Assembly (NCBI GenBank): GCA_030068145.1
Contig: JAPJBO010000073.1
Span: 28,501-92,500, forward strand
From: Diplonema papillatum
Taxonomy: Eukaryota; Euglenozoa; Diplonemea; Diplonemida; Diplonemidae
Direction: 5' to 3'
Length of the DNA: 64,000 bases
Shown: positions 1 through 64,000 of the stretch, in pieces
Position numbering within the stretch: the first letter of the stretch is position 1
Layout: each line of letters starts with the position of its first letter
Made by a program: the position numbers and the translations under genes
Notes under the pieces: model-generated
The model's database searches: none
What the model saw: the letters and a program-made list of their open reading frames with translations, nothing else
Told to the model about the DNA's origin: nothing

Positions 1-3000
1 CATGGCCTCGGATCGAGCCTTCATCTCTTCCTTCTCGCGCAGCATGTCTTCAATGAGCTGCCGGTCTTGTGCTTCGGTAACCTTTAACTGGTCGATGACG
101 TTCTGGACTTCGGTCTCTTTCGTCTCGATGGTTGACTGGGCCTCCTTTAACCTCGTTCGGGTCATGTTGAGGACGACTGCGGACTTGAAGGCTCGGGCGA
201 CGTTCTTCTCGCGGATGGTCTTCAGCTCCGCTTTGAAGGTTTCGGCCTCCTGGGCGGCTTGTTCGAACTTGAATGCGATCTGCTCCTTCGCCTTTTGAGT
301 GTCGCACAGGTCGACTTGCATGGCTTCCAGCTCTTCGTTGGACGCGGTGCCACGGGCGGACTGCATCGCTTTTTCGGTCTCCATAATCCGCTTTTCGAGG
401 TCGGCGAGCATCTTCGCGGTGTCGTCCTCGTTGACGGTGATGCTGTTGACGATGCTCTTCGCCCGCATCGCGTACTCGAGGGTGCGCTGCGACTCGTGGG
501 CGTTGCTGAAGTGCGGGCTCACTGTGGCGAGCATGAAGGTCTTAGCGTTCCCGCCGAGGTCCTGCCGGAGGAGCCACGTGAGAGTCGAGTCTCTGTACGG
601 CACGATGTTCGCGGACTTCCGCTCGATGAGCGCGTCGATGACCCGCCGCAGGGTCGTCAGCGAGAGGTTGATCTTCTGCGCCTCGATCAACGTCGTCCCC
701 GCGGCCCCACTCCGCTTCACGTTCTCACTCCCGGCGAGATCGACCAAGTTGATGTTCGACCGGCGCTCGCTCGATATCTGCGGGCAATGAGAGGGTGTTT
801 TAGGGAACTGCTCGCGTTCAAAGGACCGGTATTGCGTTGCCGACACTACTTTCGAATTTCTGCGGTCCTAACGAGTTGGCCGCTTCAACCGTCCAGAGAA
901 ACGAGAGAGAGACGAGTTAGAGCAGGGACCATCTCTCCGGGCGGGGAGTTTCCGGTCTCCTCACTTCTCTCCGTACTGCCACGGCGGGCGTAAGTCGCTC
1001 CGGAGCAGTTTAACCACACAGTGCGCGGCAACCAGACAGGAGCGGTGGACTGGGAGGCAGAAGAGCGGAGATTGCACTGCTGTAATGTTTTACCAATCCC
1101 AAGCGGCGCGAAGGCAGGCACCTCGGACGAGATTCGTCGCGAAGGCGGCCTCTCGCCCCCGCTAAAACGCGCTCACCCCTCGCCACTTTTTTTCGCGCCA
1201 AGGTTCCTGTTCTGACCCTCTGCTGCACTTCGAAAGATTCGGTGCGGAGAAGATTGGATGGGGGTGTTGCGCTCCGGGGGGCGCTCTCGGAGCTTAAAAG
1301 GGCGGAACACACCGTTTTCGGACCGCCGATCCCGACTCTTTCTTGGCTCATGATGGTGGTTTGCGTTAGCGTAACCTGTTTAGTTGGAGGTAGGCTTCTG
1401 TCCCTTGAACAGGATGTGAAAGAGCGTAAGCTTTTCTCTTTCTCCTGAAGAATTTATGTTTTCGCCAAGCTTTCCTTCTTGAAACCGTCGGAAAGGATGA
1501 ATATTTATCCGAGAATTTGTACGACTAACCGACGCTCAGTTTTGTTTTTGTCGTGTGTTGGTTTTTCGACCTCGGTGGCAATAACCTCAGTTCGCGTGAG
1601 GAGCCGTTTTTGGAGTTTTCGCACAGTTAGACTGCACAACGGGAGAGGCGACCACTCTGCCCCTATGGCCGCCAGAAGGTCGGGGGTGAAACTCAATCCT
1701 GGGACCGTCGGTCGAAGAGGCGACCAATTTTGCTCCTATGGCTGCTACAAGTAGTAGTTTGAACTGATATGCAGCAACAATCTGTGGGATAGACTGCACA
1801 ACGGGAGAGGCGACCACTCTGCCCCGATGGCCGCCAAAAGGTCGGGGGTGAAACTCAATCCTGCGACCGTCGGGTGTGATAGGAAGGAGAGACCCCTTTT
1901 GCTCCTATGGCCGCTACTAGTAGTAGTTTGAACTTGATATGCAGCAACATTCTGTGGGGGCCGCTGGTAGTAGTAGTTGTCGTCTCATCCTCGCAGATAC
2001 CTGAGATACGGAGCACTGTTTGCAACGAATCGGGTACGCTGGCGGAGGTATTGTCAAGCCGTGACAGCATTCGGATGAGATGTACCTTTCGCAAAGGTGG
2101 CATCTCAGTGTGGGGTACAGCGGGGTGTTGTCATAAAAAAAGCGAAATTGAAGGTGGCGAAAGCAGACCCTGAACATTGCGTGCGAGCGCGACGACCGGT
2201 CGTTCAGCTTCGTTGCACCGACGGATCGCTCCTGGTTCCCCTGGTTGATGAGCTCGATGATCTGGTCGTAGGACTTGGGCTTGTACACAGTTACGCCGTG
2301 CACGTAAGGCCCGGTAACGGGGTGCTCACGAATGCGAAGATCCTCGTGGTCGACAGCGCCGGGGCCCTTGACACCTGTTTCCTTGAAGCACTCGGAGTCT
2401 GGGACGTGCGCGTTCACGAGCAAGTCGCGGACTTTTTCGTTGTAAATCTCCATGAATCGGACCTCTATCTCGACCTTCTTCTGGATGCCGGCGTTCAGCG
2501 ACGACGCCAACTTCTCCTCGACTTGGACGAACAGGTCCTGGCAGAGCCGGGGGATGACTCCCAGAAGGTCTGCGTTGCAGCCGTCTTCGGTCGCAATCTG
2601 CGAGGGGTCTCCCATCATGGTGTGGGTCTTTCCCGACCCGGTCTGCCCGTAGGCGAAGATGCAGCTGTTGATGCCGTCCCACGCCGTTTCGACGGCGGGC
2701 TGTCCCGTGGCCTCGTACACGTCCAGTTGCGAGGAGAACCCCGCTTCCGACTGCTGCTGCGTGCAGGACCAGAACGCGCGATCGAAGTTGAAGCCTTGCC
2801 GCACCTTTTTTGTTGTTGTTGTTGTGACGGCAGGTGTGTTCCGCTCTAAGAACGACAGACCTAACGATTCGTCCCTAGGATGATTGAATTGGGGCGATCC
2901 GTACTAAATCTGCGGACAGATAGACGGGTGCCTTCGCTATGAGTGATTCTGGTTTATTGTTTTCCGAGCGTTATTTGTTTTTCGATTCGATGCAGCATTT

Positions 3001-4037
3001 GACTTCTTGTTTAGTTGTTTTGTGCCCATCGTAGTACGGTCTTTCCCGGCCCAGTTTGCCCCGCGAAGATGCGACTCTTGATGCCGCCCCACCTGCCGTG
3101 GCCTCGTACACGTCCAGCTGCAAGAAGAGCTCCTCTTCCGACTGCTGGCGACCACTGTGAAGTGAGTGGTCGACTAGTGGTCGGCCGCTGCCTAGCTGCC
3201 TAGCCCATGGGCGTCCACTGTACAGTGAGTGGTCGAGTAGTGGTCGACCACTGCCTAGCCCACGGGCGTCCACTGTAAAGTGAGTGGTCGACTAGTGGTC
3301 GACCACTGCCTAGCCCATGGGCGTCCACTGTAAGTTGAGTGGTCGACAAGTGGTCGACCGCTGCCTAGCTGCCTAGCCCATGGGCGTCCACTGTACAGTG
3401 AGTGGTCGACTAGTGGTCGACCACTGCCTAGCTGCCTAGCCCATGGGCGTCCACTGTGAAGCGAGTGGCCGACTGGGGGTCCCCCTCGTAACGTGGATAT
3501 ATCCTCACTCCCACTACGTGAAAGGTGCAAAGAAGCGCGCACCAACGAACATGCGAGTTGAGGACGAGGCAGGGCGAGTAGCGAATCACCCGCCACCTAT
3601 GCCTAGACCACCTCGATACGCGATATATTTTAAAAGTTTTAAAAGGACCAGAGACATAAGAATCTGCGGGAAGCCCAGTCACTCAAGTCAGAGGGTGTCT
3701 GTTGATCACGACTACCTGCGCGTTCAGTTGGAGAGAAAGAACCCCGCAGGTCACGTACCTGGTAATCGTTGAGATGGTCGCGGAAAATGACTTGGTCCGA
3801 ACGCGGGACATCGATGACGCTCTGCATGTACCCTTCGTCTTGGACCGCACTCACTTCGCTGACGGAGAACGGCCGCACGCGGACCATAACGCGGACGTTT
3901 TCATTGTTAGCGATGCTGGGAGCCCTTTTCCTCGTCGGTCCCGCCTGGTCCGAGGCCTTCAGCTCATTTCGGGTGGGCAGCGCTGCTTTCCGGATCATCT
4001 TCCCACCGCTCGTGTAATGCTCACTTTTGCCGGCCAT
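1..4037 (-). CDS. Kinesin-3-like motor protein, 3 exons, C-terminus beyond window
   Basis: N-terminal kinesin motor: an ATP-driven, plus-end microtubule motor by family knowledge. Exons on the minus strand are 4037-3759 (93 codons), 2804-2169 (212 codons) and 777-1 (open to the window edge). All junctions are phase 0 with donors GTACGT and GTCTGC. The 564 visible residues hold the start of the motor core (VRVMVRVRPFS), the P-loop GQTGSGKT at about 146-153, switch I NDRSSRSH at about 294-301, switch II DLAGSE at about 318-323, and then TWLL and a neck reading AKSIVN...VNEDD. The last two features are typical of kinesin-3 (KIF1/Unc104). After about residue 410 the chain is charged and heptad-like, so probably coiled coil. 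No FHA domain is visible, but it would lie outside the window. Intron 1 (954 bp) and intron 2 (1391 bp) are full of repeats. The start is the first Met of exon 1. The family call is firm; the subfamily is inferred. Confidence 0.9.
935..995 (+). repeat. Dispersed repeat family H
   Basis: A segment containing GCAGGGACCATCTCTCCG and CGGCGGGCGTAAGTCG recurs at 9538-9625 and 32535-32640, all in the same orientation. No function or coding potential was recognised. Confidence 0.7.
1628..1955 (+). repeat. 165-bp tandem duplication in kinesin intron 2
   Basis: Two adjacent units both contain GACTGCACAACGGGAGAGGC and end near AGTAGTTTGAACTTGATATG. The latter motif also occurs at about 15645, next to a TAG microsatellite. 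Confidence 0.75.
3033..3147 (-). pseudogene. Partial copy of kinesin exon 2 inside intron 1
   Basis: About 115 bp resemble exon 2 around the P-loop region (2620-2760). The stretch encoding QLDVYEAT and the following serine/glutamate-rich part are shared, but the intervening codons are deleted, so the P-loop is not restored. The copy lies on the 5' side of the real exon 2, in the same orientation. Confidence 0.75.
3152..3470 (+). repeat. Minisatellite of about 56 bp in kinesin intron 1
   Basis: About six units carry GTGAGTGGTCGACTAGTGG and TGCCTAGCCCATGGGCGTCC. Each unit contains a GTCGAC-centred palindrome. The array begins where the partial exon 2 copy ends. Confidence 0.85.
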
Positions 4038-4071
4038 TGTATTTCTCTTCTTCTTTCTTTTTGTGTTTTGC

Positions 4072-4900
4072 TGTGTGGTCCTTTCTTAGACTGCTTCGTA
4101 TTTTGCGACAATCTAGTAAAGGGGGGGAAAATCTTAGTTTCGTGTTCAGGGGGGGGGGATTGCAAGAACGTGCTTGGAATGGGTATGTGCTCAACACCGC
4201 ACTGGTCCCGTCCGCGCCGTGTTTCGGTCCTTTAAGCCACGGACACATAAGGCGGACCATCATCAGCGTGGAACCTGAGTGTCTGCAGACAGGACTGCGG
4301 TGTGAGTCTGGTTTGTCAGGCGGCTGTTCGTAGCTCGTCACAGCCAGGACCACCCGTGCTACTAGAGCACAGGCGAATCCGTCACGGGGAGAAGGCCCCT
4401 ACAACCGTGTCTGAGCAATCAGTTAAAAAACTCAGGGCACTCGCCCTGATTGTGACTGCGACTCGCTAGGCAGCACTGACTTGTCTTCTTTTTACGGTGG
4501 CAATCTGCGAAGTAAACTCCGCAGAGCACAGTGGACATGGGGTTGCCGTGTGCAGCACCAATGGTTGAAGTACCAAAAGGAAAAGAGTGCGAGGAAGTAA
4601 TCCTGCGTGCTGAGGGCAGCAAGTCGCGTTACGCGAAGTACCCTACTGGAATGGGGGGATTGCAAGAACGTGCTTGGAATGGGTATGTGCTCAACACCGC
4701 ACTGGTCCCGTCCGCGCCGTGTTTCGGTCCTTTAAGCCACGGACACATAAGGCGGACCATCATCAGCGTGGAACCTTAGTGTCTGCAGACAGGACTGCGG
4801 TGTGAGTCTTGTTTGTGGTCCTTTCTTAGACTGCTTCGTATTTTGCGACAATCTAGTAAAGGGGGGGGAAAATCTTAGTTTCGTGTTCAGGGGGGGGGGG
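4072..4900 (+). repeat. Dispersed repeat family D, two copies
   Basis: The region between the kinesin start and the next element has no gene. It holds a family D copy (4072-4500; contains GGATTGCAAGAACGTGCTTG) and a rearranged second copy (4655-4900) that ends in a G-run. Other copies are at 27510-27670, 46610-46690 and 57260-57600, all on the plus strand. Confidence 0.8.
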
Positions 4901-4912
4901 GCAGTGCTGATA

Positions 4913-7784
4913 CACGGTGCAGTAGTAAACTTGTAAAATGACCCTTTTACTAGTAAATTTACTAGTAAAAAATTTTACTAGTAAAATTTACACTTTTACT
5001 AGTAAAACTTACAAGTGCACTAGTAAATTTTACTAGTGCACTTGTAAATTTTACTAGTGCACTAGTAAAAATTTAGAATTCAGTTGGTTTTCAGTCCAAA
5101 ACAGTGTATTATAGGGGGTTTTGCGTGAAAAATTGGGAGATTGAAAACTGGGGAGATTTGGTCGATGTGCACTACCCCTCGGACTGAGTTGGGCAGGGTT
5201 GTTGGGAGCCTTGATGGGAATCATCTCCCCTGATATACAGCCGCGCCGTTGAAAAACCAACTGGAACTGTGCGCACTGTCCAGCCCCTTTACCCTGAGAC
5301 TTTTGTTGAGCTAGTTGACAGCTGCCGAGGAAAAGCGTCTACAAAATGAGAAGAAACGGAGGCAAGAGACGCACTGTGAGTGGTGTCGTGCCAAATTCAC
5401 AACAGTGAAACACACTCTACAATGGCGACGTGAGCGGGGAGCGGGGAACCCTGGGCAGAAGCGGCCACCTGACTGTTGCGAATACTTCCAGTCGGTCCGA
5501 GCATGCCTGCCACTTCCTGACACGCTTCGGCACGGAGGCTTTGCCCAAGCAGGGATCTTGACATTGTTGTTGCCGCAGTAAGGAGTTCCACACAGCCCAT
5601 CAATGTAGCACTCGGGCTCGACCATAATAGTCAGAATTTGTGAGGTTTCGTAAACATGAAAAAGCGGACGAGGCAGCAGGAAGAGTGCTGAACGGACGAA
5701 GCGTCTTTGGTGTGGATCGGTCTACCATGATGCAGGCCTCCAATATGTATGCGCCCAAGATGCCGCCGGCCTAGTGCAGATGGAAGAGATCGGCAGGTTT
5801 GCACGGGGGACCCTCGAGCATCAGAGGAACCGCAGACTCCGAGAGCGACTAAACGCGCCACAGAGCAGCGGCAAGACGCTGCACCAACTCCGGAGGTCCA
5901 GCGGAGCAGTGCGCTAGTGAGAGCAATCGATTCTACCAAACGGCACAACGGAGATATGTGGTTTAGGGTGCAACGAAAAGGCCACCTCTCAACACATTCT
6001 GACAGCGGGCGACACAGCGCACCTTAGATGGTTTCAGCCGGAGGCGGACCAAAGGCCGGTGTTCGGGCACCCACCCGAATGCAGGCCCTGGACGCCTATG
6101 CGAATGGAGCCACGCGGTAATCCGGAGTGTGGCTCTACGCGTGCCAGCTGCCCGGGAGACAAGTGCACTGAATGGGCAACATGGGCCCTAGAAGCATAGG
6201 AAGAAGGTGAGAACGCAAACACGGCAGCGGCAGCAACACCCCAAGAATCAACGACAATAAAATGAAGCAGTAGGCACACCGCGTTCGTTCCCAACACCCC
6301 GACCCGATCAAGCAACCGCCAAACCCCAAGAAGTACTAATCTCACGGCAACAGCCCAAACAACTTCCCCTAGCACCCTCGTGTGACAAGAATCCTCCAGT
6401 CCTCGAAACCCCCCGTGGATCTTCCATACCATAAGCAGAAGAAAGTTGGACCGGAAATATGTTGGTCCGAAAATATTTGGACCGGACAAAAGTTGGACCG
6501 CGGACGACCAAAACAATTGGACCATTTTGTCCGGTCCAACATATTTCCGCCCAGGCACGTATCCACTTAGGCGGGGTTGGGTCGATGGGCATGAGGTAAA
6601 AAAATGTCACTTGACAAATGGGTAGTCAGGCGCGAGAGATGCGTGGGTTTCTTCTTGAGCGTACCAAGATCGTCGTTTATTGGCGGCTCATACTTTTTCC
6701 TTCACGGTCAGCCAACCTCGAGCCACTTCGTTTGCACTCTGCATTTTTGCGTTTGCACTCTACCAAAGCAATGGGACAGACGGTGGACGCATCTTGGTCC
6801 ACCCTCGGCACTGACCAACCGCAACCGGTCGCGATCAAACATCCTTCCACGCAAGGAAGATCTTGTGATTCCACCACAGGGCCAGTGGCTGGACCATGGC
6901 CAGGGTGCTTCGTTGCAAGTTGCTGGAGGGAACTCAGCGGGTTACGCAGCGCCGCGCAGTGTTCGGGAACTCCTGGCGGCGGACCCATGCGCGACTACGG
7001 AGTGGAGCGAGTGCCAGCCGCAAAACTGCACGAAGTACACAGAACCCCCCGAAAAAAGTTGGCCGGACAAAAGTTGGACCACCAGAGCCCAAAATAGGTG
7101 AGTTGGACCTTTTTGTCCGGTCCAACTTATTTCCGTTTATCGGTATTTGCCTTTCAGAGTTGACCGCACTGTTGCCCACGACTCAGTCCAAAAAATGGAT
7201 GCCAAGCCTGTCCGGCATAAGACGCACGCAGGCAGAGATATTCGTAACTTCCTGGGCCAAACGCAAGATACCAGAGCATCTTTTGCCGTGCAATGGCGCC
7301 CATCTATTTCTGGTACCACGTACCTGTGCACGACTCTGCTCTGAGAGGACAAGGACGCCTCCCTCGCGCTCCGTCTCTTCCGATGTTATTGTCCCGTGTT
7401 CCCACCGCATCGAGCCACAGGGGGGTCGTGTTCGAGTGTTCACGTTTGCCTTGGAGTGGGGGAAACCTGGATTGACGCGGTCTGCCTAAGCGCGGGGCTC
7501 TCAAGCACTGGGTTGACACTTTGCTCTGCTCTCCCAGCCCCATTTTGTCGAGTTAGGTGAAAAAGAAGCCGGTTCTTTTGAATGTGTGCTTCACTTGCCA
7601 CAGTTTCTTCTTGTTTCACCCCAAAACACCTGCCAAAACACCTGAAATCACTTGTAAATTTTACTAGTGCACTTGTAAATTTTACAAGTGCACTTGTAAA
7701 ATTTACTAGTGGCACTTGTAAACCATTTTCACTTGTAAAACCACTAGTAAATTTACTAGTGAAAGCCTTTACTACTGCACCGTG
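4913..7784. mobile_element. TA-flanked DNA transposon with CACGGTG ends, 2.87 kb
   Basis: The ends are a perfect 17-bp inverted repeat CACGGTGCAGTAGTAAA, flanked by TA on both sides (4911-4912 and 7785-7786). Inside each end are clusters of short palindromic TTTTACTAGTAAA / CACTTGTAAA units (4930-5070 and 7645-7760), which could be transposase-binding sites. The interior has only short ORFs; one at 5315-5581 has an HCEWC motif and a basic start. I could not recognise a transposase, so it is probably non-autonomous or decayed. Its terminal CACGGTG and TA target match the 4.5-kb element at 34222-38737. Confidence 0.75.
6440..7135. repeat. Two fold-back elements built on GTTGGACC
   Basis: At 6440-6553 and 7045-7135 the sequence folds back on itself: GTTGGACCGGA...TCCGGTCCAAC. 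The two copies are in the same element interior and probably represent small nested MITEs. Confidence 0.6.
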
Positions 7785-8620
7785 TACTAAGCCTGAGACC
7801 CAAAACGAAGTTGCTAACCCTGGGTGGGGGTGGGTACCCCCCCCCCCCCCCCCCTCCTGGTGCAACCCACTATTGTCCCACTTTGTTTAGGGGGTGGGGG
7901 GGTACCCACCCACCCCTCGTTGCCGCTAAATTTGGAAGGGGGGGGGGGTCCTGTTTGGTGCACCTGGTGGCCGGGGACCCCCCCACCCTTTTTTCCGGGG
8001 ACCCCCTCAAACGCGCTCTTTCGCGATGGATCTTTCCACTCCGTCCTCGGTTCGTCTGTGAGGCCTGAAATTTGACGTGCAAAACACAGGCTGAAACCGG
8101 GAAAATCTGCCCTTTCGTGGTTTTCTTGGTGCCGTTGTTTCGAAACTCTCTAAGTACGTTTCCCAGCGGATTTGCCTGAAAACAGCTTTTGGGGGGTATT
8201 GGCATTTTGGGGAAAGCACATGGTAAATCGGCCAAATTTGCTCGAATTTTCACTTTTTGGGCCAATTTTCCAGATTTTGGCTGATTTTTGAGTGCACTGC
8301 AGGAATCTTGGTTTTCGGGGAAACTGACTTTGCTCAAAAGTTGCTAAGTACATTTCCCTGCCAAAAAAGTGCAGGAAAACATTTTGGTGGGGATTGACCT
8401 TTTTTTCCGCAAAAGTGGGTTTCGATTTCGAAAACGATGAGAACGGATTCATCTGGAGGAAACGGAGTACCCACTCGGCACCGGGGGGCACCCCAAAAAC
8501 AGCCCCCAAAACGACCCCCCCCCCCCCCAAAAGGGGGGTGCAACGTGCAACGGGGGCAACGCCCCTTAGTGCGCACCCTGGGGGGGGGGGTCGAATAGTA
8601 ACAGTTATTTGACACACGTC
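7785..8620. other. G/C-homopolymer-rich repeat region, no gene
   Basis: Long C-runs (about 7839-7857 and 8512-8529) and G-runs (about 7937-7948 and 8580-8590) bound a segment with a diverged internal duplication (about 8140-8225 versus 8335-8400; both have CTAAGTAC(G/A)TTTCCC). No convincing gene is present. Confidence 0.5.
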
Positions 8621-8779
8621 TGGTTGTCTAAAAACACTACCACTATTTGATCCTGCTACTGTTCGGCTACCCGGAACTTTTTTTATTCTTCGACAAATCG
8701 AATAATGACACAGTGTTATTATTCTGTGGCACACACAAATAAAACACGTGCTAAAAAGGTGTCGGTTTTAAGACGGCGA

Positions 8780-8900
8780 CTTCGACGCGTCCGTTCAACA
8801 CGGTTTTCGGTAGTTACAGCACTTGGGATCCCTTCGGTTCTTTGTCCGGCAGCTTCGTCGAGCATTCCCTTCCAAGCTGGAGCTTATGCAAAAAAGAAAA
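8780..8900 (+). repeat. Dispersed repeat family A, 3' part
   Basis: The copy contains TTGGGATCCCTTCGGTTCTT and ends near GCTTATGCAAAAAA. The most complete copy is at 59850-60135. Others are at 20195-20345 (5' part), 40310-40410 and 49130-49300, with reverse-oriented pieces at 12020-12110, 12480-12530, 12905-13000 and 13295-13400. Confidence 0.75.
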
Positions 8901-10200
8901 GCTGGCGAATGGCGCACGGCGGAAGCGATGTTCCGGCACAAGCAAGACACAAGCCATCCGCTGCTAGCGATTCGATTAAGTTCGAGCGAGAACCCCGCGA
9001 GGGGTCCACCGGCAGACGTTTGGACCGCACCGAACGTGGTCGGCGGAACGTAAGGAGGGGCTAGAGGAATCGCACATTGACAACGCGCCCCACTGCGGCA
9101 GGAGGATTATCAGAAGCTTGGTGCCCGGGGGAACCTGTCCCTCTCGTGCGCAGCCATCTGCGGGCAGAAAAACACGAGGACCCACTCGGGGAGGTCATGC
9201 GACCCACCTCTCATCAGTCTGCGACTTGCAGTGTTGCAGGATACGCTTGGAGGAGCGAGTAAGCCTGAACTGCTTCACCAACAACGCGACCATCGAATTG
9301 CCAGTAAGTACTATCAGCCGGCAAGGCGTTTCGAGCTCTCTCAATCGGGAGCCTAGGCTGGAAAACCTTGAGTCCGTCGACTGGAAAGAAGACTCGGGCG
9401 ACTTATGCCGAGTTGGCCCACATATATGGTGGCACAACACCCTAATTGCACACATCGGCTGGTACTGCACACCTTACGTGCACACGGGGGTGCCTACGTG
9501 CATAGATAGTGGGTGGTACAGCAATACCTACAGGAAGCTAGAGAGCAGGGACCATCTCTCCGGAGAGTTTCCGGTCTCCTCCCTTCTCTTCGTGCTGCTA
9601 CGGCGGGCGTAAGTCGCTCCGGAGGCGCGCTGCAGGTTGCGGCTCTGCTACAGCGAGTGACGGCACCGGAGTTGGTGCTGCAGCGGGCGCTCTGGCCGGC
9701 GGGTGAGCTCGTCTCGCGGGGGATCCTACATGCACAGATGCTATGGTACAACACAGATCCTGGATGGCACAGCACCCTACATGCACAGATGCTACATGGT
9801 ACAACACATGGCACAGCACCCTACTTGCACAGGCAACGGGTGGTACAGCACACCGTCCAACGCGGCCGACCTACGTGCATGCATCAACAACGAGCTGGTA
9901 ACAGTCCGAAGCATCACCGTCTGTTTTGATGGTTTTTTGGAGGTGCAATTGCCGGAACAGAGCCAAACTTGCAACGTGCTCTCTCAGCATGTGCAAGCGA
10001 AAGCGCAGTGCAATCAGGTGCACGTACCGGGGGGTTCTGCCGGATTTCTACTGCCAATTGCAGTTTTTCGGCTCTGCCCGTACGTTCATAATTTCAGGAA
10101 CAGTTGACGCATGCAGCTATGGAAAAGCGAGGGTATGTTTCGCAAGGGAACACGGGTCTTACAGACGCCCTGGGTGTATTAAAACTCAAAGGGATTTAGG
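8900..10200. other. Gene-free repeat mosaic
   Basis: The region holds a family H copy (9538-9625), then irregular repeats of about 45 bp built on CAGCACCCTACATGCACAG (9720-9850). Short open frames show no recognisable domain. The segment around 9650-9720 resembles 27190-27230, so both may derive from one exon or repeat. Confidence 0.5.
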
Positions 10201-10379
10201 TCAACCGTTCATCGCAGGGCAGCCGGCTGTTGAGCAGCGGCTGCCGGCTTATGCCGCGCACACTTTTTTAGAGTTAAAGTACGCTTGAGATTCCGGGATT
10301 TTAGGGTCTCGGGGTGATTCCAGTTACATTTCCAGGGCATTTCTTGCTCCCGCGCTCGATCCTGTCCTGAGACGGTATC

Positions 10380-10690
10380 GTTTACAGCAGTGGGTACTAC
10401 GCCGGTTATCCGATCATCTTGGATCCCCATGCTCTCGTTCTTGATGAATGAAGACATTTTTGTTGAATGCTTTCGCAGAAGTTCGTCTTACGATCTATGA
10501 ATTTCACCTCTGACGTAGGAGTACTTACGACCCCGGCAGTCTATTGATCCCGCGCAACGAGGCGAAACTCAAAAGAGAACCGCTAAGAACTTCGTTTTGA
10601 TTATTCCTTTCTCGGAGACTCAAGAGACCAACAAAAAAGAGTCGAGAGAATCGTTCCCTTGTCAGTCCATGTTTATAACTCACGGCGGTA
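10380..10690 (-). pseudogene. 18S rRNA fragment, central domain
   Basis: The minus strand contains highly conserved small-subunit rRNA signatures: GTCAGAGGTGAAATTC, GACGAACTTCTGCGAAAGCA and ACTGCTGTAAACGAT, in the correct order. The stretch is an isolated piece of roughly 300 nt with small indels, not flanked by the rest of an rDNA unit, so I call it a pseudogene or rRNA-derived insertion. It shares its extent with the fragment at 31840-32133. Confidence 0.85.
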
Positions 10691-10959
10691 TTCGCAGGGT
10701 GTTCAGGCCACAACATCCAAAACCGGTGTGTTGGCGCTTCAATGGGAGCATCCGTATGATAAGACCCCATTTAACCAAGGTCACCCGACCAGACCCTAAA
10801 TCGCGGAAATCTCAAGCGAACTTACTCTAATAACAGCTCCCGACATGGCTAGCCATCACTAATAATGAAAGTGCACCCCAAGAAATATGAAAACGGGGTT
10901 TTGCCTGGAGGCTTTTCGTGTTATCCTGCAGATGCTTTGAGCTACCTTTGTGTCTATGC

Positions 10960-11131
10960 TTTCATTCGTCTTCGTAACCAATGGTTAAGAATTATGCGAA
11001 ACAACCCACTTTCTAAGAGAACCCCATTCACAAAGGTACACACCTTGCTTTCATTCGTCTTCGTAACCAATGGTTAAGAATTATGCGAAACAACCCACTT
11101 TCTAAGAGAACCCCATTCACAAAGGTACACA
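10960..11131 (+). repeat. 86-bp tandem duplication next to a splice donor
   Basis: Two direct copies of a segment with TGGTTAAGAATTATGCGAAA and AACCCCATTCACAAAGGTAC. The second copy runs up to the donor of the TSET-like exon 5 (minus strand). Confidence 0.8.
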
Positions 11132-11132
11132 C

Positions 11133-14100
11133 CTTTGTCGGCAGCAACGGCGCACGACGCAAGCATCGCGAAGAGCCGGTCCTTGTGCATGCGCGGCGGC
11201 GGGTCGGCGGCGAGGGCGCGCAGCCCGCGCTCGTGCTGCTTCAGGTGCAGGCAGATGGACGCGAGCTCCCACGACGACACCACGCCAGCGGCCGCACCCG
11301 CCAGGAGCCCTCTCCGCGCGAGGAACTCGGCGATTTCGAACGCATCGGCGCCCCGGTTGGCCCATTGCAGCGCGGCCTCCACGAGCCCATCCTGCGCGCA
11401 GCACTTCCACTTCACCGCCGGCGACAGCCGCAAGGTGAAGTCGCCCTCGCAGTGCCCGACGTGCAGGAGGTCTCCCACCACGCCGAAAATGGTCAAATGC
11501 CCTGCGGGCCGCGTCTGCAGCACCGCGTCCAACGAGGCGGCGTCGTCCCCCAGCACACCTTCCATGCACGCCCGCACGCTCCTGCAGAACAGTTCGACTT
11601 CGGCGCTGGCAACGACTTCCTTGTCGTACCCGCCGACCGCCGGGAACGCCGCGTACAAGCAGGAGCCGGTGTCGTAAAAAAAAGTGCCCCGCTGCCACCG
11701 GCCGGCTTCGACGGTTGCGTTGATGGTGCACACGTACTTCAGCTCGGCGCCGTCGGCCTCCATGCAGTACACGGACCGGGGGTAGCACACGGCGCAGCGC
11801 CGCCCGGCCTCGTCCCAGCAGATCTGCTCCGGGCAAGGGACCGAGTCCGACACGGGGCGGAGGGTGTCCCAGTTGAAGAACCGGAGGACCCCGTCGAGCG
11901 AGACGCCGAGCAAGTGGCCGCCGAACGCCGTCGCCTTCGAGCCGCCGGGGATGGGGAGGGAGTGCGTCTCGTGCGCGCCGCTGGCCGACGCGACGAAGAC
12001 TTTGATGGCGGCCTGCGTTATTTTGCTTTTTTACATATATGACGACGAAGCTGCCAGACAAAGAACCGTGAAAACACACAGGTTTTTGCCTAAAGGCTTT
12101 TTAGAGTGCAAGTTCACATAGAGTAGACTGGAGAGGGAGACTCTTTGTGTTATTTTGCTGATGCTTTGAGCTATGTTTGTGTCCAAACTTTCGTACGTCG
12201 TGTGTGTAACCATGGTCAAGTGCGCAAATGGTGTCAACCGAAGCTTCGGCGCTGGCAACGACTTCCTTGTCGTACCCGCGCCGGGAACGCCGCGACCGAG
12301 TCCGACACGGGGCGGAGGGTGTCCCAGTTGAAGAACCGGAGGACCCCGTCGAGCGAGACGCCGAGCAAGTGGCCGCCGAACGCCGCCGCCTTCGAGCCGC
12401 CGGGGATGGGGAGGGAGTGCGTCTCGTGCGCGCCGCTAGCCGACGCGACGAAGACTTTGATGGCGGCCTGCGTTTTTTTTGCTTTTTTACATATATGACG
12501 ACGAAGCTGCCAGACAAAGAACCGTGAAAACAGGTTTTTGCCTGAAGGCTTTTTAGTGGACTGGAGAGGGAGACTTTTTGTGTTATTTTGCTGATGCTTT
12601 GAGCTATGTTTGTGTCCAAACTTTCGTACGTCGTGTGTGTAACCATGGTCAAGTGCGCAAATGGTGTCAACCGAAGCTTCGGCGCTGGCAACGACTTCCT
12701 TGTCGTACCCGCGCCGGGAACGCCGCGACCGAGTCCGACACGGGGCGGAGGGTGTCCCAGTTGAAGAACCGGAGGACCCCGTCGAGCGAGACGCCGAGCA
12801 AGTGGCCGCCGAACGCCGCCGCCTTCGAGCCGCCGGGGATGGGGAGGGAGTGCGTCTCGTGCGCGCCGCTGGCCGACGCGACGAAGACTTTGATGGCGGC
12901 CTGCGTTTTTGTTTTGCTTTTTTTTTACATATGCGCCAGCTTCGCGAGGAAGGAAATGCTCGACAAAGAAAACGGGGTTTTGCCTCATGCTTTTTTAGAG
13001 TGCAATTGGGCACTAGCTTGGTCTCCGTTGTGTGTAATGCTGGGCCCTGAGAGACCCTCGGAATGCACACTGACCACCTCTGGCGGGGCCTGGGTGGTGG
13101 TGTAGTGCCATTTCTTCTTTTTCCCCGCCGGCCTTTCCAAATTTGGACTAGCAGTCCAAATGTAGATGGTGCAGCGGTGGATACCACCTAGCATCCGCTC
13201 GTCATCCCTGATACCCAGCAGGTGGATGGATACGTAGGTGATGTGGATACCACCGCATACCACGATTAGATATAGAAGCTAATACCCTGATATCGTATGC
13301 ACCAGCTTCGCAAGGAAGGAAATGCTCGGCAAAGCTGCCAGACAAAGAACTGTGAAAACGGGGGTTTGCCTAAAGGCTTTTTAGAGTGCAAGTTCACTTG
13401 GAGTGGACTGGACATCGACGCTCCATCGAGGCTCACGCCAACGACTTCGCGGCGTGGGCCACGCACTCCTACGCACGCCTGGCTTTGTGATACCAGTACG
13501 CGGCCAACTATGGGTGGATCGCTTGAGCATCATCCATTTTCGGGACCGGTGCATTCGGCAGGTGAGTTGTTACACACTCATTATATCGCGACAAAGTGGA
13601 GTATTCGTGGATTATATTCCAGTAATAATCCCCTTTGTCGCTTTCGATAATCCACTTTGTCGCTTCTGGCAACTGGCATGAATTGAATAGGGGACCCGAC
13701 CCTTCACAAAAAGTTCCCACAGGGAAAGTGACTATTTTGAGCTGTTTGAGTTCATTGAAACCATCAAGAGTGAGTTTAGGTCCGTCTTTTAACCGCGAAA
13801 CGACATCACGATTTTTGCGCCTCTCGTCCAACTTCGTCGCGGATCAACACAAATTGTGTTGGGGACCCTTTCAAAAAATTTCCCCATTTATTTGAGACTC
13901 TCTTCACAATTCATGCTGTCGCGCAGCAAGGGGACAAAAGGGACAAGACCACAGAGATATATGCAAGGTTCTGAATCCACATTGTCATCATTCAAATTAC
14001 ACTCGGAGTCATTTTCGGGTTTGCCACCCTTCGCTGCCAGCACTTATCCGCACTTCCATTCCAGCATTCCAATTCCGCTGATCAGGCGATAGAAGAGTGA

Positions 14101-17100
14101 TGCCAAGGTTAATGTTCAGATACGGAAGCAACTTGCAAAGTGAACGAGATGGCAGTGTTGGTTACCGTGTTGACGACGACAAGGATTCGGTACTCGCACA
14201 TGTAGCCCCCCATGGGGTCCCTGACCCCCCAATGACCCCCTCGGAAGGCCCCTGAGGTACCCAAAGGACCCCCCATACGGGGCGACAAAGTGGATTAGGC
14301 GACAAAGTGGATTAGGCGACAAAGTGGATTAGGCGACAAAGTGGATTAGGCGACAAAGTGGACTAGGCGACAAAGTGGATTGGCGACAAAGTGATTAGGC
14401 GACAAAGTGGATTGGCGACAAAGTGGATTATAATCCACTTTGTCGGAATCCAGTTATATAGAATCCACTTTGTCGTTTTCCCTTGAGCTATTTTGTGTCC
14501 AGATTTTCGCAAGTGCGCAGATGGTGCGGTTTTGGGCGACTCTGACTGCCAGGTGTACTTCGCTGACCGAGTTGCACTTTCAGTTGCACCATTTCTCTTC
14601 AGGATCATAGTGGACATTGAGAGCCAGCAGCAAGAGGGAAGCCCTGACCAGGAAAGGTCACCTGCCCAACTTCACCCATCTCCTGCATGAGAGCCCCGGG
14701 AACGGCTGAGCCTGAGGCCGCTTGCTCTGAACGGACCCCCCTGTTTCATTTTCTTTAGATCTTGGTTAACCAACTATTTAAATGCTACAGTTTCTGTATT
14801 TTATTGGTACTTTAACACAACCATCATGTCCTATGGGTATATTGTGCAATGAGCCTTGGTTACCCGTGGGTAGCCTTGGCTTTCTTCTGAAAATAATGGC
14901 TTTGAGGAAAAAGGTTACCTTGAATTATTGAACACAAATCTCTTTTTGTGAAATCCAAACAACCCTTTCACAGGCTCACCTAAAGAAAACCTAAAGGCAC
15001 ACACCAAAATGATTCCGCGCTTGCCGATCCTGAAACCAGCAGAACCTGTCCAGGTGCCAACCTTGGAGAGAAATCAGACGCCTCCAGGATCCCCTGTGGA
15101 ACCAGACCTGGCTCGGCACAAGGCAAACACAGAAGGCCTGTACCACAGACCAGTTCCGAACTTGCAAGCCTTTGCCGGCCCAATCTGGAGGAGAAGGCTT
15201 CCTTACTATCCTCCAGTTCTTCCCGGGATATTCGTGGCCCCGGCCGCAACCGTTGTACCACCAGATATTCCCAGGAGCCCAATCCGCAAACGGGTCCACT
15301 GGTCCCACGACCCATACCCGGACCCCTGGAGTGGCACTATGCCCCGGAGAGCCCTGAGGTGAGACCGTTCGATTTCGAATTCGAAGAAGGAAGTTCCACT
15401 TTGGATGACAATTATCCGGACCAGGTGTCTGAAGACAAAGACGACAAAGATGATGTTTCCCGGAGCTGCGACCAGCCATCCGGAGGAGCAGCTGACAATG
15501 AAGCCGAGGAAGGTATGCAAGACACTTGGAAGCAACAGAGGAGTGCACGTCTTTCGTGTGAGCTACAGCACATTTACCTCCTTTGAGAGTTCACAACTGG
15601 CAGCCTCCTCAAGCATTTCCTACAAAGCAGGTGCGTATACAGTAGTAGTAGTTTGAACTTGATATGCAGTAGTAGTAGTAGTAGTAGTAGTAGCAGTATG
15701 TGTCGTCTGCTGAAGCAGCCGGAGACAGCAGGCGCAGGGGGCCGCAGGGGGCAGGTCTTGCTTTACTTTTCTCTTCTTCATGGAGACCCGCCCCCGGCAA
15801 TCCCGACTGTCCAATTACGGTCGAGAAAGGTTTGCGCCTATTGTGATGAGGTGGTTGACCAGGCCCCCACGAGGTCTTATACACAACACGGCTACAACAC
15901 GAGGATGCAGCCCTGCTTAGGTGTGCACTCAGCCATCAGACCATTGGCTGCTAACCCCCCGACGGTCGATTTGCCTCTTTTGTGGCCCTCTATTCGCCGA
16001 GCGGCACTTGTTACGCGTCGCATGGATCGGCGACCGCGGCTCAATTAAGGTGCGGTCAACAGTGTCGCCACGTGAAGGCCCCCCCTTGACATCAAAAAAA
16101 AAGTGCTTTGTTGAACGCTTATGCCTGCCACTGAACCCAGATTCACACATTTACCTCCTTTGATCTTTTGCAGCTGGCAGCCTCCTCAAGCATTTCCAAT
16201 AATCCGAACGACAGGTTTGCCGCTCCAATCCGTCCAGAGAAACAAAGTAGCTTGCGTCCCCTCCCTCCCTTCCCACTTGCTTCATTTTTAGCGTTTATTG
16301 TGGTTTAGAGGTTCGGTGTTTTAGGGTCTCCGGTTGACCATTGAGGCTGTGAGGCGGGTGGTATGAGGGGTAGGTATGCGTATACACTTTAACTACGGCT
16401 AGCCATGTTTGTAAGTGTTGCGACCGACACCAAGAAGAAATTCGCTTTGAATTTAGTCTTGGGCCCCCCACGCGCATGCATGTTGAGCAGGGGTTGCCAT
16501 GCAGCTCGTATCGGTCTGTAATATGCGTTCTTACTTCCTTTGGGTTGAGGAGGACGTGCGGTGGGGAGGGTCGGGTAGTAGAAAGAGAAGGATTGACAAC
16601 AGCAGGTGTAGTAGTAGTGTGAAAACTCAGCAACTGGTTGTGTGTGTTTTTCGTCGGAGTTCGCGTGGCACCATCTCATGTGGTCAGCAGCAAAGAAATG
16701 CGTAGGTTTGTTTTATTATTATACTTGTTAGTTGTCGACAACTTTTTTTGTATTGAGGTGTCATTCAGATGTAAATCCAAAGCCGCCCACGTCAAATCTT
16801 GTTACAGGGGGGGGGCTAAATACAATTGTCTTGGAATACAATTGTGTCCTTTGAATACAATTGTCTTTTTTTTGGCCGGTTTCAGAGTCTGTCCAGTTGA
16901 ATAGAATTGTTTTGGAATACAGTTGTTTTTAGTGCAGCTGCCTTGGAGAATACTATTGTGCACACGGTTTCTAAAATCGAAAGTCATCCACAGTGATTTC
17001 TTGAGCGTTCCGGCCATGTTGCGCGGGGGTGGCGCGGGTACCACCGCTGTTCGTAAAATGGTCAAGCCGGTGTGACTCAGAGTACGGTCTGATTTTCTGA

Positions 17101-20100
17101 GTGCGACGGAAGTCTCCGAGCTCCTCGGAATCGTCCTTCTGAAGCCGTCTGACGACCGGATGGAAGTGACGATCAATCCAGACTTCAACGGAGAGGATGT
17201 GACAGTGCAAGTCCTTGAGCGCTGTGCGTTCAGGGATATGACGAACGGTTGCCACCACGCTCCGCACTCCCCAAGCAGTCTGCACCACATCACTGCGCAC
17301 GTCAGCTCCGATTGGTGATCAGGGCACTGCCACTGTGGTGCTACTGTAGCAGTTGCCCGTTTTCTACTTTACTACAGAAGCGTTCGTCATCATTGACATC
17401 AACACTGCAGTCTGTTCGTTGTCTTGCCTTTTCCCCTTCCATGCTATTCACTCAAAATAACTGGATAACTTGCAACAGCCTGATTGCCGCATATCTGTGA
17501 CTGGCCGAGACTTTCAGCTTACTTGTAACGCCACGGCGGTATGAAGGTGCGAGACTGCAGCGAGTCAGTTCATGACTGCCGGATCGTCTGCCAGACTCCC
17601 AGACTCACGTCTGGGCCAGAGTCGGCCCAGACTGTACGGAGACCTACTCGGCAGGCTACCGTGCCGCGGCCGAGTGACGGCGCGTGCCAAGGCGGCTTCT
17701 GTAGAAACAATTGTATTCCAAAGCAATTCTATTCAACAACTGTCAAGTTCTGCCGGGGCAAGGATTCGCGTGCGTGCTTTGGAATACAATTGTGCACAAT
17801 TGTATTTAACCCCCCCTGTAAGCGTTGAGTTCTTTTGTAAGTACATGAACCACATGGATTAGCATGCATTGTTAAGCAGCGGCTGCCAAAACTTGCCGTG
17901 ACACCTATGATCAAAGTAAAGGAGGAAAGGAGAAAATGTTTCTAAAAGAAAAGGGGCAGGTTGTATTTTTGGACCCTCGTAGCTCGCTGGGTCAGGCGCG
18001 CCAGGTAGATGCTGGCCTAGTTTCTGTCTGGACTTGGAAACGTTTGTTGAACGCTTACGCCCGCCACTAAACCCAGATTTACCTGTGTTTCGTGTGGGCT
18101 GCAGCACATTTACCTCCTTTGATCTATCGCAACTGGCAGTCTCCTCAAGCATTTCCTACAAAGCAGGTGCCTTTATTCTTCGCTTTTTCTCACGAACGGG
18201 GGGGTCGGTCCTGTTTTTGGCTTTGTAGGTTCTCCCGACTCCCCAATTCGTGGTCAGCACAAACTCAAGAGGTCTAGTCAACTATTCCCTGCAGTATTGG
18301 CATACTTTCAAAAAAACAAAAAAACCAACATGAGGCTGCACACCCCGCTAACCGTGGCGAACATTGGTTTGGAGCAATGCCACACCGCACCGCCACCGGC
18401 TACCTGGCCGAGGGAGTTGCCTTTGCTGTTGACGAGAATCGTCGTCGTTGCAGCCTGGAGGGCCGCGTACGTGCCGCCGACGCTGGCGCTGAGCTGAGAG
18501 ACCGGCGGCGTGTCGACGGGCGTCACGACTTTTTTGTTGCTCAAGACGACGTTTCGGAGCCAGAGCTTGCTGCCGCGGATGAACAGCAGCGTGTGCTCGC
18601 TGAGGCAACGTGCGACGAGGGCATCTGGTCGCAAGTCCTGCACCTCCACCGTGAGAAGCCCTGCATTGCTGCATATAACGAAGCGCTGCGGGGTGTCGTT
18701 GTTATTTGTGATGGTTTTGTGGAAAGAGGGGAAGGCAAATTTCTTTCCCTTCTCTGGGATGGCCGCCGTGACGAAGCTAGCTTCTTCGTATCACATGCGG
18801 AGAGAGAGAGAGAGTGTGTGTGTGTGTGTGGAGAGAAACGACAGTGAGGGTTTGGAGGAGGACGCGGCGTGCGTCGGGGCCCGTGAGAAAGCACTGGCCA
18901 CCTTGCTAGATAGAACCCGCCTTGGAAGAGGCACCTTATTACTCGCGGGGGTAGGCACCCCTGCGGAGGCCCTCTTCCGCGTGCCTCCACGCGGAAGGAA
19001 CACTAGGCTTTTCAAAGGCCGCGGAGGTCAGCGGACCGGAGAGGGTGTATGTGCGTTGTGTGGTAACCTGATACGTGTGTGTGCGATGATGTGGGTTTGT
19101 GTGGCAGCCTGATACGTGTGCGCTGGCTGTTACACGGATTTTGATGCTCCGCATGGATGCTTGGTGCCGTGTGCTGTGGGCACCGCCCGCTGCACACGGG
19201 GATTCGTTTGCGACAATAAAACCTCGGAGGGAAAAAGACTGCGTGGTTATCCCACTCAAGAAAAATTGAGGTGTACGACCTCCGTTCTTTCACTTTTTGA
19301 TCATCATTGCACAGCTGATGCCAGTCGTTCGTATTTTTAGAGTTGCTGGGGGGGGGTCAAATACAATACAATATTATTGGCAAATACAATAGGTGCGCTG
19401 AAAAGGGTGAGCATAGTTTTGGAATACAATATTATTTGTTCTCAGTGGGGCTTTGCAGGGCTTCCCCCTCGAGAGCAGCTTCTTTTTTTAAGTTCAATGT
19501 GGGACACTCCTGAAGCCGGGAGCCCAATCTTACTGCTTGATTTCGCTGTCGATGGCTATTTCCTCGGATTCAATAATTTTTGAGAACCAACCGAACCCAA
19601 AAAGAAATGGAGTCGGTCCTAAGGCAAGGTGTAATTGCTCGCCTCAAAGCTGCCACTGACGAGCTTGCTCGGACGTGCAGGATTGCCGAAAGGGAATGCG
19701 TGAACACTCCGCAACCCGGAAGCAGAGGTCTGAAGTGGTGACACATTGACGATCCTGTTGACATGTCCACAGGCCCCGGATGATGCAGTCGTCTCTTTTT
19801 GAAGGCCCGCTTTTTTTTTTAGCCCGTGGTCTAGCGGTTCCCACACCCACATGTGATGCTGAGGGTGCTGGTTCGATTCCTGGCGGAGTGGTTTTCCAAA
19901 GTCTGAAGTGCCTTCTGGGGGCCAGATTTTAGGCTGTATCGAGTGTAGAAAAGGTGCCGATACATGCCAGGGATAGCTCTTTCCGCCCTGCAAAGTTTTT
20001 GCCAAATTTCCTCCAATGTTGTCCCCCAACTTGGGCCCAAGTGCCTGTACCCAGACTTTCAACTCCCAGACTTTTGAAACCCCGGTTTTCTCTATCCTCC

Positions 20101-23100
20101 CCCAGCAAGTACAATATTATGCCTATTGTATTTGACCCCCCCCCAGTAACCACATACGGACGGACTACGCCATATGCATCAATATTTCAACCAGAAATAC
20201 TCGACGTAGCTGCTTCGACTCCGAATGGAAGGGAGGAAACATAGAGGTAAGGTTTTTGTTCTTCGCTTACACCACCGTGTGTTGTTTTCTCACTCAGGAC
20301 TTTGACCTGTTGTGTTTGGGTGAATTGTCATGTAGGCGTAGTTAATTAAGTTAACTCGCGGGTATCTGCAAGAGGCAACAGGTGCCCGTCCTGGGTCGCT
20401 TCCATGTGTATTCATTCAGCGTCGAGGTGCGCATTTGAAAGATCTGCTACGTCCCACTTTTGACCTACGAAACCCCCTCTTGAGTATGACCTACGTTTGC
20501 CATGAAAAGTCCGTTTTCTCAAAATTAACACCCTCCCTCCCTCCGTATGTGGTTAAAGTTCGCTTGAGATCCCGGGGGTTGAGGGCTTTTGCAAGTCTCG
20601 CGACCAATATGGTCCTGCTGCTGTATTTCTTCTTGTAGAAATGAGAACAAGAAACGCATTTTCCGAAACGGTTCGTCTGAGTTCACTTTGGCAGAGCATA
20701 CTTCATGATCTAACGGATGAGGCACCGCCGTGTACGTATGCGCGTCCTTCTTTTTCGAAATGGAGTTGACGTCGATGAGGTCCTTGTGCGACGTTGGAGA
20801 GGCAACGTAGGCTGTTTTGATACGGGCAGGTAAACGCTCTCGAATATTCTTCCGAACCTCAGCCATGAAAACTTGCGCGTTCCGCATGCGGAGTGCCACA
20901 TGCAGTGTAACATTTTCGGAGGGGGGCTTGCACCGATAAACGAAGTAACGGGCAATCAGAGTGATGAAAATGATAGGACCGAAGCTCCTTGTCCTTCGCG
21001 TGTGCAGGGTACAGGGGCTGGGGTGTGGAAACGCAAACCTCCACCGTACTCGGTCGTCACCACGTAGGCATACTGGCCGGACGGAACGAACGCGGGCAGT
21101 CTTGTGGCGAAGGCGCTATTGCACTTCTTCTGCAGCTTTAACCTCGCCACCTCGCCGCCATTCTTCGCACTCAGGGCATGTACAGTGTGGCTATATGCGA
21201 TGTGCACCACGTACTGGTCGGAGGCGAAGTGGTCGCACGAAATGGACACCACGGGGCCTTCGTTCGGGCGTACCGTCCTGTGGTTCAAGAAGGCGTTTTC
21301 GAGAAAAGAAGACGAAAGAGAGGGCGCCATCAACGGATGCTACTTCTCCCGGTATTCAGGACGAAGGCCCTCACACAGGGAGCTTTGCTACACCCTGGCT
21401 ACTGCCGCCTCGGTATATGCATAGCAGGATGCAAGTAGCATCCATCCTAGCAGGTCCTGCTGGTGGTATGTATACGCGGAGGAGGAGCCAACAGCATCCT
21501 CAGGTATCCCGCGTACCATCCTCGTGGGTACGTACGCTACACAACGCCGCCACGTGCATCCATGCACAGACGGTCTGTTGGTGTGTACCTATCCTCAGGA
21601 TGAAGTGGATGGTAGCAGGTGCTTGGTGGTAGTCTCTTACTTCGGCGCTGCTAAAAGCGGCAACGCGAACAGATGAACACACATCATGGCACAGTAGTCA
21701 GCCCCAGAGAAGCCCCCCGTGTCCAGCTCCCAAAACACACGCTGTGTCTTTCGAGTGAACGTTCGCGTGAAGGCCCGGAATTTATTTTAGAGCCGCCGGA
21801 TGACCATCGTCGAAAGGCTCGCTTCAGGAGCTTGAGCTAAAGCTGGAGTTTAGCAAACGGGTGTCACGCCCGCTTTTTCGGGTATCCCTCGGGCACACCC
21901 TCTTTAACCCTAATCCTTTCTGCGGCTGGACTCCACCGTGTAGAAAAGAATTGCAAAAAGAATAGGCGCAATGCTTACAGCTTTTGTACGTGCCGGGGGA
22001 GGATTCGCCTGTTTGGTGAGTGAACATGATCGGTCGGCTAATCTTTCTCTCCGAACACCGCTGCCAGCGTTCTCTTTCGTGTTTGCAGTTAATTGTTGTT
22101 ACAAAAAAATACTCGAGGGACTGCCTTGTGCTCATTTCGAAGGAGGCTAGAGGGGGAGAAAACAATACAACTACAAAGTGGGTCTTTTTTGTTGAACGCT
22201 TACGCCCGCCACTAAACCCAGATTTACCTGTGGTTCGTGTGGGCTACAGCACATTTACCTCCTTTGATCTATCGCAGCTGGCAGTCTCCTCAAGCGTTTC
22301 CTACAAAGCAGGTGCTTATACAGAACAAATAATAAAATCCTCACTCCTATGCTTGTGTCTGTCACTCTCGTCCTCCGCTCCTGCTCTGCTTGCCGCGCGC
22401 CGTATAGTTGGAGTAAAAGGTGAAGCCAGAAAGCTGTTAATCTTGCTGCTGACCACATGAAGTGGCCACGGGAACTCCGAAGAAAAATGAAGCAAATGGG
22501 AAGGGAGGGAGGGGAAGCAAGCTACTTTGTTTCTCTAGACGGATTGGGAGCGGCAAACCTGTCGTTCGGATTATTATTAGTCTTCAAAGAAACAAGTTTC
22601 TTTTCCTACAAAAAAAAGGGTTGGTATACCAAAGATTGCGCATCTGCGTGCCTGTGTCAGTCTCCGAGAGCACGAGGATGGTGACGGAGCCGTCGGCGGC
22701 GCCGCAGATGAGCTGGCAGAACTGGGTTTGCTCGGGGTGCGGGTTCGCGCCGTGCGACCGACCGCGGAGGTGGAACGAGCCGAGGGCGTCGGGCAGCGCC
22801 ACCGCCTTGACGACGGTCACCCCGGTGCGGGATATGGCCAGCGGCTGTGACACGGTGTCGGCGACCGTATTCCAGCACCGCACGGTGCCGTCGACGCAGC
22901 CGATGGCCACCGTCGTCGAGTGCCAAGCCGGCGTCCCGCAGCTGATGGGCCTCCCGTTACACAGGAGCTCGGCGGCCTGTTTTTCCTTCATCAGCGCGCT
23001 CTGGTCCGCACTGTTCATCGGGATCCAGAACACACGCTGCTCTGTGTACACGGCCACCCACTCACCTTTTAAGACGTACATAGGCGCCTTCTTATCAGCT

Positions 23101-23432
23101 GTGGCCACTGTGTCCGCGAAGGTCTTTGTCCCGACGCTGGCCGTGCTCCAAAACGAGCTTCCGATGTCGAACACATCGATCCCCCGGCCTTCTCCGATCA
23201 CCGAGGCGGACGGGTTGGCCTGCAGCGGGGCGCGCTCCGACCTTTCGGCGAGCAGCGCGGGGATGCTGAACCGGAGGATCACGGCTTCGTCCTGGTAGTT
23301 GAAGACGACGACGTTCAGGTCGTGCTTCGTCAGCAGCGCCACCAGCGGCAGCGTCGGGTGCAGCGAGGCGTGCCTCGGCTTCGCGGACGTGAAGTGCACG
23401 TGGTGCCGGATCCGCGGCGCACCGCTCATCAT
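11133..23432 (-). CDS. TSET-complex WD40 subunit (TTRAY1/TWD40-2-like), 5 exons
   Basis: Exons on the minus strand: 23429-22630 (start Met; a second ATG sits one codon upstream), 21277-20980, 20926-20702, 18685-18344 (or ending at 18353) and 12012-11133. All junctions are GT-AG and phase-compatible, giving about 848 residues. Order and wording follow the plant TWD40-2 protein as I remember it: an N-terminal HPTLPLVALLTKHDLNVVVF propeller strand, then AVPHPLDHE joined to RFVICSNAGLLTVEVQDL, then GGHLLGVSLDGVLRFFNWD and a cysteine-poor helical solenoid. TSET is a cytosolic coat/adaptor complex acting in vesicle traffic. The middle intron is only 53 nt (20979-20927), while others exceed 1 kb. 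Exon 5 ends in phase 1 at 11133; no continuation was found, so the C-terminus is missing here or the gene is damaged. A coatomer alpha/beta'-like subunit is the alternative. Confidence 0.7.
12250..12906 (-). pseudogene. Two tandem partial copies of TSET exon 5
   Basis: Copies at 12475-12250 and 12906-12671 begin at the exon 5 acceptor (encoding AAIKVFVASASGAHETHS), run about 150 bp, then jump by internal deletion to the part encoding YDKEVVASAE and end. Each is preceded by the same spacer (family A piece plus TTTGAGCTATGTTTGTGTCC). Both lie 5' of the intact exon, in the same orientation. Confidence 0.9.
13295..13400 (-). repeat. Family A fragment, reverse orientation
   Basis: Contains GCACCAGCTTCGCAAGGAAG and AAAGCTGCCAGACAAAGAAC, the reverse of the family A 3' part. 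Confidence 0.7.
13566..14480. mobile_element. Element with GCGACAAAGTGGATTA subterminal repeats
   Basis: The left end (13566-13670) carries four copies of the motif in both orientations. The right end (14280-14475) carries a 17-bp tandem array of about ten GCGACAAAGTGGATTAG units followed by inverted copies. The interior has a minus ORF around 13508-13831 (NRDVVSRLKDGPKLTLDG...), which may be a decayed protein. No known transposase was recognised. I infer a DNA transposon from the symmetric ends. Confidence 0.5.
14768..14895 (+). ncRNA. Spliced-leader (SL) RNA gene
   Basis: The 39-nt exon (14768-14806) ends CAGTTTCTGTATTTTATTG and is followed directly by the donor GTACTT. Downstream, AGCC-TT-GGTTACCC / GGGTAGCC-TT-GGCT (14852-14881) forms a long hairpin, as in SL RNA intron stems. 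Kinetoplastid and diplonemid spliced leaders end in closely similar sequence; the match to the diplonemid leader is from memory and has a few differences. SL RNA donates its exon to the 5' end of mRNAs by trans-splicing. The 3' end was not resolved. The local DNA is AT-richer than elsewhere. A single, non-tandem copy could be a diverged or orphan gene. Confidence 0.7.
15009..15586 (+). CDS. Unrecognised proline-rich then acidic ORF pair
   Basis: ORF 15009-15362 (117 aa, proline-rich, with LPYYPPVLPGIF and RKRVHWSHDPYPDPW) ends at a perfect donor-like AG|GTGAGA. An overlapping frame from 15359 is acidic (FDFEFEEGSS, then DKDDKDD). Codon use is less GC-rich than in the host exons. The second frame runs into a family B fragment at about 15545. 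It could be a decayed mobile-element ORF or a lineage-specific gene; no family was recognised. Confidence 0.3.
15645..15700 (+). repeat. TAG-type microsatellite
   Basis: A TAG-rich run interrupted by TTTGAACTTGATATGCAG. The same pairing of TAG units and this motif occurs in kinesin intron 2. Confidence 0.8.
16090..16200 (+). repeat. Family B, partial copy
   Basis: Contains TTTGTTGAACGCTTATGCC and TTTACCTCCTTTGATC; lacks both ends. Confidence 0.7.
16802..17821. mobile_element. TA-flanked element with CAGGGGGGG ends, 1.0 kb
   Basis: Inverted ends read TTACAGGGGGGG...TAAATACAATTGT on the left and its mirror on the right, consistent with TA|CAG...CTG|TA. Several GGAATACAATTGT units lie just inside both ends. 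The interior holds a minus ORF (about 17320-16971; VVQTAWGVRSVVATVRHIPE...) that I do not recognise and which may be transposon-derived. Confidence 0.65.
17825..17915 (+). repeat. Dispersed repeat family G
   Basis: Carries AAGTACATGAACCACATGGA and TTAAGCAGCGGCTGCC, then CCGTGACACC. Other copies are at 47440-47545, 54485-54550, 55225-55290, 55965-56060 and 56275-56375, all on the plus strand. Confidence 0.75.
18035..18175 (+). repeat. Family B copy
   Basis: Starts within TTGTTGAACGCTTACGCCC and ends at CCTACAAAGCAGGTGC. Confidence 0.75.
19345..20142. mobile_element. G-run-ended element containing a tRNA-derived SINE
   Basis: The ends are CTGGGGGGGGGTCAAATACA on the left and the inverse TGTATTTGACCCCCCCCCAG on the right, resembling the 16802-17821 element but with ATATTATT in place of AATTGT motifs. 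The interior is largely the SINE described separately. Confidence 0.55.
19819..20105 (+). mobile_element. tRNA-derived SINE
   Basis: The head is tRNA-like: A-box TGGTCTAGCGG (19827-19837) and B-box GGTTCGATTCC (19870-19880), at a normal pol III spacing of 33 nt between the boxes. It is followed by an unrelated body (TCTGAAGTGCCTTCTGGGGG...) that is shared with a minus-strand copy at 51232-51430. A diverged body-only copy is at about 60600-60735. It needs LINE machinery in trans, by family knowledge. Confidence 0.7.
20195..20345 (+). repeat. Family A, 5' part
   Basis: Begins TACTCGACGTAGCTGCTTCG and runs through CTCAGGACTTTGACCTG. Confidence 0.65.
21820..21940. mobile_element. Decayed MITE related to the 4.5-kb element
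   Basis: The right end GACTCCACCGTG|TA and the internal ACGGGTGTCACGCCCGCTTT palindrome match the ends of the element at 34222-38737. The left end is degraded. Confidence 0.55.
22105..22330 (+). repeat. Family B, near full-length copy (TSET intron 1 side)
   Basis: Runs from AAATACTCGAGGGACTGCC to GCAGGTGCTTATACAGAACA. No TIRs and no recognisable pol III boxes were seen. Confidence 0.8.
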
Positions 23433-23689
23433 GCGCTTTCTTTTGTATGCGCGCACTAGCGGAACTCTCCTGCTTTGGGAAGGTTCGTGTAATACGCTAT
23501 CAACTGCTGATTTCTGGCACCAACAATGCATTGTCAACACGCTGATTTCTAGCGCCAATGCATTGTTGACACAAGAAAACAGCAACGAAATGAGCCCCTC
23601 CGTTCCCCCAACTCTCAAGATGCCCAGCTAAAAACTACGGTGGCTCCGTTTCCCAAATGCCTTGCCCCTTCTCCCCTACCTTCCCCAGT

Positions 23690-24385
23690 AGCTGCAGCGG
23701 GGCGCTCTGACCTTTCGGCGAGCAGCGCGGGGATGCTGAACCGGAGGATCACGGCTTCGTCCTGGTAGTTGAAGACGACGACGTTCAGGTCGTGCTTCGT
23801 CAGCGCCACCAGCGGCAGCGTCGGGTGCAGCGAGGCATGCCTCGGCTTCGCGGACGTGAAGTGCACGTGGTGCCGGATCCGCGGCGCACCGCTCATCGTG
23901 CGCTTTCTTTTGTATGCGCGCACTAGCGGAACTCACCTGCTTTGGTACGGTTCGTGTAAACGCTATCGACTGCTGATTTCTGGCACCAACAATGCATTGT
24001 TAGCACAGAAGACAGCAAAGAAATGAGTCCCCCCGCTCCCCCAACTCTCAAAATGCCCTGCTAAACCCTGCAGGATGCCTTGCCCCTTCTCCTCCCCTAC
24101 CTTCCTCAGTAGCTGCACGGGGCGCGCTCCGACGCCTTTCGGCGAGCAGCGCTGGGATGCTGAACCGGAGGATCACGGCTTCGTCCTGGTAGTTGAAGAC
24201 GACGACGTTCAGGTCGTGCTTTGTCAGCAGCGCCACCAGCGGCAGCGTCGGGTGCAGCGAGGCGTGCCTCGGCTTCGCGGACGTGAAGTGCACGCGGTGC
24301 CGGATCCGCGGCGCACCGCTCATCGTGCGCTTTCTTTTGTATGCGCGCACTAGCGGAACTCTCCTGCTTTGGTAAGGTTCGTGCA
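23690..24385 (-). pseudogene. Two partial copies of TSET exon 1 with its 5' flank
   Basis: Copies at about 23945-23690 and 24385-24085 include the upstream sequence (CTAGTGCGCGCATACAAAAG), the start codon and the part encoding MSGAPRIRHHVHFTSAKPRH through SIPALLAER, then stop matching at the same place. One carries a 3-nt deletion. Both lie 5' of the intact exon 1. Confidence 0.9.
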
Positions 24386-24769
24386 ATACGTTCTCAAACT
24401 GCTGATTTTTATTTTCAATAGCTGCAAGCCGGAAAAGAAATTCCAGTCTCCCGCAATAACCATGGGATCACATGCTATGCCCTTCTGCGTCTTAGCGAAC
24501 AACGTTGTGAAGCCTCATAACACGAAGGACGGGTACTAGACGAAGGCACGTCGTTCTGCGATCAGGCACGTGGACGGTAGTCTGCAGCAAAGGGGATGTA
24601 ATTTGAAGCAAATGAGCTCGGGTAGAGTCTAAACAACACCGCGGCTCTGCCCATGGCGAAACGAGAATGAAAGAGCTAGCATTTTTCTTTTGCGCGGGGA
24701 AGAACCCAGTATGTTGCGTTCGACCTCTTCTTTTTTGCTTGAACAAAACGCGAAAGTTCGCAGCAGGGG

Positions 24770-24880
24770 GTCATCTGTGCAAGCTGATGACTTGATCCGC
24801 CGACTAGGCACTCTTCATTCAAGGAGAATAGTTGCAAGCATCGTTCCTCATCACAGCGCAGCTTCGGCAAGGCGCCGGCT
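24770..24880 (-). pseudogene. 18S rRNA fragment, 3' domain
   Basis: The minus strand reads TTCTCCTTGAATGAAGAGTG, CCTAGTCGGCGG and AAGTCATCAGCTTGCAC, a diverged version of the conserved region before the 18S decoding site. It covers the same area as 41955-42260. Confidence 0.7.
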
Positions 24881-24989
24881 CCTGCCGCAGCACGTATCGG
24901 AATCCGCATGCTCTCATGTCGGCTGCCATCATTGCTTGATCCTAATGCACACTTTCACCGTTTCTGGTGAACGCCAAACGGTGGTGAAG

Positions 24990-26060
24990 CAAGGTGATGT
25001 GTCACTCGGCGGCTCCTCGTCATGTGTTTGGGCAACGTGCTGAGCTCGCTTCGTATGCAAACGACTTTGCGTGATGACAAATTCATGCGCGCAGCTTCTG
25101 CTTAACACGGTAATGTCGCATTGCGAAAGAGCAAAACGGCGGGTCAGGCGGGATGTCATGTCGCCTGGTGCGCTTGCAACGTGCTGAGCGCCCGCTCTGT
25201 TTACAAACGACGTTGCGCTGGTTGACACGACACAAAGCTACTACAACATAATGGTCAGGTCAGGCTGGATGTGGTGCCGCCTGGTATGGCTCCTCGTCAT
25301 GTGTTTTGTCGATACGTTACTGTTCCATTACAAATGACTTTGCGCGGTGTTCAATTCGTGTGCGCAGAGCTTCTGGTTGACACGCCACAACGGCACAACA
25401 TAACACGTCCAAAACAGCGGGTGGATGGGTGTTGTGTCGCCGCTCGTCGTCATGTGTGTTGTCGTACGCTACCGAGCGTCAGCTCTGATTACGGCTTTGC
25501 GTGGTGCCAAATTCAGGTGGGTGCGCAACTTTTGTTCACGACAATGTCACATCATGACTGACCAAAACGGTGAGTCAGGCTGGTGTGGTGCCGCCTGGTA
25601 TGGCTCCTCGTCATGTGTTTTGTCGATACGTTACTGTTCCATTACAAATGACTTTGCGCGGTGTTCAATTCGTGTGCGCAGAGCTTCTGGTTGACACGCC
25701 ACAACGTCACAACATAACACGTCCAAAACAGCGGGTGGATGGATGTTGTGTCGCCGCTCGTCGTCATGTGTGTTGTCGTACGCTACCGAGCGTCAGCTCT
25801 GATTACGGCTTTGCGTGGTGCCAAATTCAGGTGGGTGCGCAACTTTTGTTCACGACAATGTCACATCATGACTGACCAAAACGGTGGGTCAGGCTGGTGT
25901 GGTGCCGCCTGGTATGGCTCCTCGTCATGTGATTTGTCGACACGTTACCGAGTCCGAGCTCCGTTTACAAATGACTTTGCATGGTGCCAAACTAGTGTGC
26001 ACAGCTTCTGTACTCAACACGACAACGTCACATCATGACTGACCAAAACGGTGGGTCAGG
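24990..26060 (+). repeat. Satellite of 314 bp, fused to the 3' end of the 26-kb gene
   Basis: Two clear 314-bp units (25255-25568 and 25569-25882), a partial third, and older diverged units to the left. The unit contains GCCTGGTATGGCTCCTCGTC and GCGCCCGCTCTGTTTACAAA. The last unit merges with the coding 3' end at about 26055-26120, so the satellite probably arose from that exon's end. Confidence 0.8.
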
Positions 26061-26603
26061 CTGCGTGTTGTGCCGCCTGTTGTGGCTCCTCGTCATGTGC
26101 TTCGGCATCGCGCTCAGCGCCCGCTCCGTCGACAGGCGGTCTCGGAACGCCTTCTCCTCGCGGTAGTACGCGTCGGCTTCCTCTTGAACCGCGGCCTCCG
26201 CAGCTTTTTTCTCGTCCTCCAACAGCCTCCGGTCAGCAGCCAATGCGGCGGGATCCGGGTTGAACCATATATCCGTCCGCTTCGTGGTTCTGGCGGAGGT
26301 CAGCCGGGCCTGGACCCGGCGCTCGCGCGCCAGCCGGCAGTCCTGCAGGTACTGCTCGGAGATCGACTCCACCACGCGTGCCGCCACTCGCGGGTTCTCG
26401 CTGTCGTTGGGCTTGATCTGCTCCCGGACGACGTTCGCCGCCGCCGCGTACGGCATCCGCCCGGTCTGCACGAGGTGCAGCTGCCGGTTCAGGTACCGCT
26501 CACGGGTCAGCCGCTTCTGCACGTCGCCCAGCTTGTACCGCGCCGGCAGAATCCGCGCCTGCGCGCCCCATTTCGTGAGTCCTGTGGGGACAACCGACAT
26601 CAC
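26028..26603 (-). CDS. Unrecognised charged helical protein, 186-191 aa
   Basis: GC3-rich, clearly coding frame on the minus strand: GLTKWGAQARILPARYKLGD near the start, then long charged helices (QEEADAYYREEKAFRDRLST). The chain may start at M26603 or M26600. Alternatively, CCACAG at 26587-26582 may be an acceptor with the coding exon starting at 26581. The last 15 residues and the stop at 26028 lie in satellite-like sequence, so the native C-terminus may differ (a donor before it was not found). I recognise no family. Both flanks are tandem arrays made from this gene's own sequence. Confidence 0.6.
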   Translation of the reverse strand: MMSVVPTGLTKWGAQARILPARYKLGDVQKRLTRERYLNRQLHLVQTGRMPYAAAANVVREQIKPNDSENPRVAARVVESISEQYLQDCRLARERRVQARLTSARTTKRTDIWFNPDPAALAADRRLLEDEKKAAEAAVQEEADAYYREEKAFRDRLSTERALSAMPKHMTRSHNRRHNTQPDPPFWSVMM

Positions 26604-26820
26604 CCCAAAACCCCCTTTTTCCCTTCTGTAGAAGATGCTTGATTGAGCGGCCAGCTGCGAAATCTCAAAGGAGGTAAATGTCCTGTATACATGTAACTCT
26701 GGGTTTTGGGCGGGCGTAAGCTTTCAACAGAAAATAGTTGTATTGACCCACAGTGTAGTTGTTGGTTGTTCTCCCTTCTAGCCTTCGTCGAAATAGACAA
26801 TCCCTCGGGTTCTAGCTGTC

Positions 26821-27160
26821 GTGGGGCTTCATCTGCTCCCGGACGACATTCGCCGCCGCAGCGTACGTCTGCACGAGGTGCAGCTGCCGGTTCAGGTACT
26901 CACGAGGTGCAGCTGCCGGTTCAGGTACTCACGAGGTGCAGCTGCCGGTTCAGGTACTCACGAGGTGCAGCTGCCGGTTCAGGTACTCACGAGGTGCAGC
27001 TGCCGGTTCAGGTACTTACGAGGTGCAGCTGCCGGTTCAGGTACTCACGAGGTGCAGCTGCCGGTTCAGGTACTTACGAGGTGCAGCTGCCGGTTCAGGT
27101 ACTCACGAGGTGCTCACGGGTCAGCCGCCTCTGCACGTCGCCCAGCTTGTGCTCGCCTCG
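26821..27160 (-). pseudogene. Exon copy expanded into a 29-bp minisatellite
   Basis: Sequence matching exon positions about 26400-26550 is interrupted by about nine 29-bp units (26871-27113) each reading CACGAGGTGCAGCTGCCGGT plus TCAGGTACT. Because 29 is not a multiple of three, the frame rotates from unit to unit. The copy lies 5' of the parent exon. Confidence 0.9.
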
Positions 27161-27249
27161 CGGGGGACCGCCGCCTCGTAGCGCTGCAGGGGGGGGTGCT
27201 CTGGCCGGCGGGTGAGCTCGCCTCGCGGGGGACCGCCGCCTCGTAGCGC

Positions 27250-28735
27250 TGCAGCCTCGTTTTCTTTTGCGACTGGCCTACAACGCCTTGATCCCCAACC
27301 TCTCTCCCGCTAGCGGCGAAATGAGAACGGGAGCGGAGGAATAAAAATACAAGCAGGAACCAAAGGTGCGCCGGACTGCAGCAACAGCACTCAGTTCCTT
27401 CGCCCATTTCTTCATGTGCCTTTTTTCTTTTCGCAAACGAGTCGAATGAAGAGAGAGACGAGAAACGAAAACAGCCGATAGGTCGAAAGGCAGGAGGATG
27501 GGAAGGGATGGGTTGCCGGAACGTGCTGCGAATAGTTCTGTGTGCTCACCCGCACTGATCCTACCGCCGGAGGGTCTCTGCGGGACTCTGCAACATCGGT
27601 GTGAGTCTGGTTTGTCAGGCGGCTGTTCGTAGCTCGCCACTGCGCCAGGACCACCCACAGGCTACGAGGGGGGACAGCTGGTGCAGACCCCAGGAGCAAA
27701 AGTCTGTCTCGCATGCATGCTTGATGCTAGCATCGGGCGTGCGGTTCCCTTGGGGCTGGCTGTCGATTTTTTGGGCCATCTTCGTTCATCACCTTTGAAC
27801 GGGTAGACGCCCCCCCGCAAACCCGATTTATCGAGGGAATCCTCAAGGCATCTGAACGTGCAGTGTACTGCACGTTGTATGGACAAATCATTTTCTCTGC
27901 CCAAATAGCCCGCCTGGTAAGTGGTGACCTCGCAGCCTTTTTCTCTCACTCTCTAAGGCCTCTGCGGGGAAGACCCCATCGCTAGTAATGCCACTGTTCC
28001 TCTTTCTACCTTTCTAGGCTAGAAGTGATTAACCCTTTATGGGTCGGAAAGCCCGGCGCACGCTTGGGGGGGCGAAAAAGAGAAAAAACAAACAGAAAAG
28101 CATCAGGTTTTCTGGCAGCAAAACACAAGAACGAAAACGAAGAAGAAAAATGGTTGCCCTCCCGGACCTGAAGGAGATTCCGAGCCGGCATGTGCCTGCC
28201 GATGAGCCTATTTCTCTGGAGGGCCCACGAAACTCGACTAACTAGACGAGTTTGGCAGAGAAGGTGGATGAGTTCGCTCGTATGCAAGAGTGGGGAGCAG
28301 CGGGGGCAACAGTCGAAGTGTCGCGTGCTCCGCTGCCGGCTTACTACGCACTGCTGCTGATCTCAACATGTGCCTTTTGCTACCGTCGCCGCTGCAGCCG
28401 GGCTAAGCAAAGGAATGCAATACCTTGCCCGTCCCCCGTCCCTTTTGCTGACGTGGATCCAGAGCATATGGTAGGAACAAAGGCAAATGATCTGTGCCAG
28501 CGAGGGCAAATGGGAGTGATTTTGCGCTCCAGTAGTGCCGAATCTGGCACTCAACTGCGTTGAAAGGGTAGAATGCAGTGACGCTAGGTTCCGTTGTATC
28601 GTACAGTTCCTTTCGAAGTAAGCACCTAGCAGCCCCATCGCGCATTCCAGGTTACCCTGCAGCGCCGCAAAGCATTGATCGAGGTCCAGGAACCCAACAG
28701 AAGGGAACTGATCCGTTCCGGGCAGGTGCCGCAAA
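27250..28735. other. Gene-free region with family D copy
   Basis: Contains a family D copy (27510-27670) and unique-looking sequence with short ORFs only. A basic 68-aa plus ORF (28039-28245; KARRTLGGAKKRKNKQKS) could encode a small protein but has no supporting signal. Confidence 0.4.
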
Positions 28736-28830
28736 AAAATGGCAGCGCTCTTGTTAAGGATCAGCCACTTTGGCCGGATGGCCGGATAAACCAGACCCCC
28801 CCCCATGGGTTGATTCTTGCCCGAATCCCC
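28735..28830 (+). repeat. Family E, 5' part
   Basis: Contains GCTCTTGTTAAGGATCAGCC and GGCCGGATGGCCGGATAAAC; longer copies are at 46855-47200 and 58735-59145. Confidence 0.75.
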
Positions 28831-28851
28831 GGGGGGGTCCGCCTTGTTTTT

Positions 28852-31800
28852 TTACTTGGCCACCGCGTTGGACACGCTGCGGGACAGCGCCTCTACGGTG
28901 ATGCTCTGCTCGTTGCTGATGGAGAGCACTTCTCGGATTTCTTCGCTCTTCCTGCTCACTGAGTCCGTCAGCGCCTCGGTGGCGCTGTGCAGCTGCCGGA
29001 GGCCCTCATCGGTTTCGCTGGCGACGTCGCTCATGATCTGCTCAACAGCGCGTGCCTTCCTGGTGGCCCGTCTGCTGACGAAGACCCAGAACAGCAGCAC
29101 GAACATCACGACGCTGCACTCGAGCGCGGTCATGTACATCGGCGCTTCTGTACCTTGCTGCATGCTCAGCAACCACTTGCCCGCGTTTTGGTACATCTCC
29201 TTCGGCGAGTCCTTCTGCCACGGTAGCTGCTGGTCCCTGTCGTGTTGGAATTCGGGTTAAGCGCTGCGTCTGTCTTCCGCCCGGATGCGCAACCTCGCTG
29301 GTGAAACCACGGGTCAAACTCAAGTGGTTCGTGACTCCAAATTGGGGACCCAAGGCCTCAAACGAAAGGTTTCGTAGCACATCTCTTCGCAGCAGTAAAC
29401 ACGGACCTTTTTGACGTGCCTATAATCCGGAACCACGCTCGGGTTCCGACTTGCTCTGTTCGAATGCCCAGGTATCTTGAGAGCACTCCAGCCAAACTGG
29501 TGTCCCGAAACGCGGTTTTTGCAAGCAGAGAAAGCCCTAAGATCATTTCATTCATTCTTCTGCTTTCTGCTTTCAAAGGGGCAGTCCTCGATCGCATCTC
29601 TACGACCGACAGCTTTTCTCAATTGCTTTTTTTGTCATTCACCATCGTGTCTTCCCGATTACCTTGACCATGTGATCGAGCGTATACAAGTATTCTAACT
29701 CGGATCTGGAACGAGTCCATGGGATAGGAACGGTCTTGACTTTTGCATTTTCATTGGCACCCCCCCCCACTAGGGCATGTGATCATGGCAAACGTTGAAC
29801 GTTTGAACGTTTGAGAAACGTTTGCGTTTGCAAAATTCATGTCAAACGTGTATCAAACGTGAGGCGCTGGCTGCGCGTGCAGTGGGGTCGGCTTGTGTGA
29901 ACACTCGAGCCACAAGGGCAAGATCTTCATGCCCGGGGCCCAGAAAGGGGGGGGGAACACTTGCTGAAGGCTAGTATCTCCCTGTAGCTCCCTGTGCACG
30001 CCCAAGGAGAACCTTATTGTCGTCGTGTCCGCCTGCAGCCACGTGGACAAGTGCTATCAAGGGTCGTGTACTGTGTACAGACCCGGTCCATCGATTGGCA
30101 AACGTCACGCTTGCGCGTTTGTCAAACGCTTGCGTTTGATAAATCTTGTCAAACGTACGTTTGCAAACGTTTGATAACGTCACTGCAGTGGGACCCCGGG
30201 ACGCCCCCACGAGAAAGCTTTTCCATCCTGGGCCACGAACGGTACTGATTATTTGGGTACGTGTGGCAAGAACCTGCTTCGGCTGTCTTCTCTGTCGCAT
30301 GCACACGGATTCAGTCTCTGACTCGGAAATGGCGGAGTGCGTGGGGTGGGAATTTCAGACGGGCTCGGAGGTGTGGTCACTCGCTGCAGAGCTCTTTACA
30401 GCCGAGCGCAATACCACGTTGTTGAACACGATGACTCGCAGGGGGGTGCGACGTATTTGGGCCGCATGCTGCAAAATGGCTGCTGGAGAATCCACGAGGG
30501 TCCCTGCGGCTGAGTGATCCATGCTCGCTCGGGTCTCTGCGTCTTTCCCGGGTCGAACGGTACTACTGAACCACCGAACTGAAAGAGGTCGAAGGTTCTC
30601 ATACTTTTTCTTCAAGATTGACGCAGCCCATTGGGCTGAGGGAAAGCGATAAACAACGACGTGCGAAACCGCGCCAAGGTTGGACAGCGGAACCTCGCCG
30701 CCTTGTGCCAACTCAAAGCTACTTTTGGTAAAATTAGCTTGGCCATTTCGTCTGCTTCTTATGACCAAGACTACGGGTTAGGTTTGTTGGGCTGGGCTGG
30801 CATGGTAGTACGTGCCTGTTGACTACCAATTCATACATAATAAATTTTGTATCCGGAACGAACAGGACCCCGAGGGCAAAAAGGACCTTCTGGGGAAGCG
30901 GGGGGTTGAAAGTAGGGCCAGACCTGTTCATTTCGGTGAGCAGCTTGCGCTTTCCGATGACGCCGTGCACGGCCTCGTAGCTCTTCGCCTTCAGCAGCTG
31001 CTGTAAACCGCAGGCTGCGGTTTTCGTCCTGTTTGTTTCGGTGATGGTGAACATCTCCCTTCCCCCGGCGCAGGTTTTGCTCCTGCGCACCATTTTTGAT
31101 CGGCTTCCTTCTGGCAGGGTCGGTACACCCGGATGGGCGCACCTTGTACACCAAGGGCCCCCCCACTACCAGGTGGGTACCACGTAAGCATTCCTTGCGT
31201 CACATTATTTTGGATATCCGTAGAACACCTGTTCAGGCGTGGGCTCTGCCCTGTTCACTCGCCGTTACTAGGAGCATCGCTGTTGCTTTCTTTTCCTGCG
31301 CTGAGTGATGTGCTTAAGTTCGGTGTCTCTTCAACAGCTTTCTAGAGTAAGTTCGCTTAGGAATCGGGGGTTTTAAAGTCTCCGGGTGACCACTGTCGCA
31401 AAGGTTCATTTTGAGGTGTCGGAGACTAGTTTGCGTATCGCATCTGTGGCAGTGACCAGGACATGTGCTTGCGTGCGTGTCTTCGTTGCCTCTTGCCGAC
31501 GATTCAACATATTTTTGTGTTTCCGACGATCCCGTGGGACGTACATGTTGGTGTCTTCTCGACCTTGTGAGGTTCAGCTACAGGTGGTCGGTGGGCCCCC
31601 CCTCGCCGATAGGAAGCTTTACTTGTTATGTTACTGTGGGAGCTGGGGCAAAGCGCATGGCAGGCACCCTCCCGAACCGACTCCAGGAGTTTAGCCCCCC
31701 TTAGCATCATCACTGGACCTTCTCGAGCATTTCCTACGCAAGACCTGTGCTCTGATGAACGGTGGAATGGTGCCTTGCAAGTAATCTCTTCATCGGAATG

Positions 31801-32504
31801 AAAGCGCTTACGCGTACACCAAACGCATACGGGTCGACCACCGATGTTACTGTGAACAAACCAGCGTGCCCAAAGCAGGCGTTCGCCGTGAATGATAAAG
31901 CATGGAATAACAAGGGATCGATTCTCTCGACTCTTTTTGTTGGTCTTTTAACCCGAGAAAGACGAAACTCAAAAGAGAACCGCTAAGAACTTCGTGGCCT
32001 CGTTGCGCGGGATCAATAGGGACTGCCGGGGTCGTACGTACTCCTACGTCAGAGGTGAAATTTCTAGATCGTAGGAAGACGAACTTCTGCGAAAGCATTC
32101 GACAAGAATGTCTTTATTAATCAAGAACGAGACCAAGTGCCAAGAAACACGAGCGCGACATACGTTTGGCCGAGCTTCTGGGCGCCTTCCTTCGCCTGCT
32201 GCGACAGAACGTCCGGAATGGCACGTAGGGGTGTGTCACCATTGACGGTGACCACTTTGGCTCGTTCGCCTCGTGCAACTTCGATGTCTGCGGGGGGAAG
32301 AATTTGTTTCAGCGAAAGAGCGCGTGGTGCTTAGAGGGAAAATCTTGGTTGGAGTTAATAGAAAACACAAGTGGGGCACAGAGAAAGAGAGGGGGTAAAA
32401 CCCCGCAGACACTTACAGTCTCACTGCGGGAATGCTGCTGCGCAGTCGTCAAGCCAACCAAGAACCATGTGGTTGGGAGGGGGTGTAGTTGGACGGGAAG
32501 AAAA

Positions 32505-32548
<44 letters not shown>

Positions 32549-35500
32549 GAGTTAGAGTGCAGGGACCATCTCTCCGAGGAGTATCCGGTCGCCCCACTAC
32601 TGTCCCGTACTACTACGGCGGGCGTAAGTCGTAGCGCCGTGGGCGCGGAGCGAGCCGCGGCCCAGTCAAAGATGATTGTTGCACAGATGGTGGCGCAGCC
32701 GGGGGCGTTCTGACTGACGGACGAGACCGCCTGGCAGGCGTGTGTTGACACGTTGTTTCGCGGGCTCTCCTCCCTAAGTGATAGGTTTACCCTGGTTTGA
32801 TTTTCTCTTCGTTCTTTTTTGCAGACATTGCACCAAGAAGTATCCCACAGACTTTACGTCAGCGAACTCAAGGCGCAGACACTCCCTGAGGGACTAGTCC
32901 TCTTTCGCGTCCCTGGTTTAACTTTTGAACGCAGATCAAATTAAAAAGAGAGCTCATCAGCAGGTCCTTTGGACGGGGACTTTCGGTCTTGTTTTGGTGC
33001 TATCACAACTTTCTGGTTTCAATGGTTTCGTGTCCTTCTTTTGCCGGTTGGTCGGTTTCCCACCACAGCCACCAAAACGCGCTGCCTGCATCTATTGAAG
33101 GGCAACCTGCAAGATTGTTTTGTTGAACGCTTATGCTCGCCACTGAACCCAGATTCGCCTGTGTTTCGTGTGGGCTGCAGCACATTTACCTTCTTTGATC
33201 TTGGAATATTGTTGCGATGGTGGGGAGTCACCGGCATGCCGATGAGTACCACACTGAACTTTTATCATTCGCAACTGGCAGTTTCCTCAAGTATTGCTTA
33301 TACAAAGAAATACTCGAGGGGCTGCCTTGTGCTTACTTCGAAGGAGGCTAGAGGGGGAGAAACAATACAACTACAAAGTGGGTCTTTTTGTTGAACGCTT
33401 ACGCCCGCCACTGAACCCAGAATCACCTGTGTTTCGTGTGGGCTACAGCACATTTACCTCCTTTGATCTTTTGCAGCTGCCATCTCCTCAAGTATTTCCT
33501 ACAAAGCAGGTGCTTTGTTTGTGCGTGCCGGTTGATCGGTTTCGCACTTGTATTTACCCTGTGTGTATTCAGGTAAGGAATTCTGATCAACCACCAAAAC
33601 ACGCTGCCTACGTCTTTTTAGCCTGCACAATACATTGAAGGGCAACCCACAAGGTTGTTAGTACTAAAAAAAAAAGAGGGCGGGGGAAGCACCTTGGGCC
33701 ATCCGCACGAGAAGCTGGCGCTGCTTTTCCAAAAGCTTCTCGATGTCCTCGGCGGTGGCGTGCGACGATGCGACCGGCGCCGCCTGCGCCTTGGCGTCCG
33801 AAGACGGTTGCGAGGCGCTGGCATCCGCGCTGCCGGACGGCGGCGGCGTGGGAGGGGGAGTGGGCGGCGCCGGTTTTTTGAACGCCTTCGGCACCATGGA
33901 CGGCGCGGCCTTCACCGCGGCTGCCGGCACCGCCTGCGCAGACGAGGCACTGGCCGGAGTAGACGAGGCGCCGGCCGGCGAAGCGGGCGCAGAGGACGAC
34001 GGGGAGGCTGCGGGCTTGGCGCCCGCGCTCGATCCGGTCGAAGCCGCGGCGCCGCCGCCGCCGCTGGGCGCGGGCTTGCTGGCCTGGTCGGCCTGCGGCG
34101 GCTTGGCCGGCTCCGTGGCGTAGAACGCGACCTGTGCGGATATTAGGTTTGTGCGCAGGCCTCTCTGATGCTGGCATCGAGTCTGGAGGGGGGGGGGGGA
34201 ATCTTAATTAATTAATCTTTACACGGTGAGGTCCAGCCTCAGAAGCTGGAGTTAAAGCGGGAGTCTTGAAAAGCGGGTGTGCCACACCCGAAAAGCGGGT
34301 GTGGCACACCCGAAAAGCGGGTGTGGACTCCCGCTTTTCGGGTGTGGAACCCGGTTTTACGTTGGGGTTTTGGGGTTTTCTTGCGTTCTTTTTACCTGCG
34401 TTCTTTTTACCCGATTTTACGTTGGGGGTTTGGGGAGGTTTTGCGTTCTCTAAGCCCATTGAACCCCAAAAACAGTTTTTTTGGCTCGAAATATTTGTCT
34501 TCAGTAGGTATTTTATTATCTTCCCCACAGCCTTCAGGTGGGGCCACTCACTCTTCAACACACACTTGCACCATGTCGTCCGTCGCAAGTCTGCCACGAA
34601 CACCTGAAGACGCGAACAGAAAGCGGAAGCGCGCTGACAACGGCAATGACAGCGACAACGAAGACGAACAAGCGGTGTCAACGGTTGTGTCAGAGTTCAT
34701 CGAGACCTACCTGGTCAAAAAGGTAGGTGTAGCACTGCGACTCAGCAGCCTCCGCCTCCTCATTGAAGAAGTGATGTCGACGAAGCTTCACAAACAGTCG
34801 CCGATCCTCATGCGCTGTATCAACGAGCATGTCACGGCGTCAAAACTGAGCGCTGGGGAGGTCAAGATGATGGCAAAAAATAAGACCCTCCCCGCCCAGT
34901 ACCGCGTGGAAAGTAAATCACGCGGGACACAGGATGTTAAGGTGTTCGGAGTCACCCTGCGCAACAAGGCCATCGCTGCATGGAAGCAGGAGGGGCACGC
35001 GAAGTACGCCCTCTACAACAGGGTGCGTCAAGCAACAAAACCCACGTTCAGGGACGCAGACCTCCAAACGGTACTTGCTTCAATCACCCAAGACCAGAGC
35101 ACGGACGCCTCCCAAATCGAAGAGCAGAAGCCAGCCCGCGTCACCTTCCCTGTTACGACGCCGGGCGCGCCAGACGAAGGGTTCCATGTCACCCTCATTG
35201 AAGGACTGTTCACAAGGGTGAACTACAGGGTGAGCTGTACAACTGTAGATCTGGAGTGCATCCGGGTTGTCCCGGAAGGCAGCAGTGTGCCATCAGGAGT
35301 GTACCCGCTGACGTATGTTCTCGAGGGGACTATCGACGACCAGAAGCCCGTGCAGTGCAGACAGCTGCAGCTTGGCGTATGGCAAGTCAAGGTCCCCCTT
35401 GCGCGGCCTGCAGCAGTTGCTGGGGAGGGCGTAGCGGGAAACGACATGGACGAGGAGTACCGGAAGATCATGGGTATCATCCTCAAACCCGATGTTGAAG

Positions 35501-38500
35501 AACCCCAGCAGACGGCATTGCAAGCACTGCTGGTCGAAGATGGCATTGAAGACCTCTAGGGGAGAAAAGTGGGTACTGACCACCAGTCGGACTCCGCACC
35601 CCTTCATCAGCTCTGCTTCCGTGTTCAACGTCGCTGCCCACAGGCAGGTCCCGTCGACATTCGCACTCATCACCATCATCAGCGAGTTCCATCCCTTTCT
35701 CAATCACCACCGGTAACGCGTTTCCACTCGTCGGTGCGTTCGGTGTTCCTTCTTTCTTCTTTGAGAGCTCAGTTCCTGGTTGGAGGACGTAGCCGCAGCC
35801 CTCGTCGGTCTGTTTCTTTGCCGATCCGTTTCTTCATGTAGGAGCCGCTCCTTGTGCTATCTGCAACTACGAGAACTTGCAGTTCGGGATATGGGACTCT
35901 GAGAGGAAGCAGTATTCTAGCTTGCTAACTCGGTTGATATTCTGCATGATTGGTTGCTGTGGAACAAGGCCATCAACGCATCAAAGCCGCATAGAGCGTG
36001 TGTTTGTGCAGCGGAAACCGACAATGACGAACAGCAATATCTGGATGCCCCCGCGATGCCCATCTGCGCAGTGGCAGGTACCTCAGTCGCAACTCATCAA
36101 AAAACAACACAAGCACACGCAGGAAGAAAATAATGAGGCATGCCGTCAGCAAAAGCCGTTATCCATGAGGTGGGCCATACTCTCATGGAGGAACGCCATG
36201 CGACACGGACCTCGCAGAGAAAGTTGGGTCTTGTAAACCGTTCGCACAAGAGGAAGACAGGGCTGAGCCTCGGAACGTCAGCAAAGCGCTGCAAAAAGAT
36301 GGAGAAAGAGCCGCGCTCCCGCGTACAGATAAGGTTGAAACAGGGACTAGTCGGCGCATTCCAGTTCTTAGAAGCGGAAGGCTGGCGTGCATCCACAACT
36401 GTGTCTTGCCTACCGCTTCTTGGTGTACTGTATACTGACGGATATACAGTCAGAAACTCGCTGAGGTCACGCAACGCACGCACGCGTCTTTCCATGTCTC
36501 TGGTCAACCCGGAGACCGGAAACTATGTCCCGTCCATTACGGTTGTCGACAGGAAGAAAGCTCGTTTTAGCGAGTTTGAGAACCGGTTTCTCAACGGCGA
36601 CATATTGCGTCTTCACGCTGCAAAGGTTGTGCGCCCGGTGTATTCTGACAGCAGCGATGTTGTGACTCGAGTCCAGATTCGAAAGCTCACTGGGGATCAC
36701 TTCGACAGGTGGCTGAGGCTCGTCGGCTGCGGTGGAACGGGCCACCGATGCGCAACATGCGCTGTCCCGATATCCAAATGGAGCTTACACATGCACCGGT
36801 TTCCGCACCTCACCCTGTCTGAAATGGCCCAATCTGGGTACATGTCGTTGCTGAGCTCAGTGGTACCCTTTGCACGTTATGTTTCTCCAGCGCTGCATGA
36901 CATCAAGGGCATGGGGTTGTCATTGTTCAAACACCTAGATGTTGAAAGCATGTCAGTGTTGCAAGCTCTGTGCAGCAGCATGAACATCGACGTCAGTCAG
37001 AACGCCACTGGAGCACATGTGAGAACAATTGTGCGCATGATGGCGGAGAAAGAGCTTCCGACAACATATCGTTGGCTATTTGTTTGCTTGTCCGAACTTG
37101 TCGCCTTCCGGTATTCGGACGTGCCGTGGCGTTACTGGGGTCGAAAAGAATCTGCCGCCGGTGTCCCCTTCCTCCGTGCCCGTTTGTCGGCGCACATCTT
37201 CCTCCACCTTTTCGAGAGAGTACGCAAGGGAGCAACAAGAAATGCGTACTGCCACAGCCTCAACCACTGGTGGGATCCCATGGATGCACTTCCGCTTCAG
37301 TGTTCGGATGAAGCTGAAGAAGCTGAAAACGGAGAGCGGAAAGCTGATGTACCCACGATAACCAGTCCAAGAAGCTGCGAGGTTGATCTGGCATTGGCGG
37401 AAGAAAAACGGAGAACCCGACGACCTGAGTGGAAGGTTTCTGAGCTGTCCCAGACCGGAATACTTGGAAGAAAGACAGTACTGGTTTGCGACTGCCTGCA
37501 CCGCGATGTGCGTAGCAAACTATCCCTTGTTGTTCTTTGTGAGCAGCTCGTTGCAATGCAAAACAACTTCGTCTTTCATGGGGGGCAGTACACGGCATTT
37601 GTGTTTCCGAGTGGAACTGGAACTATCCGTGTGTGCTTTTGTGAGGCACCAGAGGCACCCCCGCAACTCGTGCCATTTGTTCCAGATGAGCGCATAAAAA
37701 GCGACCTCGTCCAGAGAGCGCAGAAGGAGCTGCAGGATGCAGAAAACGATGTTGAAACAGTAAGTGACGAGGCTGACGAACCCGAGGAGTGTGAGGAAGA
37801 GGAGGAAGTGGAGGAGGATGAAGACGAAGAGTCGGAGGAGGAAAGTGAGGCGTATCTGCATTGCGACTTTTGCAATAAAAGAACCGTTGAATCATCTATG
37901 GCAGCCCATATTGACGCAGCGCATCGCGATCCCGTTGAATGCTTGTGCATGGCCAACTGTTCAGAATGCCACACAAAGGTGAAGGTGAATGGAATGAGTC
38001 AACATATCCAAAAAAAACATCCTTCTCTCTTCAGTGAGCCTCTCCGATGCAAGCTGTGCTGGAGAAAGCTTGGGTCAAAGAGTGCGTGGACACGGCACAT
38101 TCGTCAACATGACTTGCGTGCCCTATAAGTCATTTTTCAGTTCATTTTTTCATTTCACGAGTGCTTAGCTTGTGTAAGCTTAGTTGCACCCATCAAAATG
38201 CTCTAAACCAGTTGCACCCATTCAATCGTTCGTTTGCAGCATCAACACGCCCCAAAGTGGGTCGAACCAGAGCCAGATGCAGAAGCAGCATTGACAGACA
38301 CAGGGTGGACTCCCAGCGTGGGCAAGAAAGCAGCCCACAGCAGAGGTGCAAGAGAACGTCAGCTCATTAGTTGCGGACGAAGGCGACCAGATCGCGAACT
38401 ACAGGAGACAAAAGAAGCCTGTTGAAGAGTGAGCTGGGCCATCTGAAGATGTATTCTGTGGGGAAAACAATGAAAACCTCTGCTCAAAACGGAAGCTCGA

Positions 38501-38952
38501 GGTCTGGAGGAGTCAGATACCCTAATCTGGGGTCCGATTGGTAAAAAGAACGCAATAAAAACCCCAAAGCCCCAGCGCAAAGCCGGGTCCCACACCCGAA
38601 AAGCGGGAGTCCACACCCGCTTTTCGGATGTGGCACACCCGCTTTTCGGGTGTGGCACACCCGAAAAGCGGGTGTACCCCACACCCGCTCGCAAGGCCGC
38701 TCTTCAGCTCCAGCCTCTGAGGCTGGACCTCACCGTGTAGTAACCACGGGGGAGAAATTTCAGTTTAACCCGCCTCAGGGCGAACGACGCATATATGCGC
38801 CGTTACCTGTCTCATATGCAGACATGCATCCGGTGATGTTCCTTTCAGTACGACAGTAAAGGGGGGGGGGGGGGGGCCTTTATTACTAAGGATGAAAAGC
38901 AAGGTCATACCTGTTGCCTCTTCGCGATGCTCAACGCGGCACGGCGGAGCAT
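28852..38952 (-). CDS. Mitochondrial-type membrane protein, 5 exons, 382 aa
   Basis: Exons on the minus strand: 38952-38911, 34131-33693, 32287-32164, 31082-30924 and 29236-28852 (stop TAA). Every junction is GT-AG and each phase fits the next (0, 1, 2, 2), which strongly supports the model. Exon 1 encodes only MLRRAALSIAKRQQ; joined to VAFYAT it makes a typical mitochondrial presequence with a likely cleavage near FYA. Next comes a long Ala/Pro/Ser-rich linker (with PPTPPPTPPP), a short helix (DIEKLLEKQRQLLVRMAQ), and a globular part with GREMFTITETNRTKTAACGL. The last exon has one membrane segment (SVVMFVLLFWVFV) followed by a helical tail. No family was recognised. I infer a mitochondrial (inner-membrane) location. 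Intron 1 is 4779 bp and contains a whole transposon on the opposite strand. Confidence 0.8.
29760..30200. repeat. AAACGTTTG palindrome clusters
   Basis: Two clusters (29785-29860 and 30090-30180) of short AAACGTTTG / CAAACGT units bracket about 230 bp, in the last intron of the mitochondrial-type gene. They resemble subterminal repeats of a small DNA element; clean ends were not identified. Confidence 0.45.
31840..32133 (+). pseudogene. 18S rRNA fragment, central domain
   Basis: In order: TTACTGTGAACAAACCAGCG, CAAAGCAGGCGTTCGCC, AAAGCATGGAATAACAAGGG, GTCAGAGGTGAAATTTC, ACGAACTTCTGCGAAAGCAT and TTAATCAAGAACGAGA, all recognisable small-subunit rRNA motifs. The piece lies in an intron of the minus-strand gene, ending only about 30 bp from the exon 3 donor. 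It is not part of an rDNA repeat. Confidence 0.9.
32508..32548 (+). repeat. GA microsatellite
   Basis: A run of about 19 GA units, directly followed by a family H copy (32535-32640). Confidence 0.9.
33110..33515 (+). repeat. Family B dimer
   Basis: Two head-to-tail family B copies meet at CTTATACAAAGAAATACTCG (about 33296-33315), which defines the 3' and 5' ends of the family. The first copy has an extra insert (ATGGTGGGGAGTCACCGGC). Confidence 0.8.
33525..33670 (+). repeat. Dispersed repeat family J
   Basis: Shares CACGCTGCCTACGTCTTTTT and AGGGCAACCCACAAGGTTGT with 41098-41245; shorter pieces are at 33040-33125 and 44195-44230. Confidence 0.75.
34222..34400 (+). repeat. Left TIR of the 4.5-kb transposon
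   Basis: Starts CACGGTGAGGTCCAGCC and holds alternating GAAAAGCGGGTGTG and CCCGCTTTTCGGGTGTG palindromic units. The right TIR has the same order of units. Confidence 0.85.
34573..35559 (+). CDS. Transposon ORF1, 328 aa, unknown function
   Basis: Start chosen at CACCATGTCGTCC (34573); the frame is open further upstream only through the TIR. The N-terminus has a likely nuclear signal (NRKRKRADNGNDSDNEDEQ), then a helical block (SEFIETYLVKKVGVALRLSS), a basic centre with AKNKTLPAQYRV, and a beta-rich second half ending IMGIILKPDVEEPQQTALQ. No catalytic motif is visible. By position it may be a DNA-binding or accessory protein acting with ORF2. Codon use is balanced, unlike the GC3-rich host exons. 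No family was recognised. Confidence 0.75.
   Translation: MSSVASLPRTPEDANRKRKRADNGNDSDNEDEQAVSTVVSEFIETYLVKKVGVALRLSSLRLLIEEVMSTKLHKQSPILMRCINEHVTASKLSAGEVKMMAKNKTLPAQYRVESKSRGTQDVKVFGVTLRNKAIAAWKQEGHAKYALYNRVRQATKPTFRDADLQTVLASITQDQSTDASQIEEQKPARVTFPVTTPGAPDEGFHVTLIEGLFTRVNYRVSCTTVDLECIRVVPEGSSVPSGVYPLTYVLEGTIDDQKPVQCRQLQLGVWQVKVPLARPAAVAGEGVAGNDMDEEYRKIMGIILKPDVEEPQQTALQALLVEDGIEDL
36140..38128 (+). CDS. Transposon ORF2, 662 aa, C2H2 zinc-finger protein, candidate transposase
   Basis: Single uninterrupted frame; an in-frame TGA lies two codons before the ATG, so the start is fixed unless an intron is present. The N-terminus is basic. A CATC...HMHRFPH finger lies at about 205-225. The central 300 residues are mixed helix and strand with no DDE, YR or HUH signature that I can see. 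An acidic run (DEADEPEECEEEEEVEEDED) precedes three C-terminal fingers: CDFC...H....H, CSEC...H....H and CKLC...H...H (about 575-657). Fingers at the end of a long catalytic-size protein suit a DNA-binding transposase, but the enzyme type is unknown. It follows ORF1 by 580 bp. Confidence 0.75.
   Translation: MPSAKAVIHEVGHTLMEERHATRTSQRKLGLVNRSHKRKTGLSLGTSAKRCKKMEKEPRSRVQIRLKQGLVGAFQFLEAEGWRASTTVSCLPLLGVLYTDGYTVRNSLRSRNARTRLSMSLVNPETGNYVPSITVVDRKKARFSEFENRFLNGDILRLHAAKVVRPVYSDSSDVVTRVQIRKLTGDHFDRWLRLVGCGGTGHRCATCAVPISKWSLHMHRFPHLTLSEMAQSGYMSLLSSVVPFARYVSPALHDIKGMGLSLFKHLDVESMSVLQALCSSMNIDVSQNATGAHVRTIVRMMAEKELPTTYRWLFVCLSELVAFRYSDVPWRYWGRKESAAGVPFLRARLSAHIFLHLFERVRKGATRNAYCHSLNHWWDPMDALPLQCSDEAEEAENGERKADVPTITSPRSCEVDLALAEEKRRTRRPEWKVSELSQTGILGRKTVLVCDCLHRDVRSKLSLVVLCEQLVAMQNNFVFHGGQYTAFVFPSGTGTIRVCFCEAPEAPPQLVPFVPDERIKSDLVQRAQKELQDAENDVETVSDEADEPEECEEEEEVEEDEDEESEEESEAYLHCDFCNKRTVESSMAAHIDAAHRDPVECLCMANCSECHTKVKVNGMSQHIQKKHPSLFSEPLRCKLCWRKLGSKSAWTRHIRQHDLRAL
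38545..38737 (-). repeat. Right TIR of the 4.5-kb transposon
   Basis: Inverse of 34222-34400. The terminal 30 bp differ by one base, and internal unit numbers differ slightly. Confidence 0.85.
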
Positions 38953-38959
38953 TTTTGCT

Positions 38960-40230
38960 GAACTATCGTCTCTGGATGCTTCTCCCTTGCCCGCCCTCCG
39001 CCCACACGCAGGTGCAGGCCGTGATCCTGAAGCGTTAAATTGCTGGGGTCTGCCCGAGGTAATTCCGCGCAGGGCATAACCACCCACCGGGATTCCTCAG
39101 TGCGCGGCCGGCATGACGAACAACAACCAGGATTCCTCTGCGCGCCGCTGGGGAACGGGGGAATCGTCGATTTATTCACCGAGAGAGGAAGGTTGTCTTC
39201 TTGCGCGGGGGTTCTCCGTATTCGCCCACGAGGCGGCAAACACCCACCGCCAGGATTCCTCCGTGCTGGCGGGAAATAGCTATTCGTCCGCCAAGAGAAA
39301 GAGTTGTTTTCTTGCACAAGGAGTTTTCTCGTGATTGCCGGACACTCCCGGGCGCAAGAAAACAGCTCCTCGAAGAAAGAAGATTGCGTTGCTGCCGCAC
39401 CGAAAGACTTTCATGTGTCCAAAATAGCTGCAGGGGGGGGGGGGGGGGGGGGCAACGCTCTCAATGCCAGTGCATGCGGCCCGTGTGCTAGTTTGAGCAT
39501 TCGCAAAGCCCCCAATGCTAATGCATGCTTTCACAAGAGGGGACTCTCCACGCGTGTGGCTCTGGACAAAAGGCATTCAGTGATACGGCGATATTCAATT
39601 GGTTCAGGAAAGCACATATGCAAGGATAGACGGCGGGGGGGGACAAGGGGGGAGAAAGAAGAAAGGGCATAGAGAGCTGGGTGCAGACACAGACAGTGCA
39701 CAGAACACGAGGACAAGACCAAAAAAAAGGGGAAAAACAGGAAAAAAAGAAGGCCGGTGGGGAAGAGAAAAAAAACACTCGACGTAGCTGCTTTGACTCC
39801 GAACTGGACTTTTGTTGGTGCGCACTAGCGGAACTCACCTGCTTTGGTAAGTTTCATGTGGTAAGCTGCCAACTACTAATATTTTAGTACCAACAATGCA
39901 TTGCTAACACAAAAACATAGGCACACACAATACGAGCACATGCTAATTTGTTCTTCGCTTACACCACCGTGTGTTGTTTTTCGTTTCCGGCGATATTCGC
40001 TCAGTCAGTTTTTTTTTTGTCGTATAAGATCGCAGATCTTAGAAGATTAATATATCCGACGAATACTTAACACTCGTTACAAGGTTAAATAACCCAAGAC
40101 ATCGGAACTTCACCCCTCGACGATTGTGACAAACACATCGAATCACTGCCTGACCATTCTACTTTCGATTTATGCATCATCCGCGACGGTGAAGACGAAG
40201 CAGCTGACGGAGCCAGTCTACGCAGTAGGA
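38960..40230. other. Upstream region of the mitochondrial-type gene, no gene seen
   Basis: Contains a G-run (39427-39451), irregular repeats with CACCCACCG..GGATTCCTC, and at 39826-39905 a piece (CTAGCGGAACTCACCTGCTT) also found in the 5' flank of TSET exon 1. The trans-splice acceptor for the gene at 38952 should lie in its first few hundred bases, but I could not fix it. Confidence 0.4.
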
Positions 40231-40309
40231 GGAAGATGTATTATTTTTTTCTCAGGGCTTTATCCCCTGTTGTGTTTGTGTGTCTTGTCAGGGTCGGCCG
40301 CCTGACCTC

Positions 40310-40410
40310 ACATCCGTTCAACACGTGGTTCGGTAGTTACGGATCCCTTCGGTTCTTTGTCTGGCAGCGTCGTCGAGCATTTCCTCTAAGCTGGCGCTTA
40401 TGTAAAAAAA
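40310..40410 (+). repeat. Family A, 3' part
   Basis: Contains ACGGATCCCTTCGGTTCTTT and GGCGCTTATGTAAAAAAA. Confidence 0.75.
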
Positions 40411-41097
40411 CTAAGGAGCTTCGCAACAAGAGGCAAGGAACCAAGACCTATGAACGCAGAAAAAAGGTCTCCCGTAAAACTGGACAGAAAAAAAAAACAG
40501 GAGAAAAGACAAACAGAAGTCGCTCCGGGGCAAGAGCGTCAACAGCCAATACAGCACCTCGACTTGGCCGGCAAGTTAGCACAGCGCCACAACACCGCTA
40601 CTACGACGGGCTTGTGTTCAGCAACTGTTTGTGGAGGGGGGATGTATGACCAATTCCGCGCTGTATTTTGATTCACGACTTTGCCCACGAAAGTCAGAAA
40701 TCCTGACGAGTCGGTGTGTGGGAACCTCAAGAAGGCGACTCAAACGTGATTGGACAGTCCAATTTGTTGATCTCGGTAGCGCAATGAACCCAGCTGGGTT
40801 CAAGTATTTCAAGACCCCTAGTCTCAGCAAGCATTGGTTGTACGTGCCGGAGGTAGCCTGCTAGTGAGTGAACACGGTTGTTAGGTTGATCTCCTCCCAA
40901 ACACGCTGCCAGTGTTCTCTTCTCGAGGTTACGGTGTTACGAAAAACACAGTAACCCCGTTGTTGTCAGCTTCCCAAGAGCAGTGCGACTACACCAGCTC
41001 CGAAACAATCTCAAACGACGATTTGAATTCGTTCAAAGTGTCCTCGGGAAGTAGCTATTTCGACCAAAAAAAAAGACAGGCGCTTCGTTTTGTTTGT

Positions 41098-41245
41098 GCG
41101 TGCCGGTTGATCGTTTTCCCACTTATATTTACCCTGTGTATATTCAGGTAAGGAATTCTGATCAGGCACCAAAACACGCTGCCTACGTCTTTTTAGCCTG
41201 CACAATACATTGAAGGGCAACCCGCAAGATTGTTAGTACTAAACA
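41098..41245 (+). repeat. Family J copy
   Basis: Nearly the same as 33525-33670, including CACGCTGCCTACGTCTTTTT. Confidence 0.8.
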
Positions 41246-41429
41246 AAGACCAGAAATCAAAGATACCGCGGAATTGGTGATGCACACGACCCAAATAGCT
41301 TCTCTTTTTACCAAGACCTCCTGCGGTATTCGCAGACTCAGGAATACTTCAAGGCGTTTCTATTACGAAATCGGAACGGATTCAGCACACCGCAGACACT
41401 TTTCTTGTGGGCGGGCGGTGTGTTGTGGG

Positions 41430-41645
41430 GGCGGGACGCCTCTTTAGAGCTGAGAGGGTAACAGTGAAACTCAGTCTTTGCGCTTCGGGCGGTCACTGTT
41501 TGGGTATCTCCTAGAGAGGTGCCTGTACTAATTTCGAATAAGGCGGGACGCCTCTTCAGAGCTGAGAGGGTAACAGTAAAACTCGGTCTTTGCGCTTTGG
41601 GCGGTCACTGTTTGGATATCTCCTAGAGAGGTGCCAGGGAAAGCC
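41430..41645 (+). repeat. Direct repeat of about 107 bp
   Basis: Two copies with GAGCTGAGAGGGTAACAGT and CTCCTAGAGAGGTGCC, and a third short piece at 41920-41950. The array abuts the exon copy that follows it. Confidence 0.75.
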
Positions 41646-41905
41646 TGCTACACGGGAGCCAAGCTTCACGTGTTCGGCGGTACTGCAGAGCCACGGGCCT
41701 ACGGGTCAAGTGGCTACCGATTTCCCAAACTAAAGCATCAAGGCGTGGCGCACCTTGGGGCTTGGCGCTTGCGCTGAACACAAGCTCGTCGAGACGGTCA
41801 GCCACAGGGCAGAGCGGACGGGGTTGTGGCACTGTGCTGCCTCCGACTCAAGCTTTGCAAGCTGTGGTTGACCGTCACGTTCCTGGACCAGGAGCGGACT
41901 TTTTC
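41636..41905 (+). pseudogene. Upstream copy of the FYVE-like gene's last exon
   Basis: A 270-bp copy of 42766-43035 that starts exactly at the acceptor CCAG|GGAAAGCCTGCT and continues past the stop codon into the 3' flank. There are only a few differences. It lies 5' of the real exon in the same orientation. Confidence 0.85.
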
Positions 41906-41954
41906 TTCTTCTTCTCTTTAGAGAGGTGCCTGTACTAATTTCGAATAAGGCTGG

Positions 41955-42260
41955 CGTACAGCCATAGGTCGTCCCTCAACACTCCACGCTCCCCGCCGAG
42001 CCGAGTATATTGCGACAGCCAATCGGTAGCAACGACGAACGGTGTGTACAAATGGCAGGGACGTAATCAGTGCTAGCTGATGACTTGCGCCTAGTGGCAC
42101 CGCATTCCTCGTTCAAGGAGAATACCTGCGACCATCGATCCCTCATCACGACGCAAGTTCAAAAGATAGCCCATCCTCTTCAAGATAGGTAGCCGGAAGG
42201 CTCTCAAACTCGTTTCATGCGTCAGTGTAGTGCGCGTGCAGCCTGCACATCGTCTGGCGA
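41955..42260 (-). pseudogene. 18S rRNA fragment, 3' domain
   Basis: The minus strand shows CACGCGCACTACACTGACGC, TCTTTTGAACTTGCGTCGTG, CTTGAACGAGGAATGC, AAGTCATCAGCTAGCACTGA, TTACGTCCCTGCC and TTTGTACACACCG in order: the universally conserved 3' part of 18S rRNA including the decoding region. Several substitutions at otherwise invariant bases (for example ACCGTTCGTCG) argue against function. Confidence 0.9.
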
Positions 42261-42510
42261 TAGAGCACGTGTGGCACAGCCGTGTCGTAAATGGGAGACG
42301 AGAGGCATCGGCCCACTCTATCCAAAGACACGGCAGAAATGTGCTCGTCGTCCTTCGCTTGAGAGGAGGTGGATGGGTACACACAACACCACCACCTCCG
42401 AAGGGTTGAAAGCGGCCGCCCGCGAAAGCATTTCACGGAGAAGAACTGGCAGGGAAAGTCGGAGAATTGGCGTATTTTTTATTACATCCTTTCGGTTGAA
42501 CCTAAGTAAG

Positions 42511-42861
42511 GCATGTCACCACCGGGACTGTGCCCAGCACTGCCAGGTCTGCAAGAGTGCGCTGTCAACGCATCGAGACCAGAGAGGCCAACAATGCATC
42601 CTCTGTGAACGCATCTCCTTCCGAGAGTGCTTGGAAGTTCCCATATCAAAGTGGACGGATCCTAACTTCATCCACCTCTGCGACGATTGCTACGTCCTTG
42701 TCTTGTTCCTTTTCGTTTTTTTTTTCTTTTTTTTTTCTTCTTCTTCTTCGACGCTTTGGTACCAGGGAAAGCCTGCTGCACGGGAGCCAAGCTTCACGTG
42801 TTCGGCGGTACTGCAGAGCCACGGGCCTACGGGTCAAGTGGCTACCGATTTCCCAAACTAA
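42511..42861 (+). CDS. C-terminal exons of a FYVE-like zinc-finger protein
   Basis: Exons about 42511-42693 and 42766-42861 (stop TAA), separated by a 72-nt intron with donor GTCCTT, a long T/TTC tract and acceptor ACCAG. Because 72 is a multiple of three and contains no stop, intron retention would keep the frame. The first exon encodes HCQVCKSALSTHRDQRGQQC, then CILCERISFREC and HLCDDCY: CxxC...CxxC....C...CxxC spacing that resembles a FYVE domain (PI3P binding on endosomes by family knowledge), without the full R(R/K)HHCR core. The tail is GKPAAREPS...DFPN. Earlier exons were not found; upstream is an 18S fragment. This is the only plus-strand host gene seen. Another treble-clef finger is possible. 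Confidence 0.5.
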   Translation, partial: ACHHRDCAQHCQVCKSALSTHRDQRGQQCILCERISFRECLEVPISKWTDPNFIHLCDDCYVLVLFLFVFFFFFFSSSSSTLWYQGKPAAREPSFTCSAVLQSHGPTGQVATDFPN

Positions 42862-43023
42862 AGCATCAAGGCGTGGCGCACCTTGGGGCTTGGCGCTTGC
42901 GCTGAACACAAGCTCGTCGAGACGGTCAGCCACAGGGCAGAGCGGACGGGGTTGTGGCACTGAGCTGCCTCCGACTCAAGCTTTGCAAGCTGTGGTTGAC
43001 CGTCACGTTCCTGGACCGGGAGC

Positions 43024-43063
43024 GGCCTTTTTCTTTTTCTTCTTCTTCTTCTTCTTCTTCGGT
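43024..43063 (+). repeat. TTC microsatellite
   Basis: A run of TTC units directly 3' of the FYVE-like exon's homologous block; the upstream copy has a shorter run. Confidence 0.85.
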
Positions 43064-43109
43064 TGAATCGGACAATACAAATACGAGGAAGGCTAGCCAC
43101 CCCTCCTCC

Positions 43110-44520
43110 GCTCACTGCTTGCACTTCTCATGAACGGTGAGATGGGTATGACACACCTTGGGACGGATGAATACTTTGCGAGGGAAGGACGGCCCTCCTT
43201 CCCTTGAACAGCGTTTCCCCCTTCTCTCACGTCGATGGCAGTGCAACACGCTGTGTGAGCCCTCTTTTATTTGATTGCGCGGGGATAGTTGGGAAGGGTT
43301 GCATGTGCCCTGACTCGGGCAAGTTATGGTCGAGTACAGCGGCCAGCGGAAAGATGATAAGTAAGCTACGTACCCACCCCTCAGTAGGTCGACGTGCAAC
43401 AACAGCCCTCATACTGAGCCCATCCACCCCCTATTCCCGGAAGTGCATCGAATTGCCCGCTGTCTATCCCAGTGTATCAGCAACAATGCAGGTCATCGCT
43501 GCAGATATTCTGCATTCTAACCTCAACTATCAGCAATCTGTCACAGTTAATCAGCAGTCTATCAAAAGGGCGGTGGACTGGTTCAGCTTATACAACCCAG
43601 CAGAAGAACGCAGCAGGTACTACCTAGGGGCCAGCCATGTGCTGGTGCAGTCTTTGGAACGCAGCTGCTGACTTAGCGTGGGTTTCTACAACAGTGGTGG
43701 GGGGGGGGGGGCGCCCCTGTGCTCATTTCGACGGAGGCTCTCCCCCAGTGTTCAAAAAAAAACGTCGCAAACGATTGCCGTTTGGCAAATCCTGCCAAAC
43801 GCGTTTTTTTTAAGCCCCTGAGAAACGTCTACAGCGTAGCAGGCAAGTAGCTTGCTGCGGACTGGGTCAGACTGTGTAGGGGGGGTTAAGCCTTGGGGGT
43901 TCGACCGTTCGACCGTTCGACACCTCGCGAAAGTGACGAGCCGGGGTAATACAGGTCCTGCCTCACAGAAATCGCATCCTTGTGTTTCCATCTCTTGTGA
44001 TGATTCTCCTTCCTGTCTGTAGTCTAATGTCAGCCAAATGTCAGACGTTTGCCAAACGGCAAACGCTTGCCGTTTGGCAAATCGTGCCAAACGCGTTTTA
44101 TTAGCCGTTTTCTTACCAATGTCACTGGCAGGCCCCCCCCCTGGAAGTGACCTGGGGCTCTATTACGCGGCGATGACACTTGAACACGCGGATTACACTG
44201 AAGGGCAGCCCAAGATTGTTAGTACTACTAAAGAAACTCCGCCCTGGGAACGTGTCAGTTAGACTTTGGCGGACACTTGCCGGCATAGCGGAGAGCCCCC
44301 CCCTCCCCCACCTTATACTTTTGACGGACAGATGACGGCATGGCAAATCATGGCTTTGTCTAAAGGCTACTGTGGCCGACGGAATATCTCTCTTTTCCAG
44401 ACTGCAAGTTCGCTTTGGAGTTTTGGCTTACGGGGTTTAAAAGTCTCCGGGTCACCGGTTTCCGTCCTGATCTGTAGGCTGTCCGGAAGCAACTTTTCTC
44501 TCGGCTTCATTCCCACGTCT
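43110..44520. other. No firm gene; GTTTGGCAAA palindromes
   Basis: An ORF at 43204-43671 (155 aa) has no recognisable domain. At 43772-43810 and 44048-44100 a direct repeat containing GCCGTTTGGCAAATC and TGCCAAACGCGTTTT occurs; each unit is itself palindromic. Confidence 0.4.
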
Positions 44521-44521
44521 A

Positions 44522-44679
44522 CACGGCGGAGTCCAGAAGCTGGAGTTAAAAAAGCGGGTGCCACATACTCTTTCCGAGTGTGCATTTACACGCGTTTTTG
44601 GTTGTAGCACCCCCGCCTTTCGGTTGTGACTCGGGCACACCCTCTTGAACTCCAGCTTCTGAGGCTGGACCTCAACGCG
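44522..44679. mobile_element. MITE derived from the 4.5-kb element, 158 bp
   Basis: Ends CACGGCGGAGTCCAGAAGCT and the inverse AGCTTCTGAGGCTGGACCTC...CGCG, flanked by TA on both sides, with AAAAAGCGGGTGCCAC inside. Only the TIR-like parts remain. Confidence 0.75.
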
Positions 44680-45489
44680 TAGCATCTCTGGACAACCCGG
44701 TTATACAGTGCAACGAACTTCCGGCTCGGGGAAACTTCGGAGAGTGGTTGAATCAGTACTGTCGTGCCATGGCTAAGGCAAGGTAGGATCGGCGGTCAAT
44801 TGGCCTCTCGGGAGTGGGTTCAGACGTCCGAAAGCCGCCAGACAGCGGTGAGGCGTAAAAAAGGAAGGAACCGGAAGGGATGAGGGAGGGGGGAAATCTC
44901 CCCGGCAAGAACGAAAGAGTTACTTTTGGTTTCATTTTACTGAACTGAAGGGGGAGGGCCTGGGGGGGGGGTTCGAGCAAGAAAGGAGAAAGACTATCAA
45001 ACACTGATCGACGGCGGCTGTGGCCTGCCAGCGCAGTGAGGATTTTGCAATGCACCAAGGATAGACCCCCGGACATTTGTCGCTGGTAGTCGTACACGCA
45101 CTGCGTCTTCACACTGTGCCTCCCAGTGTGAAGACGCATCAGATGGAGGGGATCCGTGTCGCAACTGTCAATTCGTTTCGCGTTTTGTGAGGCCGGTGGC
45201 TTTCGGGAAGGTATCCGGGCGGAAAAGTGGGGCGGCGCCGTAACGTGGGGAATGGTCATAAAGGACCCATAAAGACCCCACTTTTGCCGGAAGAATGGGG
45301 GTCGTCAGAGACCCAAAACTAGAAACCTACAGCTCGGGTGGCCCTAAAATGCTCCAGAAATCGAGAAAATGTGGTCGGACGCTCGTTTGGGCTGAAATAA
45401 TGGCTGCAGAATGCGAAAGCGAGGCGAAATCACCTCACCGTTCGCTGCGACAACGACCTAGCTTGGGTTCTCGACAGTACTGTGCACTC

Positions 45490-45775
45490 ACAACTTTCCC
45501 ACAATGTGGTCAGAAAAGCCACAACATTTGCCCACTATACATTGTGGCTATTGTGGCTAGAATATTTTTTTCCTTTGCGGCCCATTGAAAATGGGCAATC
45601 ATCAACGCCAGGGTTGAAACCAATTCCGTCGACACGAACTTTTTACCGCGTACCATGCGACAAAGAATCCACATATCCCTGGGTCACGGGGGGGGAAGAT
45701 TCCAGCCACAATAACCACAATGCATTGCGGGTACATGTTGTGGCTATTCTGACCGCACGGTGTGGGAAAGCTTGG
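45490..45775. mobile_element. Fold-back MITE with about 75-bp TIRs
   Basis: The left arm TTTCCCACAATGTGGTCAGA...ATTGTGGCTATTGTGGCTAG mirrors the right arm CCACAATAACCACAATGCAT...GGTGTGGGAAA. The core of about 125 bp is non-coding. Confidence 0.75.
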
Positions 45776-45779
45776 GGGT

Positions 45780-48700
45780 GCACGGTACTGGTCGCAAGCC
45801 CGCAAAACTTCCAGTAGCAGGGCTGGGTTCATTTAGTACAGACGACACGGAGCCTTCCCCATGTCCTATGGGCACATAAAGCATTAGCCATCCGTTCCTG
45901 CTTGGGGCGCTTCTCTTTGAAGACTGTACCATATTTTCAGAAGGCTGGTACTTCCGGGTCTCCGGTTGACCGCTGGAAACAAAGGGACGGGTGAGCAAGG
46001 TTGCAGGGATCTCCGTCGGAGGGCGGTACTTGCCTTTTGTCATTCGCACGTATTTGCACGTACACTTCTTTGAGTAAAAGCTTTTGCCAGTCCTATTCGT
46101 TGTCGATGGAGGATATTAACGACGGAAAGTATCGACGAAGTTCGGGAAATTTCCAAAGATTTTCAGCTTTGGCACTAACCTGCGACCGAAGGTTGCCGTA
46201 TTCGCGACGATGAAAGAGCAAGACTAAATGCCTCGGAAGGACGACGATGACAAGAATGAGACCATACGGAAATGGCCAGGCATTTCAAGGCATGTACTGT
46301 ATTTCCGAAGCTACACACAGTTTTAGACTGTTTTGCTCGCATGTTTAACTGGACTAAAGGTGGAACGGGTAAATGACAGACCGGGTAAAACCTGGGACAC
46401 CCGGGGGGGAAATCTTAGTTTGGTGTTAGGAGCACTGCCTCTCATGCATGTTTGATGCTAGCATCAAGTCTTCTTCGAGGAAGATGTTGTCTAGGAAAGG
46501 ATGCAAAATAGAAAGGTTAAATCACAGCGAATAGGACTGATATTTTCTTTTTCGTTTTCGGCGAGCCAAGGGAAAGACGACCGACTGTGAGCACCCTGGG
46601 GCTCCGGGATTGCAAGAACGGGCTTGGAATGAATGTGACAACCGCGCTGGTCCCGTCTGCACCATCAGGCGGTAGCTCGTCACAGCTCCGGAGGGGGTGG
46701 GGGTTTAAATAGTTTTCATGTCTTGTTCCTCCTTCGATAGCTTTAATTTAATACGAAGCAAGGAGTGATCAGCTGCGGCTTCAACCGACGCGGCGCTCGA
46801 CGAGTGAAGGAACACGATATCAACGAGAACTGGTGGTCCTGCAAACGCGGAGGGGGGGGAAGGGGCAGCGCTCTTGTTAAGGATCAGCCACTTTGGCCGG
46901 ATGGCCGGATAAACCAGACCCCCCCCCCTCTACAGTTGGAGGCTGGGTGGTCAAATTCTTTAAGGTGAAATGGTCAAAACTCCCTGCCAAAAGTGGGCCC
47001 ACAAAAATTTTCCAAAGTGTGGTATTTGGGGTATTTGGGGCAAAAAAAAAAAAAAATTTTTTTCTGACCGCCCACCGTGGTGACCACCTTAGAGTGTGAC
47101 AGGTAGCGTCTCCCCCCTCCACAGTGAAAATAGCCTGGGGGTAGGGGGGGGGTCAGCCGGCTGATGGATGGATGGATGGTTCTTAACAAGATGCCTGGGA
47201 AGGGGGGATGGGAAGGCATGGAGCCCAGAACCGTACAACGGCGAGTAGGAGAAGGAAGAAGGGACCCCTCGAATTTTCGTTGACCGCACTGCCCCGAGCC
47301 CAAATCCTGGGACGTGGTCTTCAGGCCGCAATAGATCTTGATCAGAGGGCCCCCATTGCCTGTGGCTAAACCAAATTGGAAATATGCTGGTATTTCAAGA
47401 GAGAGTCATCTCAGGGCCGCCGCCCCACGTGACAAAGCCGCTAAGCACTGGGAACTTTTAAGTGCATGGAACTTATCATCAGCATGCACTACACAAGCCG
47501 TTAAGCAGCGGCTGCCAACATATCCCGTGACACCTTTTATATGAAGTTGGTTTTCAGTGTTAAAATTCGCTTGAAATTCCGGGGTTTTAGGGTCTCCGTG
47601 CGACCGTTCATGAAAGGGTTCTCTTAGAGCAAGAAAGGGCTATATGGTTACGGGTTGTATATTTAGTGCACGCTTTCGTTATGGGCTATGGCTAGCCATG
47701 TCCGGGACTGTTTGTGACCGACACCAAGTACATTCCTTCGTCGAGTGTAGTCTTGGGCCCCCCACGTTCTACAAGTTGAGTTTTCGTGAGTTTAACTACT
47801 GTGTAGAAAGAGTAGTATTGGCACTCTTTCTATTAAGTCCCCTCGTAGCTCGCCGGGAAAGGGCACGACAGGAAGTACAGAAGGCGGTGAGAGTCGTCAA
47901 GCGACATCGCCAACAGTGACCGAAGGGTCTCAAGAAAGTGGACATCGAGCCTTTCACCGCGACGGCCATCCTTAAAGAGTGCATCTAGAAAATGCTGCTT
48001 GGCGGATGGAGCGACATCACCTCCTCTTGTGATTACTGGGATTCTGCCCTGACGGGTACGTGCCAGCCGAGTTTGAGTGCGTGAGCCCTTCCAAACCGAC
48101 ATGCTATATATAAGTATATATATAGGATGTAAGGGCGACGGAAATGATGGCTTCTTTTGTGTTTGCGACGATCCCGAATGGTGGTGTCTTTCGACCCGTT
48201 GTGCTTGTGAAGTTCAGCTTAGTGCGTGCTTGTGGTGATCGGGGGTGGGGTTCCCAAAAGAAAAGTTCTGTTTTATCGTATCTTCGAGCTAGACTTGATC
48301 TCGTGCATTAGCCAAGTGGCCCATTCTGGTGCTTCCAGCTGGGCTGGACTCGCGCGCAAACGGACAGTATGACTGCATTCATCCAATATTTGTCTGTAGC
48401 TTACATCACTTCTTTTTCTTTCTGGACTGTATTTAGTTCGAGTTCGCGTTTTGAGAAAGAAGTGCTTATCCGTGCACATGTGAGAGTGCCTGCCAAGTTT
48501 TTGCTGTCCAGTCCTTTCAAAACGGACCTTCTCTGGTGGCGTGGGATGAACCCACCGAGAAGGAAATGGACATTCCTTGCGGGGGGAGAGGGAATGGCAG
48601 TTCTTTATTTTTAAACTTAACTTTGTATCCATCGCACGTCTTCTCTTTTACCAACTTTTCTTTCTTCTTCTCCTTTCTTTTCTTTTCTTTGTGCGAATCC

Positions 48701-48800
48701 CTTCTTGGCTGTCTTTATTTTGTTTCCAGGCTTGTTTTCTTCTTTTGTGCGAATCCATCGGTTGTCTTTCTGGACTGTGTTCAGACTAGTTTTCTATCAC
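45780..48800. other. Repeat region without a convincing gene
   Basis: Holds pieces of families D (46610-46690), E (46855-47200), F (47275-47385) and G (47440-47545). A minus ORF at 48102-47833 (89 aa; HFLDALFKDGRRGERLDVHF) lies just after a TATATATAAGTATATATATA tract. It might encode a small protein but has no further support. Confidence 0.4.
46855..47200 (+). repeat. Family E, long copy
   Basis: Starts GCTCTTGTTAAGGATCAGCC and ends TTCTTAACAAGATGCCTGG, so CTTGTTAAG is inverted at both ends. Near-identical to 58735-59145 apart from homopolymer lengths. Confidence 0.8.
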
Positions 48801-48809
48801 GAAAAGCCC

Positions 48810-49075
48810 CCCAAAATACTCGAGGGGCTGCCTTGTGCTTACTTCGAAGGAGGCTAGAGGGGGAACCCAATACAACTACAGAGTGGGTCCTTTTTCTTTA
48901 AACGCCCACTCCCGCCACTAAACCTAGATTTACCTGTGCTTCGTGTGGGCTACAGCACACGTACCTCCTTTAATATTGGACTCGTGCTGATGAGTACCAC
49001 ACTATTTTTTTCCTACCTTTGATATTTCGCAACTGGGCAGCCTCCTCAAGTATTTCCTCAAAGCAGGTGCTTTTT
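48810..49075 (+). repeat. Family B copy
   Basis: Runs from AATACTCGAGGGGCTGCC to CAAAGCAGGTGC, with a short internal insert. Confidence 0.75.
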
Positions 49076-49129
49076 TCAAAAAAAGAGGTGTTGCTGAAAC
49101 TATGTGTACTCGTGTGGGGGGGAAAGACA

Positions 49130-49300
49130 AAATACTCGACGTAGCTGCTTTGACTCCGAATGGAAGGGAGGAAATATAGAGGTAAAGGCTTCGCTTACAC
49201 CACCTTCGGTAGTTACAGCACTTGGGAATCCCTTCGGTTCTCAGTCTAAGCAGCTTTTATCGAGCACTTCCTTCCAAGCTGGCGCTTATGTAAAATATTC
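49130..49300 (+). repeat. Family A copy, internally deleted
   Basis: Joins TACTCGACGTAGCTGCTTTG directly to the 3' part ending GGCGCTTATGTAAAATATTC. Confidence 0.75.
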
Positions 49301-49429
49301 GGAGGCGCCGCCGGTGCTTTGTTCGACGGAGGCTAGCAGGGAGGGGGGAGACACAATACAACTACAAAATGGTCTTTTTTTCTTTTTTTTTTTTTTTGCT
49401 TGAACGCTTTACAACCATGGTTAACCAGG

Positions 49430-50615
49430 GTTTTTATACGGCCTTAAGAGCTTCCCTTGTTGGGTGCCAAAGAAGTGGCAATTGCTCGATTCTTGTTTTG
49501 ACGAAAACCGTACACCGCGAGAGTAGGAGAAAGTAGAAAGGGAAACTAGAGTTTTCGTTGACCGCACTACCCTGAGCCCAAATCCTGGACGTGGGTTCAG
49601 GTGGCAAATTTGGCAAATGATCATGATCAGAAGGTCCTACTTGGGCGGTTCAGTTTCCTCACACATTGCATGTGGCTAAAAATCGCGCGTCAGTACGTCA
49701 GGTTGCTTGTTCCAGTTCTTGAAAATGCACGACATTCGTGGCCACCTGGCGAGCCTGCTGGCCTGCACGGGTTAGCGCTGTTTGGTGCACCCGATTGTCC
49801 CCTGCACAAGCCTGACCACCGAAGGGATGACGACCCCGAATCGGAGTTTTCTTCTTTTCTTTCGAACAATGAATCAGGGAGTATTCTAATCCCCGAAATT
49901 CGGGAAAATCATGGTTCAAAAGTCTGTAGCATGGCCGTGGATTTTGTTTTCCACGTTGAGCGAGCTTTTTTGAATGGCCCGTAAGCCTGGTATGCGACCT
50001 TCGTGGGAGTGTTGTAGACCCCACTTGTGAGTCTTGCGGGTCTAGCGGGTCCTCTAGCCTCCGTGACACTGGCCTTGCAAGCACAAAAAGTTAACACCAG
50101 AAACTCCCGTGGTTAAAAACCCTTTTTTAACCGGCCTGTTTTGAGAATACATTCTTCATTTTGGTGAAGGAATAATTTTTTAACCATGCAGGATAATCCC
50201 TGACAACGATTACCGCGGAGGTTCCACTCAGTAATCCCACGCCGCTCGCATTCACACACGCCGAACCTGTCAAGAGACGCGCACCGCAACCCTTCCACGT
50301 TTGGCGGATTTCTCGGCAACGCATTCTGGGTCATAATCCACCCACTGCCAGAGCCCACGGACCTTGTCCTTTTCGTGTGCAACCGTTGGTTCGAAAATGT
50401 TACCATTTGTAGCAGTACAAATGCACTAAAAAGAAACCTTACTCGCACGAGAAAGAAGTAAGGGAAACTCGTGTTTTTGTTGACCGCACTACCCTTGAAC
50501 CAAAATCCTGGACGTGGTTTTGGAGGCGTTAAAATTGGCAAATGATCATGCTCAGAAGGTCCTACTTGGGCGGTTCAGTTTCCTCGCACATTGCACGTGG
50601 CTAAAACCAAAATGC
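49430..50615 (+). repeat. Family F, two copies
   Basis: Copies at about 49440-49680 and 50330-50610 share GGCAAATGATCATG and GGTCCTACTTGGGCGGTTCA; others are at 47275-47385 and 56130-56270, all on the plus strand. No gene was seen between them. Confidence 0.7.
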
Positions 50616-50809
50616 GTAGGATTACACGGGGCTCCCCGAACTACGGTTGCGGCTACAACGGCGGCGGCTGCCTCACTGCACATCTTGAACGAGCGCTGTT
50701 CGTGAGGACAGCGCATAACCCAGTGGTTGATCGATGGCGGATTTGACAATGGATGCTTGGGTTCTGATAAAAAAGGAGAGGGGGGGGGCGCGTGATCAAA
50801 CGACCACCT

Positions 50810-50925
50810 GTTACGAGGTATCACATGTTGTGTAGCAGTGGTCCACAACTTTGTGTTACATGTCTACGAGGTATCACATGTTGTGTAGCAGTGGTCCACA
50901 GCTCTGTGTTGAAAAACATGCGCGC
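50810..50925 (+). repeat. Direct repeat of about 55 bp
   Basis: Two copies of ACGAGGTATCACATGTTGTG followed by TAGCAGTGGTCCACA. Confidence 0.85.
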
Positions 50926-51231
50926 ATCACAGTTTGTGTTACATGTCAATCAGCATAACATGTGAAGTCACTGCCTACGGAATTCCATTACAAGTGGGTT
51001 GGGTGTGGCATGCAAGTCGAGCAATGTGCCTTTGAGTCAGTCCAGGCAGAGACTGGGCGGGCATCTGTAAGAAGCCGTCAACTGGGGCATACAAACCTTG
51101 GGTCTGCCCTGTGGTTGACTCTCAGTGTTCAGCGCTAGCGCCGAAAGACCCAATGCAAGGCACGCCTTGATGCCGTCAGAAACCCAGTGGCCACCATACA
51201 CATTAACCCGCGACGCAGCAGTACTGGGGAA

Positions 51232-51430
51232 GGATAAAGAAACCCCCGGTTTTCAAAAAGTCGGGGTGCTGAAAGTCTGGGTACAGGCACTTGGGGGTAA
51301 CATTGGAGGAAAAATTTGGCAAAAACTTTGCGGGGACGGAAAGAGCTAGCCCCAGATGGCACTTCAGACTTCAGAAAACCCACTCCGCCGAGGAATCGAA
51401 CCAGCACCCTCAGCATCACATCAAGTACGC
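51232..51430 (-). mobile_element. tRNA-derived SINE, second copy
   Basis: Inverse of 19840-20090: B-box GGTTCGATTCC at 51402-51392 and the shared body (GACTTCAGAAAACC and GGCAAAAACTTTGCGG in plus-strand reading). The A-box end is missing. Confidence 0.7.
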
Positions 51431-51439
51431 TTTTGCTCG

Positions 51440-52845
51440 GAAAACGGGAGGTGGCTGTTCACGCGCCAGATTAGGGGGGGTGGATGGGGTTGGAGAACAG
51501 AGAACCAAGTTAAAAAGAGAACATGACTTTTACAATACAAGGCTTGCGGAAGCCTCGAAGTGGGGGGGTGGCTGCGGTTTCGCTTGCTCTTCTTTTCCCC
51601 CTTTTTTTTGCCGTGGACATTCGGCGCGGGGGGTGGGGAGGTCTAGAGTGAAAGTTCGCTTGAAACTCCGGGGTTTTAGAGTCGCGGTGACTGTCGACAA
51701 CAGGGATATCGTATAAAGCAGCGCGTGTTCTTGAAGGCGGTTACACGGGAGAAGCACCCTATTCGGCCACGAGGCCCTACTCAAGCACGGTGCCGGACTG
51801 TCGGTGACGGTCTGTCTTCTATTTACCCGTTTACCGACAATCTCGGGTCGAACCACGCCTTGATATGCTTTGGCGCGGGATGCCACACAACACTGAGCAT
51901 GCCGGCTCAGAGCAACTGCTCCATGCGGATGTGCGTTGGGAGAGACGGCGGGGAGCCCGGATTGTATCCCATGGAAACCTTTAATGCAGCACCCCGTCGT
52001 ACTCGGAAGGGCTGCAATGGCGGAACACGTGAACATGTGATGCATTGCACCCGTGAAGCAGGCTGCTGGGTTCTACTCGAGACTCACCGCCCTAGATCCG
52101 CGGTCTGATCCCAGATCCCACGGCCGCTGGCGGTGCAGGGCAAGGCAGCCTCGCTTCACATTCACCCGGAGGGAGGGTGTCCAGGGCGCAGGAAGAGGCC
52201 TTTTGGGGAATCGATGGGCCAAACTCGACAGTTTTACGACTTCATAAAGGAGACCCTAGTGCTCTTTGGAAAGGTTTCGTAGCCATCTCTTCACAGCAGC
52301 AAGCATTGATCCGTTTCTTCACGCCGCGTCTTTACGCCGGAAGCACATGGTCCGAACTTCAGCTCGGGTCCTGGCATTTTTCGACATAAATTACCTCGCC
52401 GTGCAGCCGGATTCCGACGCGGCCCACCCCGGGGGAGCGTGACAGACCGGTCGTTCTGGGCGCCATTTTCACCAATTATAGCGTCATACGCCATCAGAGA
52501 GGTGCTGCGGGTCCAAGACCACCCCCGGGATTTCCTAAAAGCGCGGAATAACACCAATAGCGCCAAATGTTAAAAAGTCCTCACTCCCACGCTTGTGCCG
52601 GTCACTCTCGTCCACCGCTCCTGCCCTGCTTGCAAGCAAGCTACTTTTGTTTCTCTGGACGGATGGAGCGGCAAACCCGTCGTTTGGATTATTATTAGTC
52701 TTCAAAGAAACAAGTTTCTTTTCCTGCTAATAAAAACGCGCACGAGCCCCCACCTAAAATAGCTGGAGTCGCGGCATCCCACCCCACCCCGATTTATCCC
52801 GCGGGACACTTGAACCACCCCTCCCCCCTCCCAGGCCCGGCGTCG
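51440..52845. other. No gene recognised
   Basis: Short ORFs on both strands with no domain. Contains a piece like the dispersed GTTCGCTTGAAACTCCGGGG repeat (about 51650), also seen near 10280, 20555, 31345, 44410 and 47565. Part of 52570-52735 resembles 22340-22610. Confidence 0.4.
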
Positions 52846-52846
52846 G

Positions 52847-53245
52847 CTAGCTCTTCTTCTTCCCTTCGACGGCGGCGGGGAGCGCGGACGGGAAGCTCGA
52901 CACGCGGGCGCCGTCTCCTGGCACTGTGCTGTCCAGCGTCGGGGACGTTGGGGAGAGTGTCGACGAGAGCACCGGCGGGTGTTCCTTCTCCTTCTTAGCG
53001 ACGCTGTGGGCGGGAGGCGTCGGCGTCGACGCACGGCGCTTTTTCCGGGTCGCGAAGGACGTGCTCTTCGCCTGCTCCTTGCCGCCGCCGGCGCTCTGCC
53101 GGCGGGGGAAGACGTGGGCGAGCTGGCTTTTCGGCAGGCTGAACGATGCGGAGTACAGACTCCACAGCGCGAGGTGGCCTTGGTTCTTCTTGTTCTGCAT
53201 CGCGAACTTGACGAAGATGAGAGTCGCTGACTGGTGACGCTGGAT
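52847..53245 (-). CDS. 3' exon of an unrecognised basic protein
   Basis: The exon begins after TTCTTCGCAG (acceptor, next base 53245) and ends with TAG at 52849-52847, 132 codons in phase 0 with strong GC3. It starts IQRHQSATLIFVKFAMQNKK and continues LALWSLYSASFSLPKSQLAH, then a Lys/Ser/Pro-rich tail (TRKKRRASTPTPP) ending VEGKKKS, which looks like a disordered nuclear tail. No family was recognised. It could be the end of the gene whose acidic first exon is at 58563-58188, but that exon ends in phase 1, so at least one more exon would be needed. Confidence 0.55.
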   Translation of the reverse strand: MQRHQSATLIFVKFAMQNKKNQGHLALWSLYSASFSLPKSQLAHVFPRRQSAGGGKEQAKSTSFATRKKRRASTPTPPAHSVAKKEKEHPPVLSSTLSPTSPTLDSTVPGDGARVSSFPSALPAAVEGKKKS

Positions 53246-53468
53246 CTGCGAAGAATTGATGATTGGTACTAGTAAGTAGGTGGAATGGGACCCTCTGTGG
53301 ACCTACTGTGGACACTGTGGGCCCAGTGGACTGTGGACCCACCGTGTGAGCCTCGAACGTCGAGGACCTAGCAGAAAGCAGGGCGGAACCTTGCGCTAGG
53401 AAGCTTGGACCCATAGCTTGGCGCAAGGGGACAAGGGAATGTACACTCGTGCAACAAATCAAAGAAGA

Positions 53469-53842
53469 TGGCAAATCTGCCACGGGTCGACCCGTAGTCC
53501 GACGTTAAGCAAATCTGCCACGGGTCGACCCGTAGTCCGACGGTAAGCAAATCTGCCACGGGTCGACCCGTAGTCCGACGTTAAGCAACCTGCCACGGGT
53601 CGACCCGAAGTCCGACGTTAAGCAATCTGCCACGGGTCGACCCGTAGTCCGACGGTAAGCAAATCTGCCACGGGTCGACCCGTAGTCCGACGTTAAGCAA
53701 CCTGCCACGGGTCGACCCGTAGTCCGACGTTAAGCAAATCTGCCACGGGTCGACTCGTAGACGTTAAGCAAACCTGCCACGGGTCGACCCGTAGTCCGAC
53801 GGTAAGCAAATCTGCCACGAGTCGACACGTAGTCCGACGATA
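53469..53842 (+). repeat. Satellite of about 38 bp
   Basis: About ten units of CTGCCACGGGTCGACCCGTA plus GTCCGACGTTAAGCAAAT. The centre GGGTCGACCC is a palindrome. Minor length variants alternate. Confidence 0.95.
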
Positions 53843-53904
53843 AGGTGTAGAGGGCAAGGTTTACAGCAAAGGTGTGAGGGGAAACCCACCAGAGAAGTTC
53901 GGGA

Positions 53905-54125
53905 CTCCCAAAAATACTCGAGGGACTGCCTTGTGCTCATTTCGAAGGAGGCTAGAGGGGGGGAAAACAATACAACTACAAAGTGGGTCTTTTTTTGTTA
54001 CGCCCGCCACTGAACCCAGATTCACCTGTGTTTCGTGTGGGCTGCAGCACATTTACCTCCTTTGATCTATCGCAACTGGCAGTCTCCTCAAGCATTTCCT
54101 ACAAAGCAGGTGCTTATACAAAAGA
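53905..54125 (+). repeat. Family B, near full-length
   Basis: Runs from AAATACTCGAGGGACTGCC to GGTGCTTATACAAAAGAAAT. Confidence 0.8.
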
Positions 54126-54555
54126 AATAAGGACGGGTAACGGGTAACACCGCTCCAAAAAGTCCAATTCTTATTTTTATGTATGCCTTTTTAAGGGCGC
54201 ATATTTGTTCGGGCGGGATATAAGGGAACTTTTCCCAGTAAGTAAGTAGGCAGGATCGGGATTTGGCGTTGTCCCTGCTGGGTCACGTCAGGTTAGAGCG
54301 AGCAAGGGGACGCGATGAGAGACACCACCCCACCGTTTGGCCAACGGGAAGAATCCGTAGCGCGACCCGAAGATGCTGGGCAGCGGATTATAGAGTATCG
54401 TGACCCGGCGAAAGAAAGTTGAAGTATGGATAAAGATAAAGTGGTGTCACCTGAGGGGGTAATCTCAGGGCCGCCCACGTGATAAGCCGTTAAGCATTGA
54501 ATTCTTTTAAGTACATGAACCACATGGATTAGCATGCACTGCCTTGAAAGTCAGG

Positions 54556-55236
54556 TTATCGGATGACGTCGTCACCTGCCATTGCGTCGTCAAGGTCGGG
54601 CATTTGTGGAGCTAGCGGGGTTTGGCTTTCTTGCGATTCCAGAGACTGAGTCGGCGAGTACGAGGGCGGGCACGTGTGTCCGTTTTTCACTTTCGAGGGC
54701 ATTGGTGTGCCCGTGGTCCCCGGTCGTTTCTGAGAGCTGCTTGCCCTCGGTACCTTCTTCTTCCTTCGATGCACCCCTGAGTCGGGGGTGGTCGCCTTCG
54801 TCTTCTTCCGCTTGCGGCCGGCGATCAGGCCTTCCTTCGGGGTGCCGAGCACCCTCTTCTTCAGCGCTGGTCGTTCGCTGGTTCCTGGCGTTGGTGGCGG
54901 CCTCTTGGTCGCCCGTCCGGTCGTCGCCGTCTCCTTTTTAGTTGCCGCGAGCGGCGCTCGCGCCGCTCGCGCCGCTCGCTTTCCTACTGGCGTTTCCCGC
55001 TGTACACCCACCTGGGTGGGTGAGGAGGGCCTCTTCTTCTTGTTGCGTCCGGGGGTTGACTCGACGTTCGGCTTGTTGGACTGGTGGTGGCCGCGGCTGC
55101 AACATGCCGCCGGTCGCCTCTGCGTCAGCGTAGGGAGCCTTTTGCACTCTTGGCAGGTCCCTCTGCCATGCGTGCGGCAGGCATGATGCCCGCTGCGGCA
55201 ACACGCCGCCGCCGTCTTGCACTCGCCGTTAAGCAT
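54556..55236 (-). CDS. Cys/His-rich basic ORF, copy 1, 226 aa
   Basis: Begins MLNGECKTAAACCRSGHHAC; its ATG lies inside a family G core. The first 50 residues hold a dense Cys/His pattern (CC...HHAC...H...CQEC...CC...HH) that could bind zinc. The rest is Lys/Arg/Thr/Pro-rich with several nuclear-type signals and ends DLDDAMAGDDVIR. The next copy (55966-55295) is about 739 bp away and nearly the same. I do not recognise the family; a mobile-element gag-like or DNA-binding protein is possible. There are small in-frame indels in an Ala/Arg run. Confidence 0.5.
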   Translation of the reverse strand: MLNGECKTAAACCRSGHHACRTHGRGTCQECKRLPTLTQRRPAACCSRGHHQSNKPNVESTPGRNKKKRPSSPTQVGVQRETPVGKRAARAARAPLAATKKETATTGRATKRPPPTPGTSERPALKKRVLGTPKEGLIAGRKRKKTKATTPDSGVHRRKKKVPRASSSQKRPGTTGTPMPSKVKNGHTCPPSYSPTQSLESQESQTPLAPQMPDLDDAMAGDDVIR

Positions 55237-55294
55237 TGAGTTCTTTTAAGTACATGAACCACACGGATTAACATGCACTGCCTTGAAAGTCAGG

Positions 55295-55966
55295 TTATCG
55301 GATGACGTCGTCACCTGCCATTGCGTCGTCAAGGTCGAGCATTTGTGGAGCTAGCGGGGTTTGGCTTTCTTGCGATTCCAAAGACTGAGTCGGCGAGTGC
55401 GATGGCGGGCAGGAGTGCCCGTTTTCCACTTTCGAGGGCATTGGTGTGCCCGTGGTCCCCGGTCGTTTCTGAGAGCTGCTTGCCCTCGGTACCTTCTTCT
55501 TCCTTCGATGCACCCCAGAGTCGGGTGTGGTCGCCTTCGTCTTCTTCCGCTTGCGGCCGGCGATCGGGCCTTCCTTCGGGGTGCCGAGCACCCTCTTCTT
55601 CCGCGCTGGTCGTTCGCTGGTTCCTGGCGTTGGTGGCGGCCTCTTGGTTGCCCGTCCGGTCGACGCTGTTTCCTTTTTCGTTGCCGCGAGCGCCGCTCGC
55701 GCCGCTCGCTTTCCTAATGGCGTTTCCCGCTGTACACCCACCTGGGTGGGTGAGGAGGGCCTCTTCTTCTTGTTGCGTCCGGGGGTTGACTGGACGTTCG
55801 GCTTGTTGGACTGGTGGTGGCCGCGGCTGCAACATGCCGCCGGTCGCCTCTGCGTCAGCGTAGGGAGCCTTTTGCACTCTTGGCAGGTTCCTCTGCCATG
55901 CGTGCGGCAGGCATGATGCCCGCTGCGGCAACACGCCGCCGCCGTCTTGCACTCGCCGTTAAGCAT
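55295..55966 (-). CDS. Cys/His-rich basic ORF, copy 2, 223 aa
   Basis: Tandem paralogue of 54556-55236 with the same start, Cys/His head and DDVIR end. It differs mainly by a 9-nt deletion in the alanine/arginine run and scattered substitutions. Both copies have kept an open frame, which suggests either selection or a very recent duplication. The repeated unit includes the family G sequence at each junction. Confidence 0.5.
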   Translation of the reverse strand: MLNGECKTAAACCRSGHHACRTHGRGTCQECKRLPTLTQRRPAACCSRGHHQSNKPNVQSTPGRNKKKRPSSPTQVGVQRETPLGKRAARAALAATKKETASTGRATKRPPPTPGTSERPARKKRVLGTPKEGPIAGRKRKKTKATTPDSGVHRRKKKVPRASSSQKRPGTTGTPMPSKVENGHSCPPSHSPTQSLESQESQTPLAPQMLDLDDAMAGDDVIR

Positions 55967-56059
55967 TGAGTTCTTTTAAGTACACGAACCACACGGATTA
56001 ACATGCACTGTATAGCATTGAGTTATGTTTGCGGCTGCCAAACGTCCCGTGACACCGCG

Positions 56060-58187
56060 CAAAGTGGTACAACGCTCTTTCGTTTTCTTTTCGATTGCTT
56101 TTGATGGGGCTGAAGGGAAAACTAGAGATCTTCGTTGATCGTACCTACCCGTGAAACCTAAATTGGGGTGCGGCTCCTTCGGGTGGCAATTGATCATGGT
56201 CAGAGGGTCCGTCTTGCTCTGGGCGGATCAGTTGTGTTGCCGACAATCAAAGGTTTTTTAGCACGTTGCACGTGTTAAGCATTGAGTTCTTTTAAGTACA
56301 TGAACCACATGGATTAGCATGCACCGTTAAGCAGCGGCTGCCGGCTTATCCCGTGACACCTTTTATATGTACGATATTGAAAGAGTGGCGTTGGCACTCT
56401 TACAGGTTCGTTCCCTCGTAGCTCGCCGGGAACGGGCACTCCCAGTGAAACTTTTAGCTAATTGACAGATTGGGTGACACCGCCTTCCATCGTCGGTTAG
56501 GGGGAAGGACGTGATGCGGCTGCGTCGGCAGCGACCCTGGTGAATTTGTACTGCTTCGCCGGGTACTGCGAAGTGGAACGACCGCAAGTAAGAACCAAGT
56601 ACTCCAGCTTTCAAAAAAACCGTGCAGGGAATTACCTACAGCACCACTGTCATGCATTCGGTCAAGAAGAAATATGTCATACCACGCCGACCCGGCCGCA
56701 GCAGGGCCTTATATTTTCGGACCAGTGGTCACCGAGGCATTCTTGCACGGCATCAGCAGGGGCAAGTCGCACGTGGGTACCTGTGTATGGGTGTTTTCTT
56801 GCAACGCGCGACGCTACGGGGGCGCGCGATACCTTTCAGTCCATCTTCTCTTGCTTCCACGGCTTCCTTGCTGAGCCGGTCCATCCCCTCTTGATAGACC
56901 GTGATACCGAAGAATACAGCACCGGGCAATTCGATGCAGCTCTAGGGACTAGGGATGGACCTGATAGACCGTGGGTCCCGTCTGCGCCGTGTTTCGTAGT
57001 CGGGGGTAAATTTGTTGCATTAGTGTGTGGGCCTTTGAAGCGTGGATGATGCCTCTCGCGCTGCTCCCCTTGAGGTTCCTGGCTCATGCCAAAGCGCCGC
57101 CCGGGTTAAGGGGTTGCGGCATCAGGCGTGGGCCAGGGCCAGGGAGGCTGTTCGGAGGGGTCGCCACCCACAATTTGTTGCATTAGTGTGATTGTCAGGC
57201 CTTCGACTACCCTGAGCAACGCACTATGTTTCAGTCCTTTAAGCCACGGACACGTCCATTTTTAGGAGGGAGGATGGCAAGAACGTGATATGTGCTCAAC
57301 ACCGCACTGGTCCTGTCTGCGCCGTGTTTAAGCCACGGACACATAAGGCGGACCATCATCAGCGCGGAACCTGAGTGTCTGCAGACAGGACAGCGGTGTG
57401 AGTCTGGTTTGTCAGGCGGCTGTTCGTAGCTCGTCAAGCCAGGACCACCCGTGCTACCAGGGCAGGCGAATCCGCCACGGGGTGGAGGCCCCCACAACCG
57501 TGTCTGAGCAATCAGTTAGAAATTCTCAGGGTCTCCGCCCGGATTGTGACTGCGACTCGCTCGGCAGCAGCACTGACTTGTCTTCTTTTTTAGGAGGGGA
57601 GAAGTCAGGGGACTTTAGCACTTTGTCTGACCGAGCAAAAAAGCCGGTCTCAGCCAAAACCCCGGTTTTGGGGCTCTGCGGTGCCTGGGGGACTGAGTGC
57701 CTGGAACCGTCGTCCCGCGCACCCAAACAAGGGAACGGAGGGAGGTGGTGAGATTTAGGCTTGCGGTGACGGTGTGCACGTCTATCAAACTACGGAGATG
57801 GTGAGTGAAAAGCTTCGTAGCCACCGTGACGCGCCACGTAACTGAAGTACTGTACAGTATAAGTGCAGTACTGCAGAGGCCGCTTTCTTCTTTTTGAAAT
57901 CGAGATTTATGAATTATTTTTACTTTTTTGAATAACCGAAACCGGAAGACCGGGTTTCTAAGCATCCTTTGTTGGCCGAGAACATCACGGGCGCACTAGA
58001 TAATAGTGAGGAGCTAGCTTTTTTTCTCCTTACTTAGAGTCCGAACTGTGCCTCACCAGAACTTAGCATCGCCGGAACTTAGTTTCGCCCGAGCTTTACT
58101 GTTTCCCGAAATTTAACTGCTGCCTCCAGTCTCGCCCCACGCCGGTCGTTAGCCGAGCGCACGTACTTTAGGAGGGGGAAGTCGTAC
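56060..58187. other. Repeat region between genes
   Basis: Contains family F (56130-56270), G (56275-56375) and D (57260-57600, the longest copy after 4072-4500). Short ORFs only; an exon of the 58563 gene could be hidden here. Confidence 0.4.
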
Positions 58188-58563
58188 CTGGCATGAAGCT
58201 GACATCGTCGGGGTCGAATGTTTGGTCATCGGCGTTCTGGCTAGAGAGCTCGAAGCGGCGGGCACTTGAAAAGTACTCGATGTCGTCCGAGTCAACGTCT
58301 TCGTCGCAGGCGTCGAGGACTTGCTTCTGCCGGTGCGTCCGGTCAAGCATTTCGGAGCTGTCGTCGTCGTCGTCGAGCTCCTCGTCCTCCTCTTCTTCGA
58401 ACTCCTCATCGTCGTCATCGCCATCGTCGTCGTCCGCTTCGTCGTCGGCGCAGGAAAGCATGCGAATCATCGCGTTGCTCGCGTTCTGGGCACCGTTTTC
58501 GACGCTGCCGCCGTTGCCGTTCTCCTCCGGCGGAAGCGCGCTCATTACGCCCTCAGTGTTCAC
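58188..58563 (-). CDS. Acidic first exon of an unrecognised gene
   Basis: Starts at MNTEGVMSALPPEENGNGG (58563) and ends CCAG|GTACGA at 58188 in phase 1, giving 125 codons. The centre is a long Asp/Glu run (DDEEFEEEEDEELDDDDDSS), followed by SDDIEYFSSARRFELSSQNA. No fold was recognised; such runs are common in chromatin and ribosome-assembly proteins. Following exons were not found; the basic 3' exon at 53245-52847 is a candidate partner. Confidence 0.55.
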
Positions 58564-58734
58564 CCCGTCAGCGGCTCCTAACAGAAGCCCGCGCCCTCAG
58601 GGCTTCCTTCTCGCTTCTCTCTCACACACACACACACTTCTCTTCGTTCTTCGTGTTCCTTATATTTACGTTATTTTTCCTTTTATTTTGAAGTTTCTTT
58701 TTATTTTATTTTTTGTGCCTGTCGTGGTAATGTA

Positions 58735-58803
58735 AGGGGGGGGGGGGGGGCAGCGCTCTTTGTTAAGGATCAGCCACTTTGGCCGGATGGCCGGATAAAC
58801 CAG

Positions 58804-58837
<34 letters not shown>

Positions 58838-59051
58838 TACAGTGCAGTTGCCTTGGAGGCTGGGTGGTCAAATTCTCTAAGGTGAAATGGTCAAAATTCC
58901 CTGCCAAAAGTGGGCCCACAAAAATTTTCCAAAGTGTGGTATTTGGGGTATTTGGGGCAAAAAAAAAATTTTTTTTTTCTGACCGCCCACCGTGGTGACC
59001 ACCTTAGAGTGTGACAGGTAGCGTCTCCCCCCTCCACAGTGAAAATAGCCT

Positions 59052-59090
<39 letters not shown>

Positions 59091-59145
59091 CAGCCGGCTG
59101 ATGGATGGATGGATGGTTCTTAACAAGATGCCTGGGGGGGGGGCC
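58735..59145 (+). repeat. Family E, long copy with expanded C and G runs
   Basis: Same as 46855-47200 but with a C-run of about 31 (58805-58835) and a G-run of about 36 (59054-59089). Confidence 0.85.
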
Positions 59146-59849
59146 GGGGGGGGGGGGGGTCAGGCGCCAAGAACAAAATTCCCGCAAGTCCAGTCTTGTG
59201 CTAGCTGACCTGGTCAACCAGTGGCCCAAGATGCCTCCACCAGGCACGACATCACCAAGCGTTCAGTTAGCCAGGCTCTTGGATAGTATCAAGCTGCAAT
59301 TACAGTCCACATAGCTGACTCACTGTACCACTAGCAGGGCCTGCTCTGGCTTGTCGTTTTTCTTTGACCCCACGACCCCCCTGTGAAACAATCTCTGCCT
59401 GTCGTCGTCGAGGGGTCTTTGAAAGTGGCACCGGTTTTTCGTTTCACGGGCCCGACACACGCCCGCGTCCTCTTTCTCCAACCCTCTGTTTCTTCTCTCG
59501 GGAAAGGTCAGCGCGGCAGCGATGACCACTACCCTGGGACTGCTAGGGCGTGACCACACCCTTTGACTTGGTTTGATGTGTTCTCTCTGTCTCTCCAAGT
59601 TCTCCCGCGAAGCGAGGTCCATCGCTGCCAGAGAGAAGAGAAATAGTTGGGTCGCAGCTCTTGACAGAGACTGATGGAAAAAAGAAGGTGTATTTCTTCT
59701 TCGCTTTTTCTCACGAACGGGGGGGTCGGTCCTGCCTTTGGCTTTGTAGGTTCTCCCGCTTCTCCAAATCGTGGTTAGCACAAAACTCATCGTCTAGTCA
59801 CTATTCCCTGCAGGAATAGCATACTTCCAGAAATAGAATTCCGTTTCAA

Positions 59850-60135
59850 AATACTCGACGTAGCTGCTTCGACTCCGAATGGAAGGGGGGAAATATTGAG
59901 GTAAGGGGCAAATGCAATACAAACACAATCTGATTTGTTCTTCGCTTACACCAGAGTTTTCTCACTCAGGACTTTGACCTGTTGTGTTTGTGTGATTGTC
60001 GTGTAGGGGTAGACCCGCATGACCTCACGTCCGTTCAACACGTGGTTCGGTAGTTACAGCACTTGGGATCCCTTCTGTTCTTTGTCGGGCAGCATCGTCG
60101 AGCATTTCCTTTCAAGCTGGCGCTTATGTAAAAGA
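59850..60135 (+). repeat. Family A, most complete copy
   Basis: Runs from AAATACTCGACGTAGCTGC through ACGTCCGTTCAACACGTGG to GGCGCTTATGTAAAAGAAC. It shares its first bases (AAATACTCGA) and its last (GCTTATRYAAA) with family B, so A and B are related families. Confidence 0.8.
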
Positions 60136-60274
60136 ACTCATCCGGCGAACGGTCACCCCGAAGACTTCGAAACTTCGAACTCTGGGTGCAAGCTTTCACG
60201 CGCCGTGCCGAAACTTTCCGCGTTGCTGCATTTTGAAAAAGGGAAGGCGAAAGCCTAGTTTAACAGCCTCTGTG

Positions 60275-61640
60275 GGAACGGAATATAGAAGCAAGAACAG
60301 TCGAGACGCGGCTCTTGCTAGTTGCAAAAGCGCGGAGGCGGGGGATGAGGAAGGCGGCGGAGGTGGTCTGGATGATGTTGCTGATCTGAAAAGACGGACG
60401 GCGACGCAGCAACAAGCCGGGGTTTGTTGGAAAAACAACGAGCCCCTTCCTCTCCGGGGCTTAAAATTCTCTTTGAGAGGCTCATGTCAATTTAACCTAT
60501 GTTTTCTGACCGACTCTCATTCTTCCAAAAGGGGTTCCTGCCAACTGGGTTCACGCGGCGTTCTGCGCGCTGCTACGTTTCGCAAACTGCTTGGTGTGCA
60601 GTTTGGTAGGTTCGTCCGCAGGCAAACCAGGAGGAAATTTGGAAAATATTTTGTTGGGTGGGAAGAGCCACCCCCCGGCGTGTATGGCACCTTTTCTACA
60701 CTCGATGTGGCCAGAAATCTGGCCCCCAGAGGGCAGGAATATAGAAGCAAGAACAGTCGAGGCGCGGCTTTTGCTAGTTGCAAAAGCGCGAGGGAGGAGG
60801 AAGGCGTCGGAGGTGTTCTGGATGATGTTGCTAATCTGAAAAGACGGGACGGCGACGCAGCAACAAAGAGCCCCTTCCTCTCCGGGGCTCAATTTCTCTT
60901 TGAGAGGCTCATGTCAATTTAACTCATGCTTCATGACCGACTCCCATTCTCCCAACAGGGGTTCCTGCCAACTGGTTTCACTTTCTTTGAGACGTGAGCC
61001 GTCAGGCAAGGCGGCCGCGTACACGCGCAGGCAGCATTCCGAGCGCGGTGTTACCTGACGTTTTCGGGAACCTTCGGGGTGGAATATAGAAGCAAGAACA
61101 GTCGAGGCGCGGCCCTTGCCAGTTGCAAAGGCTGGAACTGGCAAGAGGAATTGACGGAATGACACCACCAGGCGTGGAGTATGCGGCTGAATTTGACTCA
61201 ACAACAAAGGGGAATTTTACTAGGTAGGTGGGTAGCGTCACCTCCCCGGTGCGAGCTGATTGCCGGACGGATGCGGGCACCTGACCTTTGTACCACCGAC
61301 ACCCTCTGGGTGCTTCCTAGTTACGCGCATCGGAGGAATATCAAAAGCCCGCACCCACGCGGCGTTGACTGTGGCTAGTTTTGTAAAGGCTGCCTTGATG
61401 GTACTTTGATCAAACTCACACTAAAAGCTGAAACTATTGCCCAGTCTATCGTCACAGATTGTTGCTGCATACCAAGTTCAAACTATTGCTCAGGACGATC
61501 TCAAGGATTGCGGAGGCAGGGGGGAGGAAGGCGTCGGAGGTGTTCTGGGTGATGTTGCTGGTCTGAGAAGACGGACGGCGACGCAGCAACAAGCCGGGGT
61601 TTGTTGGAGAAACAACGAGCCCCTTCCTCTCCGGGGCGAA
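60275..61640 (+). repeat. Family I, three to four copies
   Basis: GGAATATAGAAGCAAGAACA and GACGGCGACGCAGCAACAA recur at 60275-60560, 60737-60985, 61080-61140 and 61505-61640. A plus frame is open through the first copy (EYRSKNSRDAALASCKSAE), but frame and length differ between copies, so coding is doubtful. Confidence 0.7.
61143..61230 (+). pseudogene. 18S rRNA fragment, region before the 3' domain
   Basis: Reads GGAATTGACGGAATGACACC, ACCAGGCGTGGAGTATGCGG and CTGAATTTGACTCAAC, followed by GGGGAATTTTACTAGGTA: one of the most conserved stretches of small-subunit rRNA, here with a few damaging changes. It is embedded in family I repeats. Confidence 0.9.
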
Positions 61641-61647
61641 AATACTC

Positions 61648-61687
<40 letters not shown>

Positions 61688-61960
61688 TGCCTTGTGCTTA
61701 TTTCGGCGGAGCCTAGAGGGAGAGAAGCAACACGACTACAATCAAACCGACCATAAATGTGTCTTTTTAGCGAAACGCATGTCGGCACTAAAACCAGATT
61801 TAACCTGGTCCGTGTGGGTCGACACTTCTTTGAGAGAGTTGGGCTCTTCGTGGGGGGTCACTGGCATGCTGTTGCGTGCACCACACAAAACCTCCTTTTT
61901 TTGAGGGCTTCCTTCTCGAGTATTTCGAGAGTATCTTCCTACAAAGCAAGGTGTTTATAC
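61640..61960 (+). repeat. Family B, diverged copy with G-run
   Basis: AAATACTCGAGG is followed by about 36 G, then CTGCCTTGTGCTTATTTCGG and an altered 3' part ending CCTACAAAGCAAGGTG. Confidence 0.7.
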
Positions 61961-62066
61961 GAAGGAAAACTCGCTCCGGGACTAGAGCGTGACAGTCAAA
62001 ATGTGCTGTGTCACAACCACGTCCGCTCTGCCCTGTGGCTGACCGTCTCCACGGGCTCGTGCTCAG

Positions 62067-62212
<146 letters not shown>

Positions 62213-62489
62213 CGCACTCGTTCTGAGGCGGGATCTGCAGTCGTTGTCTGGCGTTTCTCTGGCCGCACACACACTCTCTCTCTCGGTCTGGGCTCTTTTT
62301 TCCGCTTGCTCGGATCTGTTTCGTAGTGGGTCTCTCCCACTTGACGGGATCGTCCCGTTTCGCCCTGGCCACTCCAATCGAAAGAGAACGGTGAAAAACC
62401 AGTCAGGATGGAACTCACATAAAGAACAAACGAAGGGGAAGAACACCGACCATGAGGCAAGCTATGATCGCCGCTGGGACGACGTCACG
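62213..62489 (-). repeat. Split direct repeat B2
   Basis: Equal to 62710-62986; ends in CTGGGACGACGTCACG on the plus strand. Confidence 0.95.
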
Positions 62490-62709
62490 CGGGGGATGGA
62501 GGGTGGGAAAAAGAAAGAGGAAGGTGTGACTGACATTCTTTAATCCTGCTGGGTCTTTTAGTTTTGCCAGAGTGACTGTCTACTTGAAACCCCGCCTCCT
62601 CCCAAAACTCTTCTGGTGTTGGTTTGGGTGGGTGCTCATCCTGCCATGCGCTTTGCTCCAATTCCCACGGTAAACCACAGGAATTGTTGCTGGCTTCTTC
62701 TGGCATCAT

Positions 62710-62986
62710 CGCACTCGTTCTGAGGCGGGATCTGCAGTCGTTGTCTGGCGTTTCTCTGGCCGCACACACACTCTCTCTCTCGGTCTGGGCTCTTTTTTCC
62801 GCTTGCTCGGATCTGTTTCGTAGTGGGTCTCTCCCACTTGACGGGATCGTCCCGTTTCGCCCTGGCCACTCCAATCGAAAGAGAACGGTGAAAAACCAGT
62901 CAGGATGGAACTCACATAAAGAACAAACGAAGGGGAAGAACACCGACCATGAGGCAAGCTATGATCGCCGCTGGGACGACGTCACG
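62710..62986 (-). repeat. Split direct repeat B1
   Basis: Overlaps the last nine codons of the RT-RNase H ORF, so the same sequence serves as coding end and as repeat. Confidence 0.95.
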
Positions 62987-63999
62987 CCACCTGCCCCCCC
63001 GCGAGTAAAGAATGCCCTCACCGCAAGTAAAAGTCGCTGTCGATCCTCTTCCGAGGCGTCAGCAGCAAGGGCGACTCTTGAAGGGACATCGGCCGGGTTC
63101 TCCTTCGTGCTGATCCACGAGATGGACCAGGAACATTTCAAATCCCGTAGTCGAGTCAACGCGTGCACAACTGCGTCATTCAATGATTTGTTCAGCATGC
63201 AGTTCTTCTTTCGTGCCACCCCGACTACGGTAGTGTTGTCGACATGAACGTCGACTGCGCTACCTAATACTGACGGGGGTAGCGCATCCACGGCTCTCTT
63301 CAGAGCCAGTGCTTCTAGCGTGTTGATGTGGTGCCGAGCTTCCTGCTCGGTCCATGTGCCACCCAACACGGTCAGCTCTGCTGTCTGCCGGTCAACCAGG
63401 ACAGCGCCCCACCCCAGCAAGGAAGCGTCCACGTAGACCGCGTACGGACGGTTCGTGGACGGACGCGTGAACCTTCTGTTCACATCGACAGAATCAACCC
63501 ACGATCGCAAATCTCTCCGTACGGAGGCCGGCACAAGCACAGTCTCTGATTGGGTGCGGGTCCCCTTGTTGAGGCCGTTCGTTATCCGTCGCAAGAACTT
63601 GACGGCGAACCAGAACGAGCCGGGGAACGCGTTCACGACTGCGCTCGCATGGAGCAGGCGACCGCCGAGCGATTCTAAATCGCCGGCGGTGGGGCTAGAC
63701 AAATCCACGGCCCGGATCTTTTCGATCAGACGAGCCGCAGGAGAGACGGTCTTCCGACCGTGGTCAAAAGTGACCCCTATAAAATCGTAGCCCGAGGAAG
63801 CGTCGTTGCTATCCTCGGGCTTCCAAGAAGCATGGACCCGTGCGGCCAGCCGATCAAGTTCCTCGGTCTGGAAGAGCACTGCGGCACGGGACCCACTTAT
63901 ACGAATGTTGTCCACCCAGGCATGGACTGTTACCCCGTCGGCCGTGAATTCAGGCCCAACGAAGTCTGGGTGACTTGCTAACGTTGCTGTTAGCGTGTG
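62959..63999 (-). CDS. Reverse transcriptase-RNase H, C-terminal part
   Basis: 346 residues visible, open to the window edge. The RT catalytic box reads HAWVDNIRISG (W28-V29-D30-N31 of the visible part) where most RTs have YxDD, so the second Asp is Asn. A thumb/connection region follows. RNase H then starts at AVYVDASLLGWG and has the four expected acidic residues: D191 (VDAS), E229 (NTLEALAL), D254 (VHVDNTTV) and D304 (NPADVPSR). The ENPADVPSR ending is typical of the DIRS/Ngaro/VIPER and gypsy-type RNase H. The stop at 62959 lies in repeat B1. The ORF appears intact, with no stop or frameshift. Family placement rests on this motif set and the repeat layout. Confidence 0.85.
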   Translation of the reverse strand, partial: HTLTATLASHPDFVGPEFTADGVTVHAWVDNIRISGSRAAVLFQTEELDRLAARVHASWKPEDSNDASSGYDFIGVTFDHGRKTVSPAARLIEKIRAVDLSSPTAGDLESLGGRLLHASAVVNAFPGSFWFAVKFLRRITNGLNKGTRTQSETVLVPASVRRDLRSWVDSVDVNRRFTRPSTNRPYAVYVDASLLGWGAVLVDRQTAELTVLGGTWTEQEARHHINTLEALALKRAVDALPPSVLGSAVDVHVDNTTVVGVARKKNCMLNKSLNDAVVHALTRLRDLKCSWSISWISTKENPADVPSRVALAADASEEDRQRLLLAVRAFFTRGGAGGVTSSQRRS

Positions 64000-64000
64000 C

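Follow-up and report, generated by a model that had tools for sequence, protein, structure and literature searches.

The window, a stretch of 64,000 nucleotides of the genome of the marine flagellate Diplonema papillatum, contains a 4516-bp element that lies between two TA dinucleotides and carries two genes, p1 and p2, on the plus strand. The preliminary description had recognized an intact transposon at 34222-38737 with two open reading frames of 328 and 662 amino acids, and its ends, its coordinates and both frames (34573-35559 and 36140-38128) are as described. The features of the locus are the following.

34220..34221, no strand: left copy of the target-site duplication, TA, 2 bp
34222..38737: element, 4516 bp, between the two TA dinucleotides
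34222..34257, plus strand: left terminal inverted repeat, tip CACGGTGAGG, by outer-arm pairing
34274..34379, plus strand: inner inverted repeat of the left subterminal region, containing CCGAAAAGCGG-type sites at 34288, 34310 and 34331
34573..35559, plus strand: p1 (328 aa), a conserved partner protein with no known domain
36140..38128, plus strand: p2 (662 aa), a putative DDE transposase of CMCT type
36437..36439, plus strand: p2 D100 (in TDGYT), candidate for the first catalytic acid, invariant in all 5 rows reaching the column
36695..36697, plus strand: p2 D186 (in GDHFDRW), candidate for the second catalytic acid, invariant in all 6 rows
36749..36760, plus strand: p2 C204-x2-C207, candidate zinc half-site, both cysteines in 5 of 6 rows
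36896..36901, plus strand: p2 H253-D254 in PALHDIKG, matching ALHCDIG of RAG1, 6 of 6 rows
37253..37267, plus strand: p2 H372-x3-H376, candidate second zinc half-site, 5 of 5 rows reaching the site
37319..37321, plus strand: p2 E394 in SDEAEEAENGERK, preferred candidate for the third catalytic acid, 5 of 5 rows reaching the site
37862..38110, plus strand: zinc-finger array of C2H2/Di19-like type at the C terminus, preceded by an acidic stretch, from Pfam and PDB searches
38558..38663, minus strand: inner inverted repeat of the right subterminal region, containing sites at 38596, 38617, 38639 and 38661
38702..38737, minus strand: right terminal inverted repeat, tip CACCGTG, by outer-arm pairing
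38738..38739, no strand: right copy of the target-site duplication, TA
44522..44679, no strand: decayed non-autonomous copy (MITE) of 158 bp whose ends are related, TA-flanked, outside the 22-copy set used below

The element begins with CACGGTGAGGTCC... and ends with its reverse complement, so that the tips read CACGGTG...CACCGTG. The long terminal inverted repeats noted previously are composite. The outer arms (34220-34257 and 38702-38739) pair at 92% over 38 nt, and the inner arms (34274-34379 and 38558-38663) pair at 93% over 106 nt. The subterminal zones harbor seven CCGAAAAGCGG-type sites, three on the left and four on the right, versus a mean of 0.15 and a maximum of 2 in 100 shuffled elements; three more such sites occur elsewhere in the window, outside the element. 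As a separate observation, the tip at 34222-34231 and 38728-38737 reads CACG/GTGAGG and resembles a 5' splice site in both insertion orientations, and TAG or CAG directly follows the element in nine of 21 right flanks. Splicing at these tips would leave a net +3 nt, an introner-like idea.

What is the target site of the element? The duplication scan covered the window and loci L009-L044 and used the 22 copies in which both ends were recognized, excluding four copies in which only the left end was recognized (L010, L012, L018 and L028) and loci without a recognized left end, such as L014. An exact 2-bp duplication, and none longer, flanks 21 of these copies (TA in 12, CA in five and TG in four), L037 being the sole copy without one. 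When the flanks of the window element are joined, the two halves overlap by exactly two bases. The TA that the preliminary description had reported on both sides is present at both window tips but is not a fixed target, given that TA, CA or TG is found across copies. The same dinucleotides precede 816 of the 928 exact tips in the genome (TA 440, CA 199 and TG 177), and the other 112 tips differ; the CA count is close to the TG count, as it should be if a CA duplication reads as TG from the far end. Thus, the 2-bp duplications and the tip dinucleotides together identify the duplicated sequence as mostly a YR dinucleotide.

Empty sites, which the preliminary description had suggested as a check, were sought for 23 junctions (those of the 22 copies and of the window MITE) in the DNA of the loci fetched. 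For three junctions, one each for TA, CA and TG, a clean paralogous empty site containing a single dinucleotide was found. The TA site of L009 is found in L022 (198 bp, 99.5%), and the CA site of L011 is found on C213 (54 bp, 100%), C88 (54 bp, 98%) and C911 (63 bp, 94%). The TG site of L015 is found in L014, L017, L019 and L029 (60-70 bp, 93-95%), the match having a gap of 3 bp before the junction. For the window insertion itself, no empty site was found, its flanks matching the window locus only. Five further candidates were discounted: those of L013 and L025 are gapped at or beside the junction, that of L016 spans 38 bp and has mismatches next to the junction, that of L032 is a match to itself, and that of L037, in L021, has extra bases at the junction, so the missing duplication of L037 may reflect a flank deletion. 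The L009 insertion lies in a perfect palindrome. Palindromic target sites were rejected as a rule, as the flank complementarity over 21 sites (38 versus a mean of 30.2) was reached in 6.5% of 5000 shuffles.

The genome searched comprises 271 Mb on 2910 contigs; the available portion of the published genome description gives an assembly of ~280 Mb (PMC10161547). A DNA search identified near-full copies on C160, C1382, C80 and C2247 in addition to partial copies. The L009 copy is 99.5% identical to the window element over 4542 columns (4.5 kb), and p1 and p2 of L009, L011 and L014 are 100% identical to those of the window element at the protein level, which bears out the recent mobility that had been read from the tips and open frames. 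The preliminary description had also made its case depend on other copies with the same ends, and these are present. The p2 protein search (67 of 808 candidates scored) yielded at least 70 matches, at least 36 of which span at least 650 residues, including a long copy on C528 that contains stops. Across the 271-Mb genome, the 22-bp tip pattern is found 3689 times when up to two mismatches are allowed, versus once for the reversed control; exact tips number 928 (457 on one strand and 471 on the other) versus 0 for the control. Short copies among those examined measure 135-175 bp, and the window MITE at 44522-44679 lies 5.8 kb from the full element.

Some loci carry rearranged parts of the element. 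L036 (C628:35144-37388) is a derivative with a tandem array of ~45-bp units of the subterminal region, L018 (C484:156079-157543) repeats element positions 313-379 about 133 bp apart, and C81:90219-90423 is a tandem array of element ends, with five tip matches at an exact 46-bp spacing. The window also contains scattered SSU and LSU rRNA fragments (Rfam) at 31729-32124, 10356-10837 and 31248-31327; about 3600 scattered 28S pieces are given for this genome in the portion of the genome description available (PMC10161547).

The two genes are inherited together. Within 6 kb upstream of the 36 long p2 copies, p1 is found in at least 33, three lacking it among the matches used, and in at least 26 of these 33 p1 is near full length and on the same strand; these counts are lower bounds, with 37 of 70 p2 matches and 58 of 123 p1 matches used for the pairing. 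A distant family comprises 12 p1 matches with 35% identity to the p1 of the window. Near-full-length p2 lies downstream of p1 at six places in this family (C336, C915, C1496, C208, C423 and C566), with both genes in the same order and 44% identity of p2 to P0001; a partial p2 is found on C1373, and no p2 was found for the other five p1 among the listed matches (64 of 507 candidates scored). The intact distant-family copy L046 encodes a p1 of 351 aa (from the first ATG) and a p2 of 651 aa, and the broken copy L045 has CACGGCGG ends, a CACGGCG tip and TA adjoining both sides. Across families, p1 retains 35% identity, and the core pieces of p2 retain ~50%. Between the window element and the L021 family, third codon positions are the most changed, the non-coding parts align at 50-70%, and dN/dS (NG86) is 0.23 for p1 and 0.18 for p2. 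Both genes are maintained under purifying selection.

The p1 protein has 123 matches in the genome and none in Pfam, where its relative in the L021 family has a single match at E 0.14. A protein search with p1 and its L021 relative (8000 candidates scored) returned one match, Diplonema papillatum DIPPA_32645, which is 99% identical (318/320) to the p1 of the L021 sister family from the same genome and so points to D. papillatum as the host. In an L021-type sub-lineage on ten contigs (C16, C46, C171, C243, C252, C501, C1244, C1739, C2199 and C2354), including the loci L020, L022 and L023, the 3' portion of p1, beginning around residue 206-233 and running to 328, is inverted relative to the 5' portion. 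A form with an internal inversion, probably non-autonomous, thus appears to have spread.

For p2, a first protein search (query A1) gave no match among 8000 candidates scored, and P0001 (46%) and P0002 (49%) are the two proteins with E <= 1 when residues 80-390 of p2 were used as the query against 1385 candidates. No homologue was found in the viral contigs searched. Sequence and profile comparisons of p2 with Pfam and PDB gave zinc-finger, acidic-stretch and weak or chance matches and no transposase among the matches listed, one profile comparison listing the best 25 of 37 weak families. The terminal C2H2 array of the preliminary description is confirmed at 37862..38110, with a PDB match to DEHYDRATION-INDUCED 19 (E 1.7e-4). 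The AlphaFold model of p2, built from three sequences, has a mean pLDDT of 41.9, which is too low to be read for the RNase H-like fold with a zinc-binding insertion that is typical of the CMCT clade.

An alignment of six p2 rows (the window, L021, L046, P0001, P0002 and the broken far relative L029 on C103) reveals an ordered set of invariant residues. In the rows reaching each column (five or six of the six), D100, D137, D186, H253-D254, H352, E359, H372 and H376 are invariant, as are D390, E391, E394, E396, N397, R400 and K401, and the p2 pieces of L045 agree with these columns. At the C204 column, L029 has a serine, with a CxxC of its own three residues further on. H352-x3-H356 was rejected as a zinc pair because H356 varies, failing in three of five rows. 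E359, E391, E394 and E396 are equally invariant, so the assignment of E394 as the third acid is a choice among four glutamates. VVDxKK and NAYCHSLxHWW are additional conserved motifs. The L029 relative (L029:2005-5035) is frame-broken and 28% identical over residues 89-258, and its element has CACTAG-like ends and 21-22-bp subterminal repeats. A target duplication was looked for at L029 and none was found; therefore, its CACTAG-like ends are not used as proof of CACTA kinship.

The order of these residues is that of RAG1. In mouse RAG1, whose sequence was verified against PDB, D600, D708, C727-x2-C730, H795 in ALHCDIG, H937-x4-H942 and E962-x2-N965 follow one another, and p2 presents D100, D186, C204-x2-C207, H253, H372-x3-H376 and E394-x2-N397 in the same order. 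The spacings are 18 residues in p2 and 19 in RAG1 from the second aspartate to the first cysteine, and 18 (to E394) and 20 from the last histidine to the glutamate. The preliminary description, which saw no DDE pattern in p2, does not hold on this point. Its internal finger is probably the split zinc site of the CMCT clade.

The CMCT clade (named here as EnSpm, Mirage, Chapaev, Transib and RAG1) is characterized, in the excerpted account of PMC12730594, by C(2)C and H(3-4)H between the second D and the last E, CA..TG ends and a TSD of 2-5 bp. The Diplonema element has a candidate for each of these marks. Two acids are invariant (D100 in 5/5 and D186 in 6/6 rows), the third being ambiguous among E359, E391, E394 and E396; C204-x2-C207 occurs in 5/6 rows and H372-x3-H376 in 5/5 rows reaching the site; the ends are CACGGTG..CACCGTG, with CACGGCG in the distant-family copy L045; and the TSD is 2 bp in 21 of 22 copies. 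A significant similarity to a named member was found neither in Pfam or PDB, among the matches listed, nor by hhalign with RAG1. The p2 core profile scored 17.6 against mouse RAG1, versus a mean of 15.6 and a maximum of 26.3 for 100 shuffles, and the shared motifs were left unaligned. The ordered motif pattern is present in p2, P0001 and RAG1 but in no shuffled sequence (20000 each for p2 and RAG1), a test that is post hoc because the pattern was drawn up with both proteins in view; the truncated P0002, in which D100 is missing, does not fit. The motifs follow the CMCT order, yet no significant alignment accompanies them, and the kinship is thus likely by architecture and unproven by sequence. 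The case for a CMCT link is built on the order of the motifs, the ends and the length of the TSD, and the element resembles a distant relative of the transposons from which vertebrates obtained RAG1.

How does the element compare with the individual named lineages? Transib and RAG1 share with p2 the order D, D, CxxC, ALH(C)D, HxxxH and E-x2-N. The Transib/RSS heptamer is CAC(A/G)GTG, which the Diplonema tip CACGGTG resembles, but the TSD of Transib is 5 bp versus 2 bp here. Neither a C-terminal C2H2 array nor p1 is known as a Transib part, and no RAG1 or RAG1L chain appears among the PDB matches listed. EnSpm/CACTA elements have CAC ends and subterminal repeats in common with the Diplonema element, and they likewise have two genes, TNPD and TNPA. 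However, their tip is CACTA and their TSD is 3 bp, in contrast to CACGG and 2 bp here, their transposase is larger than p2, and Pfam gave no match of p2 to TNP2 (PF02992). Chapaev and Mirage, compared by description and Pfam only, share the CMCT clade features; their motif SEEAxEAxNK resembles SDEAEEAENG here, and the TSD of Chapaev is 4 bp. ESTA, an EnSpm-like element of rust fungi compared by its partial description only (PMC12730594), shares the CMCT-type motif order and a dinucleotide TSD. That TSD is TA, whereas CA or TG accounts for nine of the 21 duplications here, and the ESTA families described with TET carry TET, the partner here being p1 (same source). For SmTRC1, which belongs with EnSpm/CACTA, 2-bp direct repeats are given in 7 of 14 copies in the portion of PMC1636069 available. 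Zisupton (KDZ) has an 8-bp TSD according to the same excerpt of PMC12730594, in contrast to 2 bp here. The element fits no named lineage tested.

The preliminary description had assigned the element to an unknown superfamily, and a profile search for a named one indeed returned none among the matches listed, but the residue order in p2 is of CMCT type. Given the DDE-type order and the unfixed TA, the "unknown superfamily" is best read as a very diverged, probably CMCT-clade lineage that is so far unnamed. We consider it probable that the element is an autonomous transposon of the cut-and-paste type and that it encodes a DDE transposase of CMCT type, the highly diverged p2, together with a conserved partner, p1. 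A DDE transposon outside CMCT, forming a new superfamily in which the CxxC/HxxxH likeness to RAG1 is convergent or coincidental, is an unlikely alternative. It would be consistent with the lack of a profile match to a named family among the matches listed or to RAG1, with the YR duplication, whose CA and TG are unlike the TA reported for ESTA, and with VVDxKK and NAYCHSLxHWW, which are absent from the CMCT description in the available portion of PMC12730594. However, the ends, the TSD length, CxxC, ALHD, HxxxH and ExxN are all in the CMCT order. An enzyme of another chemistry with a 2-bp stagger, such as a serine-recombinase-like protein, would also suit the 2-bp YR duplication and could be sought in p2 or in p1, which has no known domain; we regard it as quite improbable, since Pfam gives no recombinase domain for either protein and the invariant acids and zinc pairs of p2 suit a DDE enzyme better. 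A Tc1/mariner- or PHIS-like element would explain why TA is the commonest duplication (12/21; 440/928 tips) but is scarcely credible, being contradicted by CA and TG duplications with empty sites, which depart from a strict TA, by the p2 Pfam list, which holds no transposase family, by tips that begin with CAC, and by the conserved CxxC/HxxxH pair of p2.

For the CMCT-type transposon that we favor, the following mechanism is proposed. As the putative DDE transposase, p2 would bind the element ends, cut at the CAC tips and, with a stagger of 2 bp, join them to a YR dinucleotide, generating the 2-bp duplication. The C-terminal zinc fingers, p1 or both may bind the CCGAAAAGCGG subterminal repeats and assemble the ends, by analogy with TNPA, which binds subterminal repeats and assembles the ends for En/Spm; the role of p1 is the weakest step of this mechanism. 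In addition, p1 and p2 may move short MITEs with the same tips in trans. The support for a real, recently active element that works like a CMCT transposon is good but not conclusive. We class it as a highly diverged element of CMCT type. We advance only tentatively, at somewhat less than even odds, a separate eukaryotic DNA transposon superfamily with a RAG1-like transposase and an obligate p1, which would be YR-aimed, diplonemid-native, retained across deep divergence and the seed of many short copies in this genome.

No description of the element or of a diplonemid CMCT transposon was found in the portions of the published literature available, and a Repbase or unpublished entry is possible. 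The available portion of the genome description names TATE, MULE and Helitron as D. papillatum DNA transposons and defers rigorous identification (PMC10161547). If our reading is true, transposases of the RAG1/CMCT kind extend to Euglenozoa, where this one has diverged beyond the reach of the profile searches tried and follows a YR target rule that is not named for its relatives in the portions of the literature examined. The apparently intact copies and the empty sites provide material for testing the function of a second transposon protein, and the element would be the autonomous partner for diplonemid MITEs.
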